Source of the DNA: Porphyromonas sp. COT-239 OH1446
GTDB lineage: Bacteria; Bacteroidota; Bacteroidia; Bacteroidales; Porphyromonadaceae
Length of the DNA: 64,000 bases
Assembly (NCBI RefSeq): GCF_000768875.1
Contig: NZ_JRAO01000010.1
Span: 1 to 64,000 of the forward strand
Direction: 5' to 3'
The notes beneath the pieces are model-generated. The model ran no database searches, had not been told where the DNA came from, and saw nothing but the letters and a program-made list of their open reading frames with translations. Made by a program: the position numbers and the translations under genes. Positions 1 through 64,000 of the stretch are shown in pieces; position 1 is the first letter of the stretch; every line of letters starts with the position of its first letter.

Positions 1-130
1 GACCCACAACGCGAGGGTCTATTACCATCGAAAAATAATCGCGTACATCCATACACCAAAGATAGCCCTATTTTGATGCGGTTGCTCTTCAAAGCTGATA
101 GAGCGTGGTAAGAATGTGGGCAAATACGGC

Positions 131-138
131 TATCTTTG
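131..138 (+). promoter_or_regulatory. Bacteroidetes -7 promoter element upstream of the S9 peptidase
   Basis: TATCTTTG matches the Bacteroidetes -7 consensus TAnnTTTG and lies 46 bases before the peptidase start codon. I see no convincing -33 TTTG at the expected spacing, so this is a half-supported promoter. Nothing else is evident in bases 1-130 except a short GACCC/GGGTC hairpin at 1-19, which could be the end of an upstream terminator. Confidence 0.5.
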
Positions 139-184
139 TTCCGTTTTTCATTCATCACATTACCCTAATCATTATCAGTAACCT

Positions 185-2797
185 ATGCGTTATTCATCTT
201 TGATCCTCAGTGGGGCTCTCCTAGTCTCCAGCTTGGGATCAATACAAGCTCAGACAAAGGCCGCCGCAGACTCGACCAAGAGTACTCCTGTAGCAGCCAA
301 AACCGCTCCAGAACGTCCACAGCAAGTGGTAGGCTCGATCCTCTATTACGGCCCTGTACGCCTACATCAACCCCTCATGGTGGACAGCGTTAATATCAAC
401 AATGCTCGTTACAATCCCCAAGCAGCCTCCTCGGGACGCCTCATTCTGCCCGAGGAGAAGAGCTTCAGCACCCTAAGCCCAGGCGAAGGCAATATCTTCA
501 CCACCTCGGTCGATTCGCTTACCGATGCCAAGATGAGTGAAGCACACTACTACAACCTCTATCTACACTCAGGGACTTACTCGAAGGGGCGTCTGAGTGT
601 CGAATGTACGGCCACCTGGGAGCTATATCTAGACGGGCGTCGTGTAGGGGGCGGTAGAGCTGCTGCCGGCATTGCAGACAGCATCCCAGTGGCTTGGTCT
701 CCCGTTACGCTCACCCCCTCGCTGCACAAGCTCACGATCAAGATCCTCCGAGCCGCCCAGCCCGATCAGAAGAAGCAGATCGACCTACGGGTAGGCTTCA
801 CTCCCAGCAAGGCAGGCGCAGACATTCTCCTCTCTGCAGCCCCTCGTCGCTACCCCGATCAGTCGCTCATCCTCTACGGCACAACGCTCTCTAGAGTGAA
901 TAGCTCCCCCTCGGGCAAGTATGCCATCCTGCACATCAGCGAACATGCAAACATGAAGCCTACGAGCAAAACCATCCTCTATCACTCTGGCCGTCGTGTC
1001 GGTGAGATCTCGGGTGCACCTGCCCATGCTCAGTGGATGCCTCGCCAGGACAAACTCTACTTCGACCAATGGACTTCTGAGGGACGCACCCTGTACTCCT
1101 TCGACCCCAAGACTATGGAGCGGGAGATTCTAGGGCACAACATCCCCGACGGCACCTACACCCTAGCCCCCGACGAGCAGACGCTCATCTACTTCCCCTC
1201 GGAGCAGGGGCCTCAGTACAAGAAGACGCTAGATCGCTTCACCTCAGCCGATGAGCGTATGAGAGGCTTCCGCAGCCGCAACTTCTTGGCCACCTTTGAC
1301 CTCAAGAGCGGAGCTTATCAAACCCTGACCTTCGGAGCTCGCTCCACCCACCTACAATCGCTCGCTCAGGGAGTAGATCGCCTCATTTACTCGGTCTCTA
1401 CCCCTACGCCCACACAGCTGCCCTTTAGTCGCACAGACTTCTACGAGCTTGACCTGAAGACGCAGCAGGTGGATACGCTCTTTGCCGATACGAGGGGGAT
1501 CTCTCAGGTGAGCTATACCACCCGCCCCGAGTATCTGCTCGTCTCAGGATCGGCAGATGCCTTTGACCGTGTGGGCTGCGTACTCCCCGATGGGGCAGAT
1601 ATCAATACCTATGACACGCAGCTCTTCCTCTACAACCGTAAGAGCAAGGAGGCTCGCCCCCTCACCAAGGACTTCAATCCTACAATCGGCTCTTTGAGCG
1701 TATCATCTACCCGATTCGAAGCCTACTTCCTCGCAGAGGATGGAGATCGTAAGGCTGTCTATCGCCTCGACCTGGCCTCGGGACGTATTACTCGCCTCTC
1801 ACAGAGCGAGGACTACGCCAAGGGCTTTACCCTCTCGGGCGATGGCTCAATGCTCTACTACACGGGGCAGAGTGCACTCAACTCCGACCGTCTCTATAGC
1901 GTTGAGACCAAGAAAGGACGTGAATACCTCCTCTATGACCTCTCGGCCGAGAAGCTCAAAGGTGTAGAGCTCGGGACCATGAAAGACTGGGACTGGACTG
2001 CTCCTGATGGTACTAAAATTCAGGGACGCTATTACCTGCCTGCGAACTTCGACCCCAATAAGAAATATCCAATGCTCGTCTACTACTACGGCGGTACAGC
2101 CCCTGTAGGGCGTATGCTAGAGGGCTCTTATTCGCTGGCCATGTATGCCGCCCAAGGCTACGTTGTCTACACCCTCAACCCCAGTGGCTCGACAGGCTAT
2201 GGTCAGGAGTTTGCTGCTCGACACATCAACGCTTGGGGTAAGCGGACCGCAGACGAGATCATCGGTGCAGTGAAGGACTTCTGCCAGGCACACCCCTTCG
2301 TCAATGACAAGCGCATCGGCTGTATGGGGGCAAGCTACGGAGGCTTCATGACCCAATACCTACAGACCCAAACAGACCTCTTCGCCGCCGCTGTCAGTCA
2401 TGCAGGGATCTCGGCCATCTCCTCCTACTGGGGCGAGGGCTACTGGGGTGTGGGCTACAGCACCGTGGCTAGTAAGAATAGCTATCCATGGAACAACCCC
2501 AAGCTCTACACCGAGCAGAGCCCCCTCTTCCTCGCAGATAAGATCAATACGCCTCTGATGCTCATACATGGTCTCTCGGACACCAACGTACCCGCGGGTG
2601 AGAGCTGGCAGATGTTTAACGCCCTGCGCATCCTGGGCAAGCCGGTAGAGTTCGTCGGGGTGTATGGCGAGGATCACTGGATCATTGACCCAACGAAGAA
2701 GTACGAGTGGACCTCTGCCATCATGGCCTTCTTCGCCAAGTATCTACAGGATGACCCCACTTGGTGGGACGACCTCTTCCCCAAGGGTACACACTAA
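185..2797 (+). CDS. Secreted S9 family (prolyl oligopeptidase type) peptidase
   Basis: This is an 870-residue exported serine peptidase of clan SC, likely cutting peptides to di- or tripeptides in the periplasm or at the cell surface. Residues 1-23 form a signal peptide ending IQA-Q. The middle of the protein looks like the beta-propeller of the family, and the last 250 residues are the alpha/beta-hydrolase domain. The catalytic triad can be read as Ser717 in GASYGG, Asp799 in HGLSDTNVP and His831 in GEDHWI. The first 200 residues precede the usual propeller start and look like an extra N-terminal domain. No C-terminal type IX sorting domain is visible. S9 relatives in Porphyromonas include DPP IV, PtpA, DPP5 and acylpeptidyl oligopeptidase; I cannot say which specificity applies. 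It is a single-gene unit ending at a strong bidirectional terminator. Confidence 0.93.
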   Translation: MRYSSLILSGALLVSSLGSIQAQTKAAADSTKSTPVAAKTAPERPQQVVGSILYYGPVRLHQPLMVDSVNINNARYNPQAASSGRLILPEEKSFSTLSPGEGNIFTTSVDSLTDAKMSEAHYYNLYLHSGTYSKGRLSVECTATWELYLDGRRVGGGRAAAGIADSIPVAWSPVTLTPSLHKLTIKILRAAQPDQKKQIDLRVGFTPSKAGADILLSAAPRRYPDQSLILYGTTLSRVNSSPSGKYAILHISEHANMKPTSKTILYHSGRRVGEISGAPAHAQWMPRQDKLYFDQWTSEGRTLYSFDPKTMEREILGHNIPDGTYTLAPDEQTLIYFPSEQGPQYKKTLDRFTSADERMRGFRSRNFLATFDLKSGAYQTLTFGARSTHLQSLAQGVDRLIYSVSTPTPTQLPFSRTDFYELDLKTQQVDTLFADTRGISQVSYTTRPEYLLVSGSADAFDRVGCVLPDGADINTYDTQLFLYNRKSKEARPLTKDFNPTIGSLSVSSTRFEAYFLAEDGDRKAVYRLDLASGRITRLSQSEDYAKGFTLSGDGSMLYYTGQSALNSDRLYSVETKKGREYLLYDLSAEKLKGVELGTMKDWDWTAPDGTKIQGRYYLPANFDPNKKYPMLVYYYGGTAPVGRMLEGSYSLAMYAAQGYVVYTLNPSGSTGYGQEFAARHINAWGKRTADEIIGAVKDFCQAHPFVNDKRIGCMGASYGGFMTQYLQTQTDLFAAAVSHAGISAISSYWGEGYWGVGYSTVASKNSYPWNNPKLYTEQSPLFLADKINTPLMLIHGLSDTNVPAGESWQMFNALRILGKPVEFVGVYGEDHWIIDPTKKYEWTSAIMAFFAKYLQDDPTWWDDLFPKGTH

Positions 2798-2821
2798 GCC
2801 ACAGGGCAGTATTCCTCATGA

Positions 2822-2858
2822 CAAAGCCCCCTCGAGCATGCTGCTCGAGGGGGCTTTG
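2822..2858. terminator. Bidirectional hairpin terminator
   Basis: A perfect 17-bp stem (2822-2838 with 2842-2858) closes on a 3-base loop between two convergent genes, the S9 peptidase (+) and the nitroreductase (-). A-rich and T-rich ends flank a GC-rich core, so it can work on both strands. Confidence 0.88.
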
Positions 2859-2881
2859 CTATGGGAGCGGTGGGCCTTCTC

Positions 2882-3475
2882 CTATAGATTGATGACTGAG
2901 TCTGTACGGCGGCTCTTAACGACAAGCTCAGGACGATTAAAGTCCTCTGGATGACGCTTGCCCAGGGCCACAGCTACCAGAACTCGATACCGCTCCTGCC
3001 CGAGCACTCGGGTGAAGCCTGCTGCATCGATGCCCTCCATGGGTGTCGAGTCGATACCCATCGTGGCACAAGCACTGAGCAGCACCCCTAGGGCAACATA
3101 AACCTGACGCTCCAGCCAAGCCTCGACCTTAGCCTCACCCTGAGGTTTCATGACCTCCCGATAGAACCGCTGTGTCCGCTCAGGCAAGAGAGAGAGACGC
3201 TCCTGCTCGAAGCTCGCCACATCGGCATATACACTCAACAGGATGACATGGCTACAGTCTCGTACTCGGTCGGCATTGAAGAGGGCCACCTCGGCCAGTT
3301 GTTCCTTGACTGCTTGGTCTCCGGTAATGGCAAAGAGCCAAGGCTGTGAATTGATTGACGAGGGAGAGAGGCGAAGGATCTCTCTAAGTTCGTCTATCTG
3401 CTCCTCAGAGAGCTTGTAGCCAGCTGCGTACTCCTTAGTGGTGTAGCGAGCCTGCATGTGTTCGATAAATTTCAT
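2882..3475 (-). CDS. Nitroreductase family protein (NfsB-like)
   Basis: This 197-residue protein belongs to the FMN-dependent nitroreductase family and probably reduces nitro compounds, quinones or flavins with NAD(P)H in the cytoplasm. Family marks are RYTTKEY near the start, SPSSINSQPW around residues 37-46 (the FMN phosphate region) and ALGVLLSACATMGIDSTPMEG in the C-terminal half, which is the conserved region leading into the second FMN contact. The length fits the NfsB branch. It lies 31 bases downstream of the Gfo/Idh/MocA gene on the same strand and is probably cotranscribed with it. The natural substrate cannot be read from the sequence. Confidence 0.9.
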   Translation of the reverse strand: MKFIEHMQARYTTKEYAAGYKLSEEQIDELREILRLSPSSINSQPWLFAITGDQAVKEQLAEVALFNADRVRDCSHVILLSVYADVASFEQERLSLLPERTQRFYREVMKPQGEAKVEAWLERQVYVALGVLLSACATMGIDSTPMEGIDAAGFTRVLGQERYRVLVAVALGKRHPEDFNRPELVVKSRRTDSVINL

Positions 3476-3506
3476 TGCTTATAATAAAGTATGATGATGA
3501 ATGTCT

Positions 3507-4658
3507 TCAATTGCGAAGCTTGCCCCGAGCCAGCGAAGCTGCAGAGCGAGGGGTAATGGAGCTCCAAAGGGCTAGATCGTTGAGATCCGTCGGATAGAGC
3601 CCTGGATGGGCGAGATCCTCAAGTAGAGTGCGCAGCATCATATAATCCATTCCCTGGTGGTGCTGGTCTATGCGAAGAGCCTCCTCACCCCAAGCCCTCC
3701 AAAGAGGATGAAGGTAATGCTGCAGATAGGGCTCATCCGTCTGCCAAGCCCCCTCGGGGCTCATGCCCTCGAGGTACAAGGCCCTCCGATCGGCATTCCA
3801 AATGCCTTTCGTACCCTGCACCTCGTAGTCGAGGCTCTTGGGACGTGGGAGCGTTGTGTCGTGAATGAGGCTAATGAGGATGCCTCTATCGGTCTCGATC
3901 TGTGTCGTAACAATGTCGGGGGTCAAGATGCTCGGCCTTTGGCCCTCGATAGCGTAGCGATCGAGATAAGCGGCCAAGCCTCTAGAGGAAGAGGCCAAGG
4001 CCTCGAGCCTCTTGATCTCCTCCTCTCGTCTCAGACGAGCCCAAAGGGCCAGCGGAGCAAAGCCATGCGTCGGATAGAGGTCAGCCTCCTGCTCTAGGTA
4101 ATAGCGCACACGCCAAGCAGCCTCCGCCCCCTCGCCCCCTAGCTCCCCCGATGGAGAGACGAGCAGATGACGTAGATCGTGCCGATAACCACCTCTAAGG
4201 TAAAGGATCTCTCCAAAAACACCTTGCTCGATCATCTGCCCGATGGCCATGACCTCACGCATGAAGACGGTATTCTCTAGAGGATAGATCCGCACCCCAG
4301 CGACCTCGGCAACCTCGAGGAGGGGGGTGTAATCCTCCCAGGACGTCCCTCCTCGGATCTCGAGGGCAATATGTATGCCCGCCTTAGCACAGTAGAGGGC
4401 TTGCTCGGTATGGCACTGCCAGGGAGAGGCGATGACAACGAGGTCAGGACGCTCGTGCTCGATCATGCGGCGATAGTCTTGATCCCCTCGATTATAGAGC
4501 GAGATCTCGTCCCCAGGGCTCTCAGTAGCCTGTGGGTCAGCAATGCCTACGACCTGCACCGAGGGGAGCTGCTGGAGCAGCTGAAGCAGATAACGTCCTC
4601 GGTAGCCGAAGCCGACAAGGCATACTCGATAGATGGGTGTGGGAGACTTTCGATCCAT
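3507..4658 (-). CDS. Gfo/Idh/MocA family NAD(P)-dependent oxidoreductase
   Basis: This 383-residue protein starts with a Rossmann nucleotide-binding segment (YRVCLVGFGYRGRYLLQLL, residues about 10-28), followed by GIADPQ at the end of the second strand, the usual Gfo/Idh/MocA pattern. The motif VIASPWQCHTEQA corresponds to the family's conserved segment before the EKP motif. The EKP lysine motif itself is not obvious: the equivalent stretch reads ALEIRGG, so the usual catalytic lysine may be missing. Members of this family oxidise or reduce sugars and related compounds; the substrate here is unknown. The gene leads a two-gene unit with the nitroreductase. The start codon lies only 7 bases after a TATATTTG promoter element, so the mRNA may be almost leaderless. 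Confidence 0.82.
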   Translation of the reverse strand: MDRKSPTPIYRVCLVGFGYRGRYLLQLLQQLPSVQVVGIADPQATESPGDEISLYNRGDQDYRRMIEHERPDLVVIASPWQCHTEQALYCAKAGIHIALEIRGGTSWEDYTPLLEVAEVAGVRIYPLENTVFMREVMAIGQMIEQGVFGEILYLRGGYRHDLRHLLVSPSGELGGEGAEAAWRVRYYLEQEADLYPTHGFAPLALWARLRREEEIKRLEALASSSRGLAAYLDRYAIEGQRPSILTPDIVTTQIETDRGILISLIHDTTLPRPKSLDYEVQGTKGIWNADRRALYLEGMSPEGAWQTDEPYLQHYLHPLWRAWGEEALRIDQHHQGMDYMMLRTLLEDLAHPGLYPTDLNDLALWSSITPRSAASLARGKLRN

Positions 4659-4665
4659 AGCGGAG

Positions 4666-4673
4666 CAAATATA
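4666..4673 (-). promoter_or_regulatory. -7 promoter element close to the oxidoreductase start
   Basis: On the minus strand this reads TATATTTG, a match to TAnnTTTG. Its last G is 8 bases from the A of the start codon at 4658. With normal spacing transcription would start 1-3 bases before the ATG. No clear -33 box is visible. Confidence 0.45.
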
Positions 4674-4743
4674 GCAATTACTCCCCGCTCGCAGGTAAAA
4701 TATCTGTGGCAGAAATATCCATCAACACAGATTACCCATTGGG

Positions 4744-5183
4744 CGAGGGCCTATTCGCAGTCAGCTCACCATCATCATGGATCTCTTCCCTACCCTCACT
4801 ACCCCAGGGATATTCGGGGGCAGAAGCCCCTCTCAAGGGACGAACAGAGCCTCGGGCATCTCCTATCGGAGGAGGTATGCTCATGCACTTCATTCACAGC
4901 CATCAGAGGAGCCACTTCACTGTCTATCGGGAGGGGGAGTGGAAGCTCATCTACTACAACTCCGAGCACCCTGAGCGTCCTGACTGCGTCCTCTACACCC
5001 AATCTCCACCCCTAAGAAGCGTCAAGATCGCTCCAAGAGCTACACTATCTGCTCACTCGGATGATCGAGCGGCTGGATGCACAGAGGGCTTGCTACCCAG
5101 TGGATATAGATGTTCATGAGATCCGCCCCAGCATAGAGTACTTCTTCCCCACCCCACCCTCCTCGCAGTTGCCCCCTCGATAG
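4744..5183 (+). pseudogene. Decayed C-terminal remnant of a sulfatase
   Basis: Pieces that resemble one continuous sulfatase C-terminus occur in order in all three plus-strand frames. Around 4744-4810 one frame reads GPIRSQLTIIMDLFPTL, like the family segment before the last metal-site helix. From about 4806 to 5000 a second frame reads MLMHFIHSHQRSHF followed by TVYREGEWKLIYYN, the very typical sulfatase motif GDWKLIYYY. From about 5022 to 5183 the third frame reads SLQELHYLLTRMIERLD and then ACYPVDID and EIRPSIEYFFP before a TAG stop, like the C-terminal helix and tail. At least two frameshifts are needed, and the N-terminal part with the formylglycine site is absent; an oxidoreductase gene on the other strand occupies its place. 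I conclude it is a dead fragment left by a deletion. Confidence 0.75.
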
Positions 5184-5184
5184 A

Positions 5185-5340
5185 GACCTTGTTGAGCCCC
5201 TAATAGGATCGTCGTTGAAGTGCAAGTAGGGCCTCGAGTGAAGTCCTACTTATATCTCCATCGAGGCATAAGTAGGATCGCAACAGAGACTCAAGTAGGA
5301 CTTCACCTGAGCTCCTACTTAAGTCTCTGTTGAGGAGCTT
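5185..5340. repeat. 23-bp intergenic repeat array A (mixed orientation)
   Basis: About six degenerate units of the 23-bp family, recognisable by AAGTAGG or CCTACTT cores. The AGG cores at 5205, 5228, 5274 and 5297 are 23, 46 and 23 bases apart, so the period is exact. Unlike the other arrays, units occur in both orientations. Units at 5281-5300 and 5313-5332 are inverted copies that form a 20-bp stem with one mismatch and a 12-base loop. A flipped stretch is bounded by GCCTCGA (5231-5237) and TCGAGGC (5261-5267). The array lies between the sulfatase relic and tRNA-Arg. Confidence 0.85.
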
Positions 5341-5518
5341 ACAGGCTTGCAAAGAGGTCTAGAGGGAATCACTCTTGAGCTCTCCTAGAAGGCTTCCTAT
5401 GGCTCTCGCTAGCTCTACAGAGGCGGTAGAGGTAAGACTGCGTGAATGGCTAGAGAAATCGTTCTCCTCTGACCATGAGCAAGTTTGAGAGAAAGAGGGA
5501 ACTTTTTCACAGATATAA

Positions 5519-5549
5519 TTTGCCAGGAACAAAATAAGCATTACCTTTG
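5519..5549 (+). promoter_or_regulatory. Promoter of tRNA-Arg
   Basis: TTTG at 5519-5522 and TACCTTTG at 5542-5549 are separated by 19 bases, a full match to the Bacteroidetes -33/-7 promoter. The tRNA begins 23 bases after the -7 box. Confidence 0.75.
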
Positions 5550-5571
5550 CAGTCGAAAACGGAAAGGGATT

Positions 5572-5648
5572 GGCTCCGTAGCTCAACTGAATAGAGCATC
5601 TGACTACGGATCAGAAGGTTACAGGTTTGAATCCTGTCGGAGTCACCA
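5572..5648 (+). tRNA. tRNA-Arg (anticodon ACG)
   Basis: The sequence folds into a full cloverleaf: acceptor GGCTCCG with CGGAGTC (one G-T pair), D arm GCTC/GAGC, anticodon stem TCTGA/TCAGA with loop CTACGGA, and T arm ACAGG/CCTGT with loop TTTGAAT. The anticodon is ACG, read as ICG after deamination, serving CGU, CGC and CGA. The CCA end is encoded (5646-5648). It has its own promoter and a strong terminator directly downstream. Confidence 0.95.
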
Positions 5649-5663
5649 TAAGTGTTTAGGTGA

Positions 5664-5701
5664 AGGTGCGGTATCGACAAACTCGATGCAGCACCTTTTT
5701 T
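5664..5701 (+). terminator. Rho-independent terminator after tRNA-Arg
   Basis: AGGTGC (5664-5669) pairs with GCACCT (5691-5696), and the stem continues inside with ATCGA/TCGAT. A run of T residues follows. This closes the tRNA-Arg unit before the metal-binding lipoprotein gene. Confidence 0.88.
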
Positions 5702-5771
5702 ACTAACCCCATGCCACAGAGGATAAACTTTGTCGTCTACCTCCATATGGCTAACTTTGTGCTCATTCATC

Positions 5772-6668
5772 ATGTCTATTCAGTCTATTCTATCTCGGAG
5801 CAAGCGAGGCAGCCTGCCGCTCCTGCTTATCCTCCTGCTCACTCTAGGCTGCACCTCTCGAGGGCAATCTGAGTACAATGGTCGTCTGCGAATTGCTACG
5901 ACCATCTCCCCCACAGCAAGCATTATCCGAAGTCTAACAGATACGCTAGCAGAGGTTACGGTATTACTTCCCCAGGGCAATCCTCCCGAGACCTACGAAC
6001 CTACACCGCTGGATGTGCAGACCCTATCACAGAGCCACGCCTATCTCTATGTTGGGGACCTTGGCTTCGAGCGTAATTGGCTACGCATGATCCGCCAGCT
6101 ACACCCCAACCTACAACTCGTAGACCTCAGCGTAGGCCTCGAGGAGGTGCGACATCAATGCTCGGCAGGCCATGATCATGAGCACAGCGACCACGATCCT
6201 CATTATTGGACTGGGATACGAGGGATACGCCATATGAGCCGACAGGCCTACGAGGCTATTTGTCGGCTAGATACAGCTCATAGGGCCTACTTCTCCGAGC
6301 GATACAACTACCTCTCGAAGGAGATCGATGCTCTAGAACAAGAGGTGCGAGAGAGCCTCACAAAGCTCTCGACACGCAGCTTCGTGATCTACCATCCCTC
6401 GCTAACAGACTTTGCGGAGGAGTTTGGCCTCGAGCAGCTTGTCATCGAGCAGGAGGGGAAAGACCCAAATCCACAGCAACTTAGGAGGCTCATCGCTCGA
6501 GCTCGAGAGACTGGAGTCCAGGTTGTTTTCATACAGCAAGAGTTCAGCCCCCACCTCACTCGCAGCATAGCCAGTGAGCTCGGGGCTAGGGAGGTTGTGA
6601 TCAACCCCCTCAGTGAAGATTGGCGTAGCGAGCTCAGAGCTATAGTCCGAGCTCTAACACAGGGCTAA
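5772..6668 (+). CDS. znuA: Zinc/manganese-type ABC transporter substrate-binding lipoprotein (ZnuA-like)
   Basis: This is a 298-residue solute-binding protein of cluster A-I, which captures Zn or Mn outside the inner membrane. I choose the ATG at 5772 over an in-frame ATG 42 bases upstream because it gives a clean lipoprotein signal: basic start, hydrophobic LPLLLILLLTLGC and lipobox Cys27. A histidine-rich loop (GHDHEHSDHDPHYW, about residues 133-146) is typical of zinc-binding ZnuA proteins. Later parts such as IYHPSLTDFAEEFGL and QGKDP-like EGKDPNPQQL match family strands carrying further metal ligands. An ATPase gene follows after 35 bases. No ZnuB-type permease gene is adjacent on either side, which is odd for this family. 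Metal choice is inferred from the His loop only. Confidence 0.88.
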   Translation: MSIQSILSRSKRGSLPLLLILLLTLGCTSRGQSEYNGRLRIATTISPTASIIRSLTDTLAEVTVLLPQGNPPETYEPTPLDVQTLSQSHAYLYVGDLGFERNWLRMIRQLHPNLQLVDLSVGLEEVRHQCSAGHDHEHSDHDPHYWTGIRGIRHMSRQAYEAICRLDTAHRAYFSERYNYLSKEIDALEQEVRESLTKLSTRSFVIYHPSLTDFAEEFGLEQLVIEQEGKDPNPQQLRRLIARARETGVQVVFIQQEFSPHLTRSIASELGAREVVINPLSEDWRSELRAIVRALTQG

Positions 6669-6703
6669 ACGCCCCATCATCAGGGCATCTACAACACCAC
6701 ATC

Positions 6704-7345
6704 ATGAGTTTACTGCTAAGCCTCGATCACTGTACCCTGGGCTATGAGGGACAGATCGTACTCGAAGACGTTTGTTGGCAGGTCAATAGAGGAGATCGGT
6801 GGGCTATCGTCGGGCCTAATGGAGCGGGCAAGACTACACTCATCAAGACAGTCCTCTCCCTGCTGCCACCCCTATCAGGAGAGCTTCGCTTCTTTGATCA
6901 CCTCAGCCAGCCCTGCCCCAACCCTCCAAGCATCGGTTACCTACCTCAGATCAACCAGATAGATCGAGCCTTCCCCATATCCGCATACGAGGTCGTAGAC
7001 TCAGGCCTCCCCCTAGGGGGACAGCTCTCAAGACAGGAGCGCAGCGAACGTGTCGAGCAGCTACTCACCGAGGTCTCCATGCTCGAGTATCGACATACAC
7101 CCATTGGCCGATTGAGCGGAGGACAGCTACAGCGTATCCTACTGGCCAGGGCACTAGTTGCCCGCCCAGAGCTCTTGATCCTAGACGAACCCATGAGCTT
7201 CCTCGACAAGCAGCACAGAGCACAGCTAGAGAAGACCCTCGGGGAGGTCATGCACGACCAGGATACCATCATCATGGTAACACATGAGCTGCCTAGAGAG
7301 AGCCAAGAGGAATGGAAACAGCTGGCCATAGGCAGCTGGGCATAA
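6704..7345 (+). CDS. znuC: Metal ABC transporter ATP-binding protein (ZnuC-like)
   Basis: This 213-residue ATPase is the likely motor of the metal uptake system begun by the preceding lipoprotein gene. Walker A GPNGAGKTT lies at about residues 38-46, the ABC signature LSGGQLQR near 137 and Walker B LLILDEP near 157, followed by the H-loop region MVTHELP. It is somewhat short for the family, ending soon after the H loop. The two genes are probably one transcript (35-base gap). The membrane permease that should join them is not next door: the next gene is ftsH. Either the permease is elsewhere or this ATPase serves another permease. Confidence 0.88.
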   Translation: MSLLLSLDHCTLGYEGQIVLEDVCWQVNRGDRWAIVGPNGAGKTTLIKTVLSLLPPLSGELRFFDHLSQPCPNPPSIGYLPQINQIDRAFPISAYEVVDSGLPLGGQLSRQERSERVEQLLTEVSMLEYRHTPIGRLSGGQLQRILLARALVARPELLILDEPMSFLDKQHRAQLEKTLGEVMHDQDTIIMVTHELPRESQEEWKQLAIGSWA

Positions 7346-7354
7346 GATTATGAC

Positions 7355-7362
7355 TATCTTTG
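7355..7362 (+). promoter_or_regulatory. -7 promoter element for ftsH
   Basis: TATCTTTG lies 10 bases after the stop of the ATPase gene and leaves a 146-base leader before ftsH. No clear -33 box is seen. The leader holds CCCTAA and TTAGGG as a short inverted pair, with no other structure that I recognise. Confidence 0.5.
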
Positions 7363-7508
7363 TTCCTTGAGGCATTCTACGGAGACCGAAACCCTAATGG
7401 CATGGTCTTTGTTAGGGAGAGTAGGAAGCAATCGGTCATCCCAAGACGAGAGACAGCCGAGCGCAGACGTATATTGAATATTAAGACTAAAGAACGAAAC
7501 ATCAGTCA

Positions 7509-9563
<2,055 letters not shown>

Positions 9564-9576
9564 TCTCTCTCCAAGA

Positions 9577-9612
9577 GCCTTTGTCAGAGGCACAATACCC
9601 TCAGACAAAGGC
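9577..9612 (+). terminator. Terminator after ftsH
   Basis: GCCTTTGTC-A-GAGG (9577-9590) pairs with CCTC-A-GACAAAGGC (9599-9612), one A/A mismatch, followed by TTCTTTAA. It separates ftsH from cdsA. Confidence 0.75.
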
Positions 9613-9668
9613 TTCTTTAATGTATATCTAGTGTAGAAGTATTTCAATAACATAACCACTCTCCATCT

Positions 9669-10496
9669 ATGAACAACCTCATCAAACGGGCCGTCTTCGG
9701 TAGCCTCTATGTCGTGGCCATTCTAGCAGCTTTGTTTCTCGAGAACAAGGTCTTGTATTTGGTTCTGTTTTCCCTGCTATCCTTTATCGCTGTCTATGAG
9801 TACAACGTACTCTCGGGCAGTCAGCGCACACGCCCCCTGCGCACCCTCCTAGATGCAGGTGCTGCCGTCTACCTGTTCGTTGTCAGCTTCATGCTCATCG
9901 AGGGTCCTGCGAGCGATCTACGTCTGCTTGCCCCCTACTTCTTCTACTTGATATATAGCTTTGTGCGTTCAATCTACTCCGATCGGGCAGAGGCTCCGAA
10001 TAGCCTTGCTCGCATCGTCTTGGGTCAGGTCTACATTGCCCTCCCGTTCGTTTGTGCCAACCTAAGCCACCTATGGCTCAACGTAGATGGGACTCCGCTG
10101 CTACTCCTGCTCGTCTTCGTTTGTATTTGGGTCAATGATACTGGTGCATTCATCGTCGGGTCTACACTGGGCAAGCGTCCGCTTTTCCCTTCCGTTTCGC
10201 CTAAGAAGAGCTGGGAGGGTTTCTTTGGGGGACTGGCCTTCTCCATTGCCTCTGCCATCATCCTGGGGATTAAGCTCACCCCTGAGTCGGCTTCTCCTGT
10301 AGTCTACGGGATCCTAGGGGCTGTCATCAGCGTAGCATCGACCTGGGGCGATCTCTTCGAGTCCATGCTCAAGCGTAATGCAGGCGTGAAGGACTCGGGC
10401 CGCATCATCCCAGGGCACGGAGGGGTGCTTGACCGCATCGATAGCTTCCTCTTTGCCCTGCCAGCAGCACTCTTCATTTACCTCCTCGCTCACTAA
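9669..10496 (+). CDS. cdsA: Phosphatidate cytidylyltransferase (CDP-diacylglycerol synthase)
   Basis: The enzyme makes CDP-diacylglycerol from phosphatidic acid and CTP, the branch point for phospholipid synthesis, in the inner membrane. The 275-residue protein is very hydrophobic with about seven or eight membrane segments. The family signature is clear in the C-terminal half: SPKKSWEGFFGG near residue 178, then GDLFESMLKRNAGVKDSG and IIPGHGGVLDRIDS, which carries the conserved acidic metal ligands. The next gene starts 13 bases after the stop, so the two are probably cotranscribed. Confidence 0.96.
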   Translation: MNNLIKRAVFGSLYVVAILAALFLENKVLYLVLFSLLSFIAVYEYNVLSGSQRTRPLRTLLDAGAAVYLFVVSFMLIEGPASDLRLLAPYFFYLIYSFVRSIYSDRAEAPNSLARIVLGQVYIALPFVCANLSHLWLNVDGTPLLLLLVFVCIWVNDTGAFIVGSTLGKRPLFPSVSPKKSWEGFFGGLAFSIASAIILGIKLTPESASPVVYGILGAVISVASTWGDLFESMLKRNAGVKDSGRIIPGHGGVLDRIDSFLFALPAALFIYLLAH

Positions 10497-10509
10497 ATCC
10501 GACACAGCA

Positions 10510-12042
10510 ATGAAGTATCTAGGACAAATCACATTGCTGGTAGGGCTTGTGCTCCTCTTCTCCCTCTCGTCCTGCTCAAACAAGCGTACCTCTAAGGAAA
10601 AGGGCTATGGATCTATGAAGCCCATCAAACGAGAATTTCGGGGTGCTTGGCTACCGACTATCTACCGAAAGGACTATGCCCCTCTTTCTCGCAACGAGGC
10701 TAAGGCACTCCTGAGGAAACGTATTGCTCTACTGCACAATATTGGGTGCAATGCTGTTCTCTTCCAGGTAAGGGCTGAGGGGGATGCCTGGTATCAGAGC
10801 AGCTACGAGCCTTGGAGTCGCTTCCTCGTTGGCCGAGAGGGTATCTCGCAAGACCCCGGATGGGATCCTCTAGCTTTTGTCATCGAGGAGTGCCACCTCA
10901 AGGGGATGGAGGTACATGCCTGGATCAATCCCTATCGAGGCTCAAGCGATGTAAACATCAAGCTAGCCCCCGAACACTTAGCTCGTAAGCATCCCGAGTG
11001 GTTCGTTCGCTACAACAACCAACTCATCCTTGACCCAGGTAGGCCACAGGGACGCAAGCACATATGCTCAGTCGTCAAAGACCTCATACAGCGATATGAT
11101 GTGGACGCCCTACACCTGGACGACTACTTCTACCCCTACCCTGTATCGGGAGAAGAGTTTGGGGATGATGAGACCTTCAAGCGTTATGGCATCTCGGTAG
11201 GCTATACGGCTGATGCTAAGGATAAATGGAGACGTAACAACATCAACCTGCTCATCCACGACATCAAACGCACGCTCCTGCAGACTAAGCCCTGGGTTCG
11301 CCTCGGGATCAGCCCCTTCGGGATCTATCGCAACCGGAGCAATGATCGTGGAGGGAGTGCCACAGCAGGTCTACAGGCCTATGATGACCTGCATGCGGAT
11401 GTCCTGCACTGGGTTCGAGAGGGATGGGTAGACTACATCGCCCCACAGGTCTATTGGAACATCGGGACGAAGGTAGCGGACTATGAGGTGCTGACACAGT
11501 GGTGGAGCCAGCAGGTCGCAGACAAGACCCAGCTATATATCGGCCAAGATATCAGGCGTACGATGACCGCTGAGCAACTAGACAAGAAGCTCATCCTCAG
11601 CCGAACCCTTGCCCGAGGTAATATTTGGTGGCCTGGAGATGAGCTCCTGCGCAACCATCTTGGCATCAGCGAAAACCTCAAGCGCAGCTATTATCGGACG
11701 AAAGCTCTACTACCCGAATACAAAGACCCTACAGGACGAGCCCAAGCCCCTGAGCCCATACACAAGGTTTGGGAGGATAGCAATGAGGACGGACACATGC
11801 TCATGTGGGAGGATCTACACCTACCAGATGATCCCTCGACGCCCTTCTACTATGCCATCTATGCCTTTGCCGATGGGGAGAAGGTTGACTATCGTCGTCC
11901 CAATGGTCTTGTGGCCATCACGACCAATCCATACTACAAGCTGCCTCGGGTGGATGGGCGAACGCAGTACACCTTCCTCGTAACGGCAATCAATCGCTTT
12001 TGGCAGGAGAGCAAGCCCTTCAAGCTCAAGGTTTTCATCTAA
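10510..12042 (+). CDS. Glycosidase-like lipoprotein (GHL10/DUF187, YngK type)
   Basis: This 510-residue exported lipoprotein has a (beta/alpha)8 glycoside-hydrolase-like domain of the YngK/GHL10 family. I use the ATG at 10510 because it gives a clean signal (MKYLGQITLLVGLVLLFSLSSC, lipobox Cys) just after the cdsA stop; an earlier in-frame ATG would sit inside cdsA. Family marks include EFRGAWLPTI at the first strand, GCNAVLFQVRAEGDAWY, MEVHAWINPYRG, VDALHLDDYFYPYP with two acidic residues at the presumed active site, and GISPFGIYRN. The last 100 residues (from about WEDSNEDGHM) look like a fibronectin-type beta domain. The substrate is unknown; relatives have been suggested to act on cell-wall or other glycans. 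Confidence 0.88.
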   Translation: MKYLGQITLLVGLVLLFSLSSCSNKRTSKEKGYGSMKPIKREFRGAWLPTIYRKDYAPLSRNEAKALLRKRIALLHNIGCNAVLFQVRAEGDAWYQSSYEPWSRFLVGREGISQDPGWDPLAFVIEECHLKGMEVHAWINPYRGSSDVNIKLAPEHLARKHPEWFVRYNNQLILDPGRPQGRKHICSVVKDLIQRYDVDALHLDDYFYPYPVSGEEFGDDETFKRYGISVGYTADAKDKWRRNNINLLIHDIKRTLLQTKPWVRLGISPFGIYRNRSNDRGGSATAGLQAYDDLHADVLHWVREGWVDYIAPQVYWNIGTKVADYEVLTQWWSQQVADKTQLYIGQDIRRTMTAEQLDKKLILSRTLARGNIWWPGDELLRNHLGISENLKRSYYRTKALLPEYKDPTGRAQAPEPIHKVWEDSNEDGHMLMWEDLHLPDDPSTPFYYAIYAFADGEKVDYRRPNGLVAITTNPYYKLPRVDGRTQYTFLVTAINRFWQESKPFKLKVFI

Positions 12043-12070
12043 CCCTATCCGTTCTACATCAGAATAAGAA

Positions 12071-12116
12071 CTTAGCCCTGTGCATGGCTTGTCATAAGCT
12101 CTTGCACAGGGCTAAG
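12071..12116. terminator. Bidirectional hairpin terminator
   Basis: A perfect 14-bp stem (12071-12084 with 12103-12116) with an 18-base loop lies between the glycosidase-like gene (+) and the TonB receptor gene (-), which converge here. Confidence 0.8.
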
Positions 12117-12161
12117 TGTATATCTCCTCGAGAGAGGAGGAGGGCTAAGCCTCTAGGGGAA

Positions 12162-14255
12162 CTAGAAGCGGTAAGAAGCCTTGATCATGAAGCTGCGACC
12201 CATCATGTGGTAACCATCCTTCTCCGTGTAGTGCTCGTCGAGGAGGTTATCGAAATTCACCCCAAGGCGTAGTTGCTTGGTGAGGTTGTAGTGGGCAGAA
12301 GCGTTGAAGATCATAGCAGAGGGATGGCGAGTAACACTCTGCGTAACATTAGGACGGAGCTTAGGGTAATAGGTAAACCAGTTGTCTTCCCATCTCTTAC
12401 CAAGGAAGCGACCACCGAGACCTAGCTCTAGACCGTCCTCGCCCTGGTACTCAAGGCCGAAGGTGATGTTCTGATCACGAACGTAGCGCATATCTGTCCA
12501 TTTATCCTTGACCTTCATCTTGGTCTTGAGCATGATGGTCGCATTGACGTAGGCTCTCAGAGAGAAGGCATAGGCGGCCAAAGAACCGAAGTCATACGAG
12601 AGTATAGCCTCCAAGCCCCTCATGTGCGCCTCATCGGCATTGATGAAGGTAGAGAGGTTGAGCCCATCCACCTGCTGGCCAGTATTGTGCGAGATGATCA
12701 TATCCTTGTGTCTCGTGTCGAAGAGGGTTACATCGACCTCGATACCAGCCTCATGGTTGCTATAACCTACCCCTGCATCGATAGTCAGAGAACGCTCGGG
12801 CTTGAGGTCAGGATTACCCTGAGTGAGCCTATTCCCCATAACGTAGCTACCAGCCTTCTGATAAGCATCTGGAGCAGCGAAGGCACTCCCAGCAGAGGCA
12901 TGCAAACGCAGCCCCTTGATGATCTCGTACTTGAGCCCCAAGTTGGGCGAGAGGACTGTGTGCGTCTCTCTCTTGGCAGCACTCTTGAGGGGTGCATAGG
13001 CCTCAAGATCGAAGCGCATGAGGTCTCCACGCACCCCTGCCGCTACGCTCAGAGCATCGTCGAGGAGGTAGAGACTTCCCTGAGCGAAGAAGCCGAGGCT
13101 ATTGGTCTTGTAGTTAGGCTTGTAGAGCGTATTGGCCGATCCGTCAGCCTTGTAGCGTTCGGTACGGTAATCGCTCGTCTTGTAGTCCAACCCGAGGGTA
13201 AGGATGTGGCTTCCGAGACGCATCTGATCCTGTAGGATCGCTCCATAGGTACGGGTATCCGAGACGGAGCTGATGTAAGCCTTGTCGGTAGCATCGTTGT
13301 AGTTGTCCGCCTTCTCGAGCGAGAGATAAGGGGTGAAGGTGAGGCGGTGAATGCCTGCCACACGTCCAGCCAGCTCAAACGAAGTTGTAGAGCGGTTAAG
13401 ATCCTTCTTGCTAGAGCCATACACGCCCCAAATAGACCCTCCGTTGTAGATGCTAGAGCCGAGGAAGAAGTTCTCATAGAAGTTGAGCGACCAATCCTCC
13501 GAGAAGTCGTAGCCCACACGCAGGTTACCCGAGGCGACACCATAGGTGCTGCTAGGCATACGAATACCCTTGGTATTGGGGTCAAGCAAATCTTGCTCGG
13601 CCTGCGTGAGAGAGAGGAAGTTTTTGCTCCCTAGCTTGTAATTATGAGCACGAGCATTGTAGGAGGCACTCAGGTCGAAGCTCAGGTTATCAACAATATG
13701 CCCACCGAGGCTCAGAGAGCCAGAGCCTAGGCCATAGCTACCAGCCGAGCTCGAGAGAGTTCCCTTGAGCTGCCCCTTGTTACGCTTGGTGATCACATTG
13801 ACCACCCCTCCCATCGCATTAGTACCATAGACTGAAGAGAAGGGACCCTTGAGGACCTCGATCTGCTCGATATTGGTCAGACCGATGGTGGAGATATTAC
13901 CCGAACCGAGAGGAATACCATTGATCAAGACTGTCGTGTACTTGTCGCCAGGTCTAAAGCCACGAATACCAACATTGGCCAGGAAGCCAGGGTACTGGAT
14001 CACATCGACCGACCCCTTGTTTTTGAGTAGGTCTGAGAGATTGGAATAGCTGCTGCGCTCGATCTGAGGGGCTTGGATCAGTTCGATCTTACCAGGCACC
14101 TTCTTGAGGGGCTGCACGCTACGAGTACCATAGACGACTAGCTCGCCCAAATCCTTTGAGCGAAGAGAGTCGATCTGCTCGAGGGCTGGAGCGGCCACAG
14201 CTGTGGTGGCGGACAAACCTCCTACGAGCAGAAGTAAAGATAACTTGTTCATCAT
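12162..14255 (-). CDS. TonB-dependent outer-membrane receptor, probably for corrinoids (BtuB-like)
   Basis: This 697-residue protein is an energised outer-membrane importer. It has a signal peptide (about 1-21), a TonB-box-like stretch GELVVYGTR near residues 36-45, and a plug domain with the family motifs VGIRGFRPG, IEQIEVLKGPFSSVYGTNAMGGVVNVITK-type core split over residues about 130-158, then a 22-strand barrel ending in aromatic SYRF. It is the last gene of the riboswitch-led corrinoid locus, 34 bases after cbiZ, and that context rather than a specific residue suggests vitamin B12 or related corrinoids as cargo. The start could be either of two adjacent ATG codons. Confidence 0.9.
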   Translation of the reverse strand: MMNKLSLLLLVGGLSATTAVAAPALEQIDSLRSKDLGELVVYGTRSVQPLKKVPGKIELIQAPQIERSSYSNLSDLLKNKGSVDVIQYPGFLANVGIRGFRPGDKYTTVLINGIPLGSGNISTIGLTNIEQIEVLKGPFSSVYGTNAMGGVVNVITKRNKGQLKGTLSSSAGSYGLGSGSLSLGGHIVDNLSFDLSASYNARAHNYKLGSKNFLSLTQAEQDLLDPNTKGIRMPSSTYGVASGNLRVGYDFSEDWSLNFYENFFLGSSIYNGGSIWGVYGSSKKDLNRSTTSFELAGRVAGIHRLTFTPYLSLEKADNYNDATDKAYISSVSDTRTYGAILQDQMRLGSHILTLGLDYKTSDYRTERYKADGSANTLYKPNYKTNSLGFFAQGSLYLLDDALSVAAGVRGDLMRFDLEAYAPLKSAAKRETHTVLSPNLGLKYEIIKGLRLHASAGSAFAAPDAYQKAGSYVMGNRLTQGNPDLKPERSLTIDAGVGYSNHEAGIEVDVTLFDTRHKDMIISHNTGQQVDGLNLSTFINADEAHMRGLEAILSYDFGSLAAYAFSLRAYVNATIMLKTKMKVKDKWTDMRYVRDQNITFGLEYQGEDGLELGLGGRFLGKRWEDNWFTYYPKLRPNVTQSVTRHPSAMIFNASAHYNLTKQLRLGVNFDNLLDEHYTEKDGYHMMGRSFMIKASYRF

Positions 14256-14289
14256 TGTAGTGAGTTAAATTGTGAATAATTAGTGTTTG

Positions 14290-15459
14290 TTATCGATAAG
14301 CTCTATGATAGAGGAGGTGTGCTAGGCACAGCCTCATATCAGAGAGTAACGTCTTGTAATAGGGTTGATTGGGAGCGGGGCGGTGCTTACGCTCTCGGGA
14401 GAGATCTAGAGGGGCAAGGCCTTCGCTCGAGAGCAGATGGTCGAGGGCCTGCTGACTCGCCTCGAGCAGGGCCTCAAGCGGGAGGATGCCCCAGCGATGT
14501 TGATCGATCAGATGCACCAGCGAGGCCATCTGAGCCAGTACGTGGGGGTCTCTATCGAGGAGCTCCATCACGGGCTCAAGCTGCTCCACTGAGGCGTCGG
14601 GATGGGCATGCTGGCAATAACGAATGATCGCCTGCTTGGTCAGATCATAACGTTTGGCCTGATGCTCAACCGAGGCCTGACGCTGCGGCGTCATACCTGT
14701 CTGCTTGGCCAGGGCCTCGGTAACAGCATCTCGCACGGTTACACCGATCATCTCACCGAGCAGGACGTGCTTGCCCGTGTTGTAGAGGACAAGCTCTGAC
14801 TCGTCGTTGCAGATGACGATCAACGAATCCGTCCCCGAGCCAGTGGCTTTGCCCTCGGAGTACATGCTGGGGGCCATGAGCTCATCCAGGGCGACGGTCT
14901 TGGCCTCGGTAGCGGTCATCACAGCTCGGGTCAGAGCCCCAGCATCGAGGCGGGCATTGATGAAGAGGAAGACATTGATCGTCCCCGCAGGTAGGAGTAG
15001 GCTGCGTCGCTCAAACTCATCATAGGCAGCAGGGTCTGCGGCCCTGCCTCCATTGACATCAATCCCCGCTGTAGCTACAGCCATAACCTCGACACCGTGA
15101 TGGGAAGCTCGAGCAATGGCTGCATTCTCGATCAGGGCAGCCGTCCCCATGCCCGTAGTACTGTCGGGCGGAAGGCCCAACTCGCAGGCAATCGCTGCAT
15201 AATGCTCCTGGATGTTCGCCCCCTTGAGCCCTGGACAACGCTTCTGTTGAATCGCCAAATCGCGCCCACAGCTGTGATTAAAGGCGTACTGAAGATCCGT
15301 GCGATACCCTCCGTTGAGGTTGGAGGTGCTGACCACTCCACGTCGAGCCGCAAACTCGATGATCATACTTTCGTTGTGAAAGTAAGCAGCATCGCCCATA
15401 GGCGATCGGAAGAGCAACTGCTCTCGGCCAAATTCGGCTCGTTGCTTCTGTGTAGACAT
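14290..15459 (-). CDS. cbiZ: Adenosylcobinamide amidohydrolase CbiZ with C-terminal extension
   Basis: CbiZ cleaves the aminopropanol side chain from adenosylcobinamide and some pseudo-cobamides, giving adenosylcobyric acid so that the cell can rebuild the cobamide with its preferred lower ligand. The CbiZ core is plain: VMAVATAGIDVNGGRAADPA, GTINVFLFINARL, MTATEAKTVALDEL and SEGKATGSGTDSLIVICND. I start at the ATG 15459 (MSTQKQ) rather than the longer in-frame start at 15486, giving 389 residues. About 130 residues beyond the core form a helical extension without a motif I know. The gene sits in the corrinoid locus but about 220 bases separate it from chlD, with repeat array B in the gap, so it may have its own promoter. 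Confidence 0.87.
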   Translation of the reverse strand: MSTQKQRAEFGREQLLFRSPMGDAAYFHNESMIIEFAARRGVVSTSNLNGGYRTDLQYAFNHSCGRDLAIQQKRCPGLKGANIQEHYAAIACELGLPPDSTTGMGTAALIENAAIARASHHGVEVMAVATAGIDVNGGRAADPAAYDEFERRSLLLPAGTINVFLFINARLDAGALTRAVMTATEAKTVALDELMAPSMYSEGKATGSGTDSLIVICNDESELVLYNTGKHVLLGEMIGVTVRDAVTEALAKQTGMTPQRQASVEHQAKRYDLTKQAIIRYCQHAHPDASVEQLEPVMELLDRDPHVLAQMASLVHLIDQHRWGILPLEALLEASQQALDHLLSSEGLAPLDLSRERKHRPAPNQPYYKTLLSDMRLCLAHLLYHRAYR

Positions 15460-15582
15460 TGCTATAAGTTTATACTTGTTCGACAACTATAGTTCGTAAT
15501 CGCTGGAGAGGCACTTCCTCGGAGATTCTGCCCTAAAGCCTCATCCACTTCTCTCCAAACTCTCCCAATAGGCCTCCCCTAT

Positions 15583-15675
15583 GCTCCTACTTAGACCTCG
15601 AGTGAAGTCCTATTTGGACCTCAACTGCGCTCCTACTTAAACCTCAACTGAGATCCTATCTAGGCCTTCGGTTGC
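15583..15675 (+). repeat. 23-bp intergenic repeat array B
   Basis: Four tandem units begin at 15583, 15606, 15629 and 15652; the first three are exactly 23 bases and the fourth 24. Typical unit: GCTCCTACTTAAACCTC plus six variable bases. The array starts 5 bases after the chlD stop codon (at its downstream side) and fills part of the gap before cbiZ. It interrupts an otherwise tightly packed operon. Confidence 0.85.
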
Positions 15676-15679
15676 GAAG

Positions 15680-17503
15680 CTACCGAGATCTCTGTCGAGA
15701 ACCCTTCGGATGCTGAAAAGGGGAGGTCGGATGCTCCACAATCAGCGAATCCAAGGTGTAATAATGCGCCCCAATTTCTCGGGCAATATCCCGAGCACGC
15801 CCGAGACGTATGAAGCCCTCCTCGGTATCGATAACGATCGAGCGGATGACTCTGCCCGAGACCTTGCGGGCCATCTCGAGGATGGCTGTATGGGTATTCT
15901 CGGCCAGGTGCTCCGAGGTCGCACGGCCATCGCTCAGTAGGACAACCACGGGCGAGAGATCTCTATGCTTTCTCTGCTCACTGAGCAAGAGCTCATAGGC
16001 TCTGCTGAGGCCGAGGTAGAGTGGCGTACGCCCTCCGGTCTTGATCTCTGCCAGCAGATTATAGGCCCGAGACATGCTACGGGTGAAGGGGAGGATGAGC
16101 TTCGCCTCATCACCCCTAAAGCTCATCAACGCCACATGATCTCGCTGAACATAGGCCTCCTGTAGTAGCTCTAGGATCGTGGCCTTGACTTGACTCATCC
16201 GTCGACGCACCCCCATCGAGCCCGAGGCATCGACGAGGAAGAGGATGTGGTAGCCACTGCGTCGGGTACGATGCTTATTGCGGTAGTCCGAGGGCTCGAC
16301 GATCACCCGACGCTCGCCCTCCGCCCTCCGCCCATACTGATAGGGAGCAGCCGCCCGAAGCGTAGCCATCACAGAGAGATCCAGCTCGGCCGTCCGAGGG
16401 ATCTCGGCCCGTCTAAACCTCCCTCTTGAGCTGCTGGCAATACTCTTGATCCGTCGGCCCATACCTTGCTCTCGAGAGAGCCCCCTCTGGAGCATATCCA
16501 CAGGGTCGTAGGAGAGTCCTAGGTGGGCAATATCGCTCTGCCGCTCCGAGGCTCCCGCTTCGAGCTGAGGGCTCGAGGGCAAGTCCTCGGGACGATCGAG
16601 AGGTTCGGCCTCTCTAGGCTCATCATGCTGCTCCGAGGGGGAGTCGGCCTCAGAGTTAGGGGACTGCTCTGTCTGTGGGGCCGATGGTGGGCTCTCGGGC
16701 TGCTCTGCCTCCTCAGGCTGTGTAGCATGGAGCAGGCGATGCAAGAGGACGAGATCCCGTACAGCCATCAAATCCGAACGGTCAGCAGCTCGCTTCCCCT
16801 GCCAGGCAGCATAGGCTTTGGCCGTCCTGACTAGGGCGAGATCTGCCCGATGCCCCAGGACGTAGGCCTCACGACAGAGCTCCGCCGCTTGCATATAGAT
16901 CTCACCAGAGACCAGCACCTCGGGGTAGCGGACGGCAGCATCCCGTACGAGGTCGATCGTAGCCTGCTCCGAGACCTCCTCGCCCGTACGCAGTGCGTCT
17001 CGCATGACGCGGCAGCGTAGAGGCACAGAAGTGATAGGCTCGAGCTCGACGAAGAGATCAAAGAGGTCGAGCACCCCAGAGGGCAGAGCCCCCTCCTCAG
17101 GAGTAGTCGCAGCGATGATGATACATCGCTCACCCTCGCCTAGCCCTTCGGCATGGGAGAGGATCGAGCGCACCACCGAGGACGGTAGCAAATTGACATT
17201 GTCCATCAAGACGATAGAGCCCGACATACGCTGCAGAAGACCTGCCTGCTCGACCCAAACACCCTGGCTCAAAAGGCGAGAGAGATCTGCTCGATCACCA
17301 AGCATCTCCTGAGTTGTCGAGCTGGGAATGCGCAGGATGCTCCTCTCGGGAGCAAGGCTGCGGAGGCTCTCCAACATCATGCTCTTGCCCATACCCTTGG
17401 CCGAGGAGAGCAGCACCGAGCTCCCTCCCCCCTCTACGAGGGCGAGCAGGAGAGCTAGCTGTGCCCGAGGCTGTGCCGTAATATGCGAGAAGGTATAGGC
17501 CAT
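15680..17503 (-). CDS. chlD: ChlD/BchD-like chelatase subunit (AAA + VWA)
   Basis: This 607-residue protein resembles the D subunit of magnesium chelatase. It has an N-terminal AAA+ domain with a P-loop LLSSAKGMGKSMMLE near residues 28-42 and a Walker B-like stretch SIVLMDNVNLLP, an acidic, proline-rich linker (roughly 265-335), and a C-terminal von Willebrand A domain with MIDAS residues in DASGSMG, the Thr region GGRTPLYLG and LLSDGRATSE. I choose the start at 17503 (MAYTFSH), six bases after the chlI stop, because the longer form would overlap chlI. With ChlI and CobN it would form a three-subunit metal chelatase. The retained P-loop is notable because many D subunits have degenerate nucleotide sites. 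Confidence 0.88.
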   Translation of the reverse strand: MAYTFSHITAQPRAQLALLLALVEGGGSSVLLSSAKGMGKSMMLESLRSLAPERSILRIPSSTTQEMLGDRADLSRLLSQGVWVEQAGLLQRMSGSIVLMDNVNLLPSSVVRSILSHAEGLGEGERCIIIAATTPEEGALPSGVLDLFDLFVELEPITSVPLRCRVMRDALRTGEEVSEQATIDLVRDAAVRYPEVLVSGEIYMQAAELCREAYVLGHRADLALVRTAKAYAAWQGKRAADRSDLMAVRDLVLLHRLLHATQPEEAEQPESPPSAPQTEQSPNSEADSPSEQHDEPREAEPLDRPEDLPSSPQLEAGASERQSDIAHLGLSYDPVDMLQRGLSREQGMGRRIKSIASSSRGRFRRAEIPRTAELDLSVMATLRAAAPYQYGRRAEGERRVIVEPSDYRNKHRTRRSGYHILFLVDASGSMGVRRRMSQVKATILELLQEAYVQRDHVALMSFRGDEAKLILPFTRSMSRAYNLLAEIKTGGRTPLYLGLSRAYELLLSEQRKHRDLSPVVVLLSDGRATSEHLAENTHTAILEMARKVSGRVIRSIVIDTEEGFIRLGRARDIAREIGAHYYTLDSLIVEHPTSPFQHPKGSRQRSR

Positions 17504-17508
17504 AATCT

Positions 17509-18441
17509 TTAAGGGGTTACGACAAATTGGGCGCAAAACTGCCGGATTTGCTCGGCAGAGAAGTAGGCCGTGTCGAAGGGCAGGCGGCGCAGACGATGCG
17601 GCAGAACTAGCTCGGCCGCCTCATAGACGTGCTCAGGGGTTACAGCCCTCTGCCCCTCGTAGGCTGCCAAGGCTAGTGAAGCCTTGAGCAGCATAATATC
17701 TGCTCTATGGCCATCGACCTCTAGGGCGATCGACATGCGGGCAATCAGCTCAAGGACCTCATCGCTATAGGCGACAGAGGGTAGGAGGCAACGGGCCAGG
17801 AGGATAGCCTCGGAGAGCTGATGCTCCTCCTCATCGTACCTATGGACAAAAGCCGAGGGGTCTCGCTCATATTCGAGGCGACGCCTCAGGATCTCAGCCC
17901 TTAGGACTAAGTCTCGCTCCCCCGACACCTCTACCGACATGGCGAAGCGATCTAGGAGCTGAGGCCTTAGGTCTCCCTCCTCGGGGTTCATTGTCCCCAC
18001 GAGGGCAAAGCGGGCTGGGTGGCTATACGACACCCCTTCTCGCTCTATGTGGTTTATCCCCATGGCAGCGACGTCGAGCAGGGCATCTACCAAGTGATCC
18101 TCGAGGAGGTTGATCTCGTCCACATAGAGTAGATTGCCATGGGCATGATAGAGGATGCCTGGATCGAAGCGCACCTCCCCAGTCTTGAGGGCATGCTCTA
18201 TATCGACCGATCCGATGAGTTTATCCTCCGTAGAGGCAATGGGCAGCTCCACAACACGCATCCCCTCGACGAGGGTCGAGAGGGCTCGTACGATGGTGGA
18301 CTTAGCCGTCCCCTTCTCCCCCAGGATCAGTACCCCACCGAGCGAGGGGTCTATGAGGTTGAGCAGCAGGGCTCTCTTCATCTTCTCCTGTCCGACGACT
18401 GCAGAGAAGGGGTATCTCTGTATCTTTTCGTTCACTAACAT
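17509..18441 (-). CDS. chlI: ChlI/BchI-like AAA+ chelatase ATPase
   Basis: This 310-residue AAA+ ATPase matches the I subunit of magnesium chelatase, which drives metal insertion by ATP hydrolysis. It opens with [16 protein letters not shown], has Walker A GEKGTAKS at residues 41-48 and Walker [14 protein letters not shown] near 107-119, and shows the family arginine region [13 protein letters not shown]. It sits between cobN (30 bases upstream) and chlD (6 bases downstream). No chlorophyll genes are present, so its partner is most probably the CobN-like large subunit of this operon. Such CobN-ChlI-ChlD sets are known from comparative genomics as candidates for cobalt chelatases lacking CobS and CobT. 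Confidence 0.92.
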
Positions 18442-18471
18442 TCTGAATATAGGATCATTCGGCCATACGGC

Positions 18472-21400
18472 CTATTCATTCTTCTGCTCTAGTAACCCTT
18501 CAATATGTAGATAGACTGCCTCGACCATCTCTAGAGTTTCGGCAGAGGCTTGCCACAGGCCTCGCTGGGCAGCCTCGAGCAGCCTCTCTGCGATCTCGCC
18601 GAGAGCCCAGGGATTGACCTCTGCGATCCAGTCCCTATGCTCTGCCTTGCCCAAGAGGTGCTCGGCAATAGCCTCATAGCTCCAGTCCTCAATGATGTCC
18701 GAGGTAGCATCCCATCCGAAGATATTGTCCATATTGTAGGACAGATCCCTTGCCCCTCGGTAGCCATGACGCTTGAGACCCTCGATCCATAGAGGGTTCA
18801 AGACCCGAGAGCGCAGCACACGGGCAGCCTCCTCCTGCACCGATCGCACCACCGTCATATCGGGGTCAGAGCTATTGCCATAGTAGGAACGAGGAGGGCG
18901 ACCACTACACTTCTTGACCGCTGCGATGAGCCCCCCGTGGTAGATGAACTCATCGTCTACATCGAAGAGGTCGAAGTTGATGATATTCTCATTCTTCACC
19001 GTCGCCTGTACCTTGGAGAGTTGCCGCTCGAAGCTCCGCCTCGAGACAGTGCCATGTAGCTCCGAGGTATAGGCATGAGCCCCCCAAGTGATGGCGACCG
19101 TACCGAGATCGTCGGAGCTCTCCCACTGCTTCGACTCAACAATAGCATCTACCCCTCCACCATAAGTCCCCGGGGGGCAGCCAAAGACTCGAATAGCGGC
19201 CTCCTGCATCGCCACAGCAGGGTCTATACCCTCGGAGAGCAGACACCCGAGATCCTCCTCGTAGTGCTTCTTGACGAAGTTGTCCTGAGGGTCTTCATCC
19301 AGGGCAATAACCAGGCGGACAGCCTCATCCAACAGCTGGATAATCGTAGGGAAAGTATCTCTCAATAGGCCTGAGATACGGCAGACGACGTCGATGCGAG
19401 CTCGGCCAAGCTCCTGCAGGGGGATCACCTCTAGAGAGAGTACCCGATCCGAGGTGTCGCTGAGCCACACTGGACGCAAACCCATCAGCCAAAGGATCTC
19501 GGCAATATCCTCCCCATAGGTGCGCATCTGATCGCCCGAGTAGAGGACTATGGCGATGCTCTCGGGGAGCTTGCCCTCATCCCTCTGGTAACGAGCTAGG
19601 AGCTGCTCACCCAACCTTTGGCCAGTCTTGTAGGCAGCGTGTGAGGGGATCTCCCCAGGATCGATGGCATACATATTGCGCCCTGTGGGCAGGATGCCGA
19701 GATTGCCCCTTGTAGGGCTACCGCCCTGCCCAGGGAGGACAAAGCCTGCCCCTGCCCCGAGGGCAAAGAGGGAGAGCTCCTCCCGAGTACGCTGTAGCCT
19801 AGGGTAGACCTCTCGAGACATCAGCTCAAGTACAGCTTCCACAGGGGCTAGCTCCCCACCCTCTCCCAGCAGCTCTCTTAGGCTCTCAGCGGTCGGGGTT
19901 TGGGTATAGCCGAGGCCGCTCAGAGCCTTGACGAGGCTACGGGCTCGCTCAATCAGCTGATCGATGACCATGACAGAGGTGCGCCCGCACGGCCATCTGC
20001 GCTCGGGCTCAGCCCTCAGCTCATCATAGTCGTAGCCATAGTAGGCTGCCAGGGCTTGAGGCAATGAGGGAACTTGTCCGATAGGGCGACGAACCAGCAC
20101 CCGAAGGTAATTGTCTAGAAGCTCGCCTCTAGGTGGTTCACCAAAGATATGAAGCCCATCCTTGACCATAGACTGCTTGATCACACCAATCCATCGGTGC
20201 AGAGCCAAGATCATCTCCTCGGGGCTATCAACCACTTCGATATGCTCTATATCTTTGTCTAAGGAGAGTTCTCGAGCCTGGGCCAGGATCTCTTCCCTCA
20301 AGCTGAGGGCCTGAGCATCGGGGAGGCTACCGGAGAGGTAACGAGTGATCGCCCCATCGAGGTCGGCCAACTCGTCATAAGTACCACTCTCCTGAGATGA
20401 GGGCTCTAAGTGATTGAGCAGGACAGCAGCCGAACGACGCTTCGCCTGAATTCCTTCACCGATAACAGCTGTGTTATAGAGATAGAGGTGGGGAAGGTCG
20501 TCGATAGAGACCTGAGGGAAGCAGGCCTTCGAGAGCCCCTTCTCCTTGCCTGGAAGCCATTCGAGGGAGCCATGAGTGCCAATATGAATGATCAGATCTG
20601 CCTCGAAGACATAGCGCACCCAACGATAGAAGGCAATGTAGTAATGAGGCGGACAAATATCTGTGCTGTGGTAGATCTCCTCAGCATGCTCCTCGTACCC
20701 TCTAGGGGGCTGTAGGCCTATGAAGAGCTTGCCGTGCATGACGCCTGGCACAGGCATCTGATCCCTCAAGACCCTAAAGTCTCCCGGGGCATCGCCCCAG
20801 CTCCTAAGTAGGGCTTCTTGTGTCTTGGACTCTAGGGCCTCGTACCACCTTTGATAGAGCCTCGTCGGGATCTTTGCCACGGCTCTCTGCAGGACTTCAT
20901 CGTCTCCCAACCAGCCCAGGTCATTGCTCACCCCGCTAATGATCTCGGAGATGAGCTCATCGCCACTCTCGTAGTGTCTCCCTATCTCGATACCCATCTG
21001 CTCCATCTGTCCCAGCAAGGCCAGCACCGAGGCGGGGCTGTCCAGTCCTGCTGCCGAGCCGATAGAGTCATTGCGAGGAGGCATATTGTGCAGGATGATA
21101 GCGACACGCTTCTCGGCATGAGGTAAATGCCTCAGCCTCGCCCATCGAGTAGCTAGACGAGCCACCACGTCGATGCCCTCGTCCAGCGGGGCGAAGTAGC
21201 TCAAGCCATCCTCCTCCCGATGCTCCCTTGAGCCGATCGGGTAGCCATTGATCTGACCGTCGAACTCTGGGTAGTAAACCGAGGAGATGAGCGAGATCGT
21301 ATCTAGCCCCTCCACTCGCTCTCTCCACTCCGAGGCACTGAAGTAGGTTGTATAGGCCTGAAGCACAGGGAGACCAAGACGCTCGAGGAGACTCATCTGC

Positions 21401-22200
21401 TCTCCTCCTTGCCAAACGGCCCCAGTAGGTTCGAAGATTCCCAGTGAATAGGGCATGGTATTGATCAGAACATCAGGCAATAGCTCTCCCTGATGGTATA
21501 GATATTGCTCTACAGCATAGGTGAGCCCTCTCTCTCCCGTCGTAGCATCAATAGAGGCTGTGGTATAGAGGGGCAGGACAAAGACTCCTAGCGAGCGTAG
21601 ATGTCTGATGAGTGCATTGATATGTAGGAGGTTGTCTGTCGCTACTAGGTACTGGGCGAAGATAAGGCCACAGACATACTCTCCCCGTCTCTTAGCCTCT
21701 AGGGAGAGGCGTAGATAGGCCTCAGCATCCAGTTCTTCCCCTATGTCGGGATCATACAGACCCTGCCATCGGGGCAATTGTACAGGCTCGTAGCTGTAGG
21801 GAAGGCCTGCGAAACGATGGGCTAAGTATCGGTGCAGCTGCCTAAGATTGTCTCGGCTTCGACTCTTGATATAGCGCAGGATGGTGTGGTAGTCTGACCA
21901 ACTGATCGAGAGTGTAGGGATGATCTCCTGCATCTCGTCCTCCATACTATTCTGAACGAAAAGCATCTGAGAGGCTCGAAGCATCTGCCGCAAACGAGTA
22001 TAGCTACGGAAGACGGCTATACTACCATGGGTGAGCAGAAGGATAAAGTCTGACTCTCGAACAGCTTGCCAGGCATCTTCGCTCCCTCGATCTAGCTCCC
22101 CGACCGAGAGCCGCTGCACTCGGATAGCTTCATCAGCCTCGATAGGGGCGATGCTGGTATGCTCATCCAGCAGGTATAAGATGCGATATACAGCTGTCAT
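18472..22200 (-). CDS. cobN: CobN-like large chelatase subunit
   Basis: This 1242-residue protein belongs to the CobN/BchH family, the catalytic subunit that binds the tetrapyrrole and metal. The most typical stretch is IIHIGTHGSLEWLPGKE near residue 540; others are GVMHGKLFIGLQPPRGY, LPTGRNMYAIDPGEIP and PGTYGGGVDAIVES. It lies 14 bases after btuD and 30 bases before chlI in a cobalamin-riboswitch operon. Classic CobN inserts cobalt into hydrogenobyrinate diamide in the aerobic pathway, but no corrin-ring genes are seen here. A related CobN-like protein, HmuS, works in haem use in Bacteroidetes, so metal removal or exchange on scavenged corrinoids is possible. The riboswitch points to corrinoid rather than haem. 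Confidence 0.9.
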   Translation of the reverse strand: MTAVYRILYLLDEHTSIAPIEADEAIRVQRLSVGELDRGSEDAWQAVRESDFILLLTHGSIAVFRSYTRLRQMLRASQMLFVQNSMEDEMQEIIPTLSISWSDYHTILRYIKSRSRDNLRQLHRYLAHRFAGLPYSYEPVQLPRWQGLYDPDIGEELDAEAYLRLSLEAKRRGEYVCGLIFAQYLVATDNLLHINALIRHLRSLGVFVLPLYTTASIDATTGERGLTYAVEQYLYHQGELLPDVLINTMPYSLGIFEPTGAVWQGGEQMSLLERLGLPVLQAYTTYFSASEWRERVEGLDTISLISSVYYPEFDGQINGYPIGSREHREEDGLSYFAPLDEGIDVVARLATRWARLRHLPHAEKRVAIILHNMPPRNDSIGSAAGLDSPASVLALLGQMEQMGIEIGRHYESGDELISEIISGVSNDLGWLGDDEVLQRAVAKIPTRLYQRWYEALESKTQEALLRSWGDAPGDFRVLRDQMPVPGVMHGKLFIGLQPPRGYEEHAEEIYHSTDICPPHYYIAFYRWVRYVFEADLIIHIGTHGSLEWLPGKEKGLSKACFPQVSIDDLPHLYLYNTAVIGEGIQAKRRSAAVLLNHLEPSSQESGTYDELADLDGAITRYLSGSLPDAQALSLREEILAQARELSLDKDIEHIEVVDSPEEMILALHRWIGVIKQSMVKDGLHIFGEPPRGELLDNYLRVLVRRPIGQVPSLPQALAAYYGYDYDELRAEPERRWPCGRTSVMVIDQLIERARSLVKALSGLGYTQTPTAESLRELLGEGGELAPVEAVLELMSREVYPRLQRTREELSLFALGAGAGFVLPGQGGSPTRGNLGILPTGRNMYAIDPGEIPSHAAYKTGQRLGEQLLARYQRDEGKLPESIAIVLYSGDQMRTYGEDIAEILWLMGLRPVWLSDTSDRVLSLEVIPLQELGRARIDVVCRISGLLRDTFPTIIQLLDEAVRLVIALDEDPQDNFVKKHYEEDLGCLLSEGIDPAVAMQEAAIRVFGCPPGTYGGGVDAIVESKQWESSDDLGTVAITWGAHAYTSELHGTVSRRSFERQLSKVQATVKNENIINFDLFDVDDEFIYHGGLIAAVKKCSGRPPRSYYGNSSDPDMTVVRSVQEEAARVLRSRVLNPLWIEGLKRHGYRGARDLSYNMDNIFGWDATSDIIEDWSYEAIAEHLLGKAEHRDWIAEVNPWALGEIAERLLEAAQRGLWQASAETLEMVEAVYLHIEGLLEQKNE

Positions 22201-22214
22201 AGTGTCTCGAAAGA

Positions 22215-23228
22215 TTAAGTATCCAGCTTCTGAAGTGCCTCTAGAAGAGTGGCAATGCTCGAACAGAGCTGCTCGTAAGAGCCATGCAGCAGCCGCCAGC
22301 CCTCATGCTCTAGAGAAACCTCAGGGCAGTGCAGGTCTGCTCGTCTAGGGACGGCATCGTAGCCTGCCCGACTGAGTGCCCGTACCGTCCAACCATAGCG
22401 AACATCATGCCCACTTAGGTAAATAGGCCTATTGTCCTGCTGTCGAACGGAGAACTCACCTCGGGATAGATCGTAGCTCAGACTCGGATTGCCAAAGACT
22501 CGCTCGATATCCCCCTGTAGGACGAGGTCTTCGGGGGCACCACTGATGATCGCCCCATCTCGGCCCATTAGCCAAATAGTATCGGCCCAGCCAAGGGCCA
22601 GATCGAGCTCATGAGTGGAGATGAGGATCGTCTTGTCTAGCTCTCTAGCCATCCGTCTTAGCATCATAATCACCTCCAGTCGAGAGGGGAGGTCTAGGTG
22701 AGCGGTAGGTTCGTCTAGGAGGATCACCGGGGTCTGCTGCGTTAGGGCTCGGGCGATCATGACTCGCTGCTTCTCCCCATCACTCAGTTCAGTGTAGAGG
22801 CGATGCTCCATCCCTTCGAGGCGACATTGGGCTACAGCAGATCGGATGCAGGATCGATCCTCCTGCCCTAGCGTACCTCGGTAATTGACATAGGGATAGC
22901 GGCCAATGGAGATAATATCCCACACATTCATATTTCCTGGAGAGATCTTCTCGGTCAAGACGAGACTTAGGAGCTTGGCGATCTGTTTCATCTTGAGCCC
23001 TGCAATGGGATGGCCAGAGATTTGGACCTCTCCTGCTCTAGGAGGGAGCAGCCCTGCGATCGTATGCATGAGGGTAGACTTGCCACTACCATTGGGGCCC
23101 ATGAGCATCACAACCTGCCCCACAGGGATCGAGAGATTGATTTGTCGGGAGACCTCTCGTTGTATTCGTCCTCTGCTGTAACCAGTCGAGAGGTTGATTA
23201 GGTCTAGATTAGTCGTCTGCTTCATCAT
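22215..23228 (-). CDS. btuD: Cobalamin-type ABC transporter ATPase (BtuD/FecE-like) with C-terminal extension
   Basis: This ATPase would power corrinoid import through BtuC. Walker A GPNGSGKST is at residues 44-52, the signature LSDGEKQRV near 148 and Walker B VILLDEPTAHLD near 171, followed by ILISTHELDLAL with the switch histidine. The ATPase domain ends near residue 250; about 85 residues follow (from YDLSRGEFSV, with GHDVRYGWTVRALSRAGYD) that are not part of the standard fold. The reading frame overlaps the end of btuC by 4 bases, which supports coupled translation and this start. Confidence 0.9.
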   Translation of the reverse strand: MMKQTTNLDLINLSTGYSRGRIQREVSRQINLSIPVGQVVMLMGPNGSGKSTLMHTIAGLLPPRAGEVQISGHPIAGLKMKQIAKLLSLVLTEKISPGNMNVWDIISIGRYPYVNYRGTLGQEDRSCIRSAVAQCRLEGMEHRLYTELSDGEKQRVMIARALTQQTPVILLDEPTAHLDLPSRLEVIMMLRRMARELDKTILISTHELDLALGWADTIWLMGRDGAIISGAPEDLVLQGDIERVFGNPSLSYDLSRGEFSVRQQDNRPIYLSGHDVRYGWTVRALSRAGYDAVPRRADLHCPEVSLEHEGWRLLHGSYEQLCSSIATLLEALQKLDT

Positions 23229-24262
23229 GAGCCGAAAATTTGTCGTTTGGATCTAGAGTTCATGACCACGAGGATCACCACAGGGGCTCCGATGAGAGAC
23301 GTAATCGCATTGATCGGCAAGACAAATTGCTGTCCTGGCATCTGAGTGAAGATGTCGCACAGTAGGAGCAGCAAAGAGCCCGAGAGCATAGTCGCAGGGA
23401 TTAGGATTCGATGGTCGGCTGTGCCGAAGGCCATACGGGCGAAGTGTGGAACAGCCATTCCGAGAAAAGCGATAGGCCCTGTAAAGGCTGTTATACAACC
23501 CGTAATGAGGCTGGTGATGCAGACTAGAGCAATACGTACCAGTCGAACATTCGTCCCGACCGAGCGGGCATAGTTCTCCCCTAGAGCGAGAGCATTCATC
23601 TGCTTAGGCATAAGAAGTGAAAGGAACAATCCAACACCAACAACAGGGAGCATGAGACTGAGCTGACGCCAAGTAGTTCCAGAGACACTCCCGAAAGACC
23701 AAAGCAAATAGGTTTTGAGGGTCTCCTCATCGCTAAAAAACTGCAGGATTGAAATGATCGAACTCGCCAAGAAACCGACCATAACTCCGACAATGAGTAC
23801 CGAAACGATATCGTGCAAACGACTGGCAACAATAGAGATCATCAGGAGCACCGCCATCGAGCCCAGACAGGCTGATATGATTACCCCCCAATTGTTAATT
23901 ACCCCTGCGCTACCCAACATACTGGGGAAGATCGTAAAGGCCATCGTATAAATAGCGACCCCGACCCCTGCCCCACTATTGATCCCGAGGATCGAGGTAT
24001 CGGCTAAAGGATTGCGGAAGAGACTCTGCATCTGCAGACCTGCCGTTGCGATCCCCGCCCCTGCAAAGAGTGCGGTCAGAGCCTTCGGCAAACGGAAGTT
24101 TTGGATCACATAGCCAAAGGTATCATCTTCTGCTCGACCGAGGAGCGAGGCCCAGACTTCGGAGGCTGGTACAGAGATCTTGCCCCACATGATGTCTATA
24201 GAGAAAGCCAGCAGGATGCCGAGCGAGATGAGGAAAAAGAGCAACGTAATACGTAAGTTCAT
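23225..24262 (-). CDS. btuC: Cobalamin-type ABC transporter permease (BtuC/FecD family)
   Basis: This 345-residue integral membrane protein has about ten hydrophobic segments and the FecCD/BtuC signatures: FRLPKALTALFAGAGIATAG near residues 56-75, NPLADTSILGINSGAGVG, and the coupling region FTGPIAFLGMAVPHFAR that touches the ATPase. It forms the inner-membrane channel of the importer. It overlaps btuD by 4 bases at one end and btuF by 4 bases at the other, so the three are a translationally linked set. Sequence alone does not separate cobalamin from siderophore or haem permeases; the upstream riboswitch does. Confidence 0.93.
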   Translation of the reverse strand: MNLRITLLFFLISLGILLAFSIDIMWGKISVPASEVWASLLGRAEDDTFGYVIQNFRLPKALTALFAGAGIATAGLQMQSLFRNPLADTSILGINSGAGVGVAIYTMAFTIFPSMLGSAGVINNWGVIISACLGSMAVLLMISIVASRLHDIVSVLIVGVMVGFLASSIISILQFFSDEETLKTYLLWSFGSVSGTTWRQLSLMLPVVGVGLFLSLLMPKQMNALALGENYARSVGTNVRLVRIALVCITSLITGCITAFTGPIAFLGMAVPHFARMAFGTADHRILIPATMLSGSLLLLLCDIFTQMPGQQFVLPINAITSLIGAPVVILVVMNSRSKRQIFGS

Positions 24263-25431
24263 CGCTTGAGCTCCATCCAGTAAGTCGTTTCATAATCGGG
24301 GAGCAAGTGAGGCCTAGAGATCTTGATCAGATCCTTGAGCAGGAGATGGGGATGATAAGGGCCACTCTCCCAAAAGTCATTGCCTCCGTATTCATTGACT
24401 CGCTTGCGATCGACCCAGACCTGGCCCGTCTTGGCAGCATCGAAGTGTCCGTAGCGATCATTAAGCGAGAGGAAATCCTCCATAGTTTTGATCTTACCTG
24501 TCATCATGCAGATCCAGATCTTAGCATGACGATGACGACTGAAGACATGCTCGAAGCTCACAGGCTGATTGGCCACCTGTCCTGGGATAGAGTCATAGCG
24601 CACACGAGCATCACGAAACATCGTCGTAACGTACGAGTATTCACCAGGTACATACCATGCTCCCTTGTAGTCCTGACCATACATGATGGGAATAAACTCA
24701 GTATCATGCTCCACAATACGCTTTGCTTCAAGGTATTGCTCCTCAATATGTTTGAACGCTTCATCAGCAACTTGATTTCGAGCAAAGAGCATCCCGATCA
24801 TTTTGAGCCATTCAGCCCGGCCAAGGAGGCTCTGCTCCTTCCAATTGTTGAAGAGAACGATCTCGATCCCTGAGGCAACAATATCTTCATCCTTATCGGT
24901 AATGTCTGCGAAGTTCTGCATCAGCACCTCTGGACGAGCAGCAATGATCTGCTCGACATCACGGCTCATTCCTCGACCAATTTGGATGATCTCGCCCTGC
25001 TCTACCCGCTCTCGCAGGAGACTGTCATTGATATTGCGCACATCACCGCAGGCCACAAGTACGTGGCGTAGGTCTAGAATGGGAAGCACCCCGATCTCAG
25101 TAGTCGAGAGACAACCGAGCGATCGGGCAGGAACGGGGATGAAGCGTGCATGTGCAGAGGTTGGGATCTGAGGCTTCGCCTGCCGAGGATAGAGGATGTA
25201 GTGTGCTAGAGTATCGGTAGGGGCATCGGGAACGAATACTACAACCTCCTTGTAGCCCTCGTGATTAACAACAGTAAAGCCCTTGGCATGGCGTATCTCG
25301 ACGGGGAAGTTTAGATCCTCTGCATCATAGCTGTGCGAGGTGGGTTGTTTCTGTCCGCTTTGCTCACTAGAGCATGCAGCCAAGGCCAAAAGGCAAGTTA
25401 AGTACAAGACGGTTCGTTTCATCTGTCTCAT
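24259..25431 (-). CDS. btuF: Corrinoid ABC transporter substrate-binding lipoprotein (BtuF-like)
   Basis: This 390-residue protein is the periplasmic or membrane-anchored binding protein for the importer. It has a lipoprotein signal with LALAAC and Cys20 (Cys17 if the second ATG at 25422 is used). The helical-backbone fold of cluster A-II binding proteins is suggested by LPILDLRHVLVACGD, EQIIAARPEVLM, VLFNNWKEQSLLGRAEWLKMIG and the later IWICMMTGKI. It is the first gene after the cobalamin riboswitch, 170 bases downstream of the aptamer core, and overlaps btuC by 4 bases. Haem or siderophore binding would be the alternative for this fold, but the riboswitch favours corrinoids. Confidence 0.88.
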   Translation of the reverse strand: MRQMKRTVLYLTCLLALAACSSEQSGQKQPTSHSYDAEDLNFPVEIRHAKGFTVVNHEGYKEVVVFVPDAPTDTLAHYILYPRQAKPQIPTSAHARFIPVPARSLGCLSTTEIGVLPILDLRHVLVACGDVRNINDSLLRERVEQGEIIQIGRGMSRDVEQIIAARPEVLMQNFADITDKDEDIVASGIEIVLFNNWKEQSLLGRAEWLKMIGMLFARNQVADEAFKHIEEQYLEAKRIVEHDTEFIPIMYGQDYKGAWYVPGEYSYVTTMFRDARVRYDSIPGQVANQPVSFEHVFSRHRHAKIWICMMTGKIKTMEDFLSLNDRYGHFDAAKTGQVWVDRKRVNEYGGNDFWESGPYHPHLLLKDLIKISRPHLLPDYETTYWMELKR

Positions 25432-25589
25432 AATCCTATCCTATTCGTATAAGTTAAACATGAGGTCTACAGGTGTGTAGCGCAAGCACATGGCACGACC
25501 GAGGCCATGTCCATGTTAGGTACGAAGTCTAATATTTATCCAACCCAAGTGCTATGCGCAACGACTTCTCTTCGACCCGAAAGAAATCT

Positions 25590-25805
25590 ATTGCGAGCCT
25601 ACCTCGGCAGGTCTTCCGACTTGGTCTAGGGTACTGCGCCTTCCCATCCTCAGCGGGCGATCTCATCCCGATCTCCGGCCAACGACAGTGGCTTCGGGCA
25701 GTACCATGACAACCTCACGGCTACGGGGATAGTGTCGGACTCACACCGACTTCCCTTTTCATCGCAGTACCTCACAGTTGCGAGGTAGCGAACCGAGCAG
25801 CTCTT
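25590..25805 (-). promoter_or_regulatory. Cobalamin riboswitch controlling the btuF-led operon
   Basis: Read on the minus strand, the conserved parts of the cobalamin aptamer occur in order: AAAAGGGAAGTCGGTG with its partner GTCCGAC, CTATCCCCGTAGCCGTGAGG, GAAGCCACTG, GATGGGAAGGCG and the B12 box AGTCGGAAGACCTGCCGA (25604-25621). This is the standard architecture of the element that binds adenosylcobalamin and switches off expression. It ends about 160 bases before the btuF start; the expression platform is likely in that stretch, where CGAAG/CTTCG-type pairing can be seen, but I cannot say whether it acts on transcription or translation. It links btuFCD, cobN, chlI, chlD and probably cbiZ and the TonB receptor to B12 status. 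Confidence 0.95.
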
Positions 25806-25817
25806 GCTTTAGCGCCA

Positions 25818-25825
25818 CAAAGATA
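25818..25825 (-). promoter_or_regulatory. -7 promoter element of the corrinoid operon
   Basis: TATCTTTG on the minus strand lies just upstream of the riboswitch aptamer, the right place for the operon promoter. A -33 box is not clear. Confidence 0.6.
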
Positions 25826-25934
25826 ATTAATTCTTCTCCACGCTAACCGGCTCCCCAAAGAGGACTTAGAGGGGGGAAGACTACAGATCGCTACACCGAC
25901 TATCATATACTATGAAATGACGGGAGGTAGAGCC

Positions 25935-26049
25935 TCGGCGGAGATCTAAGTAGGATCACCATCGAGGCTCAAGTAGGATCTCAGCAGAGACTCAAATAGG
26001 CTCTCCATCGAGGTCCAAATAAGATCGAAATGAAAGCTCTAGATAGAGG
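25935..26049 (-). repeat. 23-bp intergenic repeat array C
   Basis: Five units start at 25935, 25958, 25981, 26004 and 26027, each 23 bases with decay toward the end. The core appears as AAGTAGGATC on the plus strand, so the array is in the opposite orientation to arrays B, D and F. It lies upstream of the promoter of the corrinoid operon and downstream of the tRNA-relic terminator. Confidence 0.85.
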
Positions 26050-26091
26050 TTCATCCGAAAGGGTAACGGCATCTATACACTAGACGCAAAA

Positions 26092-26123
26092 AGAGAGGCC
26101 ACACCATCAGGTGCAGCCTCTCT
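26092..26123 (-). terminator. Rho-independent terminator after the tRNA relic
   Basis: On the minus strand AGAGAGGC and GCCTCTCT form an 8-bp stem with a further CACC/GGTG pair inside, followed directly by TTTTTG. It lies 7 bases downstream of the tRNA-like sequence. Confidence 0.8.
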
Positions 26124-26129
26124 ATCGAG

Positions 26130-26202
26130 CGATTGAGCTGGGATTTGAACTCAAGACCGATAACTTAGAGCGCTATCGCTCTATCTAGATGAACCATTCC
26201 TG
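26130..26202 (-). pseudogene. tRNA-like relic (possibly former tRNA-Arg)
   Basis: On the minus strand there is a D arm GTTC/GAGC, an anticodon arm ATAGC/GTTAT with loop GCTCTAA, and a T arm TTGAG/CCCAG with loop TTCAAAT, at normal distances. The position-33 base is C instead of T, the T stem has a mismatch, and the acceptor strands GCAGGAA and CTCAATC pair at only three of seven positions. If the loop is aligned normally the anticodon would be TCT (Arg). The defects suggest a dead gene, although its terminator is intact. Confidence 0.5.
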
Positions 26203-26435
26203 CATCCTTTGGGGGCAGTACAAGGGAAGCAAAAGAAATCTAATTACCCGCTATCTTAGAGCGGAATGTGAACGACAACAACACGAAAATTATAGTGGCT
26301 TCGTAGGCAGAATTTATCAGGAGAAATTCTTGTTTATTATTGTGGCTTTGGGGTTATAGCCATATACTGTTGCCCATAAACATCGAACCTTATAAAGTAC
26401 TCTTCTGTTACCTATTTACTTTTTAATTCATCAAT

Positions 26436-27155
26436 ATGGCAAACTTTCTAATTCATCGAGCCGATACGCGCGGCAAAGTTGACTGGGGATGGCTTCAGTC
26501 CCGTCATACATTTAGTTTTGGTGGCTACTATAACCCCGAACGCATGCATTTCGGAGTCCTTCGAGTGATCAATGACGACACAGTGGCAGAAGGACGAGGA
26601 TTCGACAAACACCCTCATGACAATATGGAAATTATCAGCATTCCACTAGAGGGAGATCTTGAGCACAGAGATACGCTTGGGAATGTTGCTGTTATTAAAC
26701 AGGGAGATATTCAGGTTATGAGTGCTGGGACAGGGATTGAACATAGCGAATACAATAGGAATACAGACCGATTGACCAAATTTCTACAAATATGGATCTT
26801 CCCTAATCGTAGAAACGTAAAACCTCGATATGATCAGATGACAATGAATGTCGAAGGAATGAAGAATCGGTTTCAGCAAATTCTTTCGCCCAACGCAGAT
26901 GATGATGGTGTCTGGATACACCAAAATGCATGGTTCCATCTCGGCAAATTCGATCAAGGAGTAACATCAGAGTATAAAATCAAATCCAAGGGGAATGGTG
27001 TCTATGCATTCATCATCAGTGGAGCAGCCACAATATTGGGGCAACCACTCACTAGCAGAGATGGACTTGGGGCATGGGAGATAGAGAGCCTCTCTATCAT
27101 ATCAGACAGCCCTGAAACACAAATTCTTTTGATGGAGGTACCCATGGACCTCTGA
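26436..27155 (+). CDS. Pirin family protein (YhhW-like)
   Basis: This 239-residue protein is a bicupin of the pirin family. The N-terminal cupin has the metal-binding pattern FDKHPHDNMEIISIPLEG (His residues near 56 and 58) and ends MSAGTGIEHSEYN, with the conserved histidine near 102 and Glu at its side. YhhW of E. coli has quercetin 2,3-dioxygenase activity in vitro; the biological role of pirins in anaerobes is not settled, and oxygen- or electrophile-related roles are possible. It stands alone and shares a terminator with the convergent second nitroreductase. The DNA here is more AT-rich than the corrinoid operon. Confidence 0.92.
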   Translation: MANFLIHRADTRGKVDWGWLQSRHTFSFGGYYNPERMHFGVLRVINDDTVAEGRGFDKHPHDNMEIISIPLEGDLEHRDTLGNVAVIKQGDIQVMSAGTGIEHSEYNRNTDRLTKFLQIWIFPNRRNVKPRYDQMTMNVEGMKNRFQQILSPNADDDGVWIHQNAWFHLGKFDQGVTSEYKIKSKGNGVYAFIISGAATILGQPLTSRDGLGAWEIESLSIISDSPETQILLMEVPMDL

Positions 27156-27182
27156 ATCTAAAAAGAACATATAAATGTCTTA

Positions 27183-27219
27183 GAGGGGCTATCGAAACGC
27201 AATGTTTCGATAGCCCCTC
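27183..27219. terminator. Bidirectional hairpin terminator
   Basis: A perfect 16-bp stem (27183-27198 with 27204-27219) and 5-base loop between the convergent pirin and nitroreductase genes. Confidence 0.88.
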
Positions 27220-27248
27220 CAAGTATCTAAAGAGTAAGTAAACGTCTA

Positions 27249-27860
27249 TTACTTTACGAAGAGTGTTTCGGAAAGAGGAAGCTTTTCTTTTCCAGAAACT
27301 TCTGCCAAGGGAGCACCAAAAGGCATTTGGGCTGTCAATACCCAAGAAGCATCAACCTCTGCCAATGCCTTGATTTCAGAGTCGACCATGCCGATATAGT
27401 GCTGGAGACTCGCTCCGAAACCAAGCATATCAAGTCCCATCCATACTGAATGCTGGTGAGAACCTTGTACCTGCTGCGCCCAGATAGGGAAGTTCGCTGC
27501 ATAGGAAGGGAAAGAAGCCTGTAACCCTTCTGTCACAGAAGGGACATCAAAAAAGAGAACAGTACCAACTCCACTTGCGAAAGCTTGACGAATCTTAGAG
27601 GCGGTATTGGCTTCATAAGCCTCTTGACCCATAAGCCCGATCAAAGCATCCTCCACGAGCTTCCAGTGAGAAGCATGAGCCTCTCCTGTGAGGAGTACCA
27701 TACGTACTGGTTGAGAGTTGAATGCCGAAGGGACTGTCTGCAAGACAGAGCCGAGGAGTGCCTCTACAGTCTCCCGAGAGGCCACCCATTCTGGACGCAG
27801 GGCATAATGCGAATGGCGGTGAGCAAGAGCTCCTTTGAAAATTTCTAATTGAGTAGTCAT
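27249..27860 (-). CDS. Nitroreductase family protein (Frm2/HBN1-like)
   Basis: This 203-residue protein belongs to the branch of the nitroreductase superfamily that includes yeast Frm2 and Hbn1 and bacterial YdgI-like proteins. Marks are RHSHYALRPEW, VPSAFNSQPVRMVLL (the FMN-binding NSQP motif), FFDVPSV and SVWMGLDMLGFGASLQHY. I use the ATG at 27860 (MTTQLEIF); an in-frame start 48 bases upstream would run into the palindrome described below. The likely role is flavin-dependent reduction in stress defence; the substrate is unknown. It lies downstream of rnfA on the same strand with a 126-base gap that holds an operator-like palindrome, so it probably has its own promoter. Confidence 0.88.
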   Translation of the reverse strand: MTTQLEIFKGALAHRHSHYALRPEWVASRETVEALLGSVLQTVPSAFNSQPVRMVLLTGEAHASHWKLVEDALIGLMGQEAYEANTASKIRQAFASGVGTVLFFDVPSVTEGLQASFPSYAANFPIWAQQVQGSHQHSVWMGLDMLGFGASLQHYIGMVDSEIKALAEVDASWVLTAQMPFGAPLAEVSGKEKLPLSETLFVK

Positions 27861-27887
27861 AATCGTTTTATACTTTAATTTTGCACA

Positions 27888-27913
27888 CATGTTTAGTTCA
27901 TCAACCAAACATG
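27888..27913. promoter_or_regulatory. Operator-like palindrome upstream of the second nitroreductase
   Basis: CATGTTT-A-GTT-CATC-AAC-C-AAACATG is a 26-base palindrome with one mismatched pair, centred about 40 bases upstream of the chosen start codon. Such a site is typical of a dimeric repressor or redox sensor (MarR or HxlR type), but no regulator gene of that type is in the window. Confidence 0.5.
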
Positions 27914-27986
27914 ATAAAAGAGAATCAATATCTCCGCAGCAAAGCTAATATTTTTCGACAAAACGACAAAGACCCGAATTTACGAC

Positions 27987-28568
27987 TTAGAGGCGAACGA
28001 TGCCACTAAAGCCCATGAATGCCATTGCCAAGATGCCCGCAGAGATCAGCGCAATAGGTATCCCTCGCATGGCTGCTGGGAGCTCCGTACGGCTGAGTTG
28101 CTCTCGTATACCAGCAAAGACTACTAGAGCCAAAGTAAATCCTATTGCAGTCGAGATTGCATAGATAACACTCTCTAGTAGACTAAATTCCTTCTGAATA
28201 ACTAGGATGGCTACCCCAAGCACGCAGCAATTCGTCGTGATTAGGGGTAGAAAGACTCCAAGAGCCTGATATAAAGCAGGAGAAACCTTCTTGAGCATGA
28301 TCTCAACCATCTGTACTAATGCTGCGATCACCAAAATAAATGAGATCGTCTGCATATAGGTAATCCCCATAGGCTCGAGGATATAAGTTTGGATCAGAAA
28401 GGTTACGATCGTGGCAATAGCCAAAACAAAAGCAACGGCAGCTCCCATACCCAAGGCTGTATCCACCTTTTTGGATACTCCCAGGAAAGGACAGATCCCG
28501 AGGAATTGGGAGAGAACAACGTTATTGACAAAGACCGCAGCAACGAATATGACTAAATAGTGTAGCAT
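27987..28568 (-). CDS. rnfA: Rnf complex subunit RnfA
   Basis: RnfA is one of the two related integral membrane subunits (with RnfE) of the ferredoxin:NAD+ oxidoreductase that pumps ions across the inner membrane. The 193-residue protein has six membrane segments. Typical parts are VNNVVLSQFLGICPFLGVS near the start, with the conserved cysteine that helps hold a membrane-embedded iron-sulfur cluster, and LITTNCCVLGVAI in the middle. It is the last gene of the set, 22 bases after rnfE. Confidence 0.96.
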   Translation of the reverse strand: MLHYLVIFVAAVFVNNVVLSQFLGICPFLGVSKKVDTALGMGAAVAFVLAIATIVTFLIQTYILEPMGITYMQTISFILVIAALVQMVEIMLKKVSPALYQALGVFLPLITTNCCVLGVAILVIQKEFSLLESVIYAISTAIGFTLALVVFAGIREQLSRTELPAAMRGIPIALISAGILAMAFMGFSGIVRL

Positions 28569-28590
28569 AACAAATCAGGAGTGAAAAGGA

Positions 28591-29181
28591 TTAAGACTTC
28601 TTTCCAGAGATCGTGTTAACGAGAGCAATCAAATAGCCCAGCACAATAAAGGCTCCAGGAGCCAGCACAAAGAGCAGAGCCCCATAGCCCTCCGCAAAAA
28701 GGGATATACCAAAAAACTTACCCGTCCCCAGCAGCTCACGCACCATACCTAACAGGGTCAATGAGAACGTAAAACCAAGACCAATACCGATCCCGTCAAG
28801 GGCAGAGTGAACGAGATTATTCTTGGCTGCAACAGCCTCGGCACGTCCTAGGACAATACAATTCACTACAATCAGTGGGATGAAGAGGCCTAAGCTCTTA
28901 TACAGATCTGGTAGATAAGCCTGCATAAGCATCTGCACGACGGTTACGAAGCCTGCAATAACAACGATATAGCCTGGGATGCGAACCATGTCAGGGATCA
29001 AATTCTTGATCAGTGAGATGACACTATTAGAGCAAATCAACACGAAAGTTGTTGCCAGACCCATAGCTAGTCCATTCTCAGCCGAACTAGTGGTTGCCAG
29101 CGTAGGACACATTCCCAGCAAGAGAACGAAGATAGGGTTCTCGGTGATGATCCCATTTTTGATAATATCCAAAGGTTTCAT
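28591..29181 (-). CDS. rnfE: Rnf complex subunit RnfE
   Basis: A 196-residue membrane protein homologous to RnfA with inverted topology. Typical motifs are NPIFVLLLGMCPTLATTSSA near residues 16-35, carrying the cluster cysteine, and LFIPLIVVNCIVLGRAEA. It completes the membrane core of the Rnf complex. It lies 15 bases after rnfG and 22 before rnfA. Confidence 0.96.
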   Translation of the reverse strand: MKPLDIIKNGIITENPIFVLLLGMCPTLATTSSAENGLAMGLATTFVLICSNSVISLIKNLIPDMVRIPGYIVVIAGFVTVVQMLMQAYLPDLYKSLGLFIPLIVVNCIVLGRAEAVAAKNNLVHSALDGIGIGLGFTFSLTLLGMVRELLGTGKFFGISLFAEGYGALLFVLAPGAFIVLGYLIALVNTISGKKS

Positions 29182-29196
29182 AGTATATCTACTTTA

Positions 29197-29805
29197 TCAT
29201 TGAGCATTTTGACGGGACATCTTGAAGGCCTCATAGCCACGATTGACTGCATCGAGGAAGGCACGGCTACTGATCGTCGCAGCTGTAATAGCATCGACCT
29301 GGCCACCATCCTTCGTCACCTTCAGCGGAGCAAGGCTTGAGAGGTCTATCTGACGCACATCTTGTATAGCCCCTTCTCGAGCTGGAGAGTGAAACCACTC
29401 ATCGATCTTAGAGCCAAGACCAGGTGTTTCACTGATCTCAAGGACGGAGAAGTCCACCAGCCGAGCAGCCGTGTCAATACCGACCATAATCGAGATCCAG
29501 CCACTGAATCCAGCATTGGTATAGGTTTCAATGGCGTAACCCACGACCTCGTCTCCCATTCGTGCGGGGTACATCGTTACCGAGTCCTTATCTCCAGGTA
29601 GGAGCAGGCGAAATTGCTCCTCGTAAGGGTTATTGTCAAACTTAGGGGTTACCTGGGCAATCGCCTCTACCTTGGCCTTAACTTGAGCTTGAGCGATAGG
29701 CTCCTGGGTCATCAGATTGAGTCCTGCTAAGATGCCCGCTACAATGATGCAAATCCCCGTAAGTGAGAGCAACATATTGGGCAGTGTGGATGTCAGTTTG
29801 TTCAT
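29197..29805 (-). CDS. rnfG: Rnf complex subunit RnfG
   Basis: RnfG carries a covalently bound FMN on the outer face of the membrane and passes electrons within the complex. The 202-residue protein has one N-terminal membrane anchor (LLSLTGICIIVAGILAGLN) and an FMN-binding domain. The flavinylation region reads DAITAATISSRA near residues 176-187; the usual SGAT/TGAT core appears as TAAT, and the acceptor is expected to be its second Thr. The segment ETPGLGSKIDEW is also typical. It lies 3 bases after rnfD. Confidence 0.94.
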   Translation of the reverse strand: MNKLTSTLPNMLLSLTGICIIVAGILAGLNLMTQEPIAQAQVKAKVEAIAQVTPKFDNNPYEEQFRLLLPGDKDSVTMYPARMGDEVVGYAIETYTNAGFSGWISIMVGIDTAARLVDFSVLEISETPGLGSKIDEWFHSPAREGAIQDVRQIDLSSLAPLKVTKDGGQVDAITAATISSRAFLDAVNRGYEAFKMSRQNAQ

Positions 29806-29808
29806 AGC

Positions 29809-30789
29809 TTATTTATCCCCAAAAAGTTTAGGTTTCATATACATATTGATCAGAGGCGTGAAGGCATTCATGATCAGAATTGCGAAGCTCATTCCCTCGG
29901 GATATGCTCCGAAGAGGCGGATGAGCACTGTCAATAGGCCGATCAATGCTCCATAAAGCAACTGGCCAGACTTGCTCATAGGACTGGTTACATAGTCCGT
30001 CGCCATGAAGACGGCCCCGAGCATCATTCCTCCAGTGGTTAGGTGAAAGAGCCCAGTTGGATAGATCGGATTGATCAGATGCATCAAGTACCCAAAGACA
30101 AAGGCTGTCCCCAGGACTGCAATCGGAATGTGCCACGTGATCACCCGCTTGTAGAGCAGATACACCAACCCAAGCAAGAGCGCAAGCGTACTCACCTCAC
30201 CGAGAGAGCCAGCATTAACCCCGAGCAGCAGATTGAGCTGTGAGGGCATATCTACTGAGAGATTGGCCGCAGAGGAGGGGTCTGAGATCATGGCCTTCAT
30301 CAGTCCCAAAGGCGTTGCCCCCGTGGTCGCATCGGTGTAGCTGGTCAACTGGCCAACCTCTGGCCAAAGGGTCATCTGTGCTGGGTAAGCTATAAGCAGG
30401 AAGACACGCCCCACCAGGGCAGGATTGAAGACATTACCACCCAAACCGCCAAAGGACATCTTCCCCACCCCGATGGCGACGATCGCCCCGATGGCGACGA
30501 TCCAAAAGGGGAGATTGCTGGGCAAGTTCATCGCCAGCAGAAGACCAGTTAGGATGGCCGAGCCATCAGTGATCGTAGAGGCACGATGCAGCATATAGCG
30601 GCAGATGAGCCACTCGACCAAGATACACACCCCGATGCTCACAGCCATAACGGCGAGAGCTCCGAGACCAAACTGGGCCAAAGAGACGAGGCAAGCAGGG
30701 ATGAGGGCCAAAATAACGGCATACATATTGCGCTCGACACTATCCCCACTGTGGATGTGGGGGGAAGGAGAGATGATGAGCTTTTCCAT
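29809..30789 (-). CDS. rnfD: Rnf complex subunit RnfD
   Basis: This 326-residue membrane protein is the second FMN-carrying subunit. It begins ISPSPHIHSGDSVERNMYAVILAL, close to the family start, and holds the flavinylation motif in DATTGATPLG near residue 158. NVFNPALVGRVFL and GMMLGAVFMATDYVTSPMS are also highly typical of the NqrB/RnfD family. About nine to ten membrane segments. It lies 9 bases after rnfC and 3 before rnfG. Confidence 0.96.
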   Translation of the reverse strand: MEKLIISPSPHIHSGDSVERNMYAVILALIPACLVSLAQFGLGALAVMAVSIGVCILVEWLICRYMLHRASTITDGSAILTGLLLAMNLPSNLPFWIVAIGAIVAIGVGKMSFGGLGGNVFNPALVGRVFLLIAYPAQMTLWPEVGQLTSYTDATTGATPLGLMKAMISDPSSAANLSVDMPSQLNLLLGVNAGSLGEVSTLALLLGLVYLLYKRVITWHIPIAVLGTAFVFGYLMHLINPIYPTGLFHLTTGGMMLGAVFMATDYVTSPMSKSGQLLYGALIGLLTVLIRLFGAYPEGMSFAILIMNAFTPLINMYMKPKLFGDK

Positions 30790-30798
30790 AGAGATGAA

Positions 30799-32133
30799 TT
30801 AACTTTTCCTTGAACGAATAATACCCATAACAGTCTGCTTGCCCATACGAATATAGTCTAGCAGTGGGCGGCTTGAGGGACAGGTATAGCTACAAGAGCC
30901 ACACTCGATACAGTCTACAATATGCCCTCGCTCGGCGACATCCCAGTCGTTGTACTTCACATCTCGCATGAGGAAGGCAGGGTTGAGGCCCATGGGGCAG
31001 ACATTGACACACTTGGCACAGCGAATACAGTTACGCATGGGCTTGCGTACAGCTTCCTCCCGAGGGAGCACCAAGATGCCCGAAGAACCCTTGGTAATAG
31101 GGATATCGGTACTGAGCAGGGCTTTACCCATCATAGGTCCTCCACCGATGATCTTGCCTGTATCCTCGGGTAAGCCACCGGCAGCCTCGATAAGATGAGC
31201 AATGGGAGTCCCGACACGCACAAGGAAGTTGGAGGGATTAGCGAGCTTCTTGCCCGTAGCTGTTACGATGCGCTCGACAAGGGGCTTATTCTTCTGAACT
31301 GCCTCGTAGACAGCGAAGACAGTACCGACGTTCTGCACGACAGCTCCAGTGGAGATAGGCAGAGCCCCGCTCTTGACCTGCCGGCGCAGGACAGCGTCGA
31401 TGAGCTGCTTCTCCCCTCCCTGGGGATACTGTACTTTCAGGGGCATCACACTGACTCCAGGGTATTGCTTCGACAGAGCTGTCAGATGAGCTATGGCATC
31501 GGGCTTGTTAGCCTCTATACCAATCACGGCCTGAGAGACAGAGAGGGCCTGCATGAGGATCTTGATCCCCACGAGGATCTCCTCGCCCTTGGTCATCATC
31601 AAGATGTGGTCAGAGGTCAAGTAGGGTTCGCACTCGACAGCGTTGATGATCAAGACCTCAGCCTGCTGTCCTGGTGGAGGCATGAGCTTGACATGGGTGG
31701 GGAAGGTTGCTCCCCCGAGCCCCACGATACCACAGCTAAGGATACGATCGACAATCTCCTTACTCGAGAGAGAGCACTCCCGCACGAGCTCGGGGCTACG
31801 ATCGATACCCTCCTCCCACTCATCGCCCTCGACGGCAATGACGATTGCAGGCTTCTTGTAACCACCAGCATCGAAGAAAGCATCGATCTTGGTTACCTTG
31901 CCCGAAACAGAGGAGTGAATATTGGCAGAGACGAAGCCAGAGGTCTTGGCCACAACGCTCCCCACCTTGACCTGATCGCCACGCTGCACCACAGCAGTGG
32001 CAGGGGCTCCGATATGTTGCGCTAGAGGGATAATGACTTCACGGGGCAGGCCTAGCTCGGTGATGGGCTTACCTGCCGAGAGCTTGTTCTCCTGAGGATG
32101 GATGCCACCCAAGCGAAAACTTCTAAGTATCAT
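30799..32133 (-). CDS. rnfC: Rnf complex subunit RnfC
   Basis: RnfC is the peripheral NADH-binding subunit with FMN and iron-sulfur clusters. In this 444-residue protein the N-terminal part reads GIHPQENKLSAGKPI, the NADH/FMN region includes GLGGATFPTHVK and NAVECEPYLTSD, and two 4Fe-4S sites are near the end: CIRCAKCVNVCP with Cys at residues about 369-379, and CIECGSCSYTCPS about 408-420. It lacks the long C-terminal alanine-rich extension seen in enterobacteria. It lies 24 bases after rnfB. Confidence 0.96.
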   Translation of the reverse strand: MILRSFRLGGIHPQENKLSAGKPITELGLPREVIIPLAQHIGAPATAVVQRGDQVKVGSVVAKTSGFVSANIHSSVSGKVTKIDAFFDAGGYKKPAIVIAVEGDEWEEGIDRSPELVRECSLSSKEIVDRILSCGIVGLGGATFPTHVKLMPPPGQQAEVLIINAVECEPYLTSDHILMMTKGEEILVGIKILMQALSVSQAVIGIEANKPDAIAHLTALSKQYPGVSVMPLKVQYPQGGEKQLIDAVLRRQVKSGALPISTGAVVQNVGTVFAVYEAVQKNKPLVERIVTATGKKLANPSNFLVRVGTPIAHLIEAAGGLPEDTGKIIGGGPMMGKALLSTDIPITKGSSGILVLPREEAVRKPMRNCIRCAKCVNVCPMGLNPAFLMRDVKYNDWDVAERGHIVDCIECGSCSYTCPSSRPLLDYIRMGKQTVMGIIRSRKS

Positions 32134-32157
32134 GCTATATGTCTTGTGTGGGGTGAA

Positions 32158-33036
32158 CTAATGTACTGGTTGAGGCTCTGTGGTAGGGGCGGGCTCTGTC
32201 GATGCCTCGGGTGCAGGTGCTTCCTTCTTTGGGGGGAAGCCGACCTCATGTATTGCATTCGTAGGACAGACAGAGACGCATTTGCGGCACAGACGGCACT
32301 TGGTGTGGTCTATGTAGGAGAGGTTATCTGCTATCGTAATGGCCTCGAACTTACACTCTTTAAGGCACTTGGAGCAACCGATACAAGCACTCTTACAGGC
32401 CTTCATCGCTGCCCCACCCTTATCCTTATTGACACAGCTGACGAAGACGCGGCGTCCCTTGGGCCCTCGCTTACGCAGCTCTATGATCATCTTGGGACAG
32501 GCCTTGACGCAAGCTCCACAGGCCACACACTTGTCCTCTAGGACCTCAGGCAGGTGAGTCTCGGGGTTCATGTGGATGGCATCGAAGGGGCAAGCTACGA
32601 CACAATCGGCTAGCCCCAAGCAACCGAAGCTACAATCCGTCTCGCCCTTGTAGAGAGCAGCAGCGATCTTGCAGCTACTTGCCCCATCGTATACATTGGT
32701 TCGGGGGCGTGCCTCACAAGTCCCATTACAGCGTACGACAGCGACAGTAGGGTCGGATGCTGTAGCGGCCATTCCGAGGATGGAGGACACTCGCTCCATC
32801 ACGACAGATCCACCCACGGGACAGAATAGCCCATCGAGGTTTTCACTCTTGACGCAGGCCGAGGCAAAGGCTGCACAACCAGGGAAGCCACAACCACCAC
32901 AGTTGGCCTGTGGGAGGGTCTCGCTCACTTGGGCGATACGAGGATCTTCCTTGACTTCAAATTGTTTTGAGACAACGAATAGCAGGACGGAGCCCAGAGC
33001 TCCGATAGCTGCTAGCACTAAGATGGTAGTTAGCAT
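32158..33036 (-). CDS. rnfB: Rnf complex subunit RnfB (ferredoxin-accepting)
   Basis: RnfB takes electrons from reduced ferredoxin. The 292-residue protein has one N-terminal membrane anchor, then the four-cysteine motif CGGCGFPGCAAFA near residue 46, and several ferredoxin-type sites: CVACGACVKACP, CIGCSKCLKEC and CRLCRKCVSVCP, plus CSFGCLGLADCVVACP. The last 25 residues are Pro/Glu/Ala rich and look disordered. It lies 6 bases after rseC and leads the rnf genes proper. Confidence 0.96.
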   Translation of the reverse strand: MLTTILVLAAIGALGSVLLFVVSKQFEVKEDPRIAQVSETLPQANCGGCGFPGCAAFASACVKSENLDGLFCPVGGSVVMERVSSILGMAATASDPTVAVVRCNGTCEARPRTNVYDGASSCKIAAALYKGETDCSFGCLGLADCVVACPFDAIHMNPETHLPEVLEDKCVACGACVKACPKMIIELRKRGPKGRRVFVSCVNKDKGGAAMKACKSACIGCSKCLKECKFEAITIADNLSYIDHTKCRLCRKCVSVCPTNAIHEVGFPPKKEAPAPEASTEPAPTTEPQPVH

Positions 33037-33042
33037 AGCGAC

Positions 33043-33468
33043 TTAATCTTGATCTATTTTGCGCACCCCAAAGCGGACTATCCGCTTGAGATGGTGGCGA
33101 CACAGGTACAACATACTATAGTAGAGACCGAGCACAAAAGTGATTCCCAGCACGGCCATGAGCTCGGAGAGCATCAGGAAAAGAGTGGAAACAACAAGGC
33201 TCAGTACCAACAAAAGAATTGGCACAACGAAAGCTAACAAGACGGCCAAGCGGCCAATCCCCACCTCTGCTTCGACAATAACCTGGTCGCCCAGGGCAAA
33301 ACCCTCAGATCGGGTTTCAATGTTAAGGTAATGGTCTTTGCAGTCCGTTGAGCAACAGAAGTCCTTGGCATGACAACCGCTACACGCACTGAGCTGCACG
33401 ATCCGCACAACTAGCTCACCAGGGTGAATTGCCGTAACAACCCCTTGGCGGTGCTCGATTTGCTTCAT
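33043..33468 (-). CDS. rseC: RseC-like membrane protein (SoxR-reducing system/RseC family)
   Basis: This 141-residue protein has a cysteine-rich cytosolic head (CSGCHAKDFCCSTDCKDH, residues about 31-48) and two membrane segments (about 80-125), the pattern of RseC. In Bacteroidales rseC usually opens the rnf operon, as here, with 6 bases to rnfB. In E. coli the rsx/rseC genes keep SoxR reduced; here a role in Rnf cluster insertion or redox control is inferred from linkage only. Confidence 0.85.
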   Translation of the reverse strand: MKQIEHRQGVVTAIHPGELVVRIVQLSACSGCHAKDFCCSTDCKDHYLNIETRSEGFALGDQVIVEAEVGIGRLAVLLAFVVPILLLVLSLVVSTLFLMLSELMAVLGITFVLGLYYSMLYLCRHHLKRIVRFGVRKIDQD

Positions 33469-33522
33469 AATGTTTAAGTGTTGGGAGCTATAGTTCGTAG
33501 CTCATCAATACAAAATCTGAGG

Positions 33523-33530
33523 CAAATGTA
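33523..33530 (-). promoter_or_regulatory. -7 promoter element of the rseC-rnf operon
   Basis: TACATTTG on the minus strand, 54 bases before the rseC start, matches TAnnTTTG. A -33 box at ideal spacing is not seen. Confidence 0.5.
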
Positions 33531-33663
33531 GCAATATCTCGCAATATGCGACGAACAAATGAGAAGTTATTTGCAGATACTGGCATTTATCCTGAGAAAA
33601 AGCAGCAGAGACGAGCTCTAGCAGCCCATTCGCCCCTCAGTCAGGAGGTATCTAAAAACACTA

Positions 33664-33697
33664 TGCCGCGCCACCTATCAAGATAGGAAGCACGGCA
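33664..33697 (-). terminator. Rho-independent terminator after tRNA-Thr
   Basis: On the minus strand TGCCGTGC pairs with GCGCGGCA (one G-T), with CCTATC/GATAGG inside, followed by TAGTGTTTTTAG. It closes the tRNA-Thr transcript. Confidence 0.82.
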
Positions 33698-33732
33698 CAG
33701 CTACACACATTAACAACAATCTGATCTTCTAG

Positions 33733-33805
33733 AGCCGAAAACCGGACTCGAACCGGTGACCTATTCATTACGAATGAATTGCTCTACCAACTGAGCTATT
33801 TCGGC
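33733..33805 (-). tRNA. tRNA-Thr (anticodon CGT)
   Basis: Perfect cloverleaf on the minus strand: acceptor GCCGAAA/TTTCGGC, D arm GCTC/GAGC, anticodon stem ATTCA/TGAAT with loop TTCGTAA, T arm ACCGG/CCGGT with loop TTCGAGT, discriminator T. The anticodon CGT reads ACG codons. CCA is not encoded, unlike the tRNA-Arg in this window. Confidence 0.96.
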
Positions 33806-33864
33806 CTCAGAGCCTCCACCGTAGATAGCCCAAGGGGAGGTCTTCGGGCTACAAAAGTAGATAA

Positions 33865-34326
33865 TTATTTAAGATCGCCCAAGAGATCGGCCAAAAATTT
33901 ATCGAGATCCTCATTCAGCCCCTGTAAGAGCGGCGTGGTTACCTTGACCAGGTCATCATCTAAGAAGAGTAGCTCCTCGATAGTCTCGAAGTCCTGCGAG
34001 ACTAGCTCGACAGAAAAAGGACGCTCAAAAAGGTTGTGCTGCCACCACCCTCTTTGCTCCAGGATGGCTACGGCCTCTCGTAGTATGGGAAGTGCCTCGG
34101 CGACGACAGCCTGATAATCAGAGTCGTTGCCCTTGGCCCAAGAAAAGATCGTGCATGAGCCCAAGAGCTCATCCTCGTCCGAAAAGAGAGAGACCTCCCC
34201 AGTAGTCGGATTGATCTGAACAAATAGATCCGACAGACCTACCTGCAGACGGTTAGGATTGCTCTCACGGAGCAAATCGCAGAATAGCCCGGTAATGAGC
34301 TCCAATTGTTTCTCTCGAGTTGACAT
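33865..34326 (-). CDS. Hypothetical acidic protein
   Basis: I do not recognise this 153-residue protein by function. It is rich in Asp, Glu and Leu, has no signal peptide or membrane segment and no cysteine cluster, and ends with an amphipathic helical tail (LLQGLNEDLDKFLADLLGDLK region). The middle part WWQHNLFERPFSVELVSQD resembles small conserved proteins of Bacteroidales without known role. It lies 44 bases downstream of valS on the same strand and may be cotranscribed with it. Codon use matches its neighbours, so I regard it as a real gene. Confidence 0.78.
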   Translation of the reverse strand: MSTREKQLELITGLFCDLLRESNPNRLQVGLSDLFVQINPTTGEVSLFSDEDELLGSCTIFSWAKGNDSDYQAVVAEALPILREAVAILEQRGWWQHNLFERPFSVELVSQDFETIEELLFLDDDLVKVTTPLLQGLNEDLDKFLADLLGDLK

Positions 34327-34370
34327 AGCATTGTGTGATGTGGAGGGATGAAGGATAAGTCTATGGGCAA

Positions 34371-36989
34371 CTACAGCGAGCGCAGCTGCTCGAGGCTCTG
34401 CTGGAGGGTCAGGATACGACTCTCAGCATCACTCTTCTTCTTACGCTCTAAAGCGATAACCTGCTCAGGGGCACGCTCTACGAAGCTCTGATTGCTCAGC
34501 TTCTTCTCTACCGAAGCGAGGAACTTACGCTGGTACTCGAGGTCAGCCTCTAGCTTAGCGACCTCCTCCTCTACATTGATCAACCCATCCATGGGTAGGG
34601 CGAACTCGTGCACTCCAACAACAAAGGCTACTGCACCATCGCTCTTGATCTCGCAACGCTTGATCTCGCTAAGGTTGGCGAGCTTGAGCAGCACGGCATC
34701 GAGCCGATCCGAGAAGTGAGGGTTCGCCTCTAGTAGGAGCTCTTCACGAGGAGATAGCTGCTTGCTGGCACGCACATTACGCACAGCACTAATGATCTGC
34801 AGGGCTTCGTCCATGGCTACAAGCAGGGCTTCATCGGCGAGGCCTGCGTGGGGCAGCTGCGTGATCATGAGGCTCTCGCCCTCACGACGCTGACGGAGTG
34901 CCTGCCAGAGTTCTTCGGTGATAAAGGGCATGAAAGGGTGTAGGTAGGCCAGTAGCAACTCGAAGAAATGCTCTGCCTCGGCTAGTGTCTTGGGATCAAT
35001 CGGCTCGCCGTAAGCAGGCTTGATCAGCTCGAGATAGCAGGAGGAGAAGTCATCTCGGATAAGTTTATAGAGCAGGGTAAGTGCTTCACTGAGGCGATAC
35101 TTGGAGAAGAGATCCTCCAGCTCTACAGCCGCACTCCAAAGGCGATGCTCAAACCACTTGCTTCCTAGACGTGCAGCCTCGGGCTGGGCGAGAGCCTCAT
35201 CCACCTGCCAACCCTTAACAAGACGGAAGGCATTCCAAACCTTATTGCAGAAGTTGCGTCCCTGCTCGCAGAGGGCCTCGTCGAAGAGGATGTCATTACC
35301 CGCAGGGGCAGACATCATCATCCCCATACGCACGCCATCGGCACCGAAGCGGTCGATCAACTCCAGCGGGTCAGGAGAGTTGCCAAGGCTCTTCGACATC
35401 TTGCGCCCAATCTTGTCTCGGACGATACCCGTGAGGTACACATTCTCGAAGGGCTTCTTTCCCCTGAACTCATAGCCTGCGATAATCATGCGGGCCACCC
35501 AAAAGAACAGAATATCTGGGGCTGTAACGAGGTCTGCAGTCGGATAATAGTAATCTAGCTCGGCATTCCCTTCGCCCAGGGCGGGGGCAAAGACCGTGAT
35601 CGGCCAAAGCCAAGAGGAGAACCAAGTATCCAACGCATCCTCCTCCTGACGCAAGTCTGCCATGACCAAAGAGGGGTCTTGCTGCTGTGCCAATCTGAGA
35701 GCCTCCTCGTCTGTCGCAGCCACTACGACTGCACCACTGGGCAGATAGTAGGCGGGGATGCGATGCCCCCACCAAAGCTGGCGACTGATACACCAGTCCT
35801 TGACATTCTCCATCCAGTGGCGGTAGGTCGCCTTGAACTTAGCGGGATGTAGCTTGATTTCGTCCTCGAGGACTGCCTCGAGGGCAGGCTTAGAGAGCTC
35901 GCTCATCTTGAGGAACCACTGCATCGACAGCTTGGGCTCGATGACAGCATTGGTACGCTCGCTGTGGCCGACCTTGTTCGTATAGTCCTCGACACGCTCC
36001 ATCAGCCCAGCCTCGATGAGGTCGACCTCGATCTGCTTGCGTACGGCGAAGCGATCCATCCCAGCATAGCGACCACCATGTTCATTGAGCGAACCATCAT
36101 CGTGAAATATATCTATGCTCTCGAGCTGGTGCTTCTCTCCGAGCATATGGTCATTGACATCGTGGGCAGGGGTTACCTTGAGGCAACCTGTCCCGAACTC
36201 GAGGTCTACATACTCGTCCTCTATGACGGGGATGCTGCGACCAACGATCGGGATGATGAGGCGACGCCCACGGAGGTCTCGATAACGCTCGTCATGAGGA
36301 TTGATGCACACGGCTGTATCACCCATAATGGTTTCGGGGCGTGTCGTGGCCACGACGACATAGCGATCCTCACCCTCTACATAGTAACGTAGATAGTAGA
36401 GCTTGCCCTGCTGCTCCTTGTAGATAACCTCCTCGTCGCTCAAGGCAGTCTTGGCCTCTGGGTCCCAATTCACCACCCGAACACCTCGATAGATAAGCCC
36501 CTTGTTGTAGAGATCGACGAAGACCTCGAGCACACTCTTACTGCGCTCGGCGTCCATGGTGAAGGCCGTACGAGCCCAGTCGCACGATGCGCCGAGCCTC
36601 TTGAGCTGCTCGAGGATGATGCCCCCGTGCTCATAGGTCCACTCCCATGCGTGCTCGAGGAATTGCTCTCGAGAGAGGTCGCTCTTCTTGACCCCCTGTT
36701 CGGCTAGGCGTGCCACGACCTTGGCTTCGGTAGCGATCGAGGCATGGTCTGTACCAGGCACCCAGCAGGCATTGAAGCCCGTCATGCGGGCACGGCGCAC
36801 GAGAATATCTTGGATTGTATTATTGAGCATATGCCCCATGTGCAGCACCCCCGTAACGTTGGGTGGGGGGATGACTACCGTGTAGGCTGGACGGCTATCA
36901 GGAGTAGAGTGAAAGAGGTTCTCTCTCATCCAGTATTCGTACCACTTACTCTCAACCGCCTCGGGGCTATATTTTGCTGCTAATTCCAT
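34371..36989 (-). CDS. valS: Valyl-tRNA synthetase
   Basis: This 872-residue class I synthetase charges tRNA-Val. The HIGH motif appears as [15 protein letters not shown] near residues 43-57, the editing (CP1) domain contains [17 protein letters not shown], and the KMSKS loop is [14 protein letters not shown] near residue 530. The C-terminal coiled coil ([19 protein letters not shown]) is typical of ValRS and separates it from LeuRS and IleRS. A TAACTTTG promoter element lies 30 bases upstream. Confidence 0.97.
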
Positions 36990-37018
36990 TCTTCAGTATC
37001 TATGAGTTTCTAGGGGTG

Positions 37019-37026
37019 CAAAGTTA
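37019..37026 (-). promoter_or_regulatory. -7 promoter element of valS
   Basis: TAACTTTG on the minus strand, 30 bases before the valS start codon, fits TAnnTTTG. Confidence 0.5.
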
Positions 37027-37125
37027 GTCAAATAGTAGAAAAGCCGTATCGCTTAACTCATTTTAAACATTCCGTCTATCCCTTGCGGAGGCTCTACCTC
37101 ATGCCTGCTCTCTTCCTTGCTAAGA

Positions 37126-37187
37126 AATAAATACAACGTGAGTTTTGGTATAAGGATTGCCGTCTTTATGCCCAACCCACGTTATTT
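37126..37187. repeat. Imperfect inverted repeat between valS and ftcD
   Basis: AACGTG at 37135-37140 pairs with CACGTT at 37178-37183, with partial matches further in and AAAT/ATTT outside a 2-base bulge. It could be a decayed terminator, operator or small mobile remnant. The rest of the 700-base gap (36990-37693) holds repeat array D and promoter candidates for ftcD; I see no gene in it. Confidence 0.35.
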
Positions 37188-37200
37188 ACCTCTCGATAGC

Positions 37201-37361
37201 GATCCTATTTAGACCACCATCGAGATCCTATTTGAGTCTCACTTGCGATCCTACTTAGACCTCCATCGAGATCCTACTTGAGTCTCACTTGCGATCCTAC
37301 TTAGACCTCCATCGAAATCCTATTTGAGTCTCACTTGCGATCCTACTTAGACCTCCATCGA
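37201..37361 (+). repeat. 23-bp intergenic repeat array D (best preserved)
   Basis: Seven units, each exactly 23 bases, run without a gap. Two subtypes alternate: type 1 contains TCCTACTTAGACCTCCATCG and type 2 contains TCCTACTTGAGTCTCACTTG, in the order 1-2-1-2-1-2-1, so the true period is a 46-bp dimer. Units of the same type differ at only one or two positions. The array lies between the divergent valS and ftcD genes and is not part of any reading frame I can support. Confidence 0.95.
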
Positions 37362-37545
37362 GCTCTCTAGGCTTATTGTCCATCAAATACTCGAAAAGAA
37401 GCCCTCTCTAATTGACAATCACACCTTATTAGTATGAGTATATATCGAACTCAGATTTTTTAAGGGTTGGCTATTCAATTTAGCCATATCATTATTTTAT
37501 ATTGACAGCTCTCTGTATGATATGAGATAAATATGGTCTCCTAAG

Positions 37546-37577
37546 TTTGGAGAGATTGTGGTTAATTCCTACCTTTA
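37546..37577 (+). promoter_or_regulatory. Candidate promoter of the hut cluster
   Basis: TTTG at 37546-37549 and TACCTTTA at 37570-37577 are 20 bases apart, a near match to the Bacteroidetes promoter (last base A instead of G). A second, weaker pair lies at 37593-37621 (TTG, then TCCCTTTG). The leader to ftcD would be about 110 or 70 bases. Confidence 0.5.
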
Positions 37578-37693
37578 CGGCTAGACAAATTATTGTCGGG
37601 TAGCATAGCATATTCCCTTTGTTCGGCAGGGGAGGAGTCTGTGCTTCAGTTACGGATAATCAATGCCTAAGTTGGACATTATAACAAATCAGT

Positions 37694-39397
37694 ATGGCAC
37701 GAGAAAAACAAATCGTAGAGTGCGTACCTAACATTAGCGAAGGACGCAACAAGGAAGTGATCAAGCAAGTTACCGACGAGATCGAGCGCGTCAAGGGGAT
37801 CAAGCTGCTGGATGTAGACCCAGGAGAGGCGACTAACCGCACGGTGATTACCTTCGTCGGCACACCCGATCAAGTGATGGAGGCTGCTTTCCGATGTGTC
37901 AAGAGGGCTTCTGAACTCATCGATATGCGTCATCATCACGGAGCACACCCACGCATGGGAGCGACAGATGTATGCCCATTCATCCCTGTATCGGGTATCA
38001 CACTAGAGGAGTGCGCTGCCCTCTCTCGTCAGCTTGCAGAGCGCATCGCAAGCGAACTTCACATCCCTTGCTACTGCTACGAGGCCGCTGCTAGACGTCC
38101 AGAGCGCAAGAACCTAGCTGTTTGTCGCAAGGGTGAATACGAGGGCTTGCCCGAGCGTATGACCATCGAGAGCGAAGCTCCCGACTTCGGTGCTCGCCCT
38201 TGGGATGAGGGTGTGGCTCGCACTGGCTGTACTGCTGTAGGTGCTCGAGACTTCCTCATCGCAGCGAACTACAACCTCAATACAACCTCTACACGTCGTG
38301 CCAATGCCATTGCATTCGATGTGCGTGAGAAGGGGCGTCCACAGCGCGAAGGAGGCTCTCCAGTAGGCAAGCCCATGCTGGACGCAGAGGGTAACCCTAT
38401 CATGATCCCTGGCACACTCCCTGGCACTAAGGCTATTGGCTGGTATATCGACGAATACGGAATCGCTCAGGTGTCTATGAATATCACAGATATGCACACC
38501 ACTCCTCTTCACGTCGCCTTCGACGAGGTGTGTCGCTGTGCTCAGAGGCGAGGCGTCCGCGTTACGGGTACCGAGATTGTGGGTCTTATCCCTAAGCGCA
38601 CGCTGATCGATGCAGGTAAGTACTTCCTCCGCAAGCAGAATAGATCTACAGGTATTCCCGAGGAGGATATTATCAAGATTGCAGTGAAGTCCATGGGTCT
38701 AGATGACCTCAAGGAATTCAATACCAGAGAGAAGGTTATTGAGTTCCTCCTAGAGGACGAGGAGCGCAAACCTATGCTCATTGACCTAACCGTGAAGGGC
38801 TTTGCCGATGAGACCTCTCGTGAGTCTCCTGCCCCTGGTGGTGGTACAATCTCCGCTTATATGGGAGCACTAGGTGCTGCCCTCGGCACTATGGTGGCGA
38901 ACCTCTCTAGCCACAAGGCTGGTTGGGATGCCCGCTGGGAAGAGTTCAGCCATTGGGCCGACAAGGGCCAGCAGCTACAGCATGAGCTGATGGTGCTCGT
39001 GGATGAAGATACCGAGGCCTTCAACCGCATCATGGAAGCCTTTGGCTTGCCTAAAGGTACTCCCGAGGAGAAGGCCGCGCGCACAGCAGCTATTCAGGAG
39101 GCGACCCTCTTCGCGACCCAGGTGCCTCTACACACGATGCAGGCATCGTACAAGGTCTTCGAGCTCTGCCGTGCAATGGCTGAGGAAGGTAACCCCAACA
39201 GCGTGTCGGATGCTGGCGTAGGGGTACTCGCTGCTCGTGCTGCCGTACTCGGTGCAGGGCTTAATGTGAAGATCAATGCCTCTGGTCTCAAGGATAGAGA
39301 GACTGCCGATAAGCTAGTCGCAGAAGCGAATGAACTCATTGCGAAGGCTAATGAGGAGGAGGCCGCTATCCTCAAGATCGTAGAGTCTAAGCTCTAA
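37694..39397 (+). CDS. ftcD: Glutamate formimidoyltransferase fused to formimidoyl-THF cyclodeaminase
   Basis: This bifunctional enzyme ends histidine breakdown: it moves the formimino group from N-formimino-glutamate to tetrahydrofolate, then releases ammonia to give 5,10-methenyl-THF. Residues 1 to about 330 are the transferase (VECVPNISEGRN at the start, MRHHHGAHPRMGATDVCPF with the catalytic His region, NYNLNTT). From about 345 the cyclodeaminase follows (TVKGFADETSRESPAPGGG, SAYMGALGAALGTMVANL). The 567-residue fusion resembles mammalian FTCD and is common in Bacteroidales. It is first in the hut cluster. A hairpin follows in the 173-base gap to hutU. Confidence 0.96.
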   Translation: MAREKQIVECVPNISEGRNKEVIKQVTDEIERVKGIKLLDVDPGEATNRTVITFVGTPDQVMEAAFRCVKRASELIDMRHHHGAHPRMGATDVCPFIPVSGITLEECAALSRQLAERIASELHIPCYCYEAAARRPERKNLAVCRKGEYEGLPERMTIESEAPDFGARPWDEGVARTGCTAVGARDFLIAANYNLNTTSTRRANAIAFDVREKGRPQREGGSPVGKPMLDAEGNPIMIPGTLPGTKAIGWYIDEYGIAQVSMNITDMHTTPLHVAFDEVCRCAQRRGVRVTGTEIVGLIPKRTLIDAGKYFLRKQNRSTGIPEEDIIKIAVKSMGLDDLKEFNTREKVIEFLLEDEERKPMLIDLTVKGFADETSRESPAPGGGTISAYMGALGAALGTMVANLSSHKAGWDARWEEFSHWADKGQQLQHELMVLVDEDTEAFNRIMEAFGLPKGTPEEKAARTAAIQEATLFATQVPLHTMQASYKVFELCRAMAEEGNPNSVSDAGVGVLAARAAVLGAGLNVKINASGLKDRETADKLVAEANELIAKANEEEAAILKIVESKL

Positions 39398-39404
39398 CCT
39401 CATG

Positions 39405-39453
39405 GTGTGTCCGAGTGTGCAAGCCCTTTCGTCGCTAAGCCACTCGGACGCAC
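39405..39453 (+). terminator. Hairpin between ftcD and hutU
   Basis: A 13-bp stem (39405-39417 with 39441-39453, one mismatch of the G-T type) and 23-base loop. There is no T run after it, so it may act in mRNA processing or partial termination rather than full termination. Confidence 0.5.
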
Positions 39454-39570
39454 TACTATTGATATATCCCTTGGGAGGAGCCTTGAGCGAGATAAGATCA
39501 TTCGGATCGGTAAGTCGCCCTCCGATGGACTCTTGACCTCCGTTCATCCCCCACCCCACCTAATCCCCGC

Positions 39571-41586
39571 ATGACTATGACGAGAGAACAATTCTGCGCC
39601 GACATCCGTGCCGGCATCCCCGATACCCTACCCGCCCTGCAGGCCTATGATCCTGCGATTAACCACGCCCCTAAGCGCAAAGAGATCCTCACCGAGGAGG
39701 AGAAGCGTCTAGCCCTGCGCAATGCCCTGCGCTACTTCCCCAAGGAGCTACACAGCGCACTCGCCCCTGAGTTCGCCGAGGAGCTACGCACCTATGGGCG
39801 TATCTATATGTATCGTTATCGCCCCACCTACGAAATGTATGCTCGCCCGATAGATGAGTACCCCCATCGCTCCAAACAGGCTGCAGCCATCATGATGATG
39901 ATACAAAACAACCTCGACAAAGCTGTGGCACAGCACCCTCACGAGTTGATTACCTATGGAGGTAATGGGGCGGTATTCCAAAACTGGGCACAGTATCGCC
40001 TCGTGATGAAGTACCTCAGCGAGATGACCGATGAGCAGACCCTAGTGATGTATTCGGGGCATCCTCTAGGCCTCTTCCCCTCGCACAAGAATGCCCCTCG
40101 TGTGGTCGTAACTAATGGTATGGTGATCCCCAACTATTCAAAGCCTGACGACTGGGAGCGATTCAATGCCCTCGGGGTGAGCCAGTACGGACAGATGACC
40201 GCAGGCTCATATATGTACATTGGCCCGCAGGGCATCGTACATGGCACGACCATCACGGTGCTCAATGCCGCCCGCAAACGCCTCACTGAGGGCGAACGAA
40301 GCATCAGTGGCATGCTCTTCGTAACCTCAGGTCTTGGTGGTATGTCAGGTGCTCAGCCTAAGGCTGGCAACATTGCAGGCGTGGTAAGCATCACTGCCGA
40401 GATCAACCCACTTGCCGCTGAGAAACGACACGCTCAGGGTTGGGTAGACGAGCTACATGATGACCTAGATAAGCTCATCTCCGCTGCTCAGAAGGCTGTC
40501 GCTGAGCGTCGTACCGTCTCGATGGCCTATGTCGGCAATGTCGTAGACTTATGGGAACGACTCGCTGCCGAGGGAGTCCGTGTAGACCTCGGGAGCGACC
40601 AAACCTCGCTACACAATCCTTGGGCAGGGGGCTACTACCCCGTTGGTCTCAGCCTAGAGGAGTCTAAGCGTATGATGGCCGAGGATCCAGAGCAGTTCAA
40701 GGCCAAGGTACAGGAGTCACTTCGCCGTCAGGTGGCTGCGATCAACAAGCTCACCGAGCGTGGGATGTACTTCTTTGACTATGGCAATGCCTTCCTCCTA
40801 GAGTCTAGCCGTGCAGGGGCAGATATTATGACCGCTGACGGAGGCTTTAGGTATCCTTCGTACGTGCAGGATATTATGGGCCCTATGTTCTTCGACTATG
40901 GCTTCGGCCCTTTCCGCTGGGTATGCTCTTCGGGCGATCCTAAGGACCTCGAGGTAACAGACCGCTTGGCTGCCGAGGTGCTTGAGGAGATGCGTCGCAC
41001 AGCCCCTGCCGACATCGCAGGACAGCTCGATGACAATATCCACTGGATCAAGGAGGCAGGTAAGAACAAGCTCGTCGTAGGCTCGCAGGCTCGCATCCTC
41101 TATGCGGACTCCGAGGGACGTACGAAGATCGCACTCGCCTTCAACGAAGCCTTGCGTCGTGGCGAGATTAGCCGCCCAGTCGTCCTCGGTCGAGACCATC
41201 ACGACGTCTCTGGTACCGACTCGCCCTTCCGTGAGACAAGCAATATCTACGATGGATCTTGCTTCTGCGCCGATATGGCGGTACACAACGTCATCGGGGA
41301 CTCCTTCCGTGGTGCTACCTGGGTATCGATACACAATGGTGGTGGCGTAGGCTGGGGAGAGGTGATCAATGGAGGCTTCGGCATGGTCATCGATGGCTCT
41401 GAGGACTCAGAGAGACACATCCGTCAGATGCTCTTATGGGACGTAAACAACGGCATCGCTCGCCGTAGCTGGGCACGTAACCCTGGCTCTATGGAGGCCA
41501 TCCGTAGAGAGATGGAGCGCACACCTGGTCTCTGTGTTACCCTGCCTGCCCTCGTAGACGACGAGGTGCTAGAGGGTCTATTCTAA
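39571..41586 (+). CDS. hutU: Urocanate hydratase
   Basis: Urocanase adds water to urocanate to form imidazolone propionate, with a tightly bound NAD+. At 671 residues it is the long form similar in size to the eukaryotic enzyme, not the roughly 555-residue form of Pseudomonas. Recognisable parts are ELITYGGNGAVFQNWAQYRL, MYSGHPLGLFPSHKNAPRVV, VTSGLGGMSGAQPKAGNIAG (the NAD-binding glycine region), DLGSDQTSLHNPWAGGYYP and GRDHHDVSGTDSPFRETS. It is second in the cluster, with hairpin-bearing gaps on both sides. Confidence 0.96.
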   Translation: MTMTREQFCADIRAGIPDTLPALQAYDPAINHAPKRKEILTEEEKRLALRNALRYFPKELHSALAPEFAEELRTYGRIYMYRYRPTYEMYARPIDEYPHRSKQAAAIMMMIQNNLDKAVAQHPHELITYGGNGAVFQNWAQYRLVMKYLSEMTDEQTLVMYSGHPLGLFPSHKNAPRVVVTNGMVIPNYSKPDDWERFNALGVSQYGQMTAGSYMYIGPQGIVHGTTITVLNAARKRLTEGERSISGMLFVTSGLGGMSGAQPKAGNIAGVVSITAEINPLAAEKRHAQGWVDELHDDLDKLISAAQKAVAERRTVSMAYVGNVVDLWERLAAEGVRVDLGSDQTSLHNPWAGGYYPVGLSLEESKRMMAEDPEQFKAKVQESLRRQVAAINKLTERGMYFFDYGNAFLLESSRAGADIMTADGGFRYPSYVQDIMGPMFFDYGFGPFRWVCSSGDPKDLEVTDRLAAEVLEEMRRTAPADIAGQLDDNIHWIKEAGKNKLVVGSQARILYADSEGRTKIALAFNEALRRGEISRPVVLGRDHHDVSGTDSPFRETSNIYDGSCFCADMAVHNVIGDSFRGATWVSIHNGGGVGWGEVINGGFGMVIDGSEDSERHIRQMLLWDVNNGIARRSWARNPGSMEAIRREMERTPGLCVTLPALVDDEVLEGLF

Positions 41587-41602
41587 CGCAACAACATTAT
41601 CC

Positions 41603-41653
41603 CATAAGCCGAGCGCATACGGAGCTGTGATGCGCTGGTGCGTTCGGCTTATG
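41603..41653 (+). terminator. Hairpin between hutU and hutH
   Basis: A 14-bp stem (41603-41616 with 41640-41653, one G-T pair) lies in the 90-base gap. No T run follows, so readthrough into hutH is likely. Confidence 0.5.
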
Positions 41654-41676
41654 CTTCACACTAAATAACAAGCTAC

Positions 41677-43152
41677 ATGACACACCAAATAAGTGCTGAG
41701 CATCTCTCTATCGAGAGAATTGGCGAGATCTTGAGCCGTAATATTAAGCTAGAACTATCTGCTGATGCTCGCAAACGTATCATCCGCTGTCGTGAATATC
41801 TAGACAAGAAGATTGAGGAGTCTAAGCAACCTATCTATGGCGTTACCACAGGCTTCGGCTCTCTGTGCAAGATCTCCATAGATAAGCAACAGCTCTCTGA
41901 CCTGCAGAAGAACCTCGTGATGTCCCATGCCTGTGGCGTGGGCGAGCGAGTACCATGCGAGATAGTCAAGATTATGCTCCTGCTCAAGGTGCAGTCGCTC
42001 AGCTATGGCTACTCTGCCTGCCAAGTGGAGACAGTACAGCGTCTCATTGACTTTTTCAACCACGATATTTATCCGATCGTCTATACTCAGGGATCGCTTG
42101 GAGCTTCAGGAGACCTCGTGCCTCTAGCGCACCTCTGTCTTCCCCTCATCGGTATGGGAGAGGTCGAGTATCAAGGCAAGATCATCTCGGGCGAGGAGAT
42201 GCTTCGAGTGATGAACTGGCAACCTATACAGCTCGTCTCTAAGGAGGGGCTTGCCCTGCTCAATGGCACACAGAACATGAATGCCTATGCCGTGTGGGCA
42301 ATGCTGCAGAGCGCACGCCTCAGCGACTGGGCAGACAAGATCGGGGCAATGTCGCTCGAGGCCTATGATGGCCGTATCGAGCCCTTCACCCACGCCGTAC
42401 ATGCTATTCGCCCACATGCAGGTCAGATGCAGACTGCCGCACGTATTCGTGAGCTACTAGAGGGCAGTGAGCTGATCAAGCAACCCAAGGTCAATGTGCA
42501 GGATCCCTATTCCTTCCGCTGCATCCCTCAGGTGCATGGAGCCTGCAAGGATACGATTGCCTATGTACACTCGGTGATTGATATTGAGGTGAATGCTGCG
42601 ACAGACAATCCAACCGTTTGCCCCGACGAGGACCTCGTGATCTCGGCTGGGAACTTCCACGGAGAGCCAATCGCCCAGCCTATGGACTTCCTTGCTATTG
42701 CGCTCTGCGAGCTGAGCAATATCTCCGAGCGTCGTATCTACAAGCTCGTTTCGGGTACACGAGACCTGCCTAGCTTCCTCGTAGCTAAGCCTGGAGTGAA
42801 TAGTGGCTTCATGATCCCTCAGTACACTGCCGCCTCACTCGTGAGCCAAAGCAAGATGTATTGTACCCCAGCCTCGGCCGATAGCATCCCTTCGTCTCAG
42901 GGGCAGGAGGACCACGTAAGTATGGGGGCGAATGCCGCTACGAAGCTCTACCAAGTGGTGCTGAATACTGAGAAGGTATTGGCTATTGAGCTATTTAATG
43001 CTGCCCAGGCGTTGCAGTTCCGCCGTCCACTGAAGTCTTCGCCTGCGATTGAGGCAATCTTCGAGGCTTATCGCAAGGAGGTGCCATTCATCGAGAACGA
43101 CGAGTTTATGGCACCACACATCGCCCGCTCAATAGAGTTCCTACGTAAGTAA
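41677..43152 (+). CDS. hutH: Histidine ammonia-lyase
   Basis: HutH removes ammonia from histidine to give urocanate, the first step of the pathway. The 491-residue protein carries the Ala-Ser-Gly triad that cyclises into the MIO electrophile at residues 143-145, in GSLGASGDLVPLAH. Other family stretches are YGVTTGFGSLC near residue 49, GLALLNGTQNM, and SSQGQEDHVSMGANAA. Length and motifs are normal for HutH and separate it from phenylalanine or tyrosine lyases by overall pattern. Although it acts first in the pathway it is third in the cluster. Confidence 0.96.
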   Translation: MTHQISAEHLSIERIGEILSRNIKLELSADARKRIIRCREYLDKKIEESKQPIYGVTTGFGSLCKISIDKQQLSDLQKNLVMSHACGVGERVPCEIVKIMLLLKVQSLSYGYSACQVETVQRLIDFFNHDIYPIVYTQGSLGASGDLVPLAHLCLPLIGMGEVEYQGKIISGEEMLRVMNWQPIQLVSKEGLALLNGTQNMNAYAVWAMLQSARLSDWADKIGAMSLEAYDGRIEPFTHAVHAIRPHAGQMQTAARIRELLEGSELIKQPKVNVQDPYSFRCIPQVHGACKDTIAYVHSVIDIEVNAATDNPTVCPDEDLVISAGNFHGEPIAQPMDFLAIALCELSNISERRIYKLVSGTRDLPSFLVAKPGVNSGFMIPQYTAASLVSQSKMYCTPASADSIPSSQGQEDHVSMGANAATKLYQVVLNTEKVLAIELFNAAQALQFRRPLKSSPAIEAIFEAYRKEVPFIENDEFMAPHIARSIEFLRK

Positions 43153-43156
43153 AACC

Positions 43157-43226
43157 AAGCCCTGCCCTTCGGTGCTCACTAGATGGGTAAATATATTGCT
43201 CTCTAGAGAACCAAGAGACAGGGCTT
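43157..43226 (+). other. Long-range inverted repeat between hutH and hutI
   Basis: AAGCCCTG (43157-43164) and CAGGGCTT (43219-43226) are perfectly complementary across a 54-base loop that includes CTAG-type pairing. Weak as a terminator; it fits the pattern of a hairpin in every gap of the cluster. Confidence 0.35.
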
Positions 43227-43243
43227 ATGATTGATATAGTAGC

Positions 43244-44485
43244 ATGAAAGTGTTAGTAAAGAACATCGGCATCCTTACAGGCCTAGGTCACGAAGGTAAG
43301 CTCTGCCTCTGCGGAGCAGAGATGAATGAGCTGAACACAATCGAGGATGCCTACCTCTATGTCATAGATGGTCGCTTCGAGAGCTATGGCCCGATGCAAG
43401 AGCTTCCGAAACTGCCTGCCGATGTGGAGGTCGTAGATGCCGAGGGTGGAGCAGTGCTTCCCTCTTGGTGCGACTCGCATACGCATATCGTCTTCGCAAG
43501 TAGTCGAGAGCATGAGTTCGTAGACAAGATTAAGGGGCTTAGCTATGAGGAGATCGCTCGTAATGGTGGTGGTATCTTGAACTCCGCAGACCGACTGCAC
43601 GAGACGAGCGAAGACGAACTCTATCGTCAAGCGATGCGCCGTGTAGACGAAGTTATCCGCAAGGGTACTGGCTGCGTAGAGATCAAGAGTGGCTACGGGC
43701 TGAATACTGAGGACGAGCTGAAGATGCTTCGGGTCATTCGCCGTATTCGGGAGACCACCAAGCTCAAGGTCGTGGCTACCTTCCTCGGTGCCCATGCTGT
43801 CTCTCGTGGCTACATAGGTCGTCAGAGCGAGTATGTAGGCCTCGTGATCAATGAGATGATCCCTGCCGTGGGGCAGGAGAAGCTAGCAGATTTCGTTGAT
43901 GTCTTCTGCGACAAGGGCTTCTTCACTACTGAGGAAACGGCTCGCATCCTAGAGGCTGCGGCTGCCTATGGCATGCGTCCGAAGATTCATGCTGAGGAGC
44001 TAGCCTCATCGGGGGGTGTCGCTGTCGGGGTGAAGTATGGTGCTCTATCGGTAGACCACCTCGAGAGTATGACCGAGGAGACGATTGAGACGCTCAAGGG
44101 CAGTAGCACTATGCCTACCGCCTTGCCTGGCACTTCCTTCTTCCTCAATATGCCCTTTGCCCTTGGTCGTAAGATTATTGATGCAGGCCTGCCTCTCGTG
44201 CTAGCGAGCGACTACAATCCAGGCTCTACACCCTCGGGGGATATGAAGTTTATTGTCTCGCTAGGTTGCATCAAGATGCGCTTGATGCCAGCTGAGGCGA
44301 TCAATGCAGCCACACTCAACGGAGCCTGCGCCATGGGGCTAAGCGAGGAATATGGCTCGATCACGAAGGGCAAGGTGGCGAACTTCTTCATCACAGAGCC
44401 CATCCCCTCTATTGACTTCGTCCCCTATGCTTATACGACCCCTATTGTTCGTAGAGCATTCCTACAGGGAGAGGAGTATAAGTAG
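43244..44485 (+). CDS. hutI: Imidazolonepropionase
   Basis: HutI opens the imidazolone ring to give N-formimino-glutamate, the substrate of FtcD. The 413-residue amidohydrolase has the metal-binding CDSHTHIVFA near residue 78 (HxH), GVKEIKSGYGL-type VEIKSGYGLNTEDE, KIHAEELASSGG with a further metal His, SVDHLE, and the last conserved Asp in LASDYNPGSTPS. It ends the cluster and is followed by an exceptionally long terminator stem. Confidence 0.96.
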   Translation: MKVLVKNIGILTGLGHEGKLCLCGAEMNELNTIEDAYLYVIDGRFESYGPMQELPKLPADVEVVDAEGGAVLPSWCDSHTHIVFASSREHEFVDKIKGLSYEEIARNGGGILNSADRLHETSEDELYRQAMRRVDEVIRKGTGCVEIKSGYGLNTEDELKMLRVIRRIRETTKLKVVATFLGAHAVSRGYIGRQSEYVGLVINEMIPAVGQEKLADFVDVFCDKGFFTTEETARILEAAAAYGMRPKIHAEELASSGGVAVGVKYGALSVDHLESMTEETIETLKGSSTMPTALPGTSFFLNMPFALGRKIIDAGLPLVLASDYNPGSTPSGDMKFIVSLGCIKMRLMPAEAINAATLNGACAMGLSEEYGSITKGKVANFFITEPIPSIDFVPYAYTTPIVRRAFLQGEEYK

Positions 44486-44490
44486 CCGCT

Positions 44491-44558
44491 CCTCAAAAAG
44501 CCTTAATAAGCGAGCAGTCATCCATGAATGACTGCTCGCTTATTAAGGCTTTTTGAGG
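44491..44558. terminator. Bidirectional terminator with 31-bp perfect stem
   Basis: Arms 44491-44521 and 44528-44558 are perfectly complementary, closing on CCATGA. The stem begins with CCTCAAAAAG and ends CTTTTTGAGG, giving T runs on both strands. It lies between convergent hutI and the outer-membrane barrel gene; the right end is 15 bases from that gene's stop. Confidence 0.92.
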
Positions 44559-44572
44559 GACGACTGCTTGCC

Positions 44573-46669
44573 CTATTTCAAGATTGCAGAGGGAGAGCCA
44601 TATTGCTGCCCGACCTCATTATTCTGTCGCACCTTCTTCCCATACCCAAAAGTGTAGGTAATGGACAGATTGAGACGACGATGAAAATTATTACCCTCCA
44701 CGTATCTAGTCTCTGAATATAGAGGGCTATTGAGCGTTTCTGTAGAGGTCATCCAATCGCCTCGAAATAGATTATTGGCACTCAAACGAACATTAAAGTT
44801 ATGCTTGCTCCAGCCGACCTGCAACTGCCAAAAGTCTCGATCTTCATAGTAGAGTGCTCTATTACCTTGTATGGTGCGAAACTTAGTCTGGTATGCAGCT
44901 TGGAAGTAAAAATCATCAAGATGGTATACAGCAGATGCCTTGAAATTAAGGGGTCTCTTGGACATATCGTAATAGCCCAGGATTCGGAAAAATGTTACAG
45001 ACGGAGATGCTGCAAGCTGCAACTTACCTCCCAATAACTTATAGTTAAATGAAGCTCCTATCTGTGTGCGATGGTATTGTGCATCCGTATCATAGCGTCT
45101 CAATAGAGCTCGGCCGCCATCGTGATACTCAAAGACAGGGACATATAGATTGAGCTCTCCATAATACTGACAATATATGGATGTAGAAAGCTTATTGTTA
45201 GGAATCCAATTGTATGAGAGATTGTAGGTGAATTGGCGAGACAAGCCTATATGAGGATTTCCTGTAACGTACATCAATTCATTATCCTTTAAGATATTGG
45301 GCGTCTTTATACTAGCTCCTGGATAATTAGATCCATAGTGGAAGTAAGTCCTAAACGAGTGCTTGGAGGATGGAGAGAAACCAGCAGAGAGATTAAGGAG
45401 AGGATAAAGCTCCTTGACGGACTTGGTATTGATCTTATTCTCCTCCCATTGAAGCGAAATATCTGTACTTATATTCCATCTGTTATTGGAGAAGTTATAC
45501 CCTATGGTACTGCCAGCAAAGCGAGAAATAAACTTATTGTCATAGGGCGAAGTGCCCATATACTTCACATCATGCTGACTTTCGCCATAATATCCTCGCA
45601 AAAACACCCTTTGCCTCTTTGCTATACCCTTAGAGATAGTTGCACTAATACCATACCTATACTGATTTTCTTCTGCGATATTCTCAATGAGTGTCTTACC
45701 AGGTGTTGTATTGGTGTACATGGTACGATCATCAACACGACCATAACTCGCATAAGGGCTTACAATCAACCGCATAGCATTCTCTAGAGCGAAGAAGTAG
45801 TAACCATTCCAAGTAACGAATCGTTGCTTGGTAGGATTGTCTCTTGTGAATGAATAGGAGTCCATTCCGCTAGGCTCATAAGATAGAGTACCAGAAGTCC
45901 TTGCCATTGGCCTCTCTTCATAGGAAAGGCCTATAGTATTGGCTATTTGGATATTGTTAGCATCATAAATCGCCCTCAGTGTAATTGGATAGGCGTTTTG
46001 CTTATAATGAGCCTTGTCAAATAGCTCCCGTCTCGTGATGGGCGCTGCCTTGCCCTTACTATCAAGGAGAGAGTACGTACCTATTGTAGATGCTCCGATG
46101 TTACGCAGATTATGATTTGACGCACCGGCATAGAGATCATAAATCATCTTCTTGTGGGCAAACTTGGAGTAGAGGGAGACATTACTAGAGAGCCCTGTTA
46201 GGAAATTCTCTTTGACACTGAGTTTTGTATAGCCACCATACTCGTACTTTCGGACAATGAAATTAATCACATGCTCTCGACCCTGAAATCGAGGATCAGA
46301 GGGAAAGTCCAAATACTCTACCCTCCTGACATCAGTAGTCAATAGACCCTCGATGTCTTCCTTCGATGCTGGAATAAAATTGATAAATATTGCTATCCCC
46401 TCACCAGTCTGAGTAGTAACCGCATCATTCATCAGGTTGATGCTTATTTGGGGCATGGCGATCTTGCGAAGGAGGTCTACTGCATTTTGTGCGGATTTCT
46501 TTTGCCTCATCGTAGGCGTAACTACTGACGACTGAGGTGAAGTCTTCTGCAACTTAGCATCAACTACAAGCTCCGACAAATCCTTTGTTTTGAGTGAGTC
46601 CGTTTCTTGGGCTAATGCCGTGAGAGGCATTATACCGATCATTAAGGTAAAAAGAAGTCTCATTTTCAT
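44573..46669 (-). CDS. TonB-dependent receptor-like outer-membrane beta-barrel protein
   Basis: This 698-residue protein has a signal peptide (to about TALA-Q, residue 20), then LSELVVDAKLQKT, which resembles the start of a TonB-type plug domain, a plug-like part with DLLRKIAMPQISINLMN and DVRRVEYLDFPSDPRFQG, and a long barrel rich in alternating aromatic residues. It resembles the Bacteroidetes family of TonB-dependent receptors that often follow regulator genes, but the plug is shorter and less conserved than in the corrinoid receptor of this window. It follows a TetR gene (gap 114 bases), suggesting inducible expression. Its cargo is unknown. The DNA is noticeably more AT-rich than the hut genes. 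Confidence 0.82.
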   Translation of the reverse strand: MKMRLLFTLMIGIMPLTALAQETDSLKTKDLSELVVDAKLQKTSPQSSVVTPTMRQKKSAQNAVDLLRKIAMPQISINLMNDAVTTQTGEGIAIFINFIPASKEDIEGLLTTDVRRVEYLDFPSDPRFQGREHVINFIVRKYEYGGYTKLSVKENFLTGLSSNVSLYSKFAHKKMIYDLYAGASNHNLRNIGASTIGTYSLLDSKGKAAPITRRELFDKAHYKQNAYPITLRAIYDANNIQIANTIGLSYEERPMARTSGTLSYEPSGMDSYSFTRDNPTKQRFVTWNGYYFFALENAMRLIVSPYASYGRVDDRTMYTNTTPGKTLIENIAEENQYRYGISATISKGIAKRQRVFLRGYYGESQHDVKYMGTSPYDNKFISRFAGSTIGYNFSNNRWNISTDISLQWEENKINTKSVKELYPLLNLSAGFSPSSKHSFRTYFHYGSNYPGASIKTPNILKDNELMYVTGNPHIGLSRQFTYNLSYNWIPNNKLSTSIYCQYYGELNLYVPVFEYHDGGRALLRRYDTDAQYHRTQIGASFNYKLLGGKLQLAASPSVTFFRILGYYDMSKRPLNFKASAVYHLDDFYFQAAYQTKFRTIQGNRALYYEDRDFWQLQVGWSKHNFNVRLSANNLFRGDWMTSTETLNSPLYSETRYVEGNNFHRRLNLSITYTFGYGKKVRQNNEVGQQYGSPSAILK

Positions 46670-46783
46670 AGATATTATGCTTTAACAAATCTCTTAATTT
46701 TCCTTAGATCCATTGGATCAGTGCCTCGGATCAAATCTTCAAGGCTAACAGCAGCACTCCTTCGTCATACAACCTCCCCTTTT

Positions 46784-47392
46784 TTACAGTTTATACTCTT
46801 GGTAGACAAATCCCCATAGCTTCCGCAACTCTTGTATTGACAGTCGATCGATTAGGGCTCCCCTATAAGACAATCCAAAGTAGAGCGTCCGAAATAGTGC
46901 AATCAACTGGACACTATCAATATCTTGTCGGATCTCTCCCTTCTTCTTTGCCAATGCAACGACCTGACCCCATACTCCGATCTCCTGCTCCTCATGCTCT
47001 TGCATCTTTTCTGTCCATAAGGTATAATGCTCCTTGAGATATAGGACAAAACTCATAAAACTCGCCGCTGTAACAGATGCTCCTAAAGTCTCTGAGAAGT
47101 GAAGCATTCTTTCGCTGATCGTCCCGATATAGTGATCTAAAAAGTCTTTCAGCGGTGTCGCAGAGTCGGGAGACTCAATGAAGCATCTACCCTCTCTAAA
47201 AAAATCAAATACAAAGCGATCGGCTACTTGATTGAAGAGATCTTCCTTCCCCTTGAAGTGGTGAAACATCCCCCCACGTGTAATATTCGTTGCCTCGACC
47301 AAATCAGCAAAGCTGACCGCATCGTACCCCTTGGACAGGAATAGTCTAAAGGCTTCTTTCAGTATAATTTCCTTGTTGCTTGCTCGTGCCAT
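46784..47392 (-). CDS. TetR family transcriptional regulator
   Basis: This 202-residue repressor has the TetR helix-turn-helix near the start: KEIILKEAFRLFLSKGY, then VSFADLVEATNITRGGMFHH and FKGKEDLF. The C-terminal ligand-binding domain shows no recognisable motif. I start at 47392 (MARASNKEI); the longer in-frame start would place a perfect operator-like palindrome inside the coding region. It probably represses itself and the downstream barrel protein gene. The inducer is unknown. Confidence 0.9.
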   Translation of the reverse strand: MARASNKEIILKEAFRLFLSKGYDAVSFADLVEATNITRGGMFHHFKGKEDLFNQVADRFVFDFFREGRCFIESPDSATPLKDFLDHYIGTISERMLHFSETLGASVTAASFMSFVLYLKEHYTLWTEKMQEHEEQEIGVWGQVVALAKKKGEIRQDIDSVQLIALFRTLYFGLSYRGALIDRLSIQELRKLWGFVYQEYKL

Positions 47393-47410
47393 AGATACAG
47401 AATAAAAAAC

Positions 47411-47424
47411 AGAACGTTCGTTCT
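47411..47424. promoter_or_regulatory. Operator-like palindrome upstream of tetR
   Basis: AGAACG-TT-CGTTCT is a perfect 6-bp dyad with a 2-base centre, 19 bases upstream of the chosen tetR start codon. The pattern GAACG-N2-CGTTC is common for TetR-type operators, so autoregulation is likely. Confidence 0.65.
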
Positions 47425-47678
47425 CTAATCTTAAGTGCAATATTACGAAAGGATATTTGATTAGGCAAATTTTGACACTTTTTTATCTTACTGTGTTTAA
47501 TTAGCCAGTAGGAGCTAAGCACTACCGCCGAGTGATACGGACGGGAGCGAGATCTAGAGGCTCAACCACTTCTCTACCCGCCTGGTGGCCGAGAGTGGCT
47601 CTAGGTGAGCACTGAGAGTCGATCAAGCATTCGATCGAGGTCTCGCGAGAGACAAGCAAGAGAGCTTCGAGTACAAAC

Positions 47679-47793
47679 TCTGTTGAGGTATAAGTAGGAT
47701 CGCAATGGAGATCTAAGTAGGATCACAACCGAGGTCTAAATAGGATCGCAATAGAGATCTAAGTAGAACCTCCATCGAGGCATAAGTAGTAGT
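47679..47793 (-). repeat. 23-bp intergenic repeat array E
   Basis: Five units start at 47679, 47702, 47725, 47748 and 47771, each exactly 23 bases; the core appears as AAGTAGGATC on the plus strand, the same orientation as array C. It lies in the 590-base gap between the divergent tetR and purB genes. Apart from the operator, the array and the purB promoter I see no gene in this gap. Confidence 0.88.
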
Positions 47794-47933
47794 GCAACGA
47801 AAGCCCTATCGAATGCTCACAAAGGCGGTTGCGTAGAGCTCGAATAAAGGCCTCGTTACAGCCTTCCTCCCAGGGTATCGCCAGGCAAGCAAGGCTGTCG
47901 TAATCTGAGGCAATTGGGTCGAGGTAAATTCAT

Positions 47934-47941
47934 TATCTTTG
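47934..47941 (+). promoter_or_regulatory. -7 promoter element of purB
   Basis: TATCTTTG, 40 bases before the purB start. A TTG at 47914-47916 is 17 bases upstream, a little closer than the ideal -33 spacing. Confidence 0.6.
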
Positions 47942-47981
47942 CTGCTCATTAAGTACACAAACAAACTTATTTACAGACCTC

Positions 47982-49325
47982 ATGATACTTGATTCGCTGC
48001 AGGCCATCTCTCCCATTGATGGGAGGTACGCCAAACAAACTGCTCCGCTGCAAAACTACTTCTCCGAAGAGGCTCTGATCCGCTACCGTGTCCGCGTGGA
48101 GATCCTCTACTTCATCGCCCTGTGCCACGAGTTGCCTCAGCTCACCAAGGTGCTCACTAAGGTGGATGAAGATCGCTTACATGCCATCTACAAAGATCTA
48201 GACAGCAAAGCTGCACAGCGCATCAAAGAGATCGAAGCCATCACAAACCACGACGTCAAGGCTGTAGAGTACTACATCAAGGAGTGCTTCGATGAGCTGG
48301 GCCTCACGCAGGAGAAGGAGTTCATCCACTTCGGCCTCACCTCTCAGGATATCAACAACACTTCCTTCCCACTAATGATCCGAGAGGCTCTTGATCGGGT
48401 TTACCTTCCTCTGCTTGAGAGGGTCGTCTCGCAACTCGAGGTCTATGCTCTCGAGTGGGCAGACGTATCTATGCTAGCTCGCACCCATGGTCAGCCAGCC
48501 TCCCCCACTCGCCTAGGCAAAGAAATACAGGTCTTCGTCTATCGTTTGCAGGAGCAAATTCAGGTGCTCAAGAGCATTCCCTTCGGGGCAAAATTCGGCG
48601 GAGCAACAGGCAATCTCAATGCCCATGCGGTAGCCTACCCCAATCACGACTGGATCAGCTTTGCAGAGAGGTTCGTTCATTCATTAGGATTGAGCCGTGA
48701 GCGTTTCACCACACAGATCTCTAACTATGACCATGCCGCCAGTCTCTTCGACGCCTTGGCTCGGATCAACGTTATCTTGATCGACCTCTCGAGAGACTTT
48801 TGGATGTACATCTCCATGGACTACTTCAAGCAGCGTATCAAGCAGGGCGAGATTGGCTCGTCCGCCATGCCACACAAAGTCAACCCGATCGACTTTGAGA
48901 ATGCCGAGGGCAATCTAGGCCTGGCCAATGCCCTCTACAATCACCTCTCGGGTAAGCTACCCATCTCTCGTCTACAGAGAGACCTCACGGACTCGACTGT
49001 ACTGCGCAATATCGGTGTCCCCATGGCTCATACCCTCATCTCGCTCAATAGCCTGCTCAAGGGGCTCGACAAAGTGCTGCTCAACCGAATGGCTCTGATG
49101 AATGACCTCGAGCATAACTGGGCCGTCGTGGCCGAAGCTTTGCAGACGATCCTGCGCCGAGAGGGCTATCCCAAGCCCTACGAGACACTCAAAGAGCTTA
49201 CCCGTACTAATGAGGAGATTACGGCTCAGTCCATCTCTGACTTCATCGATTCGCTCGACATCGCCCCTGAGATCAAGATCGAAATGAAAGCCATTACTCC
49301 ATTCAGCTACATAGGTATTTACTAA
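47982..49325 (+). CDS. purB: Adenylosuccinate lyase
   Basis: PurB releases fumarate from SAICAR and from adenylosuccinate in purine synthesis. The 447-residue protein is of the longer E. coli type. It begins LQAISPIDGRYAKQT, has TSQDINNTSFPLMI with catalytic-site residues, ARTHGQPASPTRLGKE with the general-acid His, and the fumarase-family signature GSSAMPHKVNPIDFEN near residue 293. It has its own promoter and no tight partner gene. Confidence 0.96.
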   Translation: MILDSLQAISPIDGRYAKQTAPLQNYFSEEALIRYRVRVEILYFIALCHELPQLTKVLTKVDEDRLHAIYKDLDSKAAQRIKEIEAITNHDVKAVEYYIKECFDELGLTQEKEFIHFGLTSQDINNTSFPLMIREALDRVYLPLLERVVSQLEVYALEWADVSMLARTHGQPASPTRLGKEIQVFVYRLQEQIQVLKSIPFGAKFGGATGNLNAHAVAYPNHDWISFAERFVHSLGLSRERFTTQISNYDHAASLFDALARINVILIDLSRDFWMYISMDYFKQRIKQGEIGSSAMPHKVNPIDFENAEGNLGLANALYNHLSGKLPISRLQRDLTDSTVLRNIGVPMAHTLISLNSLLKGLDKVLLNRMALMNDLEHNWAVVAEALQTILRREGYPKPYETLKELTRTNEEITAQSISDFIDSLDIAPEIKIEMKAITPFSYIGIY

Positions 49326-49333
49326 TAATAGCT

Positions 49334-49341
49334 TATCTTTG
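49334..49341 (+). promoter_or_regulatory. -7 promoter element of the pseudouridine synthase gene
   Basis: TATCTTTG begins 9 bases after the purB stop, 102 bases before the next start codon, showing a separate transcript. Confidence 0.55.
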
Positions 49342-49443
49342 CGCTTGTTAAGGGTGTTCTAGGCTTGAGAAATCTAGGCACTCTGAGCGCATTGTAGCCG
49401 AGAGGCTACTCATTATTCACTATTATCTACCCATTAAACCAAA

Positions 49444-50718
49444 ATGAGTACAGCAGAAGAGAAGGATTTATCTTCACAGTCTAAGCCAACTACAGCAGAG
49501 AGTGCTGGAGCGACACCCCGCCGCCGTATGCCCGTGGCTTCATCCGATGGATCGCAACAAGCACAGCTGCACGACCATGCCCCTAATAGGCGCAAGCGCA
49601 TCAGAATCTCTACCTCCGAGAGCGCAAACCCTCTAGGCAGAGGGCTATCACGACGCTTCAACAGCAACCGCCCCAGTGGACAGGAGGATCGCAGACCCGC
49701 ATTCTCCCGAGAGCAAGCCTACGAGCCCAGCCATAGAGGAGAGGGACGCTATCCCCAGCCTTCTAGCGATGCTCCCTCGTACAATAGAGGAGAGCTAGAC
49801 GAACGTTATCAGTCGCAGCGAGAGGAGGGAAACTACTCCTATACCTACAGTCGTACAGCCCCCTCGCCCAAGAAGCCCAGCAGAGGGAAGAAGGCCTCTC
49901 CAGCCCAGGACAACGCAGACAAGACGAAGAAGAAAGCTAAGAAAAAGAAGAGCTTCACCCCTCCAGAGCCAGTCAAGTATCAGGAGCTGCTCGACCCAAC
50001 GACCGAGATCCGACTCAATAAGTTCCTCGCCAACGCAGGAGTGGCCTCTCGCCGTGAGGCTGATCAGCTCATCCTCAAGGGCGAGATCACCGTCAATGGC
50101 GTGGTTGCCTCCGAACTAGGGATGCGCGTAACCCCAGCCGACGAGGTGGTGTATCAAGGCAAAAGGGTGGAGTCCGAGTACAAGGTCTACATCCTGCTCA
50201 ATAAACCCAAGAACTGCGTTACCACGAGCGACGACCCAGAGTGCCGCCTCACAGTCATGGATCTAGTGCGTAATGCCTGCTCGGAGCGCATCTACCCCGT
50301 AGGTCGCCTCGACCGCAATACCACAGGTGTCCTCCTGATTACCAACGATGGAGAACTGGCCTCGAAGCTCACCCACCCCTCCTACAAGAAGAAAAAGATC
50401 TATCACGTCTGGCTCAACAAGCCAGTAGAAATGGAGCACATGCAGCAGATCGCCGATGGTATCGAACTCGAGGATGGGCCGATCCATGCAGACGCTATCA
50501 GCTATGTCAAGGAGGATGACCTCTCTCAGGTCGGTATCGAGATCCATTCAGGTCGCAATCGTATTGTCCGCCGCATCTTCGAGCACCTAGGCTACAGAGT
50601 AGTCAAGCTCGATCGTGTCTACTTCGCAGGGCTAACGAAGAAGAACCTTCCCCGTGGCAGATGGCGTTACCTCGACGAACAAGAGGTGAACAACCTACGC
50701 ATGGGAGCTTTTGAATAA
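49444..50718 (+). CDS. rluB: Pseudouridine synthase of the RsuA/RluB family with long disordered N-terminus
   Basis: This enzyme converts a uridine of ribosomal RNA to pseudouridine. Of 424 residues the first about 175 are low in hydrophobics and rich in Ser, Arg, Pro and Lys, ending in a lysine-rich run (TKKKAKKKKS), and look unfolded. An S4 RNA-binding domain follows (IRLNKFLANAGVASRREADQ), then the catalytic domain with GRLDRNTTGVLLITNDG, catalytic Asp290, and HSGRNRIVRRIFEHLGY. RluB-type activity on 23S rRNA is the most likely; RluE/RluF/RsuA cannot be excluded by eye. asnS follows 25 bases later and is probably cotranscribed. Confidence 0.88.
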   Translation: MSTAEEKDLSSQSKPTTAESAGATPRRRMPVASSDGSQQAQLHDHAPNRRKRIRISTSESANPLGRGLSRRFNSNRPSGQEDRRPAFSREQAYEPSHRGEGRYPQPSSDAPSYNRGELDERYQSQREEGNYSYTYSRTAPSPKKPSRGKKASPAQDNADKTKKKAKKKKSFTPPEPVKYQELLDPTTEIRLNKFLANAGVASRREADQLILKGEITVNGVVASELGMRVTPADEVVYQGKRVESEYKVYILLNKPKNCVTTSDDPECRLTVMDLVRNACSERIYPVGRLDRNTTGVLLITNDGELASKLTHPSYKKKKIYHVWLNKPVEMEHMQQIADGIELEDGPIHADAISYVKEDDLSQVGIEIHSGRNRIVRRIFEHLGYRVVKLDRVYFAGLTKKNLPRGRWRYLDEQEVNNLRMGAFE

Positions 50719-50743
50719 TACAAGATAACAGCATACTTCAAAG

Positions 50744-52141
50744 ATGAAAAGAACGAAGATCATCGAGCTGCTACGAGGCGAACTCGTTGGGCAGCAAGTT
50801 AATGTCAAGGGCTGGGTACGCACACGCCGAGGTAACAAAGCTGTTGCCTTCATCGCTCTCAATGACGGCTCTACGATACACAATCTACAGGTCGTAGCCG
50901 ATCTGGCCAACTTCTCGGACGAACTGATCTCGAAGATCACAACAGGGGCTGCCCTCAGTGTAGATGGTCAGCTCGTCTCCTCCCAGGGGCAGGGGCAAAG
51001 CGTAGAGATACAAGCCTCACAGATCGAGGTGCTGGGCACGGCAGACCCTCAGACCTATCCGCTGCAGAAGAAGGGGCACTCGCTAGAATTCCTCCGAGAG
51101 ATCGCTCACTTGCGTCCTCGCACAAATACCTTCGGGGCGATCTATCGCATACGCCATCAGATGTCGATAGCCATCCACACCTATTTCCACGAGCGGGGCT
51201 TCATCTACTTCCACGCCCCCATCATCACAGGTTCGGATGCAGAGGGAGCAGGACAGATGTTTCAGGTAACTACCCTCCCTCTTGAGGCTACGCCTCGCCT
51301 CCAGGATGGCTCTGTAGACTATGGGCAGGACTTCTTCGCTCGTCCGACCTCGCTCACCGTATCGGGGCAGCTCGAGGGCGAGATGGCAGCCATGGCCCTA
51401 GGGGCGATCTACACGTTTGGCCCTACCTTTAGAGCAGAGAACTCCAATACAGCTCGCCACTTGGCCGAGTTTTGGATGATCGAGCCAGAGGTTGCCTTCT
51501 ACGACATCAACGACAATATGGATCTAGCCGAGGACTTCATCAAGCACTGTGTGCGCTGGGCTCTAGACCACTGCTGGGACGACATCCAGTTCCTCAGTGA
51601 GCACTTCGACAAGGAGCTCATCGACCGCCTGCGCTTCGTCCTCGAGAAGCCATTCAAACGAATGACCTACACCGAGGGTATTGAGGTCCTCGAGCAGGCC
51701 AAGGCAGCTGGTCGCAAGTTCGAGTTCCCAGTCTACTGGGGTGCAGACCTAGCCAGCGAACATGAGCGTTACCTCGTAGAGGAGCACTACCAGCGTCCAG
51801 TCATCGTTACGGACTACCCCAAGGAGATCAAGAGCTTCTACATGAAGCTCAACGACGACGGCAAGACCGTTCGAGGCATGGATGTGCTCTTCCCCAAGAT
51901 CGGAGAGATCATCGGCGGCTCTGAGCGTGAAGCAGACTATGAGAAGCTACGCCTCAGGGCCGAGGAGATGGGTGTACCTGACAAGGATATTTGGTGGTAC
52001 CTAGACTCTCGCCGTTATGGAACGGCCCCTCATGCGGGCTTCGGCTTAGGCTTTGAGCGTCTCTTGCTCTTCGTTACAGGGATGGCCAATATCAGAGATG
52101 TGATCCCCTTCCCTCGTACACCTCGCAACGCTGAGTTCTAG
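50744..52141 (+). CDS. asnS: Asparaginyl-tRNA synthetase
   Basis: This 465-residue class IIb synthetase charges tRNA-Asn. It begins with an OB-fold anticodon-binding domain ([20 protein letters not shown]). Motif 2 is in [20 protein letters not shown], where the sequence fits AsnRS rather than AspRS, and motif 3 is [15 protein letters not shown] near the C-terminus. It ends before a strong palindromic terminator shared with glgB. Confidence 0.96.
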
Positions 52142-52171
52142 GTCTCTAGCAAGGTTCAACTAGAGCGAATA

Positions 52172-52215
52172 GATTGCCCCGAGGGCTCTCCTATAGGAGA
52201 GCCCTCGGGGCAATC
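52172..52215. terminator. Bidirectional palindromic terminator
   Basis: A perfect 44-base palindrome (arms 52172-52193 and 52194-52215; in RNA a 20-bp stem with a UAUA loop) between convergent asnS and glgB, with a GC-rich core CCCCGAGGGCTCTCC. Confidence 0.9.
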
Positions 52216-52247
52216 ACTTTAATAGGCCCAAACCCAGGGGCTAGAGG

Positions 52248-54254
52248 CTAAGAGCGGCGCAACACTAGAGCCGTGCGGGCTGGCAGATAGAGGCGAGCCA
52301 CACAACGCTCCTCTTGCTCTCCCTCGAGCGTGAGGCACATCGTATTGTGCGCCACCGAAGAATCGATATTGCCAAAGCCACCGAACTCAGGGCTATCCGT
52401 ATTGAGCACAACCCTATAAGCCCCCCGAGGCAGGGTGATCTCGTAGTCTACATGAGAGTGGGAGGGATTGAAATTAAAAACAAAGAATAAGTCTCCTCTC
52501 CCGAAGCACAATACCTTGTCCATCTCCTCTGACCAGTACTGCACCAAAGGTTCTCGCTTGATCGAAGGCTCACTACGTAGTAGGCGGATCATAGCTCGGT
52601 CAAACTGCTCCAGGTCATGGTAGAGCAGATCCTTATTGTCCGCTAGATCCCACTGACGACGGGCATAGTGGTAAGACCAATCGTTGCCCTCTCGGGGAAA
52701 GTCAATCCACTCAGGATGGCCAAACTCATTGCCCATGAAGTTGAGGTAACCCCCATTCATCGTCGCAGCCGTGGCTAGGCGGATCATCTTGTGCAAGGCT
52801 ATTGCTCGGTCGACATTGAGATTACGCTGCGCACGAGCCATATGCCAGTACATATCGCTATCTGCCAGGCGGAAGATAAGGGTTTGATCCCCAACGAGGG
52901 CTTGGTCGTGGCTCTCTGCATAGCTGATCGTCCGCTCATCCTCACGTCGGTTGGTGAGCTGATACCAAATCTCCCCTGGGCTCCATTCTTCGTCGCTCTT
53001 CTCCTTGATGATCTTCGTCCAAAAGTCAGGGATATTCATCGCTAGACGATAGTCGAAGCCGAAGCCGCCATCCTCTATAGGGGTGGCTAGACCAGGCATA
53101 CCACTGACCTCTTCGGCGATGGTAATAGCGTCGGGGCGAAGGCTATGGATCAGCTTATTCGCCAGGGCTAGGTAAGCCATCGCATCGGCATCCTGATGGC
53201 CGTTGAAGTAATCTGCATAGCAGGTGAAGGCCTCGCCTAGGCCATGACTATAGTAGAGCATGGAGGAGACGCCATCGAAGCGGAAGCCATCGAAGTGAAA
53301 CTCCTCGAGCCAATACTTACAGTTCGAGAGCAGGAAGTGCAGGACGTTGTTGCGTCCATAGTCGAAGCAGAGCGAGTCCCACTGAGGATGCTCTCCACGG
53401 CAACCCTCATGGAAGAAGAGCGTACGGGTGCCGTCGTACTTGCCGAGGCCCTCAACCTCATTCTTAACCGCATGGCTGTGGACTAGATCCATGATCACCT
53501 TGAGACCTAAGGCGTGCGCTTCGTCGATCAGAGCCTTGAGTTCCTCTGGAGTACCGAAGCGGCTGCTAGGAGCGAAGAAGCTAGAGACATGGTAGCCAAA
53601 CGAACCATAGTAGGGATGCTCCTGTACTGCCATGATTTGGATAGCATTGTAGCCCAACGAAGCAATGCGAGGAAGGACTTGATCCTTAAACTCACACCAA
53701 GAGCTCACCTTACCCTCCTGAGAGGACATGCCGACATGGCACTCATAGATCAGGAGAGGCTCTTCGGCTCTCTCAGGGGAGGGATGGCGAAACACGTATG
53801 GCTCGACATCCCAAACTTGGGCACTGAAGATCGTAGTCTGCTCGTCCTGCACGACACGGCGTGCCCAGGCGGGGATACGCTCTCCGCTACCCTGAGGCCA
53901 CTTGACGAAGAGGCGATAGTGATCGCCATGATGCAGGGCATCTGACGAAAGCTTGATCTCCCAGTTGCCATAGTCATCAATCCGCTTGAGCTGCCAAACA
54001 GGGATTACCTGCCAATCGTTGAATGAGCCGATGAGATAGACCTCCGTCGCACCAGGGAGGAACTCTCTCAAGACCCAAGAGCCACGCTCGTCTCGATGCA
54101 GCCCATAGAAGAGATAACCGTCGGCGAACTCTACAAGGGGGATGTGCCCCCCTTGGGTAATAGATCGTTCTCGACTTCTTGTAAACTCGATTCTCTTACG
54201 AATCCTCTCCTCATAGGGTTTGAGCCAAGGATCTTTTTCTGCCAATCGCATCAT
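52248..54254 (-). CDS. glgB: 1,4-alpha-glucan branching enzyme
   Basis: GlgB makes alpha-1,6 branches in glycogen. The 668-residue protein has an N-terminal carbohydrate-binding module (FLPGATEVYLIGSFNDW), then the GH13 barrel: VIMDLVHSHAV, DGFRFDGVSSMLYY with the nucleophile Asp near residue 325, TIAEEVSGMPG with the acid/base Glu near 378, and SYAESHDQALVGDQT with the conserved His-Asp. It ends with a beta domain. The organisation is that of the eukaryote-like branching enzymes (about 670 residues), without the extra N1 domain of E. coli GlgB. No other glycogen gene is nearby. Two adjacent ATG codons are possible starts. Confidence 0.94.
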   Translation of the reverse strand: MMRLAEKDPWLKPYEERIRKRIEFTRSRERSITQGGHIPLVEFADGYLFYGLHRDERGSWVLREFLPGATEVYLIGSFNDWQVIPVWQLKRIDDYGNWEIKLSSDALHHGDHYRLFVKWPQGSGERIPAWARRVVQDEQTTIFSAQVWDVEPYVFRHPSPERAEEPLLIYECHVGMSSQEGKVSSWCEFKDQVLPRIASLGYNAIQIMAVQEHPYYGSFGYHVSSFFAPSSRFGTPEELKALIDEAHALGLKVIMDLVHSHAVKNEVEGLGKYDGTRTLFFHEGCRGEHPQWDSLCFDYGRNNVLHFLLSNCKYWLEEFHFDGFRFDGVSSMLYYSHGLGEAFTCYADYFNGHQDADAMAYLALANKLIHSLRPDAITIAEEVSGMPGLATPIEDGGFGFDYRLAMNIPDFWTKIIKEKSDEEWSPGEIWYQLTNRREDERTISYAESHDQALVGDQTLIFRLADSDMYWHMARAQRNLNVDRAIALHKMIRLATAATMNGGYLNFMGNEFGHPEWIDFPREGNDWSYHYARRQWDLADNKDLLYHDLEQFDRAMIRLLRSEPSIKREPLVQYWSEEMDKVLCFGRGDLFFVFNFNPSHSHVDYEITLPRGAYRVVLNTDSPEFGGFGNIDSSVAHNTMCLTLEGEQEERCVARLYLPARTALVLRRS

Positions 54255-54301
54255 AAGTCTATTCTTTATTTATGTTGAACTTTCTTCTCGGGCAAGGCAC
54301 T

Positions 54302-56575
54302 CTATCGTGCTCTTAAGTGTAAGATGAGGGTCTCGGGCAGGAGGTCTGTCTCAGCCGAGGTAGCATAGGAGTTCGTCCACTCTCTGTAACTAACGATCAT
54401 GCACTCATAGCTATCCATGAGCCTAGGGCTGGAGGGCTGAGCCACAACCTCTGTAGGCTTGAGCGTATCAGAGGGTGGAGTGTAACTGTGGGAGAGCATG
54501 ATCTGGAGCTCAGCCTCTCTATTCTCTGCCATGGTACGGGCATAGGGGAGGAGGGTAAGATCTTCGTCGCTCGAGAGGCAAAGCAGGATCTTACCCGTGG
54601 GGCGACACTCCTTGCTCAGCCAAATGGCCACAGAGCAGGGGGCATTCGAGACGAAGTAGTCCATCTTATCCCGCAGCATGTTGTGGATCGAGAGCAGGCT
54701 CTCGGTCGTCGCCATGGAGATCGCCCCCATACGCTGGCGCAGTTTGCGGCGAAATTGGTGCGCCTCTTGATCGAGGCTATCAGTCGAGTAGCGTAGCCCT
54801 ACACCGACAAGTAATAGCTGATAGGGATGTTTGTGCAGCTTCTCGATAATGGTTGTCTCGACGCTCTCCGAGAGCTCGAAGTCAGGACTTAGAGGTTGAC
54901 CAATACGCTCAGCTTCGGCCTGGATGGGCCCAAAGCTGTCGTTATAGATCTTGTCCTCGTCGATTGAGCTAATATTCTTCTCCGTTGTGATGTGCAGAGC
55001 GGTGATGCGAGGTTTGTACTGCCCCTTGCTCAGAAGCTGATGCGCTAAGCGCAGAAGGGCGACCCCAGAGGCAGCACGACCAAAAGAGAGTAGGACATCT
55101 GCCGAAGCAGCCGCTTGTGCCTCTACAAAGACCTTGCGACCAGCCTGTCTACGCTCCAACCAGGCATTGACTCTATCTATAACGTGCACCATGGGCATGG
55201 TCATAACAGTCGTTAAGACTGTCATCAGCACCAGTACAGCATAGATAGAGGGTGGGAGGATCTTCATCTCATAACCGATCGAGAGGACAACGAGCTCCAT
55301 CAGCCCTCGGGTATTCATAAAAGCCCCGAGGTAGAGACTCTCCTTGGGCTTGACCCCAACGGCACGAGCAGAGAGGTAAGTTCCCCCCACCTTACCGATA
55401 ATAGCCACGGCTGTGAAGAGCACCAATAGCCACCACATCTCGGGGCTATCAATCAGACCGAGCTCTGTCTGCAGTCCGCTGGAGACGAAGAAGAGGGGCA
55501 GGAAGAGTAGGAGTGAAACATCCTCCACCTTGTCAGTTACGATCTTACGAAAGGCCAAGTCTTCTGGCATCATCAACCCCAAGATGAAAGCACCAAAGAG
55601 GGCGTGCATGCTCAACAGCTCTGTAACATAAGAGGAAAGCAGGAGCAGCATGAAGATCACCCCGATCAGGCTATGGCTAATTACCTCGGTATTGTCGAAG
55701 ACCTTACCCGCCACTCGGAAAAGGGGGCGGATGACACCGAACATCAATGCCAAGTAAATGATCAGAAAACCAAGGTTGTACACCGTACTAAGCATGCTAC
55801 CACTCTGAGAAATGGCAATAATGGCGGCCAACATCAGCCAAGCCGTAATATCGCTGGCTGCAGCCGTAGAGAGGGAGAGCTTACCCAAGCGTGTGCGCTG
55901 CATCTTATTCTCCTGAATAATCCGAGCGAGCACAGGGAAAGCCGTGATGCTCATCGCAATACCAACAAAGAGGGCAAAGGGTGTAAAGCCCGTAAGTTCA
56001 GCTGCATACTTACTGTATATAGCATAGCTCAAAGGGAGTGATAGGGCAAAGGGGACGAAGATACCCGCATGGCTGATCACGAGACTACTGCGTAGATCTT
56101 TGCGAATATCACTCAGACGCAGCTCCATCCCGATGGCGAACATAAAGAGGATGAGGCCAAAGTTGCTCAAGAGCTGGATATTCGAAAGACTGTGCTCAGG
56201 AAAGATCAAGGCAAAGGTCTCGGGGGCGAAGCGCCCCAGGAGCGAAGGGCCAAGCAGGATGCCAGCGACAATCTCTCCGATAACGGCAGGTTGGCGGATC
56301 TTGCCAAAAAGCCAACCCATCGTACGTGCAGCCACCAGGATGATGAGGATCTGCATGAGGAGCATCCCGATCGTGGAGGTGGCATGATGGCCAACACTCT
56401 GAGTAAAAATATTGTAAGCGTCTCGGAGTGAGGAGGAGGTCTCACGACTATCTCCAGCGAGGTCTTTCAGCTCTAGAGTTGTCCCCTGCTCTAGAGTCAG
56501 CCAAACAGCAAAGCCGAAGAGCAGCAGCAGAGATATATAGAATACGATCGAAGTAGTAGCGTTGCGCTGGGACAT
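54302..56575 (-). CDS. CPA2 family cation:proton antiporter with C-terminal UspA-like domain
   Basis: This 757-residue membrane protein exchanges K+ or Na+ for protons across the inner membrane. After a first membrane segment and a short outer loop come about twelve more segments of the Na+/H+ exchanger fold: GEIVAGILLGPSLLG near residues 99-113, LILFMFAIGMELRLSDI, SITAFPVLARIIQENKM, TAAASDITAWLML with the conserved Asp of the ion site, and MNTRGLMELVVLSIGYE. The last about 270 residues are soluble, with two weak universal-stress-protein-like halves. No KefC-type TrkA-N domain is visible. It stands 47 bases upstream of nothing related; the gene may respond to stress through the C-terminal domain. 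Confidence 0.9.
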   Translation of the reverse strand: MSQRNATTSIVFYISLLLLFGFAVWLTLEQGTTLELKDLAGDSRETSSSLRDAYNIFTQSVGHHATSTIGMLLMQILIILVAARTMGWLFGKIRQPAVIGEIVAGILLGPSLLGRFAPETFALIFPEHSLSNIQLLSNFGLILFMFAIGMELRLSDIRKDLRSSLVISHAGIFVPFALSLPLSYAIYSKYAAELTGFTPFALFVGIAMSITAFPVLARIIQENKMQRTRLGKLSLSTAAASDITAWLMLAAIIAISQSGSMLSTVYNLGFLIIYLALMFGVIRPLFRVAGKVFDNTEVISHSLIGVIFMLLLLSSYVTELLSMHALFGAFILGLMMPEDLAFRKIVTDKVEDVSLLLFLPLFFVSSGLQTELGLIDSPEMWWLLVLFTAVAIIGKVGGTYLSARAVGVKPKESLYLGAFMNTRGLMELVVLSIGYEMKILPPSIYAVLVLMTVLTTVMTMPMVHVIDRVNAWLERRQAGRKVFVEAQAAASADVLLSFGRAASGVALLRLAHQLLSKGQYKPRITALHITTEKNISSIDEDKIYNDSFGPIQAEAERIGQPLSPDFELSESVETTIIEKLHKHPYQLLLVGVGLRYSTDSLDQEAHQFRRKLRQRMGAISMATTESLLSIHNMLRDKMDYFVSNAPCSVAIWLSKECRPTGKILLCLSSDEDLTLLPYARTMAENREAELQIMLSHSYTPPSDTLKPTEVVAQPSSPRLMDSYECMIVSYREWTNSYATSAETDLLPETLILHLRAR

Positions 56576-56742
56576 CTATACAGTGTAAGTAGAGAGGCGG
56601 GATGGCCATTATTTCGGGTTAAAAGTAGTAATAAATCAGAGAAAAGAGGTCTCTGTGAGGAGAATATCATCTCAAGGGCTCTGCACCAAGTATCGTATAG
56701 GGCTGTGTGTTAGCTTCTCCTGGCCTCTCATCGAGAGCTTGG

Positions 56743-56766
56743 ATAGGAGCTCGATGGAGCTCCTAT
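56743..56766. repeat. Head-to-head hairpin at the edge of repeat array F
   Basis: ATAGGAGCTC (56743-56752) and GAGCTCCTAT (56757-56766) are perfect inverted copies around GATG. The left arm is a partial repeat unit facing the first unit of array F. Confidence 0.75.
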
Positions 56767-56896
56767 TTAGACCTACATTGCGATCCTACTTGGGTCTCAC
56801 CTGCGATCCTATTTAGACTTCAGTTGTGATCCTACTTAGATCTCCATTGCGATCCTACCTATACCTCATCTCAGACCCTACTTAGACCTCCATGGA
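56759..56896 (+). repeat. 23-bp intergenic repeat array F
   Basis: Six units, each exactly 23 bases, start at 56759, 56782, 56805, 56828, 56851 and 56874. The second unit (with GGGTCTCACC) resembles subtype 2 of array D, the others subtype 1. The array lies in the 580-base gap between the divergent antiporter and LTA-synthase-type genes. Bases 56897-57102 show nothing that I recognise. Confidence 0.9.
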
Positions 56897-57102
56897 GGGG
56901 GCATAGGATCTTACGAGGGCTCTCGAGATGGGCTCTGCTGTCCCATGCGAGGATGCACCCAACCCAATAAATGCTCGAGGAAGTGCGGGGGGAGAGCTCC
57001 CAATCGAGATTTATTTGCAAAGTAGAGACTTATTCCTAAGAGCAAAAGACAAGAAGCCTAGATTTTATAGAAGATTTGCAACAAGAGATGGGCGAAAGTC
57101 TT

Positions 57103-57110
57103 TATCTTTG
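57103..57110 (+). promoter_or_regulatory. -7 promoter element of the LTA-synthase-type gene
   Basis: TATCTTTG, 48 bases before the start. A TTTG at 57075-57078 lies 24 bases upstream, longer than ideal. Confidence 0.55.
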
Positions 57111-57158
57111 TATCAAGTGCACCGAAAGTGTTCACGATAACAAAAACTAACGTACGAT

Positions 57159-59159
57159 ATGCCTTACTCCTCCACTCCCAAGGCACAGAGCTGGCTCGGC
57201 CAAGCCCTGGCGACCCTCTCGGGCAGTGTCTACACCCTGCTAGCTTGGAGGCTTGCCTTAGCCTTCTTGATGTACACCCTATGCCGTGTGCTCTTCTACT
57301 TCTACAACAGCGACGTCCTGGCTATCGAGGGGGGGGCAGAGATGCTTCGGATCTTCCGTGGAGGGCTACGCTTCGACGCTGCAGGCATATTTTACGTCAA
57401 TTTACTAGTTATCCTGCTGCATATCCTCCCCATAAAGCAACGCTCGAGCAAGCTCTATCAAAGCATTATCACCTGGATCTACTGGATATGTAACCTTCCA
57501 GCCTTGGTCGCCAATATAGCGGACATTGCCTACTACCGCTTCACCCTGCGCCGCACAGCTATGGCAGTCTTCAGCGAGTTCTCCAACGAGAGCCCTTGGC
57601 AGTTCGTTCGCTTCGTCTTCGATTACTGGCCACTCACACTGGTAGCCCTCATCCTCATAGTCGTTTGGGTCTACCTCTATCAGCGAGTGAACTTCATCCC
57701 TAGGTCTATCCAGCGACGTCCCCTACTCTATTACTCGGTACAGAGCCTACTACTTTTGGCTACAGCCTTCCTCGTAGTCGTGGGCATACGAGGCTTCGAG
57801 CTGGTCAATGGACACCCCATGAACATGAGCACGGCCACACTCTACACCGCGCAGCCTCACCAAGCAGCGATGGTGCAGAACACCCCCTACTCCCTGATCC
57901 GAACGATCGGCAAGCCAGGCCTGGAGGAGAAGCATTACTTCTCAGACGAGGAGGCTCGAGCCCTCTTCGATCCCGTACGTAGGGCCAACCCCGCAGCCCC
58001 CTACTATGGGCAGTTCAAGGGGCGCAATGTCGTGATCATCATTTGGGAGGGATTGAGCCGTGAGTGGGTCGGCTGCCTCAATCCCGACCTACCCGACTAC
58101 AAGGGGTACACCCCCTTCCTTGACTCCCTCATCACCCAGGCAGGGGCGTATGCTGGGATGCAAGGCTTCGCCGGTGGGAGCGTCTCTATGGATGCCATGC
58201 CCTCGATCCTGGCCTCTCTGCCCAAGCCAGGAGTGTCTTTCGTCTCCTCTCCCTACTCCAACAACACCATTGGCTCGATCGCCATTGAACTGAAGAAGGA
58301 GGGCTACTACAGTGCCTTCTTCCACAATGCGGCCAATGGATCTATGTCTTTCGATGCCCTAGCCAATCAGCTCGGCTATGACAGCTATTGGGGTATGGAT
58401 GAGTACGGTAACAGAGCAGACTGGGACGGCAATTGGGGCATTTGGGACGAAGAGTTCCTACAGTTTATGGTGCGGACGATGAGTAGGTTTCGAGAGCCTT
58501 TTTTAGCCACAGAATTTACCATATCCTCTCATCACCCCTGGCTCATCCCCGAACGCTACCAAAATATCTTGCCCGAGGGCCAGATCCCGATGCAAAGGGC
58601 CATAGCCTATACCGATATGGCTCTAAGACGCTTCTTCGAAGCTGCCAAACAGCAGCATTGGTATGACAACACCCTCTTCATTATCACAGCGGATCATTCG
58701 GTAACAGGGTATCTCGAGGAGTATAAGAATACTTTAGGATTGTTCCGAGTTCCGATCATCTTCTTCGATCCTTCGGGGTGGATGAGTGGGGGGATTGACC
58801 ACGAGACCATTATGCAGCAGGCAGACATCTTCCCAACGCTGATGGGGCTTATGGGGATTAATCGACCAATCATCAGCTACGGACACAACATCTTCGACCC
58901 AACGAGCGATCACTTCGCCGTCTCGGCCATCGGCGGAGCTTACCAGCTCATCTGGCAAGGCTACGCCTTACAGTACAACGGCCAGGAAGTTAAGGGCCTC
59001 TACCACATCGCTCAAGACCCTCGTCTCAAGCACAACCTCAAGGACAAGCATCCCGAGATCGTCAAGAGGCTGCTACCCAAGCTACAAGCTTACATCCAGG
59101 ACTTCTCTGCTCGGATGATCCACAACAGACTAACAGACATCAATCCACCAAATAACTAA
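57159..59159 (+). CDS. LTA synthase family membrane sulfatase-type phosphotransferase
   Basis: This 666-residue inner-membrane enzyme has about five membrane segments in the first 225 residues and then an extracytoplasmic alkaline-phosphatase/sulfatase fold. Metal-site parts are VVIIIWEGLSREWVG (Glu near residue 296), GGSVSMDAMPSILASLP near 338-354 where the nucleophile is expected, and FIITADHSV near 508-516. The nucleophile position seems to be Ser (or a nearby Ser) rather than the Thr of Gram-positive LtaS. In Gram-negative bacteria such proteins transfer phosphoglycerol or phosphoethanolamine groups to surface glycans or lipids; lipoteichoic acid itself is not expected here. It leads a three-gene unit, 6 bases before the epimerase-like gene. 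Confidence 0.9.
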   Translation: MPYSSTPKAQSWLGQALATLSGSVYTLLAWRLALAFLMYTLCRVLFYFYNSDVLAIEGGAEMLRIFRGGLRFDAAGIFYVNLLVILLHILPIKQRSSKLYQSIITWIYWICNLPALVANIADIAYYRFTLRRTAMAVFSEFSNESPWQFVRFVFDYWPLTLVALILIVVWVYLYQRVNFIPRSIQRRPLLYYSVQSLLLLATAFLVVVGIRGFELVNGHPMNMSTATLYTAQPHQAAMVQNTPYSLIRTIGKPGLEEKHYFSDEEARALFDPVRRANPAAPYYGQFKGRNVVIIIWEGLSREWVGCLNPDLPDYKGYTPFLDSLITQAGAYAGMQGFAGGSVSMDAMPSILASLPKPGVSFVSSPYSNNTIGSIAIELKKEGYYSAFFHNAANGSMSFDALANQLGYDSYWGMDEYGNRADWDGNWGIWDEEFLQFMVRTMSRFREPFLATEFTISSHHPWLIPERYQNILPEGQIPMQRAIAYTDMALRRFFEAAKQQHWYDNTLFIITADHSVTGYLEEYKNTLGLFRVPIIFFDPSGWMSGGIDHETIMQQADIFPTLMGLMGINRPIISYGHNIFDPTSDHFAVSAIGGAYQLIWQGYALQYNGQEVKGLYHIAQDPRLKHNLKDKHPEIVKRLLPKLQAYIQDFSARMIHNRLTDINPPNN

Positions 59160-59165
59160 CGCGAC

Positions 59166-60101
59166 ATGGACACTACGATCAAGCCTACGACTATCCTGCT
59201 GACAGGGGGGATGACCTTACTCGGCAGACGACTAACTGACAAACTGCGTGCTGAGGGCTATCGTGTACATTGGCTCACGAACCAGCTAGAGCAGGCCGAG
59301 GGGAAGTGCGACGCAGCCTTCCTTTGGGACATTGACCGCAAGCTCATCGACGACATTGCTTTCGATGGGGCTAACGTCCTCATCCACCTGCATGGGGCAC
59401 AGCTCTTCAAAGAGCGTTGGTCTGCAGGGCGCAAGAGGGAGATTATTCGCTCTCGAGCTCTATCCACTAGATTGCTCTTCAATGCACTCAGGCGCACCAA
59501 GCACAGCATCCATTCGGTCTTGGTGGCTTCGTCAGTCTACTATTACCCTGCCGCTACGATGAACGAGACCTTCTACGAGAGAGAGGCCGCAGGGGAGGAC
59601 TTCCTCGGCCAATGCCATCAGATGCTCGAGGAGGAGGCTCAACGCTTCCGCACCCGACTGGGCATCCGTACCGTTATCCTACGCAACGGAATCGCCCTTG
59701 ATCCTCGACGGGGGGTATTGCCCAATATGTCCCTACCCGTGAGCTTTGGCCTAAATATGCCCCTTGGGCGAGGGGATCAATACATCAACTGGATTCATAT
59801 TGACGACCTCTGCCGCATCTACAGCTATGCGATCGCCAATACAGAGCTTCGAGGAGTGTACAATGCCTGCGCCCCCTCACCACTAACCAACAGCCAGTTC
59901 ATGTACGCCCTCTGCTCGGTCAAGGGACACGACCACCTGCGCCTGCCGATCTCGAGTGTTATCCTGCGCTCACTCCTCGGCGAGATGGCAGACCCTCTAC
60001 TCAAGTCGAGCCGGGTATCCTCTGACAAACTCATAGCCTCTGGCTTTACCTTCGAGTACGACTCACTCAGCAAGGCCTTGCGCTCCTGCCTAGATCGTTA
60101 G
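59166..60101 (+). CDS. TIGR01777-type NAD-dependent epimerase family protein (YfcH/SulA-like)
   Basis: This 311-residue protein has an N-terminal Rossmann fold with ILLTGGMTLLGRRL (GGxxxxG, residues about 10-23), an extended-SDR layout and the family region VLIHLHGAQLFKERWSAGRK, where YfcH proteins read NLAGxxI..RWT. The SDR YxxxK motif is not obvious, as is usual for this subfamily. The C-terminal DUF1731-like segment is represented by LLGEMADPLLKSSRVSSDKL, ending SGFTFEYDSLSKALRS. The reaction is unknown. It lies 6 bases after the LTA-synthase-type gene and 33 before the peptidase gene. Confidence 0.88.
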   Translation: MDTTIKPTTILLTGGMTLLGRRLTDKLRAEGYRVHWLTNQLEQAEGKCDAAFLWDIDRKLIDDIAFDGANVLIHLHGAQLFKERWSAGRKREIIRSRALSTRLLFNALRRTKHSIHSVLVASSVYYYPAATMNETFYEREAAGEDFLGQCHQMLEEEAQRFRTRLGIRTVILRNGIALDPRRGVLPNMSLPVSFGLNMPLGRGDQYINWIHIDDLCRIYSYAIANTELRGVYNACAPSPLTNSQFMYALCSVKGHDHLRLPISSVILRSLLGEMADPLLKSSRVSSDKLIASGFTFEYDSLSKALRSCLDR

Positions 60102-60134
60102 AGCAAACAACTAGTTAAATACTAAGGACATATA

Positions 60135-62321
60135 ATGAAACGAAAGCTATTATCTCTGCTGCTACTCTTCACCTTCGGAGGCAGCCAAGCTTACGCTGAC
60201 GAGGGCATGTGGCTCATGCAGCAGCTCAGCGGCAAATACAAAGAGCTCCAAGCACGAGGCCTCAAGCTGGCCCAGTATGATGTCTACAACCCCGAGGGGA
60301 CATCGCTACAGGATGCCGTCGTGATCTTCGACCGAGGCTGTACAGGGGAGATCATCTCCAGCCAAGGGCTAGTGCTGACGAACCACCACTGCGGCTTCGA
60401 TGCAATCCAGTCGCTCAGCTCGGTGCAGCACAATTACCTAGAGGATGGCTACTGGGCACAAAGCTTTGCAGAGGAACTCCCAGCCAAGGGGGTAACGATC
60501 ACCTTCATCGACAAGATCGAGGACGTAACGGACTACGTCAAGAAGCACCTCTCCAAGATCAAAGACCCCAATAGCATGGACTACCTCTCGGCCAAATATC
60601 TCGCCACACTGGCTACGAAGAGAGCTGGCAAGCTGCCCAAGGGTATCGAGGTGGAGATTAAGCACTTCTACAACGGCAATCGCTACCTCATGTTCACAAA
60701 GAAGATCTATTCGGACATCCGCCTCGTAGGCACCCCCCCCAGCTCCATTGGGAAGTTTGGGGCAGATACGGACAACTGGGCTTATCCTCGCCACTCAGGC
60801 GACTTCTCCATCTTCCGTATCTACGCTGATGCCCACGGCAACCCTGTAGACTATTCTCCTGCGAATGTGCCTCTGCGTCCGAAGCGATGGTTCAACATCT
60901 CCACCAAGGGAGTGCAGCGAGGCGACTTCGCCATGATCATGGGCTTCCCAGGGCGTACCTATCGCTTCTTCCTTCCCAGCGAAGTGCAGGAGTGGAAGTC
61001 GATTGACAATGACATCCGCATCCGCATGAGAGGAATCCGCCAGGAAGTCATGCTCGGGGAGATGCACGCAGACCCAGCTATCAACATCAAGTACGCCGCC
61101 AAGTATGCTTCGTCGCAGAATGGATACAAACGGGCCATCGGAGCTAACTGGGGCGTGGAGGTTCGCCACCTAGACCAAGACAAACGTCAGCAGATGGACG
61201 AGCTGCTCACTTGGGCGGATAAGCAAAGCAAGCCTCAATACCGCAAGGCAGTCGAGACAATTGATGAGACCATCAAGCAGCGGGCAGAGCTTCGTCGCAG
61301 GCTATGGTATCTCGAGGAGGGATTGCTACGTGGCATCGACCTCATTGATCTGTACAAGCAGACCGAAAGCATCCTCAAGCCTCAATCGCCTCGCAAGAGG
61401 GGCGAGCAGCCCGACTACACCAAGGCCAAAGGACAAATCGACCACCTCTACAAGCAGGAGTTCGACCTCGAGGTAGACCGCAAGATCGCCACGGCGCTCA
61501 TCGCCGAGTATTGTAAGCAAATACCCGCAGAGCACCGCCCCGAGGCACTCCGTCCAGTAGGCAAGGAGATAAGCCTAGAGGAGTTTGTCGCAGCTGTCTA
61601 CCAGGGCTGGAAGAGCTATCTATCTGCACTTGACCTCGGGGCACAGATGGCCGCAACAGGCAGCCAGGGTATGCCCTCTAATATCCAGGGAAGCCAAGAT
61701 GGCAATATGCGCTCCTTCGTTACCTCTGTCCTTGAGGAGCACAAGAGGCTCAAGGCCGAACTGGCGAAGTTCGACAACCCCATCGACCGAGCCCGTCGCA
61801 CCTATGTCGAGGGTATGCTCAGCCTGCATGGGGAGGATAAGCTGTGGCCAGATGCCAACTCGACCCTACGCTTTACCTTCGGCAACATCAAGGGCTATAG
61901 GCCCAAGGATGGCGTAGTCTATACTCCTAAGACCTACCTCGACGGGGTAATGCAGAAGGAGGATCCCACCTCTTGGGAATTCGCCGTTGCCCCTCGTCTC
62001 AAGGAGATCTACACCCGGCAGACCTATGGCAAGGGTAACCGCTGGGCCGAACGCCAGACAGATGGTTCGTGGAGAATGCCCGTGAATATGTGTGCGACCA
62101 CCCATACCACTGGGGGGAACTCTGGTAGCCCAGTCTTCGACGGATCGGGGAATCTTATCGGGATCAACTTCGACCGCAACTGGGAGGGTGTTGGTGGCGA
62201 TATACAGTACTTGGCCGATTATCAGCGAAGCATCATCTGCGACATCCGCTACATCCTGATGATCATCGAGGAGTATGGTCAGTGCCATCGACTGCTGGAG
62301 GAGATGACCTTTGCCTCATAA
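60135..62321 (+). CDS. dpp11: S46 family dipeptidyl-peptidase, DPP11-type
   Basis: This exported serine peptidase takes dipeptides from peptide N-termini; DPP11 prefers Asp or Glu as the second residue. The 728-residue protein has a signal peptide (MKRKLLSLLLLFTFGGSQAYA), a chymotrypsin-like fold with His85 in TNHHCGF and Ser663 in TGGNSGSP. In Porphyromonas the S46 members differ at the residue 18 positions after the catalytic Ser: Arg in DPP11, Gly in DPP7. Here that residue is Arg681 in INFDRNW, so acidic specificity is predicted. It would release Asp/Glu-containing dipeptides for fermentation. It is last in a three-gene unit and followed by a terminator. Confidence 0.93.
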   Translation: MKRKLLSLLLLFTFGGSQAYADEGMWLMQQLSGKYKELQARGLKLAQYDVYNPEGTSLQDAVVIFDRGCTGEIISSQGLVLTNHHCGFDAIQSLSSVQHNYLEDGYWAQSFAEELPAKGVTITFIDKIEDVTDYVKKHLSKIKDPNSMDYLSAKYLATLATKRAGKLPKGIEVEIKHFYNGNRYLMFTKKIYSDIRLVGTPPSSIGKFGADTDNWAYPRHSGDFSIFRIYADAHGNPVDYSPANVPLRPKRWFNISTKGVQRGDFAMIMGFPGRTYRFFLPSEVQEWKSIDNDIRIRMRGIRQEVMLGEMHADPAINIKYAAKYASSQNGYKRAIGANWGVEVRHLDQDKRQQMDELLTWADKQSKPQYRKAVETIDETIKQRAELRRRLWYLEEGLLRGIDLIDLYKQTESILKPQSPRKRGEQPDYTKAKGQIDHLYKQEFDLEVDRKIATALIAEYCKQIPAEHRPEALRPVGKEISLEEFVAAVYQGWKSYLSALDLGAQMAATGSQGMPSNIQGSQDGNMRSFVTSVLEEHKRLKAELAKFDNPIDRARRTYVEGMLSLHGEDKLWPDANSTLRFTFGNIKGYRPKDGVVYTPKTYLDGVMQKEDPTSWEFAVAPRLKEIYTRQTYGKGNRWAERQTDGSWRMPVNMCATTHTTGGNSGSPVFDGSGNLIGINFDRNWEGVGGDIQYLADYQRSIICDIRYILMIIEEYGQCHRLLEEMTFAS

Positions 62322-62352
62322 GTCATCGGACGACACTGAACTCTACCTCCAG

Positions 62353-62389
62353 GCTGCCGCAGCTCGTCAAGAGACGTAACTGCGGCAGC
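62353..62389 (+). terminator. Terminator after the DPP11 gene
   Basis: GCTGCCGCAG (62353-62362) pairs with CTGCGGCAGC (62380-62389), with CGTC/GACG inside the loop, followed by TTCATTT. Confidence 0.8.
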
Positions 62390-62414
62390 TTCATTTACAG
62401 ACAAAACCATTGCT

Positions 62415-62753
62415 ATGCTTCAGACGATCGTACACTATAGCCTGCACTTTCTATTCCCGGCCCTAGTTTCCTATCTATTTTGGGGACGAGAGCGATGGTG
62501 GACATCCTACCGCATCATGCTCCTCACCATGCTCGTAGACCTTGACCACCTCTTCGCAGACCCGATCTTCGACCCCAATAGAGGGAGCATTGGCTTTCAC
62601 CCACTGCATTCCTACCCGATGATTGCTGTTTATGCCCTCATGTGCGTGCTACCCTATCAGCGGTGGGGATGGGCCTGGTGGTGGCGGGCTATTGGCGTTG
62701 GGCTTACCCTACACATGATCACAGATTGGCAGGACTATTACCTTTGGCCCTAA
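62415..62753 (+). CDS. Small membrane protein, DUF6122-like
   Basis: This 112-residue protein has three to four hydrophobic segments and many Trp residues. The conserved-looking polar parts VDLDHLFADPIFDPN and GFHPLHSYP, plus HMITDWQDYY at the end, form an Asp/His pattern reminiscent of membrane-bound metal-dependent hydrolases (YdjM-like). I recognise it as the small DUF6122 family of Bacteroidetes, whose function is unknown. It stands alone after the DPP11 terminator; 62754-62944 shows no gene. Confidence 0.8.
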   Translation: MLQTIVHYSLHFLFPALVSYLFWGRERWWTSYRIMLLTMLVDLDHLFADPIFDPNRGSIGFHPLHSYPMIAVYALMCVLPYQRWGWAWWWRAIGVGLTLHMITDWQDYYLWP

Positions 62754-62944
62754 GCATCATCCGAGGGAGAGATCTTGTTGGTCAGAGAGAGGATACGCTC
62801 AGCTAATAGAAAGGCTCCTGATAGATCTGCCTTAGGAGGCCTCACAGCAAAGCCACCAGTGCAGCCCTATCAAGAGCCTTACAAATGTATGTCTAGGAGA
62901 GAAGCTATGGCGAGGAGCTAAGCTCTCTCGATCCATAGTTCTCC

Positions 62945-64000
62945 TTATTCGAAGAAGTTCGGAGCCTCAAAGCCCCCAGTATTCAGATAACGATCTCTCT
63001 TGGCCTCGATGAGGTCATGGTGCATCATATCAGCGATAATCCCCTTGAGGTCGTACTCTGGCTGCCAACCAAGCTGACGCTTAGCCTTGCTAGGATCTCC
63101 AAGCAGGAGATCGACCTCTGTTGGGCGGAAGTATGCAGGGTCTACGGCGACGACAGCCTCCCCGACACGAGACTTAATCGCCGGCAGGCTATCTACCCCA
63201 ACGGCAGCAGAGAAGAGTGCTTCGTCAATACCAACGAGGCGGCCAACCTCCTCTAGCCCCTCACCCTCGAAGGACACCTGTAGCCCAATCCGCTCGAAGG
63301 ATAAACGAGCAAACTCTCGAACCTCCGTAGTCTCACCTGTAGCCACCACATAATCGCTGGGCTGCTCCTGCTGTAGGATCAGATGCATCGAGCGAACGTA
63401 ATCCTTGGCATGCCCCCAGTCTCTTTTGGCCGACAAATTCCCCAAGTATAACTTATCCAACAGGCCGAGAGCTATGCGGCTCACACTCCTGGTGATCTTG
63501 CGGGTAACGAAGGTCTCCCCTCTCAATGGGGACTCGTGGTTGAAGAGGATACCATTGTTGGCATGGATGCCATAAGCCTCTCGATAGTTTACTGTGATCC
63601 AATAGGCATAGAGCTTGGCGCAGGCATAGGGACTACGTGGATAAAAAGGTGTTGTCTCGCGCTGGGGCGTCTCCTGAACAAGGCCGTAGAGCTCACTGGT
63701 CGAGGCCTGATACATACGAGTCTTCTTCTCTAGGCCCAATAGGCGAATAGCCTCCAAGACTCTCAGAGCACCTACAGCATCTACATCTGCGGTGTACTCT
63801 GGGCACTCAAAGCTCACCTTCACATGGCTCATAGCCCCGAGGTTATAGACCTCGTCGGGCTGTATTTCCTTCATCAGGCGAGTGATATTCATCGAGTCGG
63901 ATAAATCTCCGTAGTGGAGGAAAAAGTTTCTATTCTCCACATGAGGGTCTTGATAGATACGATCTACACGCTGAGTATTGAACAAGGAGCTACGACGCTT
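62945..64000 (-). CDS. gmd: GDP-mannose 4,6-dehydratase (partial, N-terminus beyond the window)
   Basis: The enzyme converts GDP-mannose to GDP-4-keto-6-deoxymannose, the precursor of GDP-fucose and related surface sugars. Family stretches are [12 protein letters not shown] at the window edge, [26 protein letters not shown] with the catalytic Thr/Glu, [15 protein letters not shown] with the SDR YxxxK, and [15 protein letters not shown]. The frame stays open through 64000 and lacks about 30 residues with the glycine-rich NAD(P) motif, so the start lies outside. An internal TTG near 63985 is not the start, as conserved residues precede it. Confidence 0.96.

Follow-up and report, generated by a model that had tools for sequence, protein, structure and literature searches.

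The closest described system to the repeats considered here is BrickBuilt of P. gingivalis, in which a 23-nt repeat is arranged without spacers, always in intergenic DNA, with a variable number of units and with presence or absence differing between strains (PMC4596501, Klein et al. 2015). BrickBuilt occupies about 19 loci and carries leader and tail segments and IS5-like terminal inverted repeats, and the published substitutions recur at intervals within an array (PMC4596501). Its unit can also be read as an imperfect 19-bp palindrome (GAGA..TCTC) followed by 4 bp. A literature search for arrays in Porphyromonas or Bacteroidales that are regularly spaced or have 22/23-bp units returned nothing beyond BrickBuilt.

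SlmA, Noc and MatP each bind palindromic sites that are scattered round the chromosome and occur singly. The BIME and REP sequences of enterobacteria comprise hundreds of intergenic palindromic repeats, some of which gyrase binds, and their clusters contain alternating motifs; REPs lie mostly at the 3' ends of genes. The usual description of bacterial supercoil domains gives them a length of about 10 kb and no fixed boundary sequence, and divergent promoters are the meeting place of the negative supercoils generated on either side. In vitro, tandem lac operators occupied by LacI form long-lived supercoil barriers that persist for about two hours (PMC4725879).

The window analysed here is the first 64 kb of a contig (C2) in the draft assembly of Porphyromonas sp. 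COT-239 OH1446, a 1.96-Mb genome in 37 contigs, a state that may have affected array lengths. One of its intergenic regions contains array D, which resembles BrickBuilt in belonging to the same genus and in consisting of contiguous, spacerless 23-nt intergenic repeats. Array D is one of many evenly spaced arrays of pseudo-palindromic units in this genome, a point missed in the initial annotation.

Structure of array D

Array D (37203–37363, plus strand) lies between the divergent genes valS, encoding valyl-tRNA synthetase (34371–36989, minus strand), and ftcD, encoding formiminotransferase-cyclodeaminase (37694–39397, plus strand). Its limits are 37201 to 37361, or 37203 to 37363 when the units are read in the TCCTAYTT phase. 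Seven contiguous 23-bp units follow one another as types 1-2-1-2-1-2-1, type 1 being TCCTAYTTAGACCTCCATCGA and type 2 TCCTAYTTGAGTCTCACTTGCGA; the first 46-bp dimer (37203–37248, plus strand) consists of TCCTATTTAGACCACCATCGAGA (type 1) and TCCTATTTGAGTCTCACTTGCGA (type 2). Self-identity of the array is 60% at a lag of 23 bp (83/138) and 59% at 69 bp (54/92), and rises to 94% at both 46 bp (108/115) and 92 bp (65/69). Likewise, TRF favours 46 bp as the period (94% matches, score 300) over 23 bp (62%, score 109). The seven-unit alternation reported in the initial annotation is thus borne out by the unit listing, TRF and the lag identities. The type sequences given there hold except in unit 1, which reads AGACCACCATCG, one mismatch from the type 1 described, and the shared core is present, albeit with a C/T wobble (TCCTAYTT, with TCCTATTT in units 1, 2 and 6). 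There are no CRISPR-type unique spacers in D, as the 23-bp units abut and the entire unit is repetitive.

The ftcD gene beside array D shares 83–89% identity with homologues from Prevotella, and the matches in other Porphyromonas are split genes with about 45% identity; by sequence comparison, Prevotella or a relative is its probable donor.

Arrays across the genome

A census of 721 kb from five contigs, with genes called by our own script, identified 66 arrays, which extrapolates to about 180 in the genome. A matrix built from the genome's own units found 140 matches in the 330.9 kb of contig C2, all within 30 clusters and none isolated, as opposed to 0 in shuffled or reversed DNA, indicating that the arrays are not due to chance.

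Five further arrays lie in the window. Array A (5244–5335) has four units, two of them flipped (+,−,−,+); their starts are 33, 23 and 13 bp apart and all fit the 23-bp lattice. Array B (15585–15653, plus strand) has three units of types A, G and A. The four units of array C (25933–26024, minus strand) lie upstream of a minus-strand cobalamin riboswitch (RF00174, 25589–25812), which in turn precedes the gene of a periplasmic binding protein. Array E (47677–47791, minus strand; five units) separates a TetR-family gene on the minus strand from a purB-like gene on the plus strand. Array F (56761–56898, plus strand; six units) lies between a Na/H exchanger gene (minus strand) and a sulfatase gene (plus strand); a single type-2-like unit had been noted in it, and this unit was located at 56784 (GGGTCTCACCTGCGA).

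The TetR-family regulator (46784–47392), divergent from the purB-like gene across array E, has relatives in only half of the congeners. It was considered as a general array-binding protein and rejected, since no relative was found in the array-bearing genomes G006, G011, G013, G016 and G019 (relatives are designated here by G numbers). The same genome also contains a second lattice family, with a 22-bp pitch and the sequence ATTTTCTTGCGGAAGAAAATAT (C2:101360–101532), which resembles one in G013. Near-identical whole arrays recur within the genome, for example at 245 kb and 317 kb of C2.

Lattice, dyad and alternation of unit types

The units adhere to a fixed lattice irrespective of their orientation. 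Starts of same-strand neighbours are 23 bp apart in 178 of 184 cases, head-to-head starts 13 bp apart in 32 of 33, and tail-to-tail starts 33 bp apart in 14 of 17, the other three being 10 bp apart and representing one site read on both strands. Flips at 13 and 33 bp keep the 23-bp register (13+2d=23, 33−2d=23), which places a dyad at base 5. Indeed, the symmetry of the frequency matrix is best at base 5.0 among 46 possible centres (complementarity 0.53 versus a mean of 0.24). The agreement of register and matrix symmetry leads us to infer that a symmetric dimer binds at each unit. The fixed 23-bp lattice and the dyad at base 5 together give the constant helical register looked for in operator arrays that act as topological barriers.

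Positions 8–11 of the unit exist genome-wide as two haplotypes, ARAY in 94 and GRGT in 72 of 215 distinct units (8/10 pair), confirming that the two subtypes are older than array D. Alternation also extends to other loci, as the initial annotation had proposed to check: with D left out, position 8 alternates in 103 of 174 adjacent pairs (0.52 when units are permuted within arrays, P=0.0066), as does position 20 in 93 of 141 (0.56, P<0.0002).

Near-identical unit pairs, defined as those with at most 3 mismatches in 23 and counted within 67 chains, make up 5 of 180 pairs at lag 1 (2.8%, against a between-array baseline of 2.4%), 15 of 113 at lag 2 (13%) and 8 of 71 at lag 3 (11%). Neighbours within an array resemble each other no more than units of different arrays do. 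The elevation at lags 2 and 3 and not at lag 1 indicates growth by two or three units rather than strictly by dimers. The two-unit expansion claimed for D therefore fits D itself, where the dimers are near-identical, but does not serve as a general rule. These data support growth of D in two-unit steps and avoidance of like neighbours throughout the arrays. In relatives, dimer periodicity generally did not exceed that at lag 1, in a set of arrays whose selection favours lag 1. The need for two alternating contacts, offered in the initial annotation as another cause, gains from the genome-wide preference for unlike neighbours, but stability could also account for it; the avoidance may be due to either.

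Placement and spacing

All 65 placeable arrays are intergenic: 32 lie between divergent, 28 between co-directional and 5 between convergent genes. Among intergenic regions of at least 150 bp after subtraction of array length, 32 of 49 divergent regions carry an array versus 32 of 126 others (P=1.5e-6). The median distance from array to start codon is 225 bp.

Spacing was tested thoroughly in the window's own genome. The 61 gaps between arrays have a mean of 10.7 kb and a coefficient of variation (CV) of 0.465, against 0.82 under random intergenic placement, where the minimum in 5000 draws was 0.57. Only one gap is shorter than 5 kb, versus 18.6 expected, and it is a single array split by a 1.4-kb IS. 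This IS is inserted in the unit core of an array at 137.57–139.07 kb of contig C7, with the 8-bp repeat CTAAGTAG on either side. Nor does the spacing fit a context-matched null that keeps the divergent preference (mean CV 0.79, lowest 0.51), and 58% of array-free long intergenic regions lie less than 5 kb from an array, as compared to 1.6% of array-bearing ones (P=3e-9). Around the arrays there is thus an exclusion zone, about 5 kb in extent, that operon layout alone does not account for. Spacing in G016 is less even, with a CV of 0.74, a minimum of 1.7 kb and 4 gaps below 4 kb versus 14.9 expected.

Arrays in other Porphyromonas and Bacteroidales

Relatives were represented by one genome per species, sampled as 40–100-kb stretches. 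At least 13 other Porphyromonas species have arrays of 3–8 units on a 21–23-bp lattice, mostly palindromes and with different sequences, and the only self-match lags enriched across the genus in these samples are 21–23 bp and their doubles. The array palindromes include GAGGGATATCCCTC in G016, CTCCACGTGGAG in G001, which we take to be P. asaccharolytica DSM 20707, and ACCTACCGTAGGT in G013. Three array sequences of G011 are ACCAGTACTGGT, AGCTATATAGCT and AACGTATACGTT, and at least four palindromes occur in that genome. Others are ACGAGTTACCATAACTCGT in G002 and GATTTATATATAAATC and CCCCTAAGGGG in P. gingivalis (G006, presumably strain ATCC 33277), which also has lattice arrays of 22 and 23 bp distinct from BrickBuilt. 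One G016 array family gave 181 forward and 171 reverse matches over the complete chromosome, with 0 in the control. No arrays were found in the samples of G010, G007 and G017 and almost none in that of G014, absence from a 40-kb sample being weak evidence. Samples of 7–40 kb from each of ten other Bacteroidales families displayed no lag enrichment.

The unit sequence of the window's genome is absent from the other 25 genomes of the genus, the single match in G013 not being an array; it has only scattered, chance-like matches in 59 other genomes of the order and 0 in a wider contig database from which near records may have been left out. Conservation of array position between species was not significant (7/15 versus 11/30, P=0.54), and about one third of congeners carry an array in the region upstream of valS, near the base rate. 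At this locus, a comparison of filled and empty sites in other species revealed an array-bearing block of about 310 bp in G021 and G025 that is precisely absent from G001 and G023 and has TGA at both ends. In G019 and G001, near-identical whole arrays with the same unit order occur at several loci per 100 kb, which points to copying or gene conversion between loci.

A model for the arrays and its alternatives

The presence of arrays throughout the genome and of the same layout with different letters in relatives suggests chromosome-wide docking of a protein rather than a local oddity. We tentatively propose, as quite possible though short of probable, that the arrays are tandem operators for a dimeric protein and form barriers that divide the chromosome. 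The 23-bp unit would comprise an imperfect 19-bp palindrome (GAGATC-CTACTTA-GATCTC type), the site of a putative homodimeric DNA-binding protein, and a 4-bp spacer. At a pitch of 22–23 bp, about two helical turns, adjacent dimers could lie against each other and build a short nucleoprotein patch, and unlike neighbours (types 1 and 2) might be retained because identical ones are unstable or worse for packing. Some 180 such patches, one per approximately 11 kb and mainly between divergent promoters, would act as topological or architectural barriers that separate the supercoiling of adjacent transcription units. The arrays may extend by unequal exchange in steps of two or three units and share sequence through copying or gene conversion, while protein and palindrome would diverge together in each species. 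Several observations count against this model: the TetR-family candidate binder is absent from the majority of species with clear arrays, array position showed no significant conservation between species, spacing in G016 is less regular, and array sequence varies between species and also within one (G011), which a single essential protein does not predict. The sparseness or absence of arrays in the samples of G014, G017, G010 and G007 indicates that the system may be dispensable.

A somewhat unlikely alternative is that the arrays are non-autonomous mobile elements, that is, a generalised BrickBuilt of minisatellite-bearing miniature elements moved by a transposase, in which case the exclusion zone would reflect target immunity near existing copies and the intergenic placement selection against gene disruption. 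BrickBuilt is itself a precedent, being 23-nt, spacerless, intergenic and present or absent between strains (PMC4596501), and both the recurrence of near-identical whole arrays at different loci (G019, G001 and the window's genome) and the TGA-ended block upstream of valS fit movement of this kind. However, when arrays were aligned with one another (3056 alignments), similarity ended at the array edge, extending by a median of 0 bp (99th percentile 27 bp), and no leader, tail or terminal inverted repeat common to the arrays was found, similarity extending beyond 40 bp at only 15 of about 6100 array ends. IS ends resembling the unit were also looked for, and none of the IS elements examined has them. 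Mobility, moreover, leaves the lattice-preserving flips and the palindromic units particular to each species unexplained.

Alternatively, the arrays may be operators of a global regulator, one per species, acting upstream of promoters with graded tuning of many genes by unit number, in which case the spacing would simply follow from operon layout. Cooperative repressors typically bind palindromes on one face of the helix, and the arrays have such palindromes, a median position 225 bp upstream of start codons and a preference for divergent promoters. We nevertheless regard this reading as unlikely. Spacing is far more even than in the context-matched null that retains operon layout, five of the 65 arrays lie between convergent genes, and the flanking genes have no common function, the Pfam assignments of nine window genes (valS, FTCD, TetR, purB-type lyase, Na/H exchanger, sulfatase, ZnuA, CbiZ and periplasmic binding protein) being unrelated.

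It is very unlikely that the arrays are neutral minisatellites, expanding and contracting by recombination without function, with alternation arising from dimer-wise slippage alone. The excess of near-identical units at lags 2 and 3 fits unequal exchange, and unit number varies among arrays, but neighbours are less alike than permutation predicts, and even spacing, lattice-preserving inversions and one geometry with unrelated sequences across the genus are unexpected without selection. Least of all do we expect the arrays to act as RNA, with tandem hairpins serving as terminators, attenuators or a small RNA: folding of D is somewhat better than that of shuffled sequences on the minus strand (z −2.89) and some G019 units resemble a stem and T-run, but the plus strand has no excess structure (z −0.34), array D has no Rfam match, and positions 15 and 18 in the CTC-NATN-GAG loop display no paired covariation, GG and TT being common.

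For the genus as a whole, the operator model leads to a claim that is possible but that we hold with some doubt, namely that these arrays constitute an unrecognised architectural system of palindromic lattices with a 21–23-bp pitch, recurring roughly every 10 kb between transcription units that are mostly divergent, in which geometry is kept genus-wide but each species rewrites the sequence, probably through a fast-evolving family of DNA-binding proteins. If so, the array sites would be encoded in the sequence, countable and deletable at a spacing of about 10 kb, making the question of domain boundaries directly testable; the P. gingivalis BrickBuilt minisatellite would become one case of a broader pattern; and the arrays would offer a model of how a DNA site and its protein co-evolve. 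A further design constraint comes from the alternation rule, in that neighbouring units are kept unlike.

Comparison with known systems

Homology to BrickBuilt was considered and rejected: its consensus (AGAYCATARTATCCTCTCRTRTG) is abundant in G006, with 112 forward and 105 reverse matches, and scores no better than shuffles with the matrix of the window's units (P=0.115). The arrays described here also differ from BrickBuilt in occupying about 180 loci, in having flanks that are not conserved and in their quasi-regular spacing. Lac operator arrays are similar in being short tandem palindromic operators, there bound by a multivalent protein (PMC4725879), and illustrate how arrays might stop supercoils from diffusing, but they are engineered or local rather than a natural chromosome-wide set and provide a working analogy only. 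Whereas the sites of SlmA, Noc and MatP are single, those described here form lattices of 3–8 units. In contrast to BIME and REP sequences, the arrays of Porphyromonas combine a preference for divergent genes with a fixed lattice of 22–23 bp.
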